This document shows positions 1 through 40,319 of a stretch of 40,319 nucleotides of DNA, piece after piece. Every line of letters begins with the position of its first letter. Within the stretch, counting starts at the first letter, position 1. The notes beneath the pieces are model-generated. The model was not told where the DNA came from. It ran no database searches and worked only from the letters and a program-made list of their open reading frames with translations. The position numbers were made by a program, and so were the translations under genes. Source of the stretch: Bacteroidaceae bacterium (lineage in GTDB: Bacteria; Bacteroidota; Bacteroidia; Bacteroidales; Bacteroidaceae); the NCBI GenBank assembly GCA_017470525.1, contig JAFUYM010000050.1:1-40319 (forward strand). Reading direction: 5' to 3'.

Positions 1-27
1 ATGAATTATGAATTATGAATTATGAAT
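1..27. repeat. Tandem ATGAATT heptamers
   Basis: Nearly four copies of the 7-mer ATGAATT lie directly upstream of the first promoter. Similar AATTATGAATTATG tracts sit at the same place upstream of the promoters at 12570 and 15016, so this is a recurring promoter-upstream element here. It probably makes flexible or curved DNA; a specific role is not shown. Confidence 0.7.
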
Positions 28-44
28 AAAAAATTGTACCTTTG
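13..44 (+). promoter_or_regulatory. Bacteroidetes promoter for the thiamine operon
   Basis: TACCTTTG at 37-44 matches the Bacteroidetes -7 consensus TAnnTTTG exactly. A TTATG at 13-17 sits where the -33 element is expected, and the same spacing is seen in the promoter at 12570. Transcription would begin near 50, just before the leader hairpin and TPP riboswitch. Confidence 0.7.
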
Positions 45-56
45 CACACCGAAAAG

Positions 57-168
57 TTCTTGGGAGCGTTGCCCCAAGTCTTCGGTTTTAACTAAAGGGG
101 TGCTCGCATCGGCGGGCTGAGATGATACCCAAGAACCTGATGCAGGTAATGCTGCCGTAGGAATGATT
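57..168 (+). ncRNA. TPP (THI-box) riboswitch with upstream leader hairpin
   Basis: The conserved aptamer core runs from about 91 to 168: GGGGTGC, GGCTGAGAT, ATACCC, AACCTGAT, CAGGTAATGCTG and CGTAGGAA appear in canonical order. The next genes are a receptor, a permease and thiamine pyrophosphokinase, which fits thiamine pyrophosphate sensing. A local hairpin precedes the aptamer, CTTGGG (59-64) with CCCAAG (73-78). The same TTCTTGGG (57-64) can instead pair with CCCAAGAA (128-135) inside the aptamer core. No classic U-tract terminator is obvious before the start codon at 292, so control may be translational or through the repeat-rich spacer. Confidence 0.93.
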
Positions 169-214
169 CTCATTGAAAAAATTGAAAAGTTGAAAAACGG
201 AAAAATTGAAAAGA

Positions 215-246
215 CTTCAATCCTTCAATTCTTCAATCCTTCAATT
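215..246 (+). repeat. Two tandem 16-nt CTTCAATCCTTCAATT units in the leader
   Basis: Two perfect copies of CTTCAATCCTTCAATT lie between riboswitch and receptor start. Just upstream (about 174-213) are purine-rich TTGAAAA repeats with partial complementarity to the pyrimidine tract, and CTTTTCA at 258-264 can pair with TGAAAAG copies. The spacer could fold as the riboswitch expression platform; this is inference. Confidence 0.6.
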
Positions 247-291
247 CTTCTTCCCCTTTTCATTGTTTAATCTTTAGTTAAAAAAATTTTT

Positions 292-2577
292 ATGGTAAAA
301 AGGATTTTAGCCTCATGCCTCATTTTTGGTTCTCTGAGCATGATGGCACAGTCAAGGCACCACGCCGTTGACACGATGAAAGTAGTTGACCTCGACGAGG
401 TGAACGTAATTTCCACCCGTGCAGGAGCCACAACCCCTGTGGCACACACGAATGTGAGCAAGGAACAGATTGCCGAACTCAACACGGGAAAAGACCTACC
501 CTACATTCTGTCGCAGACTCCCAGCGTAACTACCACCAGTGATGCTGGCAATGGAATGGGTTACACGACGCTCAGAGTGCGCGGCGTTGACCCTTCGCGC
601 ATCAACATCACGGCAAACGGCATCCCCATGAACGATGCCGAGAGTGCGCAGGTGTATTGGGTGAACATCCCCGATTTCGCCTCCAGTGCAGAGAGTGTGC
701 AGATTCAACGCGGAGCAGGCACCTCAACAAATGGTGCGGGTGCGTTTGGTGCCACCGTGAACATCCAGACTGCACGTCTGGGCACAGAACCTTCGTTCGG
801 CTATGACATGTCGGCTGGTTCTTACGGAACCCATAAAGAAACCTTCCGATTTGCTTCTGGACTGCTGGGCGACCACTGGGCAGTTCAGGGGCGTCTCTCC
901 AACATCGCCACCGACGGCTACATCGACCGTGCTTCCGTGCGATTGGGGTCTTATTTCCTGCAAGCAGCCTACTATGGTGACAATACGGTGGTGAAATTCA
1001 TCACTTTCAATGGACAGGAAAAGACCTACCACGCTTGGAACTACACCAGCAAGTATGAGCAGAGTCTGTATGGACGCACTTATAATTCTTGTGGTGAGTA
1101 TTATGGCGATGATGGAAAACCCCACTATTATGATAACCAGACCGACAACTATCATCAGCAACACTATCAGTTGTTGTGGAACCAAGACCTTGGCTCGATG
1201 CTGAAACTGAATCTCGGTCTGCATCTCACCAAAGGAGACGGGTATTATGAACAATACAAGGTTGGCAAGAGACTTTACCAGTTCAATCTTAACCAGCCTG
1301 GTGACTACAAGACGACGAGTGACCTCATCAATCAGAAGAAGATGGACAATGATTTCTACGGATTCATCGGTTCGCTCAACTATGACAACAAACAAGGACT
1401 GAGTGCCGCGCTCGGTGGAGGATGGAATGTGTATGACGGCGACCACTTCGGCAAGGTCATCTGGGCAAAAGACGTGCTCATCCAGCCTGATTTTGAATAT
1501 TACAACAACAACGGAAAGAAGTATGACGGCAACTTATATGGCAAGGTAAACTATGAGTTCCTGAAAGGACTCAACGCCTTCATCGACTTACAATACCGTC
1601 ATGCCAGCATCCGCATGAACGGACTGACTGACGACTACGACAAGAGTTATCAGCAAATCAACTTCAACGAACGTCATGCCTACAACTTCTTCAACCCCAA
1701 GTTCGGACTCTTCTACCAAATCAATCCTCACCACCATGTGTACGGCAACTTCTCCATCGCTCATAAGGAACCGACCCGCAACGACTTTGAGGACAACATC
1801 GGTGTGAACCTGAAAGCCGAGAAACTGACTGACTGGGAACTGGGCTATCAGTATCGCAACACACAATTCAGTGCAGGATTCAACTTCTACCTGATGAACT
1901 ACGCCAACCAGTTCGTGCTGACAGGACAACTGAACGAAATCGGCGAGATGATTGCCAGCAACGACAACAGCGGAAAGTCCTACCGTGCTGGTATCGAGTT
2001 GGAAGCCGCCTACCAACCCACGAAGTGGTTCCGTTGGGATGTGAACGCCACCTTCAGCCGCAACCGTAACAAGGACTGGACGGTATCTGCAGTGGATGGC
2101 ATCGCTTACGAAAACAGCGATGGCGACGATTGGAACAGTCAGGGCACCATCAACCTCGGCGAGACAAAAACTTCCTTCTCGCCCGAAATCATTTTCAACA
2201 ACATTCTCACGTTCAATTGGAAAGGTTTCAAGGCACAGTTGCAAAGCCAGTACATCAGCAAGCAGTACATGACCAACACGGGATTCCGCTATGCCAAGGT
2301 AGGCAATGAGTATGTCAAACTCTTCCTCTCCGACTACTTCACCAACAACCTTGACCTGTCTTACACCTTCAAATTCAAGGGTATCAAGAGTGCCACCATC
2401 GGAGCCACCCTCTACAACCTCACCTCGCTCAAGTACGACAACAACGGATGGGCATACTGCGAGATTGGCAAGGATGCCAATGGCAAGGCTTACGCATGGA
2501 CAACCGACCTCTACAAGAGCGGATTCGCCCCACAGGCTCCTATCCACTTCATGGCACATTTATCGTTGAACTTCTAA
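292..2577 (+). CDS. TonB-dependent outer-membrane receptor, probably for thiamine
   Basis: A 761-residue outer-membrane receptor, probably importing thiamine or its phosphates with energy from TonB. It starts with a signal peptide (residues 1-20, ending SMMAQ). A plug domain follows directly at about 35-160 (VISTRAGA, LRVRGVDPSRINI, NGIPMNDAES, VQIQRGAGTSTNGAGAFG), with no carboxypeptidase-like N-terminal domain. The rest is a beta-barrel ending in a terminal Phe (HLSLNF). Substrate is inferred from context: it is the first gene after the TPP riboswitch and precedes a PnuT-type permease and thiamine pyrophosphokinase, the known Bacteroidetes thiamine salvage arrangement. ATG 292 is followed at once by the signal peptide. 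Confidence 0.92.
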   Translation: MVKRILASCLIFGSLSMMAQSRHHAVDTMKVVDLDEVNVISTRAGATTPVAHTNVSKEQIAELNTGKDLPYILSQTPSVTTTSDAGNGMGYTTLRVRGVDPSRINITANGIPMNDAESAQVYWVNIPDFASSAESVQIQRGAGTSTNGAGAFGATVNIQTARLGTEPSFGYDMSAGSYGTHKETFRFASGLLGDHWAVQGRLSNIATDGYIDRASVRLGSYFLQAAYYGDNTVVKFITFNGQEKTYHAWNYTSKYEQSLYGRTYNSCGEYYGDDGKPHYYDNQTDNYHQQHYQLLWNQDLGSMLKLNLGLHLTKGDGYYEQYKVGKRLYQFNLNQPGDYKTTSDLINQKKMDNDFYGFIGSLNYDNKQGLSAALGGGWNVYDGDHFGKVIWAKDVLIQPDFEYYNNNGKKYDGNLYGKVNYEFLKGLNAFIDLQYRHASIRMNGLTDDYDKSYQQINFNERHAYNFFNPKFGLFYQINPHHHVYGNFSIAHKEPTRNDFEDNIGVNLKAEKLTDWELGYQYRNTQFSAGFNFYLMNYANQFVLTGQLNEIGEMIASNDNSGKSYRAGIELEAAYQPTKWFRWDVNATFSRNRNKDWTVSAVDGIAYENSDGDDWNSQGTINLGETKTSFSPEIIFNNILTFNWKGFKAQLQSQYISKQYMTNTGFRYAKVGNEYVKLFLSDYFTNNLDLSYTFKFKGIKSATIGATLYNLTSLKYDNNGWAYCEIGKDANGKAYAWTTDLYKSGFAPQAPIHFMAHLSLNF

Positions 2578-2612
2578 CCAGCCCATGCGCTGGGCGATTT
2601 CCTCCTTTCGGA

Positions 2613-3185
2613 ATGAAAGACTATCTGCTTAACAACTGGCTCGAAATTCTTGGCACCGTCTGTGGCATCGTCTATCTCTACCAAGAACTGAAAGCAAGCA
2701 TCTACATGTGGGTGACGGGCATCATCATGCCCGCCATCTCACTCTTCGTCTATTATGAGGCAGGGCTTTATGCCGACTTTGGCATCAACGTTTACTACCT
2801 CATTGCTGCTGTTTATGGATTCCTTGTCTGGCAGTTTGGCAAAAAGAAAGACCAAAAGGAACTACCCATCACCCTCACGCCCAAACGGAAGTATGGCTGG
2901 CTTGCTGTCACCTTCGTCCTCGCTTTCATTGCCATCGGCTTCATCTTGCAAACATACACCGACAGCACCGTGCCTTGGTGGGACAGTTTCACCACCGCCC
3001 TCTCCATTGTCGGCATGTGGATGCTGGCTCGCAAGTGGCTCGAACAATGGTGGGCATGGGTGGCTGTCGATGCAGTTTCAACCATCCTCTACATCTACAA
3101 AGGCATCTACTTCTATGCCGCTCTCTATGCACTCTATACCCTCATTGCCATCTACGGATATTACAAATGGAAACGACTGATGTAA
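2613..3185 (+). CDS. pnuT: PnuT thiamine transporter (PnuC/NMN transporter family)
   Basis: A 190-residue inner-membrane protein of the PnuC facilitator family, with about seven hydrophobic segments and the family's aromatic helices (MWVTGIIMPAISLF; YYLIAAVYGFLVW). PnuC proteins carry nicotinamide riboside; members named PnuT carry thiamine. The thiamine assignment rests on position between a TPP-riboswitch receptor and thiamine pyrophosphokinase. The start at 2613 begins MKDYLLNNWLEILG, as in homologues; an in-frame start at 2448 would lie inside the receptor gene. The gap to the receptor stop is 35 nt, and the 3' end overlaps the kinase gene by 19 nt, so the two are probably translationally coupled. 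Confidence 0.9.
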   Translation: MKDYLLNNWLEILGTVCGIVYLYQELKASIYMWVTGIIMPAISLFVYYEAGLYADFGINVYYLIAAVYGFLVWQFGKKKDQKELPITLTPKRKYGWLAVTFVLAFIAIGFILQTYTDSTVPWWDSFTTALSIVGMWMLARKWLEQWWAWVAVDAVSTILYIYKGIYFYAALYALYTLIAIYGYYKWKRLM

Positions 3186-3802
3186 ACAACGATTCTTGGG
3201 AGTGTTGCCCCAAGACCGATGACTGCGTAGTTCTCGCCAATGGCGACTACCCCACACACCCTATTCCTCTCTCCATCTTAGAGCATGCCCCCTACCTCGT
3301 CTGCTGTGATGGGGCGGCTATAGCACAAGCCGATATCATTATCGGTGACGGAGATTCTGTTCCCGAACAGTTCCGAGACCGCTTGCTGCAAATCGAAGAG
3401 CAGGAAGACAATGACCTGACCAAAGCCACACGTTACTGTGTCCAGATGGGGTGGCACCGCATTGCCTACCTTGGTTGCACTGGCAAGCGAGAAGACCACA
3501 CGCTGGGCAACATCTCACTGCTGATGCGCTACCATCGCGACTTCGGCATCGACGGCATCATGTACACCGACCATGGCTTCTTCACCCCTTGTCATGGCAT
3601 TCAAACCTTCCGTAGTTTCCCCCGCCAGCAAGTCAGCATCTTCAATCTTACAGCCATGGTCCTCACTTCCGAAGGACTCCGTTGGCAAGCCTACCCTTAT
3701 CAAGAATGGTGGCAAGGAACGCTCAACGAATCCCTTGCCAACACCTTCACCATCCATTCTGATGGTGACTATATCCTTTATCAGACTTATGCTGCCAAAT
3801 AA
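3167..3802 (+). CDS. thiN: Thiamine pyrophosphokinase
   Basis: A 211-residue cytoplasmic enzyme that transfers pyrophosphate from ATP to thiamine to form TPP, trapping imported vitamin. Family signatures are visible: VLANGDYPTHPIPL near the N-terminus, CCDGA, IIGDGDS, the DNDLTKA motif and GKREDHTLGN. The ATG at 3167 lies inside pnuT. The roughly 20 residues before VVLANGDYP are longer than I expect, and part of this stretch (DSWECCPK) is encoded by 3193-3214, a near-identical copy of the hairpin in the TPP leader at 57-78. It is the last gene of the thiamine operon; the next genes are on the opposite strand. Confidence 0.93.
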   Translation: METTDVNNDSWECCPKTDDCVVLANGDYPTHPIPLSILEHAPYLVCCDGAAIAQADIIIGDGDSVPEQFRDRLLQIEEQEDNDLTKATRYCVQMGWHRIAYLGCTGKREDHTLGNISLLMRYHRDFGIDGIMYTDHGFFTPCHGIQTFRSFPRQQVSIFNLTAMVLTSEGLRWQAYPYQEWWQGTLNESLANTFTIHSDGDYILYQTYAAK

Positions 3803-3825
3803 ATTTGAAGGATTGAACTTGAAAA

Positions 3826-4182
3826 CTACACCCCAGTCCCTTTCACACTGAGTTTTGGATTATTCCGATGGCGTTCTTTATCACGTGAAGTCTTTTTGTC
3901 AATGTTTTTGCGAAGAGCATCGGTCAAATCGACACCTGTCTGATTGGCAAGGCAAAGCAACACCCACAGCACGTCCGCCATCTCATCGGCAGGGTCTTGT
4001 GGTTCACCGTCCTTGAAAGACTGGTCACCATACTTGCGAGCCATGATACGTGCCAATTCACCCACTTCTTCAGTAAGCACAGCCATGTTGGTCAGTTCGG
4101 AGAAGTAGCGCACACCGTATGTGTGAATCCAATCGTCCACAAGCATTTGCGCCTCCCTGAGGGTCAAGTCTTTTTCTTCCAT
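3826..4182 (-). CDS. MazG-like nucleotide pyrophosphohydrolase
   Basis: A 118-residue protein of the all-alpha MazG/iMazG superfamily, which hydrolyses (d)NTPs to monophosphates and can cleanse the nucleotide pool. The metal-binding helices are present: TEEVGELARIMARKYG (residues 37-52) and ADEMADVLWVLLCLAN (65-80). The start at 4182 begins MEEKDLTLREAQMLVDDW; longer in-frame starts would run into the Vsr gene. It lies 13 nt after the Vsr gene on the same strand and is probably the last gene of the transcript. Exact substrate cannot be told from sequence. Confidence 0.85.
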   Translation of the reverse strand: MEEKDLTLREAQMLVDDWIHTYGVRYFSELTNMAVLTEEVGELARIMARKYGDQSFKDGEPQDPADEMADVLWVLLCLANQTGVDLTDALRKNIDKKTSRDKERHRNNPKLSVKGTGV

Positions 4183-4195
4183 ATATAATAATGTA

Positions 4196-4699
4196 TTAGG
4201 TTTCTGTGTCTTCCGCTGCAATGCTCCGTTCCTCCTCCACATCAAAGTGATAAGTGAATTTGGCTCCTTGGTTCTCAAGAGCAATGAAATTGAGCGTACG
4301 GAGTAAGCCTTGCAGCGTCTTCTCACGCTCTTTGGGTTTGAGTTGGCACTCCCAGATTTCGATGGTGTGCCAGCCTTGCGCCTTGAGTGCCAAGAGGTTT
4401 TCGTGGTCGCGCTGCTTGTTGCGGAGAATCTTGTGCGACCAAAAATCGACGTGGGTTTGTGGCGTCTTGTACAGGGAGCAGCCTTCGTGTCCATGCCAAA
4501 AGCAGCCGTTGATGAAAATGCAAGTACGAAGCCCCACGATAGCAAGGTCGGGAGTGCCTGGCAAGGTCTTGGCATGGATACGATAGCGGAACCCATGACT
4601 GAACAGAAAACGGCGCACCAGCATCTCGGGTCGGGTGTTCTTCGACCTGATTCTGCGCATGCAGTTGCTGCGCTGTTCGGGTGTCATCTTGTCTGCCAT
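4196..4699 (-). CDS. vsr: Very short patch repair (Vsr-type) endonuclease
   Basis: A 167-residue Vsr-family nuclease, which in E. coli nicks DNA at T:G mismatches left by deamination of 5-methylcytosine. The catalytic Asp is at residue 51 (LPGTPDLAI) and His69 lies in GCFWHGH, the same numbering as E. coli Vsr. Zinc ligands are plausible at C66, H71, C74 and C118 (WEC). The position of E. coli His64 is Asn here (FINGCFW). No cytosine-5 methyltransferase gene, the usual partner, is in the window. The gene is 4 nt downstream of the DUF4130 gene. It could act on mismatches from a methylase elsewhere or be a relative with another substrate. Confidence 0.88.
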   Translation of the reverse strand: MADKMTPEQRSNCMRRIRSKNTRPEMLVRRFLFSHGFRYRIHAKTLPGTPDLAIVGLRTCIFINGCFWHGHEGCSLYKTPQTHVDFWSHKILRNKQRDHENLLALKAQGWHTIEIWECQLKPKEREKTLQGLLRTLNFIALENQGAKFTYHFDVEEERSIAAEDTET

Positions 4700-4703
4700 A
4701 GGG

Positions 4704-5486
4704 TTATTGCTTTTCTGTCATATATTTCCAATACCGACGGGGCATGTCTTTGAGTTGCTTCTTAGGGTTCATGCGTTCACGGATGCAGATGGCTTTGAAG
4801 TAGGTGCGCCACAGGTCCTGGAAGAGTTTGTCATCCTCACTCAGCACCTCGTCGTTCAGTTTGCCGCTATCCAGGTCGAAGGGCAGGGCATCCTCATGCT
4901 GAAACGTGATGCGGGTCACCTCCTGCTGGTCGTAGTAGAAGCCATAGCGACGCTTGGCATCGTAGATGAGCCAAGGCTGGTCGCCAAAGCGGTCACGGAA
5001 GTGCGCCACGGTGAGCGGCAACACATCGTGGTCGGGAGAAACCACACCGAGGTATGTGCCATCCTTTGCTTTCTGAAAGCGAAGAAACTGGAGCATTCGG
5101 TGCTGTTCGTAAATCACCTTCCTGCCGATGTTCGTGACCGCCAGCACATCCGGGTCGGAGAAGTTTCGTTCGATGCTTGCCCTGCCTTCGGGCCGACGGA
5201 ACACCTTACAGATATACTGAAAGAGAGGCGTGTCCAACTCAGGAAGTTCCGACAGATAACTCACCATCAATAACCGCATCGCTTGCCTGGAAAGCCGCTT
5301 CTCCAGTCCTGCCCACACTCGCCCCGCACGGTCATCGGCTGTCATCACCTCATGCACCTCCTCACAAAACAGCGGCAGCGGCTCTCCCTTCCCCACCAGC
5401 ATGTCGGGCTGCTGACGAAGCGAGAAGGCATCGAAGACAGCGGAAAGCAGTCCGTCAAGCGTTCTATCAAAAGTGTATACAAGCAT
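4704..5486 (-). CDS. DUF4130-type putative DNA metabolism protein
   Basis: A 260-residue cytoplasmic protein resembling the DUF4130/TIGR03915 family, which is found almost always beside a radical SAM protein of the TIGR03916 type, as here. Recognisable stretches are the N-terminal YTFDRTLDGLLSAVFDA and the later NIGRKVIYEQHRMLQFLRF, DHDVLPLTVAHFRDRF and PWLIYDAKRRYGFYYD. The biochemical role is unknown; a DNA repair or modification role is only suggested by the family name and partner. It is 60 nt downstream of the radical SAM gene, a gap largely filled by 9-bp tandem repeats, and 4 nt upstream of the Vsr gene. Confidence 0.85.
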   Translation of the reverse strand: MLVYTFDRTLDGLLSAVFDAFSLRQQPDMLVGKGEPLPLFCEEVHEVMTADDRAGRVWAGLEKRLSRQAMRLLMVSYLSELPELDTPLFQYICKVFRRPEGRASIERNFSDPDVLAVTNIGRKVIYEQHRMLQFLRFQKAKDGTYLGVVSPDHDVLPLTVAHFRDRFGDQPWLIYDAKRRYGFYYDQQEVTRITFQHEDALPFDLDSGKLNDEVLSEDDKLFQDLWRTYFKAICIRERMNPKKQLKDMPRRYWKYMTEKQ

Positions 5487-5499
5487 TTTGTTGTAATTG

Positions 5500-5562
5500 G
5501 AATATTCAGAGTTTTCGGAATATTCGGAGTATTCAGAGTGTTCTGATTACTCTGATTTCTCC
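5500..5562. repeat. 9-bp tandem repeat (GARTATTCR) across a gene end
   Basis: About seven consecutive 9-mers (GAATATTCA, GAGTTTTCG, GAATATTCG, GAGTATTCA, GAGTGTTCT, then decaying) fill the spacer before the DUF4130 gene and continue into the last codons of the radical SAM gene, whose stop lies at 5547-5549. Slippage here would change spacer length or the extreme C-terminus of the radical SAM protein in steps of three residues. Confidence 0.8.
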
Positions 5563-6857
5563 GGCGATTCTTCTCCAAATTCAAGTTGCAGTTGCATCTC
5601 CGCAGCCGCCTTCTTCTGCTGTGTTTTCGACACCAGCAGTGGCTTCAGCCGTTCGGGGTGCAGTTCGTTGATGCCCACAATCGGGTTGGCATAGCCGTCC
5701 GTCAGTTCATGGCAAGTGATGAAATACTTCGCTTTCTTCATCACCACGCCCATCTTCTTCAGGTGATAGGAAGTGATGCGGTTGAAGCGCCGGGAGTTCA
5801 CAATCAGCGTTGCCGACTTCACCCCGATGCCGGGCACACGCAAGATTTTCTCATAGTCGTCACGGTTGATGTCCACGGGGAATTGCTCAGGATGCCGCAA
5901 CGCCCACGCCAGTTTCGGATCCACCTCCAAGTCGAGGTTCGCACTCGCCTCATCCACAATCTCCTCCACCTTGAACTGATAGAACCTCATCAGCCAATCC
6001 GCCTGATAGAGACGGTTTTCCCTCACCAACGGCGGTTGCTTCAACACTGGCAGACGAGGGTCGTAGGTGTTCACACTCACATAGCCCGAATAGTACACAC
6101 GCCGCATGGTGGGTTGGTCGTACATGGCAGACGACATGTGCAGGATGTCCCTGTCCGTCTCTGCCGTAGCCCCCACAATCATCTGGGTGCTCTGACCAGC
6201 CGGCACAAAACGTGGCACATGGCGAAGGTGCTTGCGGTCCTCCTTGTTCTCCAACACCCCTTGCTGAATGAACTGCATGGGCTGGAACACGCTCTTGTGG
6301 TCTTTCTCTGGAGCCAGCAGTTTCAGCGACTCCTCTTTCGGAATCTCGATGTTCACGCTCATGCGGTCAGCATACCTGCCAGCCTCGCTCATCAGTTCCC
6401 GACTTGCCCCAGGAATGCTCTTCAGGTGGATGTACCCATTGAACCTGTGCACCGTCCGTAAATCACGGGCTATCGCCACCAACCGCTCCATCGTATAGTC
6501 AGGATTCCGCACCACCCCACTGCTCAGAAACAGCCCTTCGATGTAGTTCCTTCGGTAGAACTCCATCACAATCTCCACCAACTCATGCACCGCCAGCGTC
6601 GCCCGTGGGATGTCGTTGCTCCTTCGGTTCACACAGTAAGCACAGTCATACATGCAGCAGTTCGTCAGCATCACCTTCAGCAGCGAGATGCACCTCCCGT
6701 CGTCGGCAAACGAGTGGCAGATGCCCACCCCACCCACGGTGTTGCCCACCATGCCTTGCTTACCGTCACGCACAGTGCCACTGGAGGAACACGACACGTC
6801 ATACTTTGCCGATTCCGCCAATATCCGCAACTTCTCCATGGTTTTCTCTGTCAACAT
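5547..6857 (-). CDS. Putative DNA modification/repair radical SAM protein
   Basis: A 436-residue radical SAM enzyme. The cluster motif C68-x3-C72-x2-C75 lies in NCCMYDCAYC. Near the C-terminus is a helix-hairpin-helix-like stretch, ILRVPGIGVKSATLIVNSRR, suggesting nucleic-acid contact. This matches the TIGR03916 family, described as putative DNA modification/repair and related in fold to spore photoproduct lyase-like enzymes; the true reaction is unknown. The start at 6857 (MLTEKTMEKLRILA) is preferred; an alternative lies 24 nt upstream at 6881. The partner DUF4130 gene follows on the same strand. The stop codon lies inside a 9-bp tandem repeat. Confidence 0.87.
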   Translation of the reverse strand: MLTEKTMEKLRILAESAKYDVSCSSSGTVRDGKQGMVGNTVGGVGICHSFADDGRCISLLKVMLTNCCMYDCAYCVNRRSNDIPRATLAVHELVEIVMEFYRRNYIEGLFLSSGVVRNPDYTMERLVAIARDLRTVHRFNGYIHLKSIPGASRELMSEAGRYADRMSVNIEIPKEESLKLLAPEKDHKSVFQPMQFIQQGVLENKEDRKHLRHVPRFVPAGQSTQMIVGATAETDRDILHMSSAMYDQPTMRRVYYSGYVSVNTYDPRLPVLKQPPLVRENRLYQADWLMRFYQFKVEEIVDEASANLDLEVDPKLAWALRHPEQFPVDINRDDYEKILRVPGIGVKSATLIVNSRRFNRITSYHLKKMGVVMKKAKYFITCHELTDGYANPIVGINELHPERLKPLLVSKTQQKKAAAEMQLQLEFGEESPEKSE

Positions 6858-6924
6858 GCTTTTCTTACCGTATGAAACCAAAACAAGAGTGGCATCCTAA
6901 AACACCACTCTTGCACTTTGTTAG

Positions 6925-6998
6925 TCGGGAAGACCAGACTCGAACTGGCGACCACACGCCCCCCAGACGTGTACGCTAACCAACTGCGCTACTTCCCG
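6925..6998 (-). tRNA. tRNA-Pro (GGG)
   Basis: A 74-nt cloverleaf on the minus strand. The acceptor stem is CGGGAAG/CTTCCCG with discriminator A. T8 is followed by the D arm containing AGTTGGTTAG. The anticodon stem is CACGT/GCGTG with loop CTGGGGG, giving anticodon GGG, and the T loop contains GTTCGAGTC. CCA is not encoded. A TACCTTTG promoter lies upstream at 7040-7047. Confidence 0.93.
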
Positions 6999-7039
6999 AT
7001 TGACTTCATTGAACCATAGGGTTCTGCTGAAATCGGATG

Positions 7040-7047
7040 CAAAGGTA
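7040..7047 (-). promoter_or_regulatory. -7 box for tRNA-Pro
   Basis: The + strand reads CAAAGGTA, so the minus strand has TACCTTTG, the Bacteroidetes -7 consensus, about 42 nt before the mature tRNA 5' end. Read-through could also supply the radical SAM gene downstream. Confidence 0.65.
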
Positions 7048-7121
7048 GCACAATTTAGAGAGATAACAAAATAAAACAAGAGTTTTTTTAGAGGAGAAAT
7101 CGAAAATATCCTCTCCTATGC

Positions 7122-9839
7122 TTACTTTTTCTCCTTTGCATCAAACTTGTACTTGAATGTGAGCGACACATAACGGTGCAGATACTCCTGACCTCCTTCT
7201 GTACGAGAAGTGGGGGTGATGCTGTAAGTGTTGCGCTTCACCTGATTGAGCAAATCACGGGCAGAGAGTGTCAGTTCTGCATGGTTGTGCAGGAACTTAT
7301 AAGTAGTGGAGGCATTCAGGCGAAACTGGTTTGTATTCATCTCAGAAGCAATATGACCTTGTTCTACGAATAGGGCTGGACGAAGTTGGAAAGTCCAATG
7401 AGGAAGGCTGTAACGGAAGGTGAGTATCATTTCGTCGAAGAAAATATTTTGTGAGGAGAGGGTGGCATCACTATATGTATGATGCTCCCACTGGAAGTTG
7501 TTGTACAGATTCACATTCCATGAAGTGAAGTGGTAATCACACTCCAAAAAGTGAGCAAGTATAGAACGGTTCTGACGATTATATGTAACATCTGTAACCT
7601 CATCCACCAAGGTCAATAATCCATAATGACGTCCCAATACCTCCGTCAGTTTGTTGTGCAGGTTGATGTTGTTACCCAAACTACGGTCGTAGGTAAAGGT
7701 ATATTCCCAAGTGTCGTCCCCTCGCACATTCTGCTTTTGGGAGTGATAAACACCTGTTTGTGAGTTGTAGTGTAACAGGGTGGCAATCGGGTCGTAATTC
7801 TTTCGATAATTGACAGAGAAGTTCAAGGCTTGACTGGCACGTGTCAGCATCAAGTAGTAGGTGAGATTTGCATGAAGACTGTGCGTATTCTTCAGAAGCG
7901 GATTCCCCTGACGGATGTAGAGCGGATTAGTGTCGTCGGTATAATCGATGCAATCCAACAGGTTGGCAGGGCTGGTGTTGTAAGAGAACGAACTTTTTAG
8001 CGACATCTGCTTTTGGATTTTGTAGTCCAGATTCAACGACGGATGCACGATGAACAGGTTGCGCCGAGCAAGGGTGTCGAGTTTTGCCCGCTGGTAGTTC
8101 AATCGCTCATGCTGATAGGGCATGTTGACAGAAGGTTTCAGGGCGAAAGTGCCTAACTGAAGATTGGCACTCATGGAGAGTTCGTTCTTCCAATTGCTAT
8201 CGTGCTGAGACAGGCTGTTGGCAAAGTCGAGCGTGTCGGCTCGCAAACGTTCTTCATCACGAGTGTTGTGTTGATAATTGGTAGAAAAACTGACATTCGT
8301 CATGAGTTTCTTGCCAAAAGCACGACTCACACTCATCTTCCAGCCAGCACCCACTTGTCGAGAGTCTGTATCAGAACTTTGCTTGTCGATATTCGTTGTG
8401 ATATCTGAACGATAGTAGTGGTATTCCCCTTCCGAGGAGCCTTGACCGCTCTTATCCGAATAGTTGAAACTGACTCCCGTCGAGAAGGAGCCACCTTCAA
8501 AATAGTGTGTGAATAGGGCATCTCCATACCCCGTGAAATCTTTGCTCTGATGAAGTGAGTTGTAGGTGGAAGCATTTATCTTCGACATCTGAGAAGTATC
8601 CATGAGCGAATCTGCCTCAAACGTGCTCTGTTCTTGGCGACTCTCATCCCGTCCTTCTTTATAGGTCAGTTTGCTGCTCATGCTGAGCACATCCTTCTTT
8701 CCGACATTGAGGTGAAAATGAAAGTCAAGAGGCGCCTCGATGATATGTTGACGGTTGTATCGGGTGCTGTTGCTCTCTGTAGGTGCCGTATTGGGCAGAA
8801 ACGTTTGCGTGTTCTCCCAACTATGGTTGCTTCGGTCTGTGTGATTAAGGCTTCCTGTGATATTCCATCGGTTAGGACGTACCTCTTCTTTCGTCTTCTT
8901 CCACGAGTGCTGATAGCCTACCGAACCCATCTGCTGTTGCACTGGCGTTCCATCATTACTGGAGCCAAAAGCATTGATGGTTCTATACAAAATTTCCCCT
9001 GGTTCATCCGCCACACGTCCGAAGAGCAGCAAGGGGTCTGTGTCGCTCAGTTTCATCGCATCCAGTGCCAAGGCATAGTTCTGGCTCGAATAGGCAGCAG
9101 CGGTCAACTCTCCATACATCTTGTCCATGAACGATGGTTTGATGTTCACATCCAGCACATGCTCCTTTTTGCCGTCAGCCACACCCGTCCGTTCTTCCAA
9201 CTCACTCTTGCGGTCGTATGCCTTGATGTTTTCCAATGCTTCCACAGGCAGGTGTTTCATTAGCATGTCCTTGCTGAAAACCTCTTGCCCATTCATCATC
9301 AATTTCAAAGGCTCGCCCATCCACAGCAAGATGCCATCCTTCACCGACACTCCTGGCAATTTTTCAATGAGTTCTGCCAGTCGTGCCCCTTCTTCCAGAT
9401 GGAAGGCTTCAGGATTGAACACCACTGTGTCACCCCGCATATAGAAACGTCGCTTATTGCCTGTCACTTTCACCTCTTTCAGCAACAACGGACTGGGTTT
9501 CAGACGGATGTCCTTGATGCGGACAGTGTCGTTCCCCTCAAGACCATTCGTTAAGAATGTGCCCTCATAATAGCCAAAGAATTTGGCAGTGAAGGTCAGT
9601 CGAGCCGTGCCACAATGATAATGGAAGCAACCCAAGGAGTCTGTTTCCAAGTTGCAAACGAAGTTGCCAAATCCAAAGTCTTCCTTTACATTCACTTGCG
9701 CACCTTCCAACGGTTCGCCTGTTTCAGCATCCACCACACGACCTCGGATGATGTTTGCTTGGACATTCATGATGCTTGCAAAAAGGCACAGCACCATCAG
9801 GATGCGGAGATTTCCGCATCGGAAAAGGTTGATTTTCAT
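7122..9839 (-). CDS. Large outer-membrane TonB-receptor-like barrel protein
   Basis: A 905-residue outer-membrane protein. A signal peptide (about 1-28) is followed by a carboxypeptidase-regulatory-like beta-sandwich (about 30-115, IIRGRVVDAETGEPLEGA). Next is a plug-like region (KEVKVTGNKRRFYMRGDTVVFN, LPGVSVKDG, LMMNGQEVF) and a long barrel. The motifs after the plug (YDRKSELEERTG, VLDVNIKPSF) match those of the 22350-25652 protein, so the two are paralogues. There is no SusD partner. It follows a membrane TPR/HTH regulator by only 18 nt, suggesting dedicated control. The ligand is unknown; a peptide, siderophore or glycan role is possible. Confidence 0.87.
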   Translation of the reverse strand: MKINLFRCGNLRILMVLCLFASIMNVQANIIRGRVVDAETGEPLEGAQVNVKEDFGFGNFVCNLETDSLGCFHYHCGTARLTFTAKFFGYYEGTFLTNGLEGNDTVRIKDIRLKPSPLLLKEVKVTGNKRRFYMRGDTVVFNPEAFHLEEGARLAELIEKLPGVSVKDGILLWMGEPLKLMMNGQEVFSKDMLMKHLPVEALENIKAYDRKSELEERTGVADGKKEHVLDVNIKPSFMDKMYGELTAAAYSSQNYALALDAMKLSDTDPLLLFGRVADEPGEILYRTINAFGSSNDGTPVQQQMGSVGYQHSWKKTKEEVRPNRWNITGSLNHTDRSNHSWENTQTFLPNTAPTESNSTRYNRQHIIEAPLDFHFHLNVGKKDVLSMSSKLTYKEGRDESRQEQSTFEADSLMDTSQMSKINASTYNSLHQSKDFTGYGDALFTHYFEGGSFSTGVSFNYSDKSGQGSSEGEYHYYRSDITTNIDKQSSDTDSRQVGAGWKMSVSRAFGKKLMTNVSFSTNYQHNTRDEERLRADTLDFANSLSQHDSNWKNELSMSANLQLGTFALKPSVNMPYQHERLNYQRAKLDTLARRNLFIVHPSLNLDYKIQKQMSLKSSFSYNTSPANLLDCIDYTDDTNPLYIRQGNPLLKNTHSLHANLTYYLMLTRASQALNFSVNYRKNYDPIATLLHYNSQTGVYHSQKQNVRGDDTWEYTFTYDRSLGNNINLHNKLTEVLGRHYGLLTLVDEVTDVTYNRQNRSILAHFLECDYHFTSWNVNLYNNFQWEHHTYSDATLSSQNIFFDEMILTFRYSLPHWTFQLRPALFVEQGHIASEMNTNQFRLNASTTYKFLHNHAELTLSARDLLNQVKRNTYSITPTSRTEGGQEYLHRYVSLTFKYKFDAKEKK

Positions 9840-9857
9840 AACGATTATGTTTTTAGA

Positions 9858-11570
9858 TTAGTAATTCTCTATAATCTGGTCAAGCGTCACGATGGGGTCA
9901 GTAATGCCAAAACCATCTTTCTTCAGTTTCCGTTTCCTATGTTGCACAGCGGATACTGAGATGGCATAGATCGAGGAGAGTGCGGCATTGCTGATTTTCA
10001 AACGAACAAGCATGCACAACTGGATGTCATCCTCGCTGAAGGAAGGGTGTTCCTTACGCAATCGAGCCACAAACTGACGGTCGGCAGTATCGAGCGTTGC
10101 CTCTATTTCACGCCAGTTCTGAGCATGGATAATGGTGCGCTTCCCCACCGTTGGCTCCAACATCTCCAAGATTTCGCTCTTGTCAATGATATGTCCACGC
10201 AGGGTGGCAATGAGCGCATCTTTCTGCTGCAAGAGTTCGGCAAGATGCTTTGCTTTCTCTGCAGCACGTTCCGCCTCTTGTTGTTGAGCAACTTGTGCGG
10301 CTCGGTGCTTCCGTTCGATGTTCTTACGCCAATAAATGACGAGAAGGAGCAGCAGAACAATGACTAACAAGAGAATGATCAACACAGCAGGCATCAGACG
10401 AGCCTGCAATTGGGCACTTTGCTTTGCGTAGCCAGGAGCGAGGTAGGTGTTGGTACCGATACCGAAGTGGGTGGCTGCGCGTCGCATATCTTTGTCAAAT
10501 CCTTCTCGATAAGACTCTGGCGTTCCCACCATCACACTGTCCCTATCCTGTGATGCCCAAGTGTCTTGTGCTTGCTCAAATCCTCCCTTCCACACCCCTC
10601 TTTCACGTATGAACTGGTTCTTCGTTTGACTACTCCTCGCTATATGTGTATAACTATCGAAGGGCAGCAAAGGAGTTCTCCACACACTGTCGAGCAGTAC
10701 CACTACGGAATCCACGGCTACAAGAGGCATCGGATTGTGCAGGAATTGACTTGGGTATGATGCAGCCTGAATGAGGAGGGAAAAACAACGAGGGTCGAGC
10801 ACAGGCTTCTCCATGTATGCCATGCCGTAGTCATTCAGCAGCGTCAAGAGCCACTGGGCATCCCCCAGATTGGAGCCATTCTCTCCCTGCACTTTCCTGT
10901 AATCCACAAATTTGTCCAATGCCTGTTTGAACGACCAATAAATGTCATTGTACGTCAACGGGTGGTGATTAACCTGATGAACACCCCACTGGTGATAAGC
11001 ACGGAAAGCAGTGGCATAGTCGCCCGATACCTCTGCACAATGGATGGCGAGATGGAAAAGTTGGTCGGCTTGCAGCAGGGAATCGCTATCGTCGTAGTGG
11101 CGACTCAATGCGTAGCAGATGCGTCCAAAGCGTCGCAAGTCGGTCTTGTTTTTAGTCACTCCACCAATGCTCCTTTCATTATAATAATTGTACGCATGAA
11201 GGAGAGTGGAATCAGCCATGAGACTGTCGATGGTGTCATCAAGGCTGTCACGCAGGATGCTGTTCTCGCGCTTGAAGACCCACTCTTCGTCTGTTTCGAG
11301 CATACAGAGCACAGTGTCGGCATGATGGCGTTGCCACTGCTCTTCAAGTATGAGCATACGGGTGAGCGCGTACAATGCACCATCTGATTCATGGAGTTGT
11401 ACCGCATCCACTTCTGCCAAGAGTGTGGCAGCACTGTCTGGATCATCGAGAGCCAACAGTTCTGCCTCATCCAATAACAGGGACTGCCTTCCTCTGCATG
11501 CAGAGAAGAAGGTGGTGCCGATGCCTGTCAATATCAGAACAACTACGATTAAAAGCATCTTTCTTTTCAT
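9858..11570 (-). CDS. Membrane-anchored TPR-like regulator with C-terminal HTH
   Basis: A 570-residue protein with a hydrophobic N-terminus carrying a lipobox-like FSAC at Cys25, and a long helical region (about 30-390) resembling degenerate TPR repeats. A transmembrane helix (about 395-413, AVLIILLLVIVLLLLLVIYW) is followed by a charged coiled coil (about 415-460). A C-terminal HTH-like domain (about 515-555) contains FSEDDIQLCMLVRLKISN and SSIYAISVSAVQHRKRKL. This architecture is common in Bacteroidetes as one-component membrane regulators: sensing in the periplasm, DNA binding in the cytoplasm. It is the first gene of an operon with the receptor-like gene 18 nt downstream, its probable target. 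Confidence 0.8.
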   Translation of the reverse strand: MKRKMLLIVVVLILTGIGTTFFSACRGRQSLLLDEAELLALDDPDSAATLLAEVDAVQLHESDGALYALTRMLILEEQWQRHHADTVLCMLETDEEWVFKRENSILRDSLDDTIDSLMADSTLLHAYNYYNERSIGGVTKNKTDLRRFGRICYALSRHYDDSDSLLQADQLFHLAIHCAEVSGDYATAFRAYHQWGVHQVNHHPLTYNDIYWSFKQALDKFVDYRKVQGENGSNLGDAQWLLTLLNDYGMAYMEKPVLDPRCFSLLIQAASYPSQFLHNPMPLVAVDSVVVLLDSVWRTPLLPFDSYTHIARSSQTKNQFIRERGVWKGGFEQAQDTWASQDRDSVMVGTPESYREGFDKDMRRAATHFGIGTNTYLAPGYAKQSAQLQARLMPAVLIILLLVIVLLLLLVIYWRKNIERKHRAAQVAQQQEAERAAEKAKHLAELLQQKDALIATLRGHIIDKSEILEMLEPTVGKRTIIHAQNWREIEATLDTADRQFVARLRKEHPSFSEDDIQLCMLVRLKISNAALSSIYAISVSAVQHRKRKLKKDGFGITDPIVTLDQIIENY

Positions 11571-11599
11571 ATCTCATTTGCTTTTTTTCATTTCGCAGG

Positions 11600-11607
11600 C
11601 AAAGTTA
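11600..11607 (-). promoter_or_regulatory. -7 box for the TPR/HTH regulator operon
   Basis: The + strand reads CAAAGTTA, i.e. TAACTTTG on the minus strand (TAnnTTTG), about 30 nt upstream of the regulator's start codon. Confidence 0.6.
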
Positions 11608-11630
11608 CGACGAAAAACACATTCGACAAA

Positions 11631-11661
11631 GAAAAAGAGGTGGAAAACTGCTTTCCACCTC
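11631..11661 (-). terminator. Terminator after the nitroreductase gene
   Basis: GAGGTGGAAA (11637-11646) and TTTCCACCTC (11652-11661) form a perfect 10-bp stem with a 5-nt loop. On the minus strand the stem is followed by TTTTTCTTTG, a U-rich tail. It separates the nitroreductase transcript from the regulator promoter at 11600. Confidence 0.8.
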
Positions 11662-11733
11662 CTAACATCTTATAATCAACGACTTAAGGCTTGATTTTCC
11701 ACCCATTTTCCTCCCCTCTGGCATGGAAAATTT

Positions 11734-12360
11734 TCATTTCGGATAGCCTACGGGGTTGTTCAACAGGGGCACTTGGTTCTCGTTCAGTCCGAGAAGTTCC
11801 TGAAGGGCTTTCACGTCCATTGTGGCACGAGGCACGGTTGCTAAACCTGCTGCTGCACAGAACAGGTCGATGTTTTGGCTCACATAGCCAGCATCCATCG
11901 CCACCATCGCCTGCGCATGTTCATTTTTAGAGCCGAACTTGTCGAAGTCGCCCACCATCAAGAGGCTGACAGGTGCCTCCTTGGCAAAGGCTTGACGTCC
12001 CGCCACGATGTCGCGGTGGTCTCCTGTTGCCACCTGCGTGAGGCTATGCGCCTTGGGGTCATACTGCGAAACACCCTTGTCATCAAACACATAGAGGCGG
12101 ATTTCCTGACGGTTCATCGCTGTGGGAGCGGTAAGATTACCATTCTCGCGGTTCACACCCATCGATGCCCACAAGAGGTCGCTCAAGTCCTGTTCTGAGA
12201 GTTTCTTCGGGCTGTAATCACGGATAGACTTGCGCTGCTGGAAAGTCTCCATGACCGTAAGGGTCTTACGCTGAAGGTTGGGTTTTGGAAGATTCTGGGT
12301 CTGGGCAAAACAAGTGGTGCCCATGAGCAGTGTAACTGCCAATAATGCAAATTGTTTCAT
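11734..12360 (-). CDS. Secreted nitroreductase-family (SagB/ThcOx-like) protein
   Basis: A 208-residue nitroreductase-fold flavoprotein with an N-terminal signal peptide (MKQFALLAVTLLMGTTCFAQ), so probably periplasmic. Family features are the FMN-contacting RKSIRDYSPKKLSEQDLSDL, WASMGVNR and NAMNRQEIRLYVF-type segments (here TAPTAMNRQEIRLYVF), plus the late VSQNIDLFCAAAGLATV and LLNNPVGYPK. Members reduce nitro groups or quinones, or oxidise azoline rings; the substrate here is unknown. It is monocistronic: own promoter at 12392-12399 and terminator at 11631-11661. Confidence 0.87.
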   Translation of the reverse strand: MKQFALLAVTLLMGTTCFAQTQNLPKPNLQRKTLTVMETFQQRKSIRDYSPKKLSEQDLSDLLWASMGVNRENGNLTAPTAMNRQEIRLYVFDDKGVSQYDPKAHSLTQVATGDHRDIVAGRQAFAKEAPVSLLMVGDFDKFGSKNEHAQAMVAMDAGYVSQNIDLFCAAAGLATVPRATMDVKALQELLGLNENQVPLLNNPVGYPK

Positions 12361-12391
12361 TGTGTTGTGGTTTTAGTTAAGAAAATCGCTG

Positions 12392-12399
12392 CAAAGATA
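12392..12399 (-). promoter_or_regulatory. -7 box for the nitroreductase gene
   Basis: CAAAGATA on the + strand is TATCTTTG on the minus strand, 32 nt upstream of the start codon at 12360. Confidence 0.65.
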
Positions 12400-12473
12400 C
12401 GCTTTTAAATTCATAATGCACAATTCACAATTCATAAATTTTAATTTATAATGCACAATTTGTACAATTCATA

Positions 12474-12588
12474 ATTCATAATTATTGCCATTCGGATTGT
12501 TTTCCCTTTTTTTCGCATCGCGTTAGCCTAATTATGAATTATGTATTATGAATTATGAATTAAATTTCGTACCTTTGTACAAGAAAAA
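12474..12588 (+). repeat. Inverted repeat arm 1 with inward promoter
   Basis: This ~115-bp arm is repeated in inverted orientation at 14998-15112. The central 60 nt (12481-12540 against 15046-15105) differ at one position by eye, and the similarity continues through an AATTATGAATTATG tract into the promoter TACCTTTG (12570-12577). The start of the HAD gene (12598) is just inside the arm, so the transcript leader is about 15 nt. The conserved part includes GGCTAACGCGAT on the minus strand, which recurs at 36203. Confidence 0.9.
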
Positions 12589-12597
12589 TATCAGACT

Positions 12598-13350
12598 ATG
12601 GCAACTTTTTGGACAAAAAGAAACGAGGATATCGAAAATGAGAAGACTGCCATGCCGTGGGGCGAACTGTTTGTGAGAGGCGACCGAAACATTCCCCGAC
12701 GCAGACGGCTGAGGGTGGCACTTTTCGACTTGGACGGCACTCTGGTCGATACCGAGGACCAATACAGCATCTTTTGGGGTGCCACAGCACGGAAATACCG
12801 CCCCGATGTCCCCCGATTGGAATATCTCATCAAGGGTACGACCCTCACACAGATTTTTGACACTTACTTTCCCGACCCGCAATGGCAGGCTGAAATCACC
12901 AAAGGACTGAACGCCTACGAAGCACAAATGAAATATGAGTTCTACCCCGGTACGCTCGACTTTCTGAACAATCTGAAACGGAACGGAGTGAAGTGTGCCG
13001 TGGTAACCAGTTCCAACATTCCGAAAATGGAAAGCGTGAAACGGCAGATTCCCGACTTCGACTCTCTGTTCGACAAGGTGCTCACAGCCGAGGACTTCAC
13101 AGCCTCCAAACCTGCACCCGACTGCTACCTGCAAGGCGCCAAGGTGTTCGGTGCCGACATCGACGAGTGTGTGGTGTTTGAAGATGCCTACACAGGGCTG
13201 CAAGCAGGCATGGCTTCGGGCATTTTCACTTTCGGACTGACCACAGGACACACCAGGGAAGAAATCAAAGACCGCTGCAACTACGTGCTCGACGGTTTCG
13301 AAGGCATGACCTACGAGAAAATTGTGGAAATTCTGGAGGCTTCCCACTAA
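12598..13350 (+). CDS. HAD-family phosphatase (beta-phosphoglucomutase-like)
   Basis: A 250-residue HAD subfamily IA protein. Motif I is D44-L-D46-G-T (ALFDLDGTLVDTEDQ), motif II is VTSSN, the motif III lysine lies in ASKPAPD, and motif IV is VVFEDAYTGLQAG. A helical cap sits between motifs I and II, as in phosphoglucomutase or phosphoglycolate phosphatase relatives; the substrate is unknown. The first ~40 residues form a charged extension (ending NIPRRRRLR) not needed for the fold. An alternative Met at 12652 exists, but the promoter at 12570 supports 12598. The gene converges on the DUF1846 gene and shares its promoter sequence through an inverted repeat. Confidence 0.87.
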   Translation: MATFWTKRNEDIENEKTAMPWGELFVRGDRNIPRRRRLRVALFDLDGTLVDTEDQYSIFWGATARKYRPDVPRLEYLIKGTTLTQIFDTYFPDPQWQAEITKGLNAYEAQMKYEFYPGTLDFLNNLKRNGVKCAVVTSSNIPKMESVKRQIPDFDSLFDKVLTAEDFTASKPAPDCYLQGAKVFGADIDECVVFEDAYTGLQAGMASGIFTFGLTTGHTREEIKDRCNYVLDGFEGMTYEKIVEILEASH

Positions 13351-13388
13351 GAAAGTTTCTTTTCTCATTTTTTCACCTCCTATCAAGC

Positions 13389-13449
13389 GTACCCCTCGGG
13401 TACGATGCACCGTACCCGAGGGGTACACCTTGCCGCACCCGAGGGGTAC
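13389..13449. repeat. Palindromic GTACCC element, site 1
   Basis: GTACCCCTCGGGTAC (13389-13403) and its complement GTACCCGAGGGGTAC (13412-13426) form a 16-bp stem around a 6-nt loop, and each is itself a small palindrome. A partial third copy lies at 13437-13449. The same units recur at 25669-25728. This resembles a REP/BIME-type intergenic repeat just after a gene end. Confidence 0.85.
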
Positions 13450-13463
13450 GGTTTAAACACATC

Positions 13464-13509
13464 ACAACAAAGGCGGATGTTTTCTTGTCAAAACATCCGC
13501 CTTTGTTGT
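13464..13509. terminator. Bidirectional terminator between convergent genes
   Basis: A perfect 20-bp inverted repeat (13464-13483 with 13490-13509, core AAGGCGGATGTTTT, loop CTTGTC) lies between the HAD gene and the DUF1846 gene. A-rich and T-rich stem ends make it usable from both sides. Confidence 0.85.
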
Positions 13510-13524
13510 TGCGTTCTCTCCCCT

Positions 13525-14988
13525 TCACTTTTTCTTCACAGGGTCACAAGTGAGACCACAACCCAGTTTCTTCAGAATCTTTCTATCCACCTCACCCAGC
13601 ATCACAGTGCTGTGCATCTGACAGCCACGCAACTTGGGCAGTTGTTCCAGGGCACGGCGGCAGTTGTCGTCATGCTGAGAAAGCACAGAAATCGCCACCA
13701 GCACCTCGTCGGTGTGCAGACGTGGGTTGTGTCCTCCCAGATATTCCGTCTTCGTCTTCTGGATGGGTTCAATCATACTTTGCGGAATCAGTTTGGCATC
13801 ATCGTCAATGCCCGCCAGATGCTTCATCACATTGAGCAACAATGCGGCACAGCAACCCAGCAGGTCACCCGTCTTGGAGGTGATGATGGTGCCATCCTCC
13901 ATTTCCATTGCCGCACAATGCACTCCCGTCTGCTGCTTCCGCTCGTTGGCAGCCACCGTCACCCTGCGGTCGGCTGTGGTGATTTTAGCCTGATTGAAAA
14001 GCAACTGAATCTTGCTCACCTCGCTCTCGTTGCAAGCCCCGTCAGCCAGTTTGTTGGTGGCATCGTAGTAACGGCGGATAATCTCGTCTTTTGAGGCTTG
14101 GCAACACACCTCATCATCGCTGATGCAAAAGCCCACCATGTTCACGCCCATGTCGGTCGGCGATTTGTAAGGATTCTCGCCATAGATGCCTTCGAAGAGT
14201 GCGTTCAAGACAGGGAAAATCTCGATGTCGCGGTTGTAGTTAATCGCCACCTTGCCGTAGGCATCGAAGTGGAAGGGGTCAATCATGTTTACGTCGTTCA
14301 GGTCAGCCGTGGCAGCCTCGTAAGCGATGTTCACAGGATGTTTCAGCGGCAGACTCCACACGGGGAAGGTCTCAAACTTGGCATATCCAGCATGGATGCC
14401 ACGTTTGTTCTCGCCATACAACTGACTCAGACACACTGCCATCTTGCCGCTGCCAGGACCAGGAGCCGTCACAATCACCAGCGGACGTGTGGTCTCCACA
14501 TAGTCGTTCTTGCCGAAACCTTCGTCGGAGGCTATCAGTTCCACATTGTGCGGATAGCCATCAATCAAATAATGTATATACGACTTGATGCCCATGCGCT
14601 CCAGTCGGTGACGGAACTGGTCGGCAGCACGCTGACCGTCATAATGCGTAATCACCACCGAACCCACGTAGAAGTCGCGGCTCATGAACTCGTCTCGCAG
14701 TCGCAGCACATCCTCATCATACGTGATGCCCAAGTCTGCCCTCATCTTGTTCTTCTCGATGTCCTCGGCACTAATCACAATCACAATCTCCAAACTATCC
14801 CTCAACTGGGCAAACATCCTCAACTTGCTGTCGGGCTTGAACCCCGGCAGCACCCTCGACGCATGGTGGTCGTCAAACAGTTTACCACCCAACTCCAGAT
14901 ACAGTTTGCCGTCAAACTTCGCAATCCTCTCCCTGATATGTTCCGACTGAATCTTCAGGTACTTCTCATTGTCAAATCCTATCTTCAT
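13525..14988 (-). CDS. DUF1846 family protein
   Basis: A 487-residue cytoplasmic protein, full length for DUF1846, beginning MKIGFDNEKYLKIQSEHI as is typical. Other recognisable stretches are KLYLELGGKLFDDHHASRVL, an ATP-grasp/P-loop-like APGPGSGKMAVCLSQ and CGAAL-like late segments. The biochemical function of the family is not established. The start at 14988 is 10 nt inside the inverted-repeat arm that carries its promoter (TACCTTTG on the minus strand, 15009-15016). It shares that promoter sequence with the HAD gene facing it, so the two may be expressed together. Confidence 0.88.
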   Translation of the reverse strand: MKIGFDNEKYLKIQSEHIRERIAKFDGKLYLELGGKLFDDHHASRVLPGFKPDSKLRMFAQLRDSLEIVIVISAEDIEKNKMRADLGITYDEDVLRLRDEFMSRDFYVGSVVITHYDGQRAADQFRHRLERMGIKSYIHYLIDGYPHNVELIASDEGFGKNDYVETTRPLVIVTAPGPGSGKMAVCLSQLYGENKRGIHAGYAKFETFPVWSLPLKHPVNIAYEAATADLNDVNMIDPFHFDAYGKVAINYNRDIEIFPVLNALFEGIYGENPYKSPTDMGVNMVGFCISDDEVCCQASKDEIIRRYYDATNKLADGACNESEVSKIQLLFNQAKITTADRRVTVAANERKQQTGVHCAAMEMEDGTIITSKTGDLLGCCAALLLNVMKHLAGIDDDAKLIPQSMIEPIQKTKTEYLGGHNPRLHTDEVLVAISVLSQHDDNCRRALEQLPKLRGCQMHSTVMLGEVDRKILKKLGCGLTCDPVKKK

Positions 14989-14997
14989 ACTATTTTC

Positions 14998-15112
14998 TTT
15001 TTCTTGTGCAAAGGTACGAAATTTAATTCATAATTCATAATTCACAATTCATAATTAGGCTAACGCGATACGAAAAAAAGGGAAAACAATCCGAATGGCA
15101 ATAATTATGAAT
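14998..15112 (-). repeat. Inverted repeat arm 2 with inward promoter
   Basis: This is the inverted partner of 12474-12588. It includes CAAAGGTA at 15009-15016 (TACCTTTG on the minus strand), the AT-rich heptamer tract and the 60-nt core with GGCTAACGCGATACGA. Both arms point their promoters into the enclosed 2.4 kb. Confidence 0.9.
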
Positions 15113-15146
15113 AAAAAACATCTTGTGTAAAAAATAGAAAAAGAAA

Positions 15147-15180
15147 GGGTCAGCGATGATTTCGCTGACCCTCATTTTTA
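15147..15180. terminator. Terminator after the small barrel gene
   Basis: GGGTCAGCGA (15147-15156) and TCGCTGACCC (15162-15171) form a perfect 10-bp stem with a 5-nt loop. A-rich sequence on the left (AAAGAAA) gives a U-rich tail on the minus strand, and TCATTTTT follows on the plus strand. Confidence 0.85.
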
Positions 15181-15205
15181 TATATGTTTTCTGTTGTTCT
15201 TGCGA

Positions 15206-15781
15206 TTAGAAGTTTACGTAAGCACCGAAAGTGATGTTGTTACCGCTTACACCGAGGTCGAAACCATTAGTCTTTGCATCATCATACTTAGCGTAAGAAT
15301 AAGCAATGCCGCCAATGTGTGCTACAAGACCAACCTTCTCGCTGATGGCATAAGAGATACCAGGCTTGATGGCAATCTGCCATGCGTTAGTGCTGTTTTC
15401 ATCACCGCAAATGTGACCATTTACATAAGAGAAGCCACCGTCAGCGAAGAAAGAGAAGTCACCAGCCTTAGCGAAAGTGTAACGGAGGTATGGGTTCAGA
15501 ACGAATGCGTTTGCATAATCATAAGCAACAGGAACTTCAACACCAGCCAAAGTGTTACCATTCTCGCTATGAGCGTAACCAATCTTCACGGCTACGTCAA
15601 ATTTGTCATTGAGTTTGTAACCAATCTCAGGAAGAAGATTGAAATTGTTGGACTTGCCAATCTCAACTTTGTTGACAGTAGTTCTCTGGTGGCTGTAACC
15701 AACTTCGCCACCGACCCAAACCTGTGCGTTTGCTGCGAGAGATGCAACTGCTACGAATGCAGCAAGAATAATCTTTTTCAT
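15206..15781 (-). CDS. Small outer-membrane beta-barrel protein
   Basis: A 191-residue porin-like barrel with a clear signal peptide (MKKIILAAFVAVASLAANAQ), alternating hydrophobic/polar strands with short turns and a C-terminal Phe (ITFGAYVNF), as in OmpA/OmpW-size eight-stranded barrels. No peptidoglycan-binding domain is present. It is monocistronic, with a promoter at 15872-15879, a ~85-nt leader and a terminator at 15147. Codon use is rich in A/T-ending codons compared with neighbours, typical of a strongly expressed gene here. The ligand or role is unknown. Confidence 0.85.
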   Translation of the reverse strand: MKKIILAAFVAVASLAANAQVWVGGEVGYSHQRTTVNKVEIGKSNNFNLLPEIGYKLNDKFDVAVKIGYAHSENGNTLAGVEVPVAYDYANAFVLNPYLRYTFAKAGDFSFFADGGFSYVNGHICGDENSTNAWQIAIKPGISYAISEKVGLVAHIGGIAYSYAKYDDAKTNGFDLGVSGNNITFGAYVNF

Positions 15782-15871
15782 TTTTCCTAAATTTAATTTT
15801 TTTACACGCCTACTCTATTCTTTTCTTACCTTCAGGAGGTTTTCGGCTTCCCCTCTCTCTGAAAGGCGCTG

Positions 15872-15879
15872 CAAAGGTA
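15872..15879 (-). promoter_or_regulatory. -7 box for the small barrel gene
   Basis: CAAAGGTA on the + strand is TACCTTTG on the minus strand, about 90 nt upstream of the barrel start. The rest of the 15782-16195 spacer holds the two plus-strand promoters below and no convincing gene. Confidence 0.65.
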
Positions 15880-16027
15880 CGACCTTTTTCATTACGTTGT
15901 GTGTTTTTTAACACAAAAACAAACCTTTTAACCATCAATGGTGACATATTAAACAAAAAAGTGCGTGAGCCACAGGTGAAGTTAGCCACTTTTCGCCCCA
16001 ATAAAGTGACACTTGGCGCAACCTCTC

Positions 16028-16058
16028 TTGGAACAGCCATGAAATCTATATACCTTTG
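16028..16058 (+). promoter_or_regulatory. Upstream promoter P1 of the NfeD-flotillin operon
   Basis: TTG (16028-16030), a 20-bp spacer and TACCTTTG (16051-16058) match the Bacteroidetes -33/-7 consensus. The start codon is about 138 nt downstream of the -7 box. Confidence 0.65.
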
Positions 16059-16106
16059 CGGTGAAATCAATGGAGAATGAACTTTATCATAAAAAGTTTT
16101 AATTCA

Positions 16107-16138
16107 TTTGGTGGAATGACAGAAAAGGCGTATATTTG
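16107..16138 (+). promoter_or_regulatory. Downstream promoter P2 of the NfeD-flotillin operon
   Basis: TTTG (16107-16110), a 20-bp spacer and TATATTTG (16131-16138) give a second consensus promoter with the same spacing as P1, 80 bp closer to the gene. Confidence 0.7.
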
Positions 16139-16195
16139 TGGCGAAATTCTGAAAACTAAGATTGAATAACTAAAGAATCACTAAAAGTTGGGCTT

Positions 16196-16768
16196 ATGCA
16201 AACGTACTTAGACATGTTTCAGGCAATGGACACCTGGATGCAGGTGTTCTGGGGATGTGCAGTCATCGGGTCGGTCATCTTTATCATTCAGATGGTGCTG
16301 ACACTGATTGGGATGGACAGTTCGGACATGGATGTCGATTTCGACGGTACGGACACGATGGATCTGGGTGGTGGCATCTCGCTGTTCAGCATCAAGAACT
16401 TTGTCAACTTCATCGTCGGCTTTGGTTGGGCAGGTGTCTGCTTTGGCGGCGCCATCGAGAACAAGTGGCTGCTCACGTTCATTGCCGTGCTGGTGGGTGT
16501 AGCGTTTGTGCTGATGTTCTTCTTCATCAAGAAGCAGACAAAGAAGTTGGAGCACAACGGAGCATTCGAAATTGCTGACTGTGTGGGCAAGACGGTCGAT
16601 GTTTATCTCCGCATTCCTGCCGGCAAGGGCGGCAAGGGAAAGGTGCAGGTGAGTCTGAACGGCTCGGTGCATGAGTTTGATGCCATGACCGAAGGAGAAA
16701 GCATCGCCAGCGGGCAGAAAGTGGAGGTGGTGAGCATCATCGACGGCAGCACCGTGCTAGTGAAATAA
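16196..16768 (+). CDS. NfeD-like membrane protein
   Basis: A 190-residue inner-membrane protein with hydrophobic segments near residues 15-38, 65-80 and 88-112 and a soluble C-terminal beta domain (about 125-190, FEIADCVGKTVDVYLRIP to KVEVVSIIDGSTVLVK) of the NfeD OB-fold type. NfeD proteins are partners of SPFH/flotillin proteins, and a flotillin gene follows 29 nt downstream, as in the yuaFG-floT arrangement. The probable role is in membrane microdomain organisation. Two consensus promoters precede it. Confidence 0.85.
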   Translation: MQTYLDMFQAMDTWMQVFWGCAVIGSVIFIIQMVLTLIGMDSSDMDVDFDGTDTMDLGGGISLFSIKNFVNFIVGFGWAGVCFGGAIENKWLLTFIAVLVGVAFVLMFFFIKKQTKKLEHNGAFEIADCVGKTVDVYLRIPAGKGGKGKVQVSLNGSVHEFDAMTEGESIASGQKVEVVSIIDGSTVLVK

Positions 16769-16797
16769 ATTATAAATTGTTAAATTATTAATTGACT

Positions 16798-18204
16798 ATG
16801 GTTTATCTAATTGTTGTAGCGGTGGTGGTAGCCATCGTGTTGTTGGTTTCGATTATCAATCGTTACAGAAGATGTCCGTCGGACAAGATTCTGGTAGTTT
16901 ATGGAACCACAGGCAATAAAGGCTCTGCCAAGTGTGTGCATGGTGGCGGTACGTTTGTATGGCCCATCATTCAGGACTATGCCTACTTGAGCCTCACGCC
17001 CATCAGCATTGATGCCAACCTGACGAATGCCCTGTCGCGTCAGAACATCCGTGTGGATGTGCCCTGCCGATTCACGGTGGGTATCTCGACCGACTCTGAA
17101 AGCATGACAGCGGCAGCCGAGCGCCTGTTGGGCTTGACGGCAGGTCAGATTCAGGAACTGGCACGAGACATCTTGTTCGGTCAGTTGCGTCTGGTCATTG
17201 CCACCATGAGCATTGAGGAATTGAACAGCGACCGCGACAAGTTTCTCGAAGCCATCTCCAGCAATGTGGAGGTGGAGTTGAAGAAGATTGGTTTGCGCCT
17301 CATCAACGTGAACGTGACCGACATCAACGACGAGAGCGGCTACATCGAGGCTCTCGGTCAGGAAGCCGCAGCCAAGGCAATCAACGAAGCCAAAGTGCGT
17401 GTGGCTGAACAAGAGAAATTCGGTGAAATCGGTAAGGCGGAAGCCAACCGAGAGACCCGTATCCGTACCGCTGAAGCCAATGCACAGGCTGTGCAGGGTG
17501 AGAACGAGGCGAAGGTGCAGATTGCTAATTCCGACGCTGACCGTCGTGAACGCGAGGCAGAAGCACAGCGCAAAGCAATTGCAGCCGAGAAGGTGGCTGC
17601 CGCCAAGGCACTGCAAGAGGCTTATTCAGCCGAAGAGAAGGCGGAAGAGGCTCGTGCCGACCGTGAACGTGCCACTCAGAGTGCCAACGTGCTCGTCAGC
17701 CAGGAGATTGAGAAGAAACGTAAGATTATCGAGGCTGAGGCAGAGGCTGAGAAGATTCGTGTGAATGCGAAGGGTGAAGCCGATGCAGCCTACGCCAAGA
17801 TGGAAGCCGAGGCAAGGGGTCTCTTCGAGATTCTGTCTCGTCAGGCATCAGGTTACGACAAGATGGTGCAGGCAGCCGGTGGCGACGCCAACAAGGCTTA
17901 CATGCTCCTGCTCTTGGAGAAGTTGCCAGAACTGGTGAAGACACAGGTGGAAGCCGTGAAGGGCATCAACATCGACCATGTGACGGTTTGGGATTCAGGC
18001 AATTCTGCCGACGGGAAGGGCAGCACAGCCAACTTCCTGAGCGGACTGATGAAGAGCGTCCCCCCACTCCACGAACTCTTCGACCAGGCAGGACTCGCAC
18101 TGCCCGAGTATCTGGCTAAGAAAAAGGAAGCCGAAGTTGCCGATGTTGAACCCACCGACGAGGCTGACGTCGAAATAGAACTGAATGACAAAAAGAAAAA
18201 ATAA
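16798..18204 (+). CDS. Flotillin-family SPFH protein
   Basis: A 468-residue flotillin (FloT/YqiK-like). An N-terminal membrane helix (residues 2-22) is followed by the SPFH/band-7 domain (about 28-200, KILVVYGTTGNKGSAKCVHGG, VDVPCRFTVGIST). A long Ala/Glu-rich coiled coil (about 200-345) and a C-terminal segment with a Lys/Glu-rich tail follow. Flotillins oligomerise at the membrane and organise lipid microdomains. ATG 16798 is preferred to an in-frame TTG six nt upstream. It is cotranscribed with the NfeD-like gene and followed after 3 nt by a lipoprotein gene. Confidence 0.92.
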   Translation: MVYLIVVAVVVAIVLLVSIINRYRRCPSDKILVVYGTTGNKGSAKCVHGGGTFVWPIIQDYAYLSLTPISIDANLTNALSRQNIRVDVPCRFTVGISTDSESMTAAAERLLGLTAGQIQELARDILFGQLRLVIATMSIEELNSDRDKFLEAISSNVEVELKKIGLRLINVNVTDINDESGYIEALGQEAAAKAINEAKVRVAEQEKFGEIGKAEANRETRIRTAEANAQAVQGENEAKVQIANSDADRREREAEAQRKAIAAEKVAAAKALQEAYSAEEKAEEARADRERATQSANVLVSQEIEKKRKIIEAEAEAEKIRVNAKGEADAAYAKMEAEARGLFEILSRQASGYDKMVQAAGGDANKAYMLLLLEKLPELVKTQVEAVKGINIDHVTVWDSGNSADGKGSTANFLSGLMKSVPPLHELFDQAGLALPEYLAKKKEAEVADVEPTDEADVEIELNDKKKK

Positions 18205-18207
18205 CCA

Positions 18208-18882
18208 GTGAAGAAATTACTTTATACAGTGCTCGCGGTAAGTGCCGTGAGCATTTCCTTCTTTGCAACGACAAGTTGCAGTGACGGAGAGACATACGCA
18301 GAACAAAAGGCTAAAGAAAAGAGGTACATCTCACAATTTTTGGAAGACAACGATTTTGTGGGCAAAATCAATGTCATCAGCGAAAAGCAGTTCTATGCAC
18401 AGGACACCATGACCAACCTGAGCAAGAACGAATTTGTGTGTTTCGACGACGACGGCATCTACATGCAGATTGTGCGCAAAGGTGAAGGACCCACCATGGT
18501 GGAACTGGCGATGCCAAGAAGCGATTCCACGGTCACCCGCCCCATCCTCTGCAAGTTTCTCGAATACGACATCGAGGCAGCCGACACCACTGCCCAAAAC
18601 ATCTACAAACCGAGCATCATCGACGAGATGCTCTGCACCTACAGTCACTACAGCCGCAGTTACACGGCATCATTCACGGAAGGCATCATGAAATCCACCT
18701 ACAACTCCACGGTTCCTTCGGGCTGGCTCAAGCCGCTCAATTACATCCGACTGACCAAAGTGGCAGGTGAAGAAGCCAAAGTGCGCATCATTGTGCCCCA
18801 CACGTCAGGCACCACCAATGCGTCGGGACATGTGTTGCCTTTCTATTATGAGATTACTTATCAGATTCCACCGAACTATTAA
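18208..18882 (+). CDS. DUF4827-type lipoprotein
   Basis: A 224-residue lipoprotein. The signal peptide ends in a lipobox with Cys24 (FFATTSC), followed by SDGETYAEQ. The body matches the Bacteroidetes-specific DUF4827 family, which has an FKBP-like look (NEFVCFDDDGIYMQIVRKGEG) but no clear enzymatic motif. It uses a GTG start at 18208, three nt after the flotillin stop. It lies 13 nt before the phosphohexomutase gene and so belongs to the same transcript. Function unknown. Confidence 0.8.
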   Translation: MKKLLYTVLAVSAVSISFFATTSCSDGETYAEQKAKEKRYISQFLEDNDFVGKINVISEKQFYAQDTMTNLSKNEFVCFDDDGIYMQIVRKGEGPTMVELAMPRSDSTVTRPILCKFLEYDIEAADTTAQNIYKPSIIDEMLCTYSHYSRSYTASFTEGIMKSTYNSTVPSGWLKPLNYIRLTKVAGEEAKVRIIVPHTSGTTNASGHVLPFYYEITYQIPPNY

Positions 18883-18895
18883 AAAACCGAAGAAT

Positions 18896-20305
18896 ATGAG
18901 TTTAATTAAATCTATTTCCGGCATTCGCGGCACCATAGGTGGACGCGCCGGCGAGGGCTTGAATCCCCTCGACATTGTGAAATTCACAAGTGCCTACGCA
19001 ACATTGATCCGTCGCACCACGAAGGTGGAGAGCAACAAGATCGTCGTAGGTCGCGATGCCCGTATCTCAGGCGAGATGGTGAAGAACGTGGTGTGCGGCA
19101 CCCTGATGGGCATGGGCTTCGATGTGGTCAACATCGGCTTGGCTTCCACACCTACTACCGAGATTGCCGTGGCAATGGAAGGTGCCTGTGGCGGCATCAT
19201 CATCACTGCCAGCCATAATCCACGCCATTGGAATGCCCTCAAACTCCTCAACGAGAAGGGCGAATTTCTCAATGCCGCAGAAGGCAACGACGTGCTCAAA
19301 ATAGCCGAAGCAGAAGACTTCGACTACGCCGATGTCGATGGACTTGGCAAGTACATCGAGGACAACTCCTACGACCAGAAACACATTGATATGGTGCTCG
19401 GTCTCGACCTCGTCGATGTGCCCGCCATCAAGAAGCAGGGCTTCAAGGTGGCATTCGACAGCATCAACTCCGTGGGTAGCATCATCCTGCCCAAACTCTT
19501 CAAAGCATTGGGCGTGGAAGACGTGACGCCCCTCTATGGCGAACCTTCAGGCGACTTCCAGCATAACCCAGAACCATTGGAGAAGAACCTCTCCGACATC
19601 ATGGGACTCATGGCAAAAGGCGGCAAAGATGTAGGCTTCGTGGTTGACCCCGACGTGGACAGACTCGCCTTCATCTGCGAAGACGGCACCATGTACGGCG
19701 AGGAATACACGCTCGTTACGGTGGCTGACTACATCCTTCAGCACACGCCAGGCAACACCGTCAGCAACCTCTCCTCCACCCGTGCCCTGCGCGACGTGAC
19801 CCGCAAGTATGGTCAGGAGTACAACGCTGCCGCTGTGGGCGAAGTGAACGTGGTGACGAAGATGAAGGAGACCAACACCGTCATCGGTGGCGAAGGCAAC
19901 GGCGGTGTCATCTATCCTGCTGCCCACTACGGACGTGATGCCCTCGTAGGCATTGCCCTCTTCCTCAGCCACTTGGCACACGAACGCGAGGCACAGCCCG
20001 GACTCACCGTCAGCCAACTCCGTGCCACCTACCCCAACTACGCCATCGCCAAGAACCGCATTGACCTCGATGCCTCCACCGACGTGGATGCCATCCTCGC
20101 CAAGGTCAAGGCGATGTACACGGGACAGGAAGGTATCGAAGTCAACGACATCGACGGCGTGAAGATTGACTTTCCCGACAAGTGGGTACACCTCCGCAAA
20201 TCCAACACCGAACCCATCATCCGCGTCTATTCAGAAGCCACGACGATGGAAGCAGCCGACGAGATTGGCAAGACCATCATGAATGTCGTGTATTCGATGA
20301 AGTAA
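18896..20305 (+). CDS. glmM: Phosphohexomutase, probably phosphoglucosamine mutase
   Basis: A 469-residue alpha-D-phosphohexomutase. The phosphoserine is S106 (TASHNP), the Mg-binding loop is D251-P-D253-V-D255-R, the sugar-binding loop is GEGNGG, and the phosphate-binding C-terminal loop is RKSNTEPIIRVYSEA. The family interconverts sugar 1- and 6-phosphates. The Bacteroidetes members that start MSLIKSISGIRGTIGG are annotated as phosphoglucosamine mutases, which supply GlcN-1-P for UDP-GlcNAc. Phosphomannomutase activity cannot be excluded. The ATG at 18896 gives the standard N-terminus. It is the last gene of the NfeD operon; a hairpin follows at 20342. Confidence 0.88.
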   Translation: MSLIKSISGIRGTIGGRAGEGLNPLDIVKFTSAYATLIRRTTKVESNKIVVGRDARISGEMVKNVVCGTLMGMGFDVVNIGLASTPTTEIAVAMEGACGGIIITASHNPRHWNALKLLNEKGEFLNAAEGNDVLKIAEAEDFDYADVDGLGKYIEDNSYDQKHIDMVLGLDLVDVPAIKKQGFKVAFDSINSVGSIILPKLFKALGVEDVTPLYGEPSGDFQHNPEPLEKNLSDIMGLMAKGGKDVGFVVDPDVDRLAFICEDGTMYGEEYTLVTVADYILQHTPGNTVSNLSSTRALRDVTRKYGQEYNAAAVGEVNVVTKMKETNTVIGGEGNGGVIYPAAHYGRDALVGIALFLSHLAHEREAQPGLTVSQLRATYPNYAIAKNRIDLDASTDVDAILAKVKAMYTGQEGIEVNDIDGVKIDFPDKWVHLRKSNTEPIIRVYSEATTMEAADEIGKTIMNVVYSMK

Positions 20306-20341
20306 AAACACAACATACACATATATAATAATTATATAATA

Positions 20342-20380
20342 ACGCAAGCGGGCTGCTCGTCATGAGCAGCCCGCTTGCGT
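20342..20380. terminator. Strong hairpin between convergent genes
   Basis: A perfect 17-bp inverted repeat (20342-20358 with 20364-20380, loop GTCAT) lies between glmM and the converging flavin-reductase-like gene. A real U-tract is missing on both sides, so it may act as a transcript-end stabiliser as much as a terminator. Confidence 0.7.
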
Positions 20381-20396
20381 CATGTTGTCTCCCTCG

Positions 20397-20990
20397 TTAC
20401 TTCTTCCAAGCATTCACCACCTCGCCGATATACATGGAATGGATGCCAGCAGGGAAGTTGCTGTACATGTTCTTGGGCACGTCGCTCTTGAATCCTTGCG
20501 GGTCGAAGGGAGCGGCGTACATGGTCTTGCACTCAATCACCATGTCGGCTTCGGTGTAGTAGGGCGTGCCGTTCGCCGTGTAGGCAGTGTGCAAGCCGAG
20601 CGCAGCGGCTTTGTCGCCATCGCGTCCGCTCTTGGTGCCCATATAGTTCAAGACCTTGCTGTACTCCACATCGAACGCCATCACGGTGAAATACTCGCTC
20701 TTGTCCATGAACTCCTTGGTGTAGCGTTTCTCAGCCACATAAACCGTCAGGGCAGTGCGTCCCCACAGCGTGCCGATGCCACCCCACCCAATCGTCATGG
20801 CATTGCTCTTCTCCTTGTCGCCAGCCGCCAGCAGTTCGGCATCGCGGAACCACTGGAACCCGTTCTCGGCGAAGTCCTTTCGCACGTCCATTTTCTTGAA
20901 ACCTTCCTGCTCCTGAGCAGAAACCGCCGATGCAGCGCACAGCATCACCGATGCCATCATTGCCGCGATAAAATTTCTCTTTTTCATCAT
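20397..20990 (-). CDS. Secreted flavin-reductase-like (FMN-binding split barrel) protein
   Basis: A 197-residue protein with a signal peptide (MMKKRNFIAAMMASVMLCAASAVSAQ) and a flavin-reductase-like split-barrel domain. The family pattern is visible in NAMTIGWGGIGTLWGRTAL, VYVAEKRYTKEFMDKS and YFTVMAFD. Cytoplasmic relatives reduce flavins or bind FMN; this one is predicted periplasmic, so the redox partner is unclear. The start at 20990 (or 20987) is chosen because it begins the signal peptide; a longer in-frame start at 21023 would overlap the promoter at 21012. Confidence 0.82.
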   Translation of the reverse strand: MMKKRNFIAAMMASVMLCAASAVSAQEQEGFKKMDVRKDFAENGFQWFRDAELLAAGDKEKSNAMTIGWGGIGTLWGRTALTVYVAEKRYTKEFMDKSEYFTVMAFDVEYSKVLNYMGTKSGRDGDKAAALGLHTAYTANGTPYYTEADMVIECKTMYAAPFDPQGFKSDVPKNMYSNFPAGIHSMYIGEVVNAWKK

Positions 20991-21011
20991 ACTACATGTG
21001 TTAGTGTGGTG

Positions 21012-21019
21012 CAAAGGTA
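21012..21019 (-). promoter_or_regulatory. -7 box for the flavin-reductase-like gene
   Basis: CAAAGGTA on the + strand is TACCTTTG on the minus strand, about 22 nt upstream of the start codon at 20990. Confidence 0.65.
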
Positions 21020-21138
21020 GCACAAAAGTTGCACTTTGAGGGGATTAAGACAAACTTTAACATTCTCATGGGGCAATCTTTCTCCCCATGATGATGCGTA
21101 TGAAGAACAAATAACTGAAAAAGAAAAATGCATTTCTT

Positions 21139-21169
21139 TTGCAGAAAACCGTTCTTTTTTGTAATATTG
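21139..21169 (+). promoter_or_regulatory. Promoter for the sigma factor operon
   Basis: TTG (21139-21141), a 20-bp spacer and TAATATTG (21162-21169), one mismatch from TAnnTTTG, lie about 48 nt before the sigma factor start. Confidence 0.5.
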
Positions 21170-21217
21170 TGGTCGGAAAGCGTGTATATCTAAGTAGAAA
21201 GAGTTTCGGAAGAAAGC

Positions 21218-21772
21218 ATGAAAGAGAAAAAAGACATCTATGAATTGGCTGAGGCTGCGAGGCGGGGCGATGCTCATGCTTGCGAGGTGATTGTGCGGGA
21301 GTGTGGGCAGCAAGTGTTCTCGCTGGTGAGGCGGATGGTGGGCAATGTGCTGGATGCGGAGGAGGTGACGCAGGATGCATTGATGCGTGGGTTGCAGCAA
21401 ATGGAACAGTACGACCCCAGCCGTGCCTCGCTCGCCACATGGTTCTGCCGTATTGCATATCGCACGGCACTCAATCATTTAAGGAAGGCGGAGGTGGAGA
21501 CACTTTCGCTGGACGATGAGGAGAGCCCCACCTTGCAAGCGACTGATGAGCAGATGGTGCGACTCTTTCAGCAGCCAGACGAGACACGGGTGGAGCAGTT
21601 GCAGAAAGCCATCGAACAACTCACCGAAGAGGAACAGATGCTGGTGACGTGGTTTTATTATGAAGAGTTGTCGCTGAAGGAGATTGCTTACATCACACAG
21701 GAGTCGGTGAATGCGCTGGCTGTGCGGCTGTACCGCATCAGACAGAAACTTTATAACTTGATTAAACGCTGA
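21218..21772 (+). CDS. ECF RNA polymerase sigma factor
   Basis: A 184-residue extracytoplasmic-function sigma factor. Region 2 covers about residues 10-90 (AARRGDAHACEVIV, RMVGNVLDAEEVTQDALMR, YDPSRASLATWFCRIAYR). Region 4 covers about 130-184 (IEQLTEEEQMLVTWFYYE, LSLKEIAYITQESVNALAVRL). It is followed after 5 nt by a FecR-like anti-sigma gene and then a TonB-receptor-like gene, the classic cell-surface signalling trio. The regulon probably includes the downstream receptor gene. Confidence 0.92.
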   Translation: MKEKKDIYELAEAARRGDAHACEVIVRECGQQVFSLVRRMVGNVLDAEEVTQDALMRGLQQMEQYDPSRASLATWFCRIAYRTALNHLRKAEVETLSLDDEESPTLQATDEQMVRLFQQPDETRVEQLQKAIEQLTEEEQMLVTWFYYEELSLKEIAYITQESVNALAVRLYRIRQKLYNLIKR

Positions 21773-21777
21773 GCAAT

Positions 21778-22353
21778 ATGAAAAAGTATCTTAACCCAGA
21801 GGCTGAAAAGGAGTTCAGAAAGGACGTGAACCTGCGTGAAGCCCTTCGCCGTCGGTATGCCGACGAGCCTCAGTTGCCTGTGGACTTTGCACGGAAGTTG
21901 CAGGAAAGAATTTGTGCGGAAAACGAGAAGAGACACGTGGGCATGCGAGTGGAGAAGCGCTGGCGGAATGTGGCTGCCATCGTTGCAGGTGTGCTGTTGG
22001 TGAGTGGAGCAGTGTTTGCTGTGGTGAGATGGGGAGGAATGATGACACCTGAGGCTGAGGCAGTTGCGGGCAGTGACAGTATGGCAGCAAAGAGAACAAA
22101 GGACACGAAGGGGGCTGTGGTGTTTGATGACGTGCCGTTAGACAGCATCTTGACGGTGGTGGTCGGGCATTATGGGAAGGCGGTGTGCTTCCGTGATGAG
22201 GAACCGAAAGCGTTGCGGCTCTCTACGAGTTGGAAGATGGAGGAGCCGTTAGGCATGTTTGTCAACACGCTGAATGAGTTTGACGGATTGAGGCTGACGG
22301 AGGAGAGGGATACCGTGTTTGTTGAACAGATAGAAGAGGAGGACGAGGAATGA
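21778..22353 (+). CDS. FecR-like anti-sigma protein with STN/DUF4974-like domain
   Basis: A 191-residue single-pass membrane protein. A short basic cytoplasmic N-terminus (about 1-62) probably holds the sigma factor. A membrane helix follows (about 65-83, VAAIVAGVLLVSGAVFAVV). The periplasmic domain (about 110-180, VVFDDVPLDSILTVVVGHYG, LGMFVNTLNEFDGLRL) resembles DUF4974/secretin-TonB short N-terminal domains. It is shorter than typical FecR proteins and lacks a clear FecR core. It overlaps the receptor gene by 4 nt (ATGA), indicating translational coupling. Confidence 0.8.
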   Translation: MKKYLNPEAEKEFRKDVNLREALRRRYADEPQLPVDFARKLQERICAENEKRHVGMRVEKRWRNVAAIVAGVLLVSGAVFAVVRWGGMMTPEAEAVAGSDSMAAKRTKDTKGAVVFDDVPLDSILTVVVGHYGKAVCFRDEEPKALRLSTSWKMEEPLGMFVNTLNEFDGLRLTEERDTVFVEQIEEEDEE

Positions 22354-25300
22354 GACGGATTTTTCTTATTTGTTTTATTTCGTTCAATGCCATTGAACAA
22401 TTATTCAGTGTCAATGAACAATTATTCAATGACGGTGAACAATTATTCAATGACAATGAACGACTTGTCTTACGAAAGAATCACTTTTCTGTATGCGAAA
22501 GAAAGAATTTTCCGTTTGCGGGGGAACAACATTTCCGCCTACGGCATAGTTCATTGGCAGCCGGTGTAGAAAACATGGGTGCATCCTCGTCGGCTGAAGC
22601 GACGAACATCACACGCACCTTCCGAAGCCAGCCGCTCAGCGAAGTGCTTGCGATACTGAGGGATGCTCAGGAGGAATACACCATCCATTTTATTAACAAT
22701 GACTTGGAACATCTGCATGTGAGTGCCAACATCAAGAACATGAACGTAAGAGAGGCGGTGGAGAAGGTCTGTGCAGGACAACCCGTAAGGGTGAAAGTGA
22801 AGGGAAAGGACATCTTTGTGCAGTACAAACCCAAGAGCACGGCAAAGACCATCAACCTGCTCGGCAAGGTGTACGACAGCCGCACCCACCAAGAACTGCC
22901 TGGGGCGATGGTCTATCTGCTCTCCAAAGACAGCACCGTGCTCGACTCGTGCCACGCCAAGAGTCTCTGGGTGGATGGCAACAAGAGCGGCTACACGGCA
23001 GACTTCCACTTCAGCATTCCGCAAGCCCAAGACACTTACATCTTCAAAGCCTGCATCGCTGGCTACGAGACAGGCTACATGGAATATGCCATCAACAATC
23101 TGCACCGCCGCGAGTTCAGCCGTCAACTGCCACCGCTCTACCTGATGGAGGTGGGTCGGATGCTGAAGGAGGTGACTGTGACCGCCTCTAAAGTGAAGTT
23201 CTACCATCGGGGCGACACGGTGGTGTACGATGCCAGCGCCTTCCAGTTGGCAGAAGGCAGTATGCTCGATGCCCTCGTGAAGCAGTTGCCCGGTGTGGAA
23301 CTGAAGGACGACGGACGCATCTACCACGACGGCAAGTTTGTGGAGAGCCTGTTGCTGAATGGCAAGGAGTTCTTCCGTGGCGACAACCGCGTGATGCTCG
23401 ACAACCTGCCAGCCTACACGGTGAAGGACATCAAAATCTACGACAAATATGGCGAGAAGAGCGAGTTCTTGGGTCGTCAGTTGGAGAGCGACAAACAGTA
23501 TGTGATGGACGTGGTGCTGAAAAAGGAATACAGCATCGGCTACTTGGCAAACCTCGAAGCGGCAGGAGGAACCGACGACCGCTATCTGGCACGTCTCTTC
23601 GCCATGCGGTTCTCCGACCACTCACGCCTCGCCGTCTATGCCAACGCCAACAACCTAAACAACGGCGACAACCCTTCGGAGCAGAGCATTTGGCAGTCGG
23701 GCAATGCAGGAACAGGGATGCAGAAGCGGCAGCGTGCAGGCATCGACTACAACGTGGAAGACCGCGACAAGCGGTGGAAGGCAGACGGCAATGTGCGTTT
23801 CACCCACACCGACAACAACCAGCAAACTACCACCCACCGTGTGAACTACCTCTCCACAGGCGACACCTACGAGCGCAGCAGGAATCAGGCGAAAGACCAC
23901 TCCCTCACCCTCAGCACCGACCACAAGTTGGAGTGGCAGCATAAGCAGATGCGCTGGGAACTCGTATCTCAGACGAACTACCTCAAGATAGACAACAAAT
24001 CGGGCTTCACCTCCACCGCCCTCACCGCAACGGATAGCCTCATCAACCGCAACACCCAGCAGGGCATCCTCCGGGGCTACGACTTCTTCTCAGGTTTTTC
24101 CCTCCAATCGACCCTCAAGTTCAAGAACAGCAGCGACCACATGGACTTTGCGGTCGGAGCCTTCTACACAAAAAGCGACAACGACCGCTTCAATCGCCAA
24201 GACATCCAGAGCAGTTCGCCCGTCTTCACCGACCAATACTTCAAGGGGCATCCCGACTGGAAGCACGAATACAGAGGACGTATCAACTACACCTACTACA
24301 TCAAGCAAGGCTTGACGTTGGAGATGAGATACGACTTCTACCGCAAAGATGAGCACCGACAGCAGACCCTCTATCTGCTCCAGACCCTCTCCCCGACCCT
24401 CCCCCTCTATGGGGAGGGAGACCGTCCGGAAGGTCTCCCCATAGAGGGGGAGATGCCCGTAGGGCAGAGGGGGTCTACCTTTGGTGTCCTCCCCTCCCTT
24501 GCCGACTACGAACGCACGATGGACCTCGCCAACAGTTACGACAGCCATCTGACTGAAGACTCCCACACCCTCCACCCCTTCCTCTGGTGGTTTCCCAAGA
24601 CCAAAGGCGGCAAGTGGAGCATCAGCCTCCGTCTGCCCATGCAAGTACTCCACCAACGGCTCCACTACCAGCGGGGCACGGTCGATACCACCATCGTGCG
24701 TAACCCCTTCCTCATTGCCTCCGAATGGAACTATGCCCAATGGAACAGCAAAGACGGAAAATACACCGTCTTCATTCAGCCCCAGGTAGCAGCGTCCGCC
24801 CCTGCACTCCAGCATTTCGTTGACATCCGCGATGCCACCGACCCGCTCAACATCCACTTGGGCAACAACGGCTTGAGGAACACCTACCGCTACAGCCTGC
24901 GGGTCAACACACGCAAGCGTCTGCCAGAAAAGCAAATCATGGAAGCCATCGGTGCCGAGTATCGCTATGTGCAGAACGAACTCGCCATGAGCCACCTCTT
25001 CGACCCCACCACGGGTGTGCACACCTACCAGCCCTTCAACGTGAATGGCAATTGGCGATTCCGCACAGATGGCAGCATTCATATGCCCCTCGACAAGCCG
25101 AAACGTCTCTTCATGACCGCAGGCTCTGCCCTCATCCTCACCCACAGCGTTGACCTGACGGGCACCACCACGTTGGAACGCAGCACCGTCAACACCACCA
25201 GTTGGACACCCGCAATGGAACTCTCCTACAAGTTCAACGAGCAGAACCATGTGAAACTGGTCGTCGAACCCACATGGCAGTGGTTTCACAGCCGCCGAGA

Positions 25301-25652
25301 AGACTTCCAGAACTTCCACACAGCCGACTGCAAGACCACCCTCACCGCCCTCGTCTCCCTGCCGTGGAAGGTGCAACTCTCCACCGACCTCACGCTCTAC
25401 AGCCGCCGAGGCTACAACGACCCCTCGATGAACGACACCGAGTGGTGCTGGAACGCCCGCTTGTCACGCTCCTTCCTGCATGGCAACTTCATCCTGATGC
25501 TCGACGGCTTCGACCTGCTCGACCAACTGAGCAACATCACCCAAACGATGAATGCCCAAGGCAGAACGGAGACGTGGACGAACACCCTGCACCGCTATGT
25601 CCTGCTCCATGCGGTGTATCGCTTTGGCAAGCAGCCGAAGAAGAAACTGTGA
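22350..25652 (+). CDS. Large TonB-receptor-like outer-membrane protein with STN domain
   Basis: An 1100-residue outer-membrane protein. The N-terminus has a short hydrophobic stretch (IFLICFISF), a 21-bp tandem repeat encoding EQLFxxN units (residues about 16-36) and an STN-like domain (about 88-155, TFRSQPLSEVLAILRDAQEE). A carboxypeptidase-like domain (about 165-260), a plug-like region (KEVTVTASKVKFYHRGDTVVY, LPGVELKDDG, LLNGKEFFRG) and a long barrel follow. The STN domain and the sigma/anti-sigma genes immediately upstream indicate a transducer-type receptor. It is a paralogue of the 7122-9839 protein. An in-frame palindromic repeat is inserted at about 24382-24476. The ligand is unknown. 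Confidence 0.85.
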   Translation: MRRIFLICFISFNAIEQLFSVNEQLFNDGEQLFNDNERLVLRKNHFSVCERKNFPFAGEQHFRLRHSSLAAGVENMGASSSAEATNITRTFRSQPLSEVLAILRDAQEEYTIHFINNDLEHLHVSANIKNMNVREAVEKVCAGQPVRVKVKGKDIFVQYKPKSTAKTINLLGKVYDSRTHQELPGAMVYLLSKDSTVLDSCHAKSLWVDGNKSGYTADFHFSIPQAQDTYIFKACIAGYETGYMEYAINNLHRREFSRQLPPLYLMEVGRMLKEVTVTASKVKFYHRGDTVVYDASAFQLAEGSMLDALVKQLPGVELKDDGRIYHDGKFVESLLLNGKEFFRGDNRVMLDNLPAYTVKDIKIYDKYGEKSEFLGRQLESDKQYVMDVVLKKEYSIGYLANLEAAGGTDDRYLARLFAMRFSDHSRLAVYANANNLNNGDNPSEQSIWQSGNAGTGMQKRQRAGIDYNVEDRDKRWKADGNVRFTHTDNNQQTTTHRVNYLSTGDTYERSRNQAKDHSLTLSTDHKLEWQHKQMRWELVSQTNYLKIDNKSGFTSTALTATDSLINRNTQQGILRGYDFFSGFSLQSTLKFKNSSDHMDFAVGAFYTKSDNDRFNRQDIQSSSPVFTDQYFKGHPDWKHEYRGRINYTYYIKQGLTLEMRYDFYRKDEHRQQTLYLLQTLSPTLPLYGEGDRPEGLPIEGEMPVGQRGSTFGVLPSLADYERTMDLANSYDSHLTEDSHTLHPFLWWFPKTKGGKWSISLRLPMQVLHQRLHYQRGTVDTTIVRNPFLIASEWNYAQWNSKDGKYTVFIQPQVAASAPALQHFVDIRDATDPLNIHLGNNGLRNTYRYSLRVNTRKRLPEKQIMEAIGAEYRYVQNELAMSHLFDPTTGVHTYQPFNVNGNWRFRTDGSIHMPLDKPKRLFMTAGSALILTHSVDLTGTTTLERSTVNTTSWTPAMELSYKFNEQNHVKLVVEPTWQWFHSRREDFQNFHTADCKTTLTALVSLPWKVQLSTDLTLYSRRGYNDPSMNDTEWCWNARLSRSFLHGNFILMLDGFDLLDQLSNITQTMNAQGRTETWTNTLHRYVLLHAVYRFGKQPKKKL
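22394..22477. repeat. 21-bp tandem repeat inside the receptor's N-terminal coding region
   Basis: Three units begin TGAACAATTATTCA at 22394, 22415 and 22436, exactly 21 bp apart, with a decayed fourth at 22457. The core is a near-palindrome (TGAA...TTCA arms). In frame it encodes EQLFxxN heptads just after the signal-peptide core. Confidence 0.88.
24382..24476. repeat. Palindromic element inserted in frame in the receptor gene
   Basis: CTCCCCCTCTATGGGG (24399-24414) pairs perfectly with CCCCATAGAGGGGGAG (24437-24452), with an inner GAGACC/GGTCTC (24418-24423, 24432-24437) and weaker outer AGACC/GGTCT arms. It encodes a Gly/Pro/Glu-rich stretch (LYGEGDRPEGLPIEGE) in a barrel loop, unlike the surrounding strands, so it looks like a repeat insertion tolerated in a surface loop. 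Confidence 0.8.
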
Positions 25653-25668
25653 TGCATGGAAAGAAACG

Positions 25669-25728
25669 CACCCCTCGACTACGGTGAGGCGTACCCGAGG
25701 GGTACGGCACGGTGTACCCCTCGGGTAC
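25669..25728. repeat. Palindromic GTACCC element, site 2
   Basis: GTACCCGAGGGGTAC (25691-25705) and GTACCCCTCGGGTAC (25714-25728) form a 15-bp stem, with a partial unit (CACCCCTCG) at 25670-25678. These are the same units as at 13389-13449, again directly after a gene end. Confidence 0.85.
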
Positions 25729-25770
25729 GAATGTCAAGTAATTAAAGATTAGTTAAAAAAAGTGTACACA

Positions 25771-25810
25771 AAACTCTCCGTTCGCAGTGATTGCAAGCGG
25801 AGAGTTTTTT
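25771..25810. terminator. Bidirectional terminator between receptor and B12 operons
   Basis: AAACTCTCCG (25771-25780) and CGGAGAGTTT (25798-25807) form a 10-bp stem followed by a T-run on the plus strand and, on the minus strand, by TGTGTACAC and a T-run. It closes both convergent transcripts, so the B12 operon ends with btuC. Confidence 0.88.
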
Positions 25811-26812
25811 TTATTGCTTACGCCTCACGATGATGTAGAGAATGACGGGGGCTCCGAGAATGGGGGTGACGGCATTGAGGGGGATGACGGTCACGGGGGG
25901 GAGGGTGCAGAGGATGTTGCACAGGAGGGCAAGCAGGGCACCCATGAGCATGGTGGTGGGCAGGAGGGTGCGGTGGTTGCTCGTGCCGAGCAGGAGGAAG
26001 GCGACATGGGGAGTTGCCAAGCCGAGGAAGGCGACGGGACCACAGTAGGCGGTGATGACGGCTGTGAGCAGTCCTGTGGCAAGGAGCAGGAGATTGCGGG
26101 TGCGCTGGATGTCGATGCCGAGGTTGACGGCATACTGCTCGCCCAGCAGGATGGCATTGAGGGGCTTGATGAGCAGGAGGGCAAGCACGAGGCCAAGGAG
26201 GGTGAGGCTGGCGAAGATGGGCATCTGCTGCATGGAGACGCTGTTGAAGTTGCCCATGCCCCAAATGAGGAAACTCTGGATGTTATCGACGGAGGCGAGG
26301 AAGTTGAGCAGGGAGATGACGGAGGAGGTGATGTAGCCCATCATGATGCCAGTGATGAGCAGCATGAGGTTGTTCTTCAGCAGGGAAGAGAAGAGCAACA
26401 GCAAACCCATAATGAGAAGAGACCCGAGGAAGGCGGCGGCGACCACGGCGAGGTAGCCGCTGCACGTGTAAAGCCCGGCGGTGATGCTGCCCCCGAAGGC
26501 GAGCATCACGATGGCGACACCGAGGTTGGCACCCGACGAAATACCCAGTATGGAGGGACCCGCGAGTGGGTTGTGGAAGGCGGTCTGGAGGAGGAGACCC
26601 GACGTGGCAAGTCCTGCACCGGCAAGGGCGGCGGTGAGGGCAGAGGGAAGTCGGGAACCGAGGATGATGTAGGACACGGCATCTCCCTCCATGCTGCCAT
26701 GCAGAAGTACCTGCACGACATCGCTGGCAGGAACATGCACAGAACCCAAGAAGATGTTGAGGACGAAAAGGAGGACGACGAGGAGGATGAGAAGTGTGAG
26801 ACGGAGTTTCAT
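25811..26812 (-). CDS. btuC: Cobalamin ABC transporter permease (FecCD/BtuC family)
   Basis: A 333-residue polytopic inner-membrane protein of the FecCD family with about ten hydrophobic helices. Family hallmarks are RLPSALTAALAGAGLATSG, QTAFHNPLAGPSILGISSGA and the late GPVAFLGLATPHVAFLLLG cytoplasmic-loop motif that contacts the ATPase. It would carry B12 across the inner membrane. It overlaps btuF by 4 nt. It is the last gene of the B12 operon; a terminator follows at once and no ATP-binding subunit (BtuD) is encoded next to it. Cobalamin rather than heme or siderophore is inferred from the riboswitch and the BtuG-like gene. Confidence 0.9.
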   Translation of the reverse strand: MKLRLTLLILLVVLLFVLNIFLGSVHVPASDVVQVLLHGSMEGDAVSYIILGSRLPSALTAALAGAGLATSGLLLQTAFHNPLAGPSILGISSGANLGVAIVMLAFGGSITAGLYTCSGYLAVVAAAFLGSLLIMGLLLLFSSLLKNNLMLLITGIMMGYITSSVISLLNFLASVDNIQSFLIWGMGNFNSVSMQQMPIFASLTLLGLVLALLLIKPLNAILLGEQYAVNLGIDIQRTRNLLLLATGLLTAVITAYCGPVAFLGLATPHVAFLLLGTSNHRTLLPTTMLMGALLALLCNILCTLPPVTVIPLNAVTPILGAPVILYIIVRRKQ

Positions 26813-27912
26813 TGGAGTTTTTCATAATAGTGCATCGGCTCCTGCAGGTGGAGTTCGGGATGGCAGATTTGAATCACATCGGAGAGCAGACGGTCGGGAT
26901 GGAAGGGGGAACGCTCGTAGAAATAGGAGGTTTCGACGTTGCAGCCCCACACGTTGTGCTGACGAAAGGCATCAAAACGGGAATAGACATCGGCTTCGGC
27001 TCCCAACTGTGCCAAGGTCTTCGACTGCCCGTCGCTGTAGCGAACCAGCCACACCTCGGCATCGTGTGCCTGAGCATAAACCTGTTCGGCAGAGAGGGGC
27101 ACGGAACCGCTTTGTGTATATTCAGGAAAAGCGGTCATGGCACCAGCATCGGCATACACCTGTCCGATGGGGCTGTTCACGCCTGGCTGATACCAGACGT
27201 TGCCATAGAGCGTTTCGGAGAGGATGCGAGGGGTTGTCTTCACTTGAGCAGTCAGGGCTTTGAGACTGTCGTACCGTGTCACAAGTGCCTCAAACATCGC
27301 ATTCGCCTCCTTCTCCTTGCCGACGAGCAACCCGTAGAACTTCATCCATTCGGCACGTCCGAGGGCAGTAGGCTCCATATATTCGGCACATTCGATGACG
27401 GGGATGCCCAACTGCCCCAACTTATCGTGCCCCGTGTTGCTTTCAAAAGGAGACACCAGCATGGCATCGGGTCGCAACTGGATGATGCGCTCCTGATTGG
27501 GCGACATACCGTTGCCGCAATCCAGCACGTCCTTCGTGAGGCAATGGATGTACTGCCGTTCGCACACTCCGCCGATGCAGTCCTCCATGCCCAGTTCGCA
27601 AATCAATCCGCAATGCACGGCGGTGAAGACGAGGGCATTCTTGAGAGGCACACACACCTTCTGCCCCTGAGCCACAGCAGGCAGGGTCTCAGGATGGGAC
27701 GTGAGGTAATACGTGCCCAGCAGCCCCTTCCCCCACGGATTGGCGAGTTCCACCTTGATGCAGTCACCGTAACGCACCATGGTGATGTTCTTGGCATATT
27801 GCAGGGGGATGGTGTCGCCCTCCCCAAAAGAGGATGTGGCGTTGCCTCCCTTGCAGGAACAGACAAGGGAGAGGATGCCGCAAAGAGCGGAAAGTATGAG
27901 GAGTTTCTTCAT
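26809..27912 (-). CDS. btuF: Periplasmic cobalamin-binding lipoprotein (BtuF-like)
   Basis: A 367-residue ABC substrate-binding protein of the helical-backbone metal receptor type. It has a signal peptide with lipobox cysteine at 18 or 20 (LSLVCSC), followed by KGGN with no acidic run, which suggests retention on the periplasmic side. Typical features are ITMVRYGDCIKVELANPW, a middle segment QLRPDAMLVSPFE and GIPVIECAEYMEPTALGRAEW, the conserved region where these proteins bind or orient substrate. It would pass B12 from BtuB to BtuC. It overlaps btuC by 4 nt and lies 6 nt after btuB. Confidence 0.9.
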   Translation of the reverse strand: MKKLLILSALCGILSLVCSCKGGNATSSFGEGDTIPLQYAKNITMVRYGDCIKVELANPWGKGLLGTYYLTSHPETLPAVAQGQKVCVPLKNALVFTAVHCGLICELGMEDCIGGVCERQYIHCLTKDVLDCGNGMSPNQERIIQLRPDAMLVSPFESNTGHDKLGQLGIPVIECAEYMEPTALGRAEWMKFYGLLVGKEKEANAMFEALVTRYDSLKALTAQVKTTPRILSETLYGNVWYQPGVNSPIGQVYADAGAMTAFPEYTQSGSVPLSAEQVYAQAHDAEVWLVRYSDGQSKTLAQLGAEADVYSRFDAFRQHNVWGCNVETSYFYERSPFHPDRLLSDVIQICHPELHLQEPMHYYEKLQ

Positions 27913-27918
27913 ATTATC

Positions 27919-29928
27919 TTATAGTTTGATGGTCAGGTATATTTCGTAGTTGCGGCGCGGCATGGGTCGTGACAGCACCGTCACATACTCGGTGGAATAG
28001 AGGTTGTTGACCACACCCTTCACGGCACAATCGATGGCACGGAGTCGGAAGGTCTTTTCGAGGGAGAGGTCTGTCATGTAGTAGGGACGGAGCCGCCCTG
28101 TGATGTAGTTGACCTCATTGCTGGTGGTGGTGTAGCGCTCGGAATAGTGGTTCCACTGGTAGGCGAGTGTCCAGGAGCGCCACTGCAGACGTGCGTTGAC
28201 GTTGGCAGACACCTTGGGCACATAGCAGAGTTGCTTGCCGTAGGAGGCATCGTTGTCGTTGATGTCCTCGCCCACATTCTTGGAGGGTGTCCAGGCAAAG
28301 TTGGCGAGGAGGGAGAGTTTCCAGTCCTTTGCCAAAAGGACGCTGCCGTCGAGCATCGCCTCCAAGCCGTAGTTGTGCACCTTCTTCACGTTGGAGGGTT
28401 CCCAGAACCCCTTCGTGTTGGGTGTCCAGAGAATCCAGTCGCTGATGTGGGAATCGAAGAGTGTGGCATTGGCTCGGAGCGTCCACCATTTCTTCTTCAC
28501 CCCCATCTCCAGACCTGCATCGTAAGTGAAGCCCCGTTCGGGAGAGAGGTCGGGGTTGCCCCCAGGCTGGAAATAGAGATCGTCCATCGAGGGATAGCGG
28601 TAGTTGCGGGCAATGGAGGCTTTGAGCACAAGGTTCCACGGCTGATAGAGAATGAGGTCGGCAAAGAGGGCAGGAATGGGGGCAACGAAGTCGTCCCGAT
28701 AGACCTCCTGACGCACCACACCAGCCAAAGAGAAGATGGGGACAGGTCGCCATCGTGCCTGCACGTTGACATGATACTCTGGTCGCCCTTTGTCGAAGTT
28801 CTTGCCGATGTGGAAAGGACTGCGGTCGTGGCTGTTCACATGCGTATAATAGAAATCGGCACCGCCCATCAGCATGAGTTGGGGGGTGAGCATCCAATCG
28901 AGGTTGGCTTGCAGGAAAGCGGTGTTGGAGTAACTTTGGGAGTTGGTGATGGAGGTGGAAACCTCCTGCCGCGTGGTGTAATACTCATACCCCACATCGG
29001 AATAGGAGTAGCCACCCTTCATGGAGAGTTTCGTCTGCTCCTTTCGCTGTTCCCATGAGAGCACCCCACGGAGCGTGTTCAGTTGCTGCTCGTTCTTGAA
29101 GTCGCTGTCATCCTTATAATCGACACTCAGGAAGGGAAGCCCGCGCTTGGAATGGGTGTACCAAAGGGAAAGCCCCAACTGATTGCCTTTCCCTGCATCG
29201 TAGTAGAGTTCCTGAAGCACGTGAAAATCGTCGAAGTAGCCACTCTTGTTTCGTTCCTCTGGATGGTAGGAACGAAGCCAATTGCCATCGGCATCATACA
29301 CGTCTGTCTTCTTGTCGTAGTTGGTGTATCGGTAGTCGTTGTCGGCAGTGGAATAGACGAGACGTGTGGAAGAAGACAGACGGTCGTTGCCGTAAGTGAG
29401 ACGCAGGAAGTCGTCGTAGGTGTCGAAAGAACCGATGCCCTGCACAAACTGAGCCCCCCACCCTCTTTTTTCTACAGGCTTGTTCGTCATCTCGACCGCA
29501 CCACCCAATCCGCCACCCAAAAGGTTGATGGACGAAGCCCCATGATAGAGGTTGGCTTCATCAATGAAATAGGCAGGAATGGTGGAAAAGTCCAATGTGC
29601 CCAGCATGGGGGAGTTGATACGCATGCCGTTCCAAGTGACCTGTGTGTGCGATGGCGATGTGCCCCGAAACTCCACCAGCGACTCGGTGGCTCTGCCATA
29701 ACTCTTCACAAACACCGTCGAGTTCTTCGAGAGGATGTCTGCCATCGACAGCGAGATATTGTCGCGCAACACCACCGTGTCGAGTTTTGTCATCTCGACA
29801 CCCACATCCTTCAGACGGCGATGGGCAACCACCTGCACATCTTCCAGATGCACCGTTTCCCGATGTTCCTGCGCCATCATCAGCATGGGGAAAAGAAAGC
29901 AGCATAATATGAAAGAGGAAAGCCTCAT
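27919..29928 (-). CDS. btuB: TonB-dependent cobalamin receptor (BtuB-like)
   Basis: A 669-residue outer-membrane receptor with signal peptide (about 1-19, ending MMAQ). The plug domain (about 30-155) includes LSMADILSKNSTVFVKSYGR, VEFRGTSPSHTQVTWNGMRI and SSINLLGGGLGGAVEM, and a barrel of typical BtuB size ends YEIYLTIKL. There is no carboxypeptidase-like domain. Its place in a cobalamin-riboswitch operon next to a BtuG-like protein makes B12 the likely ligand. The 5' third of the gene is where strand composition changes (see findings). Confidence 0.9.
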   Translation of the reverse strand: MRLSSFILCCFLFPMLMMAQEHRETVHLEDVQVVAHRRLKDVGVEMTKLDTVVLRDNISLSMADILSKNSTVFVKSYGRATESLVEFRGTSPSHTQVTWNGMRINSPMLGTLDFSTIPAYFIDEANLYHGASSINLLGGGLGGAVEMTNKPVEKRGWGAQFVQGIGSFDTYDDFLRLTYGNDRLSSSTRLVYSTADNDYRYTNYDKKTDVYDADGNWLRSYHPEERNKSGYFDDFHVLQELYYDAGKGNQLGLSLWYTHSKRGLPFLSVDYKDDSDFKNEQQLNTLRGVLSWEQRKEQTKLSMKGGYSYSDVGYEYYTTRQEVSTSITNSQSYSNTAFLQANLDWMLTPQLMLMGGADFYYTHVNSHDRSPFHIGKNFDKGRPEYHVNVQARWRPVPIFSLAGVVRQEVYRDDFVAPIPALFADLILYQPWNLVLKASIARNYRYPSMDDLYFQPGGNPDLSPERGFTYDAGLEMGVKKKWWTLRANATLFDSHISDWILWTPNTKGFWEPSNVKKVHNYGLEAMLDGSVLLAKDWKLSLLANFAWTPSKNVGEDINDNDASYGKQLCYVPKVSANVNARLQWRSWTLAYQWNHYSERYTTTSNEVNYITGRLRPYYMTDLSLEKTFRLRAIDCAVKGVVNNLYSTEYVTVLSRPMPRRNYEIYLTIKL

Positions 29929-29939
29929 CAGAGATGTTC

Positions 29940-31472
29940 TTATTTGGCAATATGATAATCATAGATGCAATACACCTCCGTAGAAATGTCTCCCAAATTG
30001 GGCGAGTAGCCCGTCTGTGCCGTCTGCACCTTCACGAAGTCAATGTACTGCAAATTGGCATCCCGTCCATCCCACGTTTTCGCCCGACTGATTTTGAAAT
30101 AGCCCATCGGCTTTTCAGCCTCGAAGTTCGGGTTCTTGAAGTAGTCACTGCCCAGATTGTCCGCATATCCCCAATCGAAAGCATACTCCATCGTGTAGCC
30201 ATTGGTGTAGGTGTGCGTGTCCTTCAGCCGAGTGCCGAAATACGTGTGTTCCGTACCGCCCACCCAGTCCTGCCAGTAGTAGGCATGGGTGTTCCAAAGC
30301 GTCATATAAGGCACAATGCCCGTCTCGCCAAAGCAGTCCATCCAAGGTGTTGCCGACTGAGGTTGAGCAGGCTTATAATAAGTGATGGCATACTCACACA
30401 CGCTGTTCTCCGTGCCATACTCCGAACCAGCCAACTCATACCACACATCGTTCGGAAGCCCGTCGCCATTCACATCCTGACTCACCCAAATGATGCCCGG
30501 TTCTGACTGATAACTGAAAGGATTGCCACGAATGACAAGGTCGTAGTCACCGCCCGAGTTCTCCACACTATGGTCAAATCCTGCAATGAGGTAGCCACCC
30601 TGAGCACCGAGACTGACGGAATACTGATTGCGGAAATGCTCCAATGCCACCTCGCAAGCCTCCTCCATCGTAGCCCCATCGTGGATGAAGTCGCCCACAA
30701 TGGAATAGCCATTCACCTGATGCCCTGGTGCTGGCATATATTCATACACTTTGTTCACCAGCGACTGACTTGCCGTCGTCACCGCCCGACGATAAGTTCC
30801 CTCAGCAGGACATACATTCACCTTCAATTCCTGACTCACCACACAAGTGTCATTCTGCATCGTCAGCAACAACGAGTGCATTCCCTGCGCCATGCCATTG
30901 GCATCAAACACATACGCCACCTCGCCAGCCTCCTGCCTGGTGTAAGGTCCAGCCACCTGTCTGCCGTCCAATGTCCACGTATAAGTTCCATCAAGGTCAT
31001 TCTCAATCATATAAGCCTTCACCTTCACCGTTCTGCCCGAAGCAATGCTGATGCTTGTCCAAGGGAACTTCCATGCAAACACCGAGTCGTTCTTCACAAT
31101 CAGCGAGTCGCCCGTCACATGCTCTGGCACCTCATCCACTTTGATGACCGTCACCTTCAACTCATCCTCCGTAGCCCCATATCGGTTTGTCACCTTCAAC
31201 TGCACATAATACTCCCCCAACCGCTCAGCCACAAACGTGTAAGACGGTGCCGTGCTCACCACCTGTCCCTCTCTCGTCCAAGTGTAAGTAGTCGTGCCAT
31301 CCACGTTTTCACACACGGGCACAATCTCCAACTCACTCCCCAACTCCATGCGGTAACGAGCCGAAGCCACACTGAACGTAATTGTAGGGAGAGCACCCTC
31401 CTCACCCTCATCCTTCTCGCTGCATGCTGCCAACAGCAGCAAAGCCAACAGCCACCAATATTGCCTTTTCAT
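29940..31472 (-). CDS. PKD-like surface lipoprotein of the B12 locus
   Basis: A 510-residue lipoprotein: Cys17 (LLLLAAC) followed by SEKDEGEE, an acidic run like the Bacteroidetes surface-export signal. The first ~110 residues resemble a PKD/immunoglobulin-like domain (TYTWTREGQVVSTAPSYTF, LGEYYVQLKVTNRYGATED) and a second similar unit follows (about 125-220). The C-terminal ~280 residues are a separate domain with IVGDFIHDGATMEEACE, VSLGAQGGYLIAGFDHSV and DVNGDGLPNDVWYELAGSEY, the last resembling a calcium-binding-like loop. Such proteins occur in B12 uptake loci, probably as surface accessory factors. Function not established. Confidence 0.78.
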   Translation of the reverse strand: MKRQYWWLLALLLLAACSEKDEGEEGALPTITFSVASARYRMELGSELEIVPVCENVDGTTTYTWTREGQVVSTAPSYTFVAERLGEYYVQLKVTNRYGATEDELKVTVIKVDEVPEHVTGDSLIVKNDSVFAWKFPWTSISIASGRTVKVKAYMIENDLDGTYTWTLDGRQVAGPYTRQEAGEVAYVFDANGMAQGMHSLLLTMQNDTCVVSQELKVNVCPAEGTYRRAVTTASQSLVNKVYEYMPAPGHQVNGYSIVGDFIHDGATMEEACEVALEHFRNQYSVSLGAQGGYLIAGFDHSVENSGGDYDLVIRGNPFSYQSEPGIIWVSQDVNGDGLPNDVWYELAGSEYGTENSVCEYAITYYKPAQPQSATPWMDCFGETGIVPYMTLWNTHAYYWQDWVGGTEHTYFGTRLKDTHTYTNGYTMEYAFDWGYADNLGSDYFKNPNFEAEKPMGYFKISRAKTWDGRDANLQYIDFVKVQTAQTGYSPNLGDISTEVYCIYDYHIAK

Positions 31473-31482
31473 CTACTTATTT

Positions 31483-32616
31483 TTATTTAAACGCAAAATG
31501 ATTCGGATTGATTCCCACCCTGAACTGGTCAATCAACACACCATCCTCACCATAGCGATACACCACACCAGCCTGAGCGTAATCCACCGCATCAGCCACA
31601 TAAATCTCGCCATTGCGAGGATTCACCCCGATGCCATACAACTTATGCCGCTTTCCATTGCTGTCAACAGGTGCCTTGATGAACGGACGCACAGGCACAT
31701 GCGTGTCCGTCACCGACATCCGATAGATGTCATTATTAATCAGATACACCACATCCCCCGTGCTGTTCATCTCAATCTGCACATTCGCCTCATCCGTATC
31801 AAGCGCCTGGTCAAGTTCCACCGCTCCCGTCGAGGCATCAATACGATACAGATGCGGAACATCGTCGCCAAAACTCTCGCTCTCCATCGTGTAGCCGCCA
31901 TCGGTGATGACCCACAACTTCCCGTTCCTGTCAGCCTTCATCGACTTCGGCTGCCAACTCCCCAGTTCAATCTCACGCACCATCTCATCCCGTTCCGTGT
32001 CCAGCACCAGCAACTTCTTGCTATACGACCAACAGTTCGTATAGACATACTTCCCCACCTGCACCATCTCCTCCGTCGAGCAATAGCCCTTGTTCATCTC
32101 CTGCCCAGTCGGAATCGCTCCCGTCCATTGGAACGTCTTGGGATTGAACACATTCACGTAAGGCGAATACAAGTCCGTCACGTATGCCTTCGTGCTGCTC
32201 ACTATCTGCACATAACGGGGATTGATGATTTTCGTCTCGCTCGAAGCCACCACCTGACCCTTCACCTTGAACGTCTCCACATCAATGCCCCACACGATGC
32301 CCGAGTTCTCCACCGCGATATACGCCACCCCATCCCAAATCATGATGGACTGGCCTGTATCGCCCAGTTTTCTGCCATTGGCACGTTGGAAAACCCCATT
32401 CTCCACCTTCTTCGTCTCAGGGTCATAATAGGAAAGCGTTGCATTGCCCGAGTTGAAGTTTCCCTCATTCAGGATGAACACACCGCCAGGAGTGGACGAA
32501 AAGTTCTCCTCTTCCGCCTCACCGTCAGAACCGCTACATGCTGCTGTCAGCACAGAAGCCAACAGCAGCATGTAAACGAATAATTGAGAACTAATTATGA
32601 AGCGATGATTCTTCAT
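31483..32616 (-). CDS. btuG: Surface B12-binding beta-propeller lipoprotein (BtuG-like)
   Basis: A 377-residue lipoprotein with lipobox Cys27 (LTAAC) and an acidic export signal (SGSDGEAEEE). The body is a YncE/DUF5074-like seven-bladed propeller with repeated blades (VFILNEGNFNSGNATLSYYD, YVTDLYSPYVNVFN, PKSMKADRNGKLWVITDGG, GIGVNPRNGEIYVADAVDY). BtuG proteins bind cobalamin very tightly at the cell surface and cap BtuB. Position in a riboswitch-controlled operon with btuB supports this. It lies 2 nt after the DUF4465 gene and 10 nt before the PKD lipoprotein gene. Confidence 0.88.
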   Translation of the reverse strand: MKNHRFIISSQLFVYMLLLASVLTAACSGSDGEAEEENFSSTPGGVFILNEGNFNSGNATLSYYDPETKKVENGVFQRANGRKLGDTGQSIMIWDGVAYIAVENSGIVWGIDVETFKVKGQVVASSETKIINPRYVQIVSSTKAYVTDLYSPYVNVFNPKTFQWTGAIPTGQEMNKGYCSTEEMVQVGKYVYTNCWSYSKKLLVLDTERDEMVREIELGSWQPKSMKADRNGKLWVITDGGYTMESESFGDDVPHLYRIDASTGAVELDQALDTDEANVQIEMNSTGDVVYLINNDIYRMSVTDTHVPVRPFIKAPVDSNGKRHKLYGIGVNPRNGEIYVADAVDYAQAGVVYRYGEDGVLIDQFRVGINPNHFAFK

Positions 32617-32618
32617 CT

Positions 32619-33356
32619 TCAGAACTTAACAACCACGTTGTCAAATGCAAAGTACTTAGGATGCTTCACGCCATAATCAGAACGGTCGCTTCCATCCACG
32701 TCGAATGTGAGTGATGTCACCTCGCCCAGCGAACTGAGGTCAATCTTCTTCCAAGTCTTGAGGATATTGCCGTCCTTTGCCAAGTCGAAAGTCACGGTGC
32801 CAGTTTCAGCATCGCCCTTCTTGCCGATAATCGTGACAGTCAGTTCACCGCTCTCAGCCAACGATGCAGCATAGCCGTCACCATTCTCCGTCACACCCAA
32901 CTGATAAGTGGTAGGAGACACATCCATTGACTTGATAAGACGAGCCACACCGTCAGAGAAACTGATGGAAGCAGGAGCATACACCACGGCAAAGTTGTTT
33001 GAGCCATTGCTCTTAGGCACAGCCAACTGATACTGGTAAGTGGCATGATTCGTAAGGTCATCATCAATATAATTGCTGATAGCCACACCACCTTCTGAAA
33101 AGCCGTACAAGCCGCCCCAAGCAGCAGTGAGCGAACTGGTCAGTTTTGAATTGGCATCACTCCACGAATAACTCACAGGCGTAGTGCCGCCATCGCCATA
33201 CAGCAAAGTGCCGCCATACTGAGGGTTGTCAATCAGCGCAGCCCAAGAGTCACCTTCAAAATTCAATGTACGAACATCTTCATCATCATCGCTACACGAT
33301 GTGAACGTAGCCATGCCCATGGCGAGCACAGCACAAGCCAAAAGATACTTTTTCAT
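32619..33356 (-). CDS. DUF4465 surface lipoprotein, candidate B12-binding protein
   Basis: A 245-residue lipoprotein. Cys21 (TFTSC) is followed by SDDDED, a strong acidic surface-export signal. The body is a beta-sandwich-type DUF4465 protein (LNFEGDSWAALIDNPQYGG near the start, YFAFDNVVVKF at the end). It is the first gene after the cobalamin riboswitch. I associate DUF4465 proteins with B12 loci and possibly with the B12-binding BtuH group, but this link is from memory and the symbol is left blank. The start at 33356 fits the signal peptide. Confidence 0.82.
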   Translation of the reverse strand: MKKYLLACAVLAMGMATFTSCSDDDEDVRTLNFEGDSWAALIDNPQYGGTLLYGDGGTTPVSYSWSDANSKLTSSLTAAWGGLYGFSEGGVAISNYIDDDLTNHATYQYQLAVPKSNGSNNFAVVYAPASISFSDGVARLIKSMDVSPTTYQLGVTENGDGYAASLAESGELTVTIIGKKGDAETGTVTFDLAKDGNILKTWKKIDLSSLGEVTSLTFDVDGSDRSDYGVKHPKYFAFDNVVVKF

Positions 33357-33429
33357 TTTTGTTGTTTAAATTAAAGTATGTAAATAAAAAGTTGATATGA
33401 TATCCTAACCCACGAGGACTCACTGTTTC

Positions 33430-33608
33430 AATACACAATGGCAGGTCTTCGGACTCGTCCTCCCCACCGCAAAACCTTCCCAAGCACTTCTCAAAGCCTC
33501 CTTCCCTTTTGTGGCTTCATGCTCAGTGGCAAACGTGCAGCAGAGATGGTGTGGACTCACCGCAGCGGGACTGTCGGGGATTTCCACCCCGTTCCCTTTT
33601 CATCGTCA
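33430..33608 (-). ncRNA. Cobalamin riboswitch
   Basis: Read on the minus strand, the conserved blocks come in order: AAAAGGGAACGGGGTGGAAA, TCCCCGACAGTCCCGC, GCCACTG, GGGAAGG twice, and the B12 box GTCCGAAGACCTGCC (33440-33454). It lies between a minus-strand promoter (33631) and the first gene of the B12 operon (33356). The ~70 nt between the B12 box and the start codon have no obvious U-tract terminator, which favours translational control. Confidence 0.95.
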
Positions 33609-33630
33609 TACTAACGAACCATTGCGAGTG

Positions 33631-33726
33631 CAAAGATACATAAAAATTTTGATGTATAAGAACGGCTCAATAAAAAAACATTGATTATCGGAACAAATTA
33701 TCGTCAACCTTTAGCTCGGCGTAGCC
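33631..33726 (-). repeat. Inverted repeat arm A with the B12 operon promoter
   Basis: This 96-bp segment is repeated inverted at 35117-35212 with three differences by eye. Its left edge is CAAAGATA (33631-33638), i.e. TATCTTTG on the minus strand, the -7 box for the B12 operon, with transcription starting just before the riboswitch. The arm also contains ATTATCGGAACAAATTA. Confidence 0.92.
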
Positions 33727-33752
33727 AATTAACGGTAATTTGTTCCGATAAT
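33684..33752 (-). terminator. 17-bp stem downstream of the ROK gene
   Basis: ATTATCGGAACAAATTA (33684-33700) pairs perfectly with TAATTTGTTCCGATAAT (33736-33752) around a 35-nt loop. On the minus strand the stem is followed by CAATGTTTTTTTATTG, a U-run five nt away. It could end the ROK transcript just before the B12 promoter. The long loop makes this uncertain, and an operator is possible. Confidence 0.5.
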
Positions 33753-33802
33753 TTTTGTTTCATTTTGCGATTGGCATTGCCTTCTTGCCGTCGTTCCAGG
33801 AA

Positions 33803-34777
33803 TCATTCTTCCCATCCGAGAGCCGAAGCACCAAGCACAGCGGCATTCGCGTTCATCAATCCGCTCACCAGGAACTTTGCCTTACCACGGAAAATCTTCA
33901 AGACCGCCTTGTTGTAAGACTCCTCAATCGGCTTCATGATCAAGTCGCCAGCCTTGCAAAGACCGCCAAAGAAGATGAACGCCTCAGGAGAAGAGAATGC
34001 CGCAAAGTCAGCACACGCCTCACCCAGCATCTTCCCCGTGAACTGGAAAATCTCGTTAGCCACCTCATCGCCCTTGCCAGCAGCAATCGACACATCGAGC
34101 GACTCAATCTCGTCGGCAGGCTTGTTTCTCAGCAGAGAAGGACGGTCCGTCGTCGCCAGAATCTCACGAGCCGTACGTGCCACACCCGTAGCCGAGCAAT
34201 AAGCCTCCAGACAGCCCGTGCGACCACATCCGCAAGTGCGTCCCTTCGGCCCCCTGTCCATGATGACGTGTCCCAGTTCGCCAGCAAAACCGTCGTGACC
34301 ATACAGCAACTGACCATTCACCACAATGCCCGAGCCCACACCCGTGCCGAGCGTGATGACGATAAAGTTCTTCATGCCACGGGCAGCGCCGTATGCCATC
34401 TCGCCCATTGCAGCAGCATTCGCATCATTCGTGAGGCGCACAGGCAGCCCCGCCAACTTATCAGAAAACATCTTTGCCAAAGGCACCACCCCGTCGTGTG
34501 CCCACGAAAGGTTCGGCGCATACTCAATGGTGCCGCTGTAATAATTGCCGTTCGGAGCACCGATGCCCATACCAGCAATCTTCTCGATGCCGCCCACCTG
34601 CTCAATGAGCGGTTTCAGGCACACGGTTCCAGCCTCCACAAACTCCTCGGCAGTCTTGTAAGCCTGCGTCTTGATTGAATCTTCTGCCGCGATGCTGCCA
34701 CGAGCATCCACAATTCCAAACACGGTGTTCGTACCTCCAAGGTCCACACCAATCACAAAAGGTTTCTGACTATCCAT
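33803..34777 (-). CDS. ROK-family sugar kinase (glucokinase-like)
   Basis: A 324-residue cytoplasmic kinase. The phosphate-binding D12-L-G-G-T-N, catalytic Asp118 (TNDANAAAMGE), GTGVGSG, E167-L-G-H170 and the zinc motif with C182, C184 and C189 (CGCGRTGC) are all present. ROK enzymes phosphorylate glucose or related hexoses such as N-acetylglucosamine or mannose. There is no HTH domain, so it is an enzyme rather than a repressor. A promoter at 35020 and a leader with a long hairpin precede it. It is the only gene enclosed by the 33631/35117 inverted repeat. Confidence 0.9.
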   Translation of the reverse strand: MDSQKPFVIGVDLGGTNTVFGIVDARGSIAAEDSIKTQAYKTAEEFVEAGTVCLKPLIEQVGGIEKIAGMGIGAPNGNYYSGTIEYAPNLSWAHDGVVPLAKMFSDKLAGLPVRLTNDANAAAMGEMAYGAARGMKNFIVITLGTGVGSGIVVNGQLLYGHDGFAGELGHVIMDRGPKGRTCGCGRTGCLEAYCSATGVARTAREILATTDRPSLLRNKPADEIESLDVSIAAGKGDEVANEIFQFTGKMLGEACADFAAFSSPEAFIFFGGLCKAGDLIMKPIEESYNKAVLKIFRGKAKFLVSGLMNANAAVLGASALGWEE

Positions 34778-34838
34778 ATAAAATAATTGTTTGTTAGGTT
34801 AATGATTTAAGTTTCGGGAGTTATTTTCGCCTACGGCG

Positions 34839-34964
34839 GACGAAGAAAAAACAGAAAAAAACAAGTAAAAACAGAGAAAAACATGTTCTTCGTCTAACAG
34901 AAATGAAACAAGAAAGACCTGTTTTTATTTGTTTTTACTTGTTTTTTTCTGTTTTTCTTTCGTC
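34839..34964. repeat. Long A/T-rich inverted repeat in the ROK leader
   Basis: Arms 34839-34873 and 34930-34964 (35 nt each) are complementary at about 33 positions. They are built of AACAG/AAACAAG-type A-runs and end in GACGAAG/CTTTCGTC. ACGCGAAGCGTAA follows at 34965-34977. Similar sequence occurs at 36363-36416 and 39897-40020, so this is a dispersed repeat. It would form a hairpin in the ROK mRNA leader. Confidence 0.85.
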
Positions 34965-35019
34965 ACGCGAAGCGTAAAAAGACACATCCGAAACTTGAGT
35001 TAATGATTGATTGATGGGA

Positions 35020-35027
35020 CAAAGATA
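35020..35027 (-). promoter_or_regulatory. -7 box for the ROK kinase gene
   Basis: CAAAGATA on the + strand is TATCTTTG on the minus strand, about 240 nt before the kinase start. Between 34778 and 35235 there are this promoter, the hairpin above, a TTACGCTTCG copy at 35035 and inverted repeat arm B; no gene is seen. Confidence 0.6.
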
Positions 35028-35116
35028 CGCTTTTTTACGCTTCGTGCCTTTATAAAAACAAAAAAAGATAAAAAAAGACAAGAAAAAACATTCTATTTTG
35101 TTTTCTTTTGTTTTTT

Positions 35117-35212
35117 GGCGACACCGAGCCAAAGGTTGACGATAATTTGTTCCGATAATCAATGTTTTTTTATTGAGCCGTTCTTATACATCAAAATTTT
35201 TATGTATCTTTG
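35117..35212 (+). repeat. Inverted repeat arm B with the esterase promoter
   Basis: Inverted partner of 33631-33726 (93 of 96 positions by eye). Its right edge is TATCTTTG (35205-35212), the -7 box that would drive the esterase gene starting at 35236. Both arms therefore direct transcription outward from the enclosed ROK gene. Confidence 0.92.
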
Positions 35213-35235
35213 CCCCATCAAAACCTGAAACAACA

Positions 35236-36090
35236 ATGAAAAAGATTCTCCTTTTTATGCTCAGCATCTTCAGTGCCTTCATGGCACAAGCACAACAACC
35301 CGCGTTCGACATCGACCTCTGGCAAAACGGCTTGCCCAACAGCAACGGCATCGACAAGACCCTGCCCTACGATGACTCCAAACAAAACTTCAAGCCCTCC
35401 ATCCGCGTCTTCCTGCCCGAGGCATCCAAAGCCACAGGCAGAGCCGTCGTGTGCTGCCCCGGCGGAGGCTACAGCCACCTGGCAACCGACCACGAAGGCT
35501 ACGACTGGGCACCCTACTTCAACGAACGCGGCATCGCCTTCATCGTCCTGAAATACCGCATGCCACACGCCAACACCGACGTGCCCATCAGCGACGCCAA
35601 AGAAGCACTTCGCATCGTCAGGGAAAACGCACAAAAATGGAACATCGACCCCAAGAAAGTAGGCATCATGGGCTCATCAGCAGGCGGCCACCTCGCCTCC
35701 ACCGTCGCCACCCACAGCGACCCGCAGACAGCCCCAGCCTTCCAGATACTCTTCTACCCCGTCATCACCTTCGACTACAAATACACCCACAAAGGCAGCC
35801 GCCACGGACTCATCGGCGAACAGGCAACCCAAGAAATGGTGGACCTCTACAGCAACGAAAAGCAGGTGACCACCCAAACGCCACCCGCCATCATGCTCCT
35901 CAGCGACGACGACACCGTAGTGCCCTCGCCCAACAGCGTGAACTACTACCTTGCCCTGAAGCGCAACCACATCAAAGCCACCATGCACATCTATCCCTCT
36001 GGCGGCCACGGTTGGGGCAACCGCACCAACTTCAAATACCACAACGAAATGCTGGCAGACCTCAGCGCATGGCTGGAAACCATCAAGTAA
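35236..36090 (+). CDS. Secreted alpha/beta hydrolase (carbohydrate-esterase-like)
   Basis: A 284-residue alpha/beta hydrolase with signal peptide (MKKILLFMLSIFSAFMAQAQ). The oxyanion region is CPGGGYSHLA. The nucleophile is Ser148 (GSSAGGHLAS), the acid lies in SDDDTVVP (about 226), and the base is His258 (GGHGWG). This pattern is seen in xylan acetyl esterases and related BD-FAE-like polysaccharide deacetylases. The start at 35236 gives the signal peptide and lies 24 nt after the promoter. Codons end strongly in C. It stands alone; no glycoside hydrolase is adjacent. Confidence 0.87.
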   Translation: MKKILLFMLSIFSAFMAQAQQPAFDIDLWQNGLPNSNGIDKTLPYDDSKQNFKPSIRVFLPEASKATGRAVVCCPGGGYSHLATDHEGYDWAPYFNERGIAFIVLKYRMPHANTDVPISDAKEALRIVRENAQKWNIDPKKVGIMGSSAGGHLASTVATHSDPQTAPAFQILFYPVITFDYKYTHKGSRHGLIGEQATQEMVDLYSNEKQVTTQTPPAIMLLSDDDTVVPSPNSVNYYLALKRNHIKATMHIYPSGGHGWGNRTNFKYHNEMLADLSAWLETIK

Positions 36091-36101
36091 TTTAAGTTTC
36101 G

Positions 36102-36362
36102 TATGTTTATTTGACTACGAATTTCACGAATTTGACGAATTTTTCCATGCGGATTGGAAAAACAATTGCCCGAAGCCGCAAGCGGCAACTAATTTCACGA
36201 ATGGCTAACGCGATATGAGGTGCGAACGGGATGGTGTTCGTATAACACATTCCCTGCCCGCAAGGCAAAATTCGTCAAATTCGTAGTGCAGTAGGCACTT
36301 CGTGTAATACCGTCCTTGTCCGCATGGCAAAATTCGTGAAATTCGTAGTTTAAATAAACATG
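36102..36362. repeat. ACGAATTT-repeat stem-loop region
   Basis: The spacer after the esterase gene contains inverted arms 36102-36153 and 36319-36362 (shared ATGTTTATTT, ACTACGAATTTCACGAATTT and CCATGCGGA), the left arm having one extra 9-nt GACGAATTT unit. A third copy in the same orientation as the right arm lies at about 36255-36287 (GCAAGGCAAAATTCGTCAAA). GGCTAACGCGATA at 36203-36215 matches part of the 12474/15112 repeats. No gene is seen in 36091-36425. Confidence 0.8.
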
Positions 36363-36416
36363 TTTTTCTCTGTTTTCCTTTATTTTCTTTTGTTTTTCTG
36401 AAGGTGCGAAGCGTAA
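36363..36416. repeat. T-rich dispersed repeat with GCGAAGCG end
   Basis: TTTTTCTCTGTTTTCCTTT, TTTTCTTTTGTTTTTCTGA and TGCGAAGCGTAAA form a single-arm member of the family seen as full hairpins at 34839-34977 and 39897-40020. It ends just after the ABC exporter's stop codon on the minus strand. Confidence 0.65.
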
Positions 36417-36425
36417 ATTTTCCCC

Positions 36426-38060
36426 TCACAACCTAACCACCTCATCACACAGCCGGCACACCTCCGTCCTGTGCGTGATGAAAATCATCGTCTTCTCAGG
36501 ATAATCCCTGAACAAATTCTCAAACAACAGCCGCTCCGTCTGCCCGTCCAGCGACGAACTGATCTCGTCCAGCAGCAAAACACTGCCCGGACGCAACAGA
36601 CCTCTTGCAATCGCAATGCGCTGAGCCTGACCCTCGCTCAGCCCGATGCCCCGTTCGCCCAACTCCGTGTCCAGCCCGTTCGCCATGTCGAACACAAAAT
36701 CAGCCATCGCCGCATGCAGCACCCGCCGCAACTCATCCTCCGTCGCCATCGGGTTCGCCAACAGCAAGTTATACCTCACCGAACCGCTCATCAGCGTGTT
36801 CCCCTGCGGCACAAACACAAAATTGCTCCTCGTGTTCGCCGACACCTCCACACGCCTCACCCCGTTATAAATCTCCACGCTACCCCCCTCAGGCTCAGCC
36901 AGCGCCAGCATCAGGCGGAACAGCGTCGTCTTGCCCACACCCGTCTGCCCCATCAGCGCCGTCTTGCTGCCCGGACGGAAATCCTGAGAGAAACGGTCGA
37001 AAATCCGGCGGTCGCCCGTCGCATAACTGAAACACAGCCCCTGCACACAGACACCCACCTGACCCTCCAGCACCTCAGCCTTCCGCTCAGCCTGCGCCTC
37101 CCTGCCGGCATCCTCCAGTTCCTGCAACCGCGTGATGCTTGCCGACGCATGGATAAACTGCGGAATCATGTTCAGCAAATTCAGAATCGGATGCTGCAAC
37201 TGGCTCACCAACTGCAAGAACGAAGTCATCACACCAAACGTAATCACCCCGTCGCGCAACTGCAAACCGCCCCACACAAACGCCAGCAGATAGCCCAAAC
37301 TGAAACTCGACGCCAGCAGCAGCCGCGTCACAGCCGTAAACCTCGTGCGCCTCAGCACCTTCCCCTTCAGCAGCCGCTGCATCTCGCTCAGCCTGCCCGT
37401 CACCCAGTCCTCGCTCTCCAGCGAACGCAACACCTCATTATGCTCCATCCCCTCCTGCACCAGCATCTGAATCAGACTCTCCTGCTGGCGGATGTCCAGC
37501 GTCATGTTCTTCAACTTATGCGCCAGCACCTTCCCAAACACCAGAAACAGCGGAGTCAGCACCAGCAGCATCCACGCCAGCCGCGCATCCATCGACTTCA
37601 TCAGCAGAAACGCGCCCAGCATCTGGAACACCATCACCACAAACTGAGGCACCGACGTCGTCGTCACCTCCGCAATCGCATCCAAGTCCTTCTCCAGCCT
37701 CGACGTCACATCCCCCGAATGCAACCGCTCCTCATACATCTGCCCCCTGAACAGATTGCTGAAAATCCGCAACCTGATCGCATTCGTCTGCCGAGTGTTC
37801 GCCGCCGTACTCATATAATAATACACCTGCCGCAGCACAATCCCCCCCAGCACCGTAGCCACCAGCCACAGCACCATCTCCACAATCTCATCCTCACTCC
37901 CCACCCTGATGGTGTAATCAATAAACCGCTTGCTCAGCCACACCATCAGCAGTCCCAGCACCACCTGCGACAAACCAATCACAATGCGCACACCCATGTT
38001 CAGCCTGATGCCCTCCATGTTGCGCCATATCCAACAAACATATTTCACCATACCCGCCAT
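36426..38060 (-). CDS. ABC transporter, fused permease/ATPase (exporter type)
   Basis: A 544-residue half-transporter. An ABC exporter membrane domain (about 20-310, five to six helices) is followed by the ATPase: Walker A GQTGVGKTT (371-379), Q419, signature LSEGQ (474-478), Walker B VLLLDE (494-499), D-loop SSLDG and switch His530. It would act as a homo- or heterodimer; no partner gene is adjacent and no substrate can be inferred. The start may be Met1 or Met4. It is not the missing B12 ATPase, because it has its own exporter-type membrane domain. Confidence 0.9.
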   Translation of the reverse strand: MAGMVKYVCWIWRNMEGIRLNMGVRIVIGLSQVVLGLLMVWLSKRFIDYTIRVGSEDEIVEMVLWLVATVLGGIVLRQVYYYMSTAANTRQTNAIRLRIFSNLFRGQMYEERLHSGDVTSRLEKDLDAIAEVTTTSVPQFVVMVFQMLGAFLLMKSMDARLAWMLLVLTPLFLVFGKVLAHKLKNMTLDIRQQESLIQMLVQEGMEHNEVLRSLESEDWVTGRLSEMQRLLKGKVLRRTRFTAVTRLLLASSFSLGYLLAFVWGGLQLRDGVITFGVMTSFLQLVSQLQHPILNLLNMIPQFIHASASITRLQELEDAGREAQAERKAEVLEGQVGVCVQGLCFSYATGDRRIFDRFSQDFRPGSKTALMGQTGVGKTTLFRLMLALAEPEGGSVEIYNGVRRVEVSANTRSNFVFVPQGNTLMSGSVRYNLLLANPMATEDELRRVLHAAMADFVFDMANGLDTELGERGIGLSEGQAQRIAIARGLLRPGSVLLLDEISSSLDGQTERLLFENLFRDYPEKTMIFITHRTEVCRLCDEVVRL

Positions 38061-38205
38061 ACGCTCTTATCTCTCCCCATATCATTATTTATAGATGCCC
38101 CCACCGTGCCGAGCGGTTCCGCCGCTCGTCCTCCCCTTCTCGCCCCTCAGCTCCTTCCCCTCTCCGCCGCTCCTCTCCTCCTTCTCCCCCCACCAAAAAT
38201 CCCCA

Positions 38206-38213
38206 CAAAGGTA
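38206..38213 (-). promoter_or_regulatory. -7 box for the ABC exporter gene
   Basis: CAAAGGTA on the + strand is TACCTTTG on the minus strand, about 145 nt before the exporter start. The rest of the 38061-38376 spacer is very C-rich on the plus strand and holds CACCAAAAATCC (38191 and 38309) and a GTTACCC pair (38271, 38283). Confidence 0.6.
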
Positions 38214-38356
38214 CTACTTTCTTTCCGTCCCCCCAAAAAAAACGCAAAAATTCCCAACCACCACCAATTTGTTACCCATTCTGTTACCCAAATGCTATGT
38301 TAACCCCCCACCAAAAATCCAACAGCCACCCTCATGGCTATTTCCCATTTATTCAC

Positions 38357-38364
38357 TACCTTTG
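38357..38364 (+). promoter_or_regulatory. -7 box for the integrase gene
   Basis: TACCTTTG (38357-38364) lies 12 nt before the ATG at 38377, so the mRNA would be nearly leaderless. It fixes the start at 38377 rather than the upstream in-frame ATG at 38095. Confidence 0.7.
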
Positions 38365-38376
38365 CTAAAAAAAATT

Positions 38377-39564
38377 ATGAAAACAGACATCAAACAACCC
38401 AAAACCAAAGAACCCGTAAGACTACGGTTCAAAAAACTCTCCAACAACAACCTCTCCATCTATCTTGACATCTACGCCAACGGAGAACGCAGTTACGAGT
38501 TCCTCCACCTCTACCTCATCCCCGAAGTCACCCCCGACGCCCGAATCATCAACCAGCACGTCCTCAAAGCAGCCCAAGCCATCAAGGCGCGGCGCATCAT
38601 CGACATCGCCAACGGACAGGCAGGCATCGGCTACAACGGGCAACTCTCCCGAATGAGAATCCACGAATACCTCCTCCACCACATCGAAAACAGCAAAAAG
38701 ACCCACCGGGGCAACAGTTACGTCACCTCCTGCAGCAACATGTACAACCACCTCGCCCAATACCTCGGCAAAAGAGCCAGGACCCTCAAAATGAGAGACA
38801 TCGACCTCGAAATCTGCAAAGGATTCGCCAAACACCTCAAGCACGCCCGCTCCTACACCGGCAAGCCCCTCTCAGGCGTCACCGCCTACCACTACTTCTG
38901 CTCCTTCAAAAGCATGCTCAACGAAGCAGCCATCGAGCAAGCCATCCCCACCAACCCCGTACTCCACATGAGGAAAAACGAAATGCCCCAACGCCCCCTC
39001 GTCACCAAGGAATTTCTCGACGCCGACGAAGTCGTCCGCCTCGCCAAAACCGCCTCCACCCACCTCCAGGTCAAGCAAGCCTTCCTCTTCAGTTGCTTCA
39101 CCGGGCTCCGCCTCAGCGACGTCCGCCAACTCAAATGGCGCAACATCACCAAGACCGACGGCATCCTCCGCTACTCCATCACCATGCAGAAAACCCAAGA
39201 ACCCATCACCAACAAACTCAACGCCGAAGCCATCAAATGGCTCCCGGCAAAAAAAGGCAAGCCCAACGAACTCGTCTTCAACCTCCCCTCCACCACCACC
39301 ATCGAAAAAGCAATCGCCCGGTGGTCGCGCAACGCCCACATCCTCAAGCACGTCACCTTCCACACCGCCCGCCACAGTTATGCCACCATGGCACTCATGG
39401 CAGGCACCGACCTCTACACCATCTCCAAACTCCTCGGGCACCGCGACATCAAAACCACCACCATCTACGCCGCCGTCATCGATGCCGCCCGCGACAACGC
39501 CATCGACAACATCTCCCAACTCTACCAGACCCACCTCAAGCAGCACCCCCGCATCCCCCTCTGA
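38377..39564 (+). CDS. Tyrosine recombinase/integrase (Bacteroidetes type)
   Basis: A 395-residue site-specific recombinase. It has an N-terminal arm-binding-like region (about 1-100), a SAM-like core-binding domain (about 95-195, IHEYLLHHIE to MLNEAAIEQAIPTNP) and a complete catalytic domain. The catalytic residues are R245 (FTGLRLSDV), K272 (MQKTQ), H329-x2-R332 (HTARHSYAT), H355 (LLGHRDIKT) and the nucleophile Y364 (TTIYA). Related proteins integrate conjugative transposons or invert promoters. No transfer, excisionase or cargo genes are visible up to the window end, so its element either lies beyond 40319 or is lost. Confidence 0.92.
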   Translation: MKTDIKQPKTKEPVRLRFKKLSNNNLSIYLDIYANGERSYEFLHLYLIPEVTPDARIINQHVLKAAQAIKARRIIDIANGQAGIGYNGQLSRMRIHEYLLHHIENSKKTHRGNSYVTSCSNMYNHLAQYLGKRARTLKMRDIDLEICKGFAKHLKHARSYTGKPLSGVTAYHYFCSFKSMLNEAAIEQAIPTNPVLHMRKNEMPQRPLVTKEFLDADEVVRLAKTASTHLQVKQAFLFSCFTGLRLSDVRQLKWRNITKTDGILRYSITMQKTQEPITNKLNAEAIKWLPAKKGKPNELVFNLPSTTTIEKAIARWSRNAHILKHVTFHTARHSYATMALMAGTDLYTISKLLGHRDIKTTTIYAAVIDAARDNAIDNISQLYQTHLKQHPRIPL

Positions 39565-39633
39565 CCCCGCCCTCCATCCCCCCGACATCCCCGCACGAAA
39601 GCCCGTCCCCAACCCGCTTTCGCCACCTCCCGA

Positions 39634-39725
39634 GGGGAGAGACTCACACCCCTTTAGGGGAGAGAGTCTCACCCTTCCAAGGGAGAGAGTCACTCCCCTC
39701 CAAGGGTAAGACTCTCTCCCCTTTT
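39634..39725. repeat. 23-24-bp tandem GGGGAGAGAGTC repeat after the integrase
   Basis: Four imperfect units begin at 39634, 39657, 39681 and 39704 (GGGGAGAGACTCAC, GGGGAGAGAGTCTC, GGGAGAGAGTCAC, then an inverted-looking GACTCTCTCCCC end). The units carry dyad symmetry, so the array can fold as hairpins. It lies 70 bp after the integrase stop. Confidence 0.8.
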
Positions 39726-39896
39726 CTGTCTCTTCCACCCTCCCCTCACCCCTCCACCCATCCCCCTCCCCACGGTGCTTCCACCCCCGCACAGAAGATT
39801 ATTTATCGCAGAATGTAATCTCACAATACCCATCCTTCCAATCCCTTTAATCCTTCCAATCCAGCCGCCTCGCGGTGATGTTTTTACCGCAAGCGG

Positions 39897-40020
39897 TCTT
39901 TAGAAAAACCAAAAAAACAAGAAAAAACCAACAAAAACAAAGGCACTTTTTTGAGAACATGACGGTTTTTTGAGGTTTTCTTTGGTTTTTTCTGGTTTTT
40001 CTAAAGACGCGAAGCGTTAA
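39897..40020. repeat. Long A/T-rich inverted repeat with GCGAAGCG cap
   Basis: TCTTTAGAAAAACC-type sequence at 39897-39929 is the imperfect complement of GGTTTTTTCTGGTTTTTCT-type sequence at 39974-40007, followed by ACGCGAAGCGTTAA (40007-40020). It has the same architecture as 34839-34977. Confidence 0.8.
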
Positions 40021-40319
40021 GAAGAAAAAATCAAAAATTCCTGCGATTTCTGCGTGAAATAACCTCCGTGTTTTCCATGATTTCCACCCCAAAAATCCAC
40101 CCCTTTTGTTACCCCCTTGTTACCCACGCCATCCTCCCCCGCCCCAATCCCCCTATCCATCGGCATTCCAGAAAACCCTTAACATAGGGGGCGTTGTAAA
40201 CCCCTGTGTGTCCCGGGGGCAGGAAAGTGCGGCGGGGAGGGGAGTCCGGAGGGAGGATTGAATGGAATTTTGAAGATTTTGTGAGGAGGAAGGTGTGTGG
40301 GGGAACTTTGGGATATGTG
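40021..40319. other. Non-coding right end of the window
   Basis: No supported gene is seen. The segment holds ACCCCAAAAATCCACCCC (about 40086-40103) and two GTTACCC units (40108 and 40119), similar to those upstream of the integrase, then a G-rich stretch to the end. It could belong to an integrase-linked element or attachment region, but this cannot be settled here. Confidence 0.4.

Follow-up and report, generated by a model that had tools for sequence, protein, structure and literature searches.

Dispersed palindromic repeats with promoter-like ends in a Bacteroidaceae genome and their relatives bearing nuclease-like genes

The stretch of DNA analysed here (the window) comprises 40,319 nucleotides of contig JAFUYM010000050.1 from a Bacteroidaceae bacterium (assembly GCA_017470525.1). 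Between two inverted repeat arms lies a ROK family gene (33803..34777, minus strand), with a B12 operon beyond the left arm and an esterase gene (BD-FAE/alpha-beta hydrolase; 35239..36090, plus strand) beyond the right. The B12 operon opens with a cobalamin riboswitch leader (33423..33638, minus strand), identified by RF00174 with 99.9 bits against a gathering score of 31.5, the model match overlapping a −7 box at its 5′ edge; the first gene past the riboswitch encodes a DUF4465 protein (32619..33356, minus strand), and genes with DUF5074 and PKD domains come next. The −7 box of ROK, TATCTTTGT (35019..35027, minus strand), which has similar boxes in relatives, lies upstream of a second palindrome. 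A TPP riboswitch (RF00059) is present at the left end of the window (86–180).

A preliminary description of this locus reported the inverted arms at 33631–33726 and 35117–35212 as identical at 93 of 96 positions, each with an outward promoter-like end, and our analysis confirms both observations. The match reaches to 33630–33733 and 35110–35213 (99 of 104 positions identical, 5 differences), and the E value of the arm-against-arm BLAST comparison (2.1e-40) is far past chance. The left repeat copy (33630..33760, minus strand) consists of the left arm and an inner half: its promoter end faces the B12 operon, with the −7 box TATCTTTGC (33630..33638, minus strand) reading into the operon leader, and is followed by a core palindrome ATTATCGGAACAAATTATCG...CGGTAATTTGTTCCGATAAT (33684..33752), within which lies a sub-motif AACCTTTAGCTCGGCGTAGCCAATT (33706..33730) that is more widespread in the genus, and by a far end close to the 3′ end of ROK. 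The right copy (the right arm; 35110..35213, plus strand) turns its promoter end to the esterase, with the −7 box TATCTTTGC (35205..35213, plus strand) reading into that gene and pointing, like its counterpart, away from ROK; its inward extent, judged by eye, may reach ~35049. Beyond the arms the inner parts are unlike, with both core halves in the left copy and one in the right.

The arm pair represents two members of a dispersed family rather than a special device of two copies. BLAST with the 96-bp arm gives 57 matches in its own assembly (G000; 3.24 Mb, 83 contigs, 83% complete), where the 15-base core CGGAACAAATTATCG has 50 matches at no more than one mismatch and its reversed control none; one of the 50 (C4, L163) is unlike an element. 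Inspection by eye indicates a common plan, in which a promoter end CAAAnnTACATAAAAATC-TGATTTATAAGCC...CATAAAAAACAT, present in many copies, leads to ATTATCGGAACAAATTATCG, often followed by nested inverted layers with hairpins and then by the mirror core; many copies also have an end TTTTTGTTTTATAGAG on the far side. The promoter end (~45 bp) lies outside the inverted core and is absent from some copies (e.g. L018 and L037). Copies at four places (L014/L015, L027, L029 and L161, of which L014/L015 may be one place split over two contig ends) share by eye a ~55-bp insert at the same point, so that the repeat unit seems to copy whole. Among 45 same-genus genomes examined, the exact core occurs in 38 copies in this genome, in 1–4 copies in 7 genomes and in none of the other 37, while the sub-motif AACCTTTAGCTCGGCGTAGCCAATT is spread more widely, with 19 of 41 genomes, all of the same genus, matching a 140-bp query, many of them at the sub-motif alone. 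These copies are short, multi-copy and non-coding and carry terminal or near-terminal inverted repeats, which is the form of miniature inverted-repeat transposable elements (MITEs). Among the transposase families covered, no autonomous parent with the same ends was found; the sole gene found between such arms is of the GxxExxY family described below, which is not a known transposase. The ends of the arm family are uncertain for the purpose of recognising target-site duplications; in one copy (L161), TGTACATTT was seen by eye on both sides.

Compensatory changes support a hairpin in the half-element, with 95.8% of 120 cells paired and 26 cells changed on both sides. This level of pairing was reached by 0 of 500 shuffles, and slid versions did not exceed 52.5%, while two of the five measures were unremarkable (117/500 and 168/500 shuffles as high). 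The rows comprised 17 of 22 matches and three from a separate copy set; L027 and L161 were dropped as duplicates of a used row, L217 as a near-duplicate, and L083 and L268 as rows without the hairpin or its foot, an omission that favours the result. For the left core, the single-stranded DNA fold of 33676–33760 gave a z of −6.5.

Further palindromes occur in the window. The ROK leader contains a member of a second family (188 bp; 34809..34996), which is likewise dispersed (75 BLAST matches) and is flanked here by a perfect 10-bp direct repeat, GTTAATGATT, at 34798..34807 and 34999..35008 (both plus strand). A flanking direct repeat is present in two of six distinct two-ended copies of this family (10 bp in the window and 9 bp in L279), a length of 9 bp being reached by 0.1% of random pairs. 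A third family (ACCGCAAGCGGTCTTTAGAAAAACC type; 39881..40023) resembles, by eye, the arms of a gene-bearing relative on contig C42 of the same genome. Another inverted pair (12474–12600 and 14986–15112) contains AATTATG/AATTCAT arrays beside a TACCTTTG −7 box, a style that also brackets a four-helix gene in L334. Palindromes of CGTACCCGAGGGGTACG type lie at 13385–13450 and 25664–25729, with similar stretches downstream of ROK in L118 and L129, and at 36237–36349 a 51-bp direct repeat made with AAATTCGT units is present twice, similar repeats being found close to some GxxExxY genes.

In many copies of the arm family the promoter end finishes in a Bacteroidetes −7 box (TAnnTTTGC) reading into the neighbouring gene, in agreement with the TAnnTTTG consensus given for the housekeeping promoter of Bacteroides (PMC7366714); no clear −33 TTTG was seen by eye at the arm promoter ends. 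A search for the promoter end at 33 loci of the own genome, which overlap in part, returned 23 matches, probably including one or two by chance, and 20 of the 23 have the start of an ORF (at least 70 codons) within 260 bp downstream. On the basis of the TAnnTTTG match and this position, the repeat copies are assumed to act as promoters in vivo. From reading their translations, we take the genes concerned to include prs, guaA, lepA, hisS, a maoC-type gene and cytidine deaminase. When the regions upstream of prs, guaA, lepA, maoC and aroB orthologues in same-genus genomes were compared by eye, a recognisable, diverged element was present at 2 of 12 guaA genes (G059 and G014, with perhaps a remnant in G005) and 1 of 12 prs genes (G057), and none was recognisable at lepA (0/11), maoC (0/9) or aroB (0/8). 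For prs, guaA and maoC, the leader below the −7 box is alike at filled and empty sites and most relatives have other DNA above the box, while the upstream arrangement of lepA differs in most relatives; the core is absent upstream of maoC, where the likeness of the flank between G000 and G007 may be a mere T-rich terminator tail. These comparisons show the repeat upstream of several genes to occupy a place where relatives have other DNA.

The far end of the repeat provides a further indication of its placement. Among 10 distinct ends (16 were found, of which six promoter-side ends were left out), TATAAAAC abuts TANNTTTSC with at most one mismatch in nine, compared with 2.4% of random 16-mers, and at guaA the stretch beyond this −7-like relic is similar to what lies above the native box in G007. 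From the relic and the guaA likeness, we think that the repeat probably sits between an old, decayed host −7 box and its own −7 box, although the relic may be part of the element itself. Duplication of the host box is unsupported, since many host boxes have other bases than the promoter end at the two positions between TA and TTTGC.

Among the best 80 of 530 ROK relatives, the best are from metagenome-assembled Bacteroidaceae and Prevotellaceae, many from rumen or other herbivore guts, the closest (93% identical) coming from roe deer rumen. Within this set the esterase stands beside ROK in 17 loci and is divergent from it in 17 of 17, as in the window. The gap between the two genes is 461 bp in the window, 101–190 bp in 16 of the 17 relatives and 1,063 bp in L121; none of these 17 gaps contains an arm match at E 0.01, and two weak matches lie outside them (L082 and L092). 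In none of the same 80 loci is there a match at E 1e-15 to the DUF4465, DUF5074 and PKD proteins of the window's B12 operon, and the genes downstream of ROK vary across the 19 loci compared, so that the left arm stands at a junction unseen in relatives. A scan of 13 DUF4465 loci identified a cobalamin riboswitch at four of them (that of the window, L172, L180 and L181); by eye, L172 and L180 have the equivalent −7 box without an arm, and a box equivalent to that of the left copy is present in G020 and G041. In the relatives examined, neither arm was seen at the corresponding position, and the pattern named in advance as speaking against the earlier interpretation, conservation of each arm with its own gene elsewhere, was thus not observed. 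In three of the ROK relatives (L093, L150 and L152) ROK itself is bracketed by another kind of inverted repeat, and in L089, L090 and L092–L094 arrays of seven-base or similar units lie upstream of ROK near −7 boxes.

Each of three palindrome families of the window (the arm family, the second and the third) has a relative in the same genome that bears a gene. The arm core brackets an ORF on C45/C54 (probably a single locus, with one base different) that matches PF13366 (PDDEXK_3) and TIGR04256 (GxxExxY), and two more GxxExxY ORFs are bracketed on C1 by second-family arms and on C42 by arms resembling the third palindrome, all three ORFs being assigned to TIGR04256. All 29 GxxExxY rows compared keep the D, E and K of the nuclease motif unchanged, so that these proteins have the conserved D...ExK residues of PD-(D/E)XK nucleases. 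The core-bracketed GxxExxY gene occupies one orthologous locus in G000, G046, G013 and G002, which is expected from vertical inheritance and counts against movement of the gene-bearing copy.

For bracketing, the 150-bp flanks of each ORF were compared and their best inverted repeat was scored, with a score of at least 26 taken as positive. On this measure, 21 of 35 GxxExxY loci were bracketed (14 fell below the line), as were 22 of 29 loci of the four-helix 23S-IVP family (PF05635), which has no match in G000, and 19 of 25 loci of DUF559 (PF04480). For each family a part of the matches in the genus was retrieved, and of the retrieved loci 35 of 36 were tested for GxxExxY and 29 of 30 for the four-helix family, one each being dropped for short or masked flanks, and 25 of 30 for DUF559, from which L349 and L370 (interrupted by a stop codon in the matching region) and L366–L368 (weak matches, long ORFs) were dropped. 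The control, genes of the 80 ROK-relative loci (best 80 of 530), gave 12 of 676, and four of these 12 belong to the same three families (L112 and L113, DUF559; L084, four-helix; L127, GxxExxY); profile models built here find exactly those four in the 80 loci, and all four were positive. Three of the other eight control positives are ROK genes (L093, L150 and L152). None of the 28 window genes was bracketed, and neighbouring genes in the tested loci gave 17 of 149; four of these positives are target genes at contig ends (L369, L293, L323 and L319), and subtracting them leaves 13 of 145. Fisher p values for GxxExxY, four-helix and DUF559 were 6e-23, 3e-27 and 3e-24 against 12/676, and 7e-9, 5e-12 and 7e-11 against 17/149, all of them too strong because some loci are orthologous: L202/L203 (one base different) and L313, and L199/L200, are non-independent, and L328/L329, L315/L316, L341/L343 and L364/L365 probably so. 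With flanks of 300 bp and a cutoff score of 28, the counts were 20 of 34 versus 12 of 651.

The style of repeat tracks the protein, with seven-base arrays around four-helix genes, GGGAGGG-type palindromes around DUF559 genes and hairpin, CACAGAG or CACGAATT types around GxxExxY genes. Direct repeats just outside 56 gene-bearing elements of the three families (19 + 19 + 18) showed no clear excess, repeats of at least 6 bp occurring in 2/19, 3/19 and 3/18 elements compared with 7.6%, 7.3% and 3.6% of mismatched pairs. On plasmids of other taxa (all 8 GxxExxY matches and 8 of 26 four-helix records), bracketing was positive for 2 of 8 GxxExxY loci, both from Bacteroidota (the Bacteroidota loci L375 and L377 were negative), and for 6 of 8 four-helix loci (five Cyanobacteria and one Treponema), with 6 of 240 mismatched flanks positive in the control. 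Four loci of the plasmid set (L381, L385, L388 and L389) have notable neighbours: fabD and fabG flank a GxxExxY gene, while the pairs hsdS and hsdR, cas2 and cas1, and drmD and pglX enclose four-helix genes or matches.

Two functional proposals of the preliminary description, shared control of B12 uptake and esterase and inversion of the ROK segment, are unsupported given the operon's own riboswitch, the dispersed family and the uniformly divergent relatives. That a recombinase flips the ROK region between the arms would fit the long, near-perfect inverted repeats and the tyrosine recombinase-like gene at 38095–39564, but we consider it extremely improbable, as the 17 relatives with both genes (among the best 80 of 530) have a single orientation, the arms belong to a dispersed family, and recombination between them would change the direction of neither promoter. 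The two outward promoters are one family promoter, which also stands upstream of many other genes, and the B12 operon is additionally preceded by the RF00174 riboswitch; a regulon of B12 operon and esterase was rejected on these grounds. In its wider form, with the core palindrome as operator and the promoter end marking the genes of one regulator, the regulon explanation could draw on a nearly constant distance from core to −7 box and on several downstream genes that look housekeeping or nucleotide-related (prs, guaA and cytidine deaminase). It is very unlikely all the same: nested palindromes and inserts vary among copies, maoC has no core upstream, most orthologues in relatives are without the repeat, and the exact core was found in 8 of 45 genomes. 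The preliminary description also raised recent duplication or gene conversion. The two arms, ~1.4 kb apart, are mutually closest copies (98.8% over 80 bp; next best 85–86%), as expected from an origin of the pair by inverted duplication or gene conversion in place around ROK, but two unlinked copies, one on C69 and one on C63, reach 98.7% identity and the inner parts of the pair differ, so local duplication as sole route does not stand and its preference over two separate insertions is rather doubtful. The pair is real, but it is a local view of a larger palindromic-repeat system with a promoter end and a nuclease-gene-bearing relative.

What this system represents is best weighed between two explanations. 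Our preferred reading, to which we assign a probability of roughly 0.7, is that the arms are two copies of a dispersed palindromic repeat, many copies of which have a promoter-like end, that has GxxExxY-bearing relatives and whose gene-less copies would be non-autonomous derivatives spread by copying. We propose that these are TIRtron-like elements in which nuclease-like proteins replace tyrosine transposases. The mobilising agent might, as a candidate that we hold to be less likely than not, be GxxExxY itself or host repair that follows from its cuts; the mobility of the repeat, its promoter activity and the part played by GxxExxY are inferred. The repeat could also be an ordinary MITE moved by an unrelated transposase, with GxxExxY, DUF559 and four-helix genes as passengers or late insertions into palindromes. 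Promoter-bearing MITEs are described (PMC10969869, PMC4596501), the 9–10 bp direct repeats in the second family are as expected after a staggered cut, and the GxxExxY-bearing arms of the first family have apparently not moved. This explanation has a real though lesser chance: it sits poorly with GxxExxY-bearing relatives for three palindrome families of one window, with the same bracketing in three protein families, and with the sole Y1 transposase-like gene found in a search of the genome, which has no flanking inverted repeat.

The preferred TIRtron-like reading may be extended, tentatively and with the odds against it, to one broad selfish palindromic class of which GxxExxY, DUF559 and four-helix 23S-IVP would be the coding parts, each with its own repeat style. 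A loop-borne nuclease or ring-forming protein would replace the transposase, gene-less derivatives would spread, here settling at −7 boxes as promoters, and the class would include as special cases the intervening sequences of 23S rRNA and the heptamer arrays between genes. If true, widespread small proteins without an assigned role (GxxExxY, DUF559 and four-helix) would be parts of mobile palindromes, much intergenic repeat DNA of gut Bacteroidales would gain a source, the repeat would supply promoters to conserved genes while keeping each gene's own leader in place, and related elements outside rRNA would offer a test of the long-standing question by what means the intervening sequences of 23S rRNA move. 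The GxxExxY-bearing palindromes hint at a little-described kind of mobile element. Among the literature matches listed, a set mostly outside subscription journals, including those on palindromic repeats of Prevotella, no title or displayed abstract reports a link of four-helix or DUF559 proteins to inverted or palindromic repeats, and the cited portion of PMC8934634 mentions GxxExxY in a context unrelated to palindromic repeats.

Several known systems resemble the elements described here in part. Heptamer direct repeats (TAACTGA) are described from Beggiatoaceae, Cyanobacteria and Bacteroidetes (PMC4679880), and intergenic seven-base arrays likewise surround four-helix genes here and form the 12474/15112 pair, whereas the arm family itself is not of the heptamer type and the cited portion of that account names no protein partner. 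The 23S rRNA intervening sequences form stem-loops whose loop holds an S23 (four-helix) ORF, preceded in Coxiella by heptamers (PMC4990558) that resemble those around four-helix genes here; they share with our elements terminal inverted repeats forming a stem and a small ORF in the loop. As described there, however, they lie inside 23S rRNA and are excised from RNA, while the elements here lie between protein genes, the Rfam matches of the window include no 23S rRNA, and the arm family is associated with GxxExxY. Correia elements and the BrickBuilt elements of Porphyromonas, both promoter-bearing MITEs (PMC10969869, PMC4596501), are, like the present repeats, short, multi-copy, intergenic and palindromic, with outward promoters near genes; as far as those accounts extend, their sequence is unrelated, and the present family differs in a promoter end that stops at the −7 box by the host leader and in having gene-bearing relatives. 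Membership of the RAYT/REP system itself was rejected, as the one Y1-like gene in G000 (C72) is not flanked by the repeats, its best flanking inverted repeat scoring 15 with 150-bp and 21 with 300-bp flanks. TIRtrons and REPtrons, in which RAYT-like (TIRYT) genes lie between inverted repeats and copies are dispersed (PMC3733652), differ on that description in that the gene here is a GxxExxY PDDEXK_3 gene rather than a tyrosine transposase gene and the repeat often has a promoter end, but with a gene between inverted repeats, dispersed gene-less copies and hairpin-forming palindromes, TIRtrons are the closest in plan to the elements of this genome.
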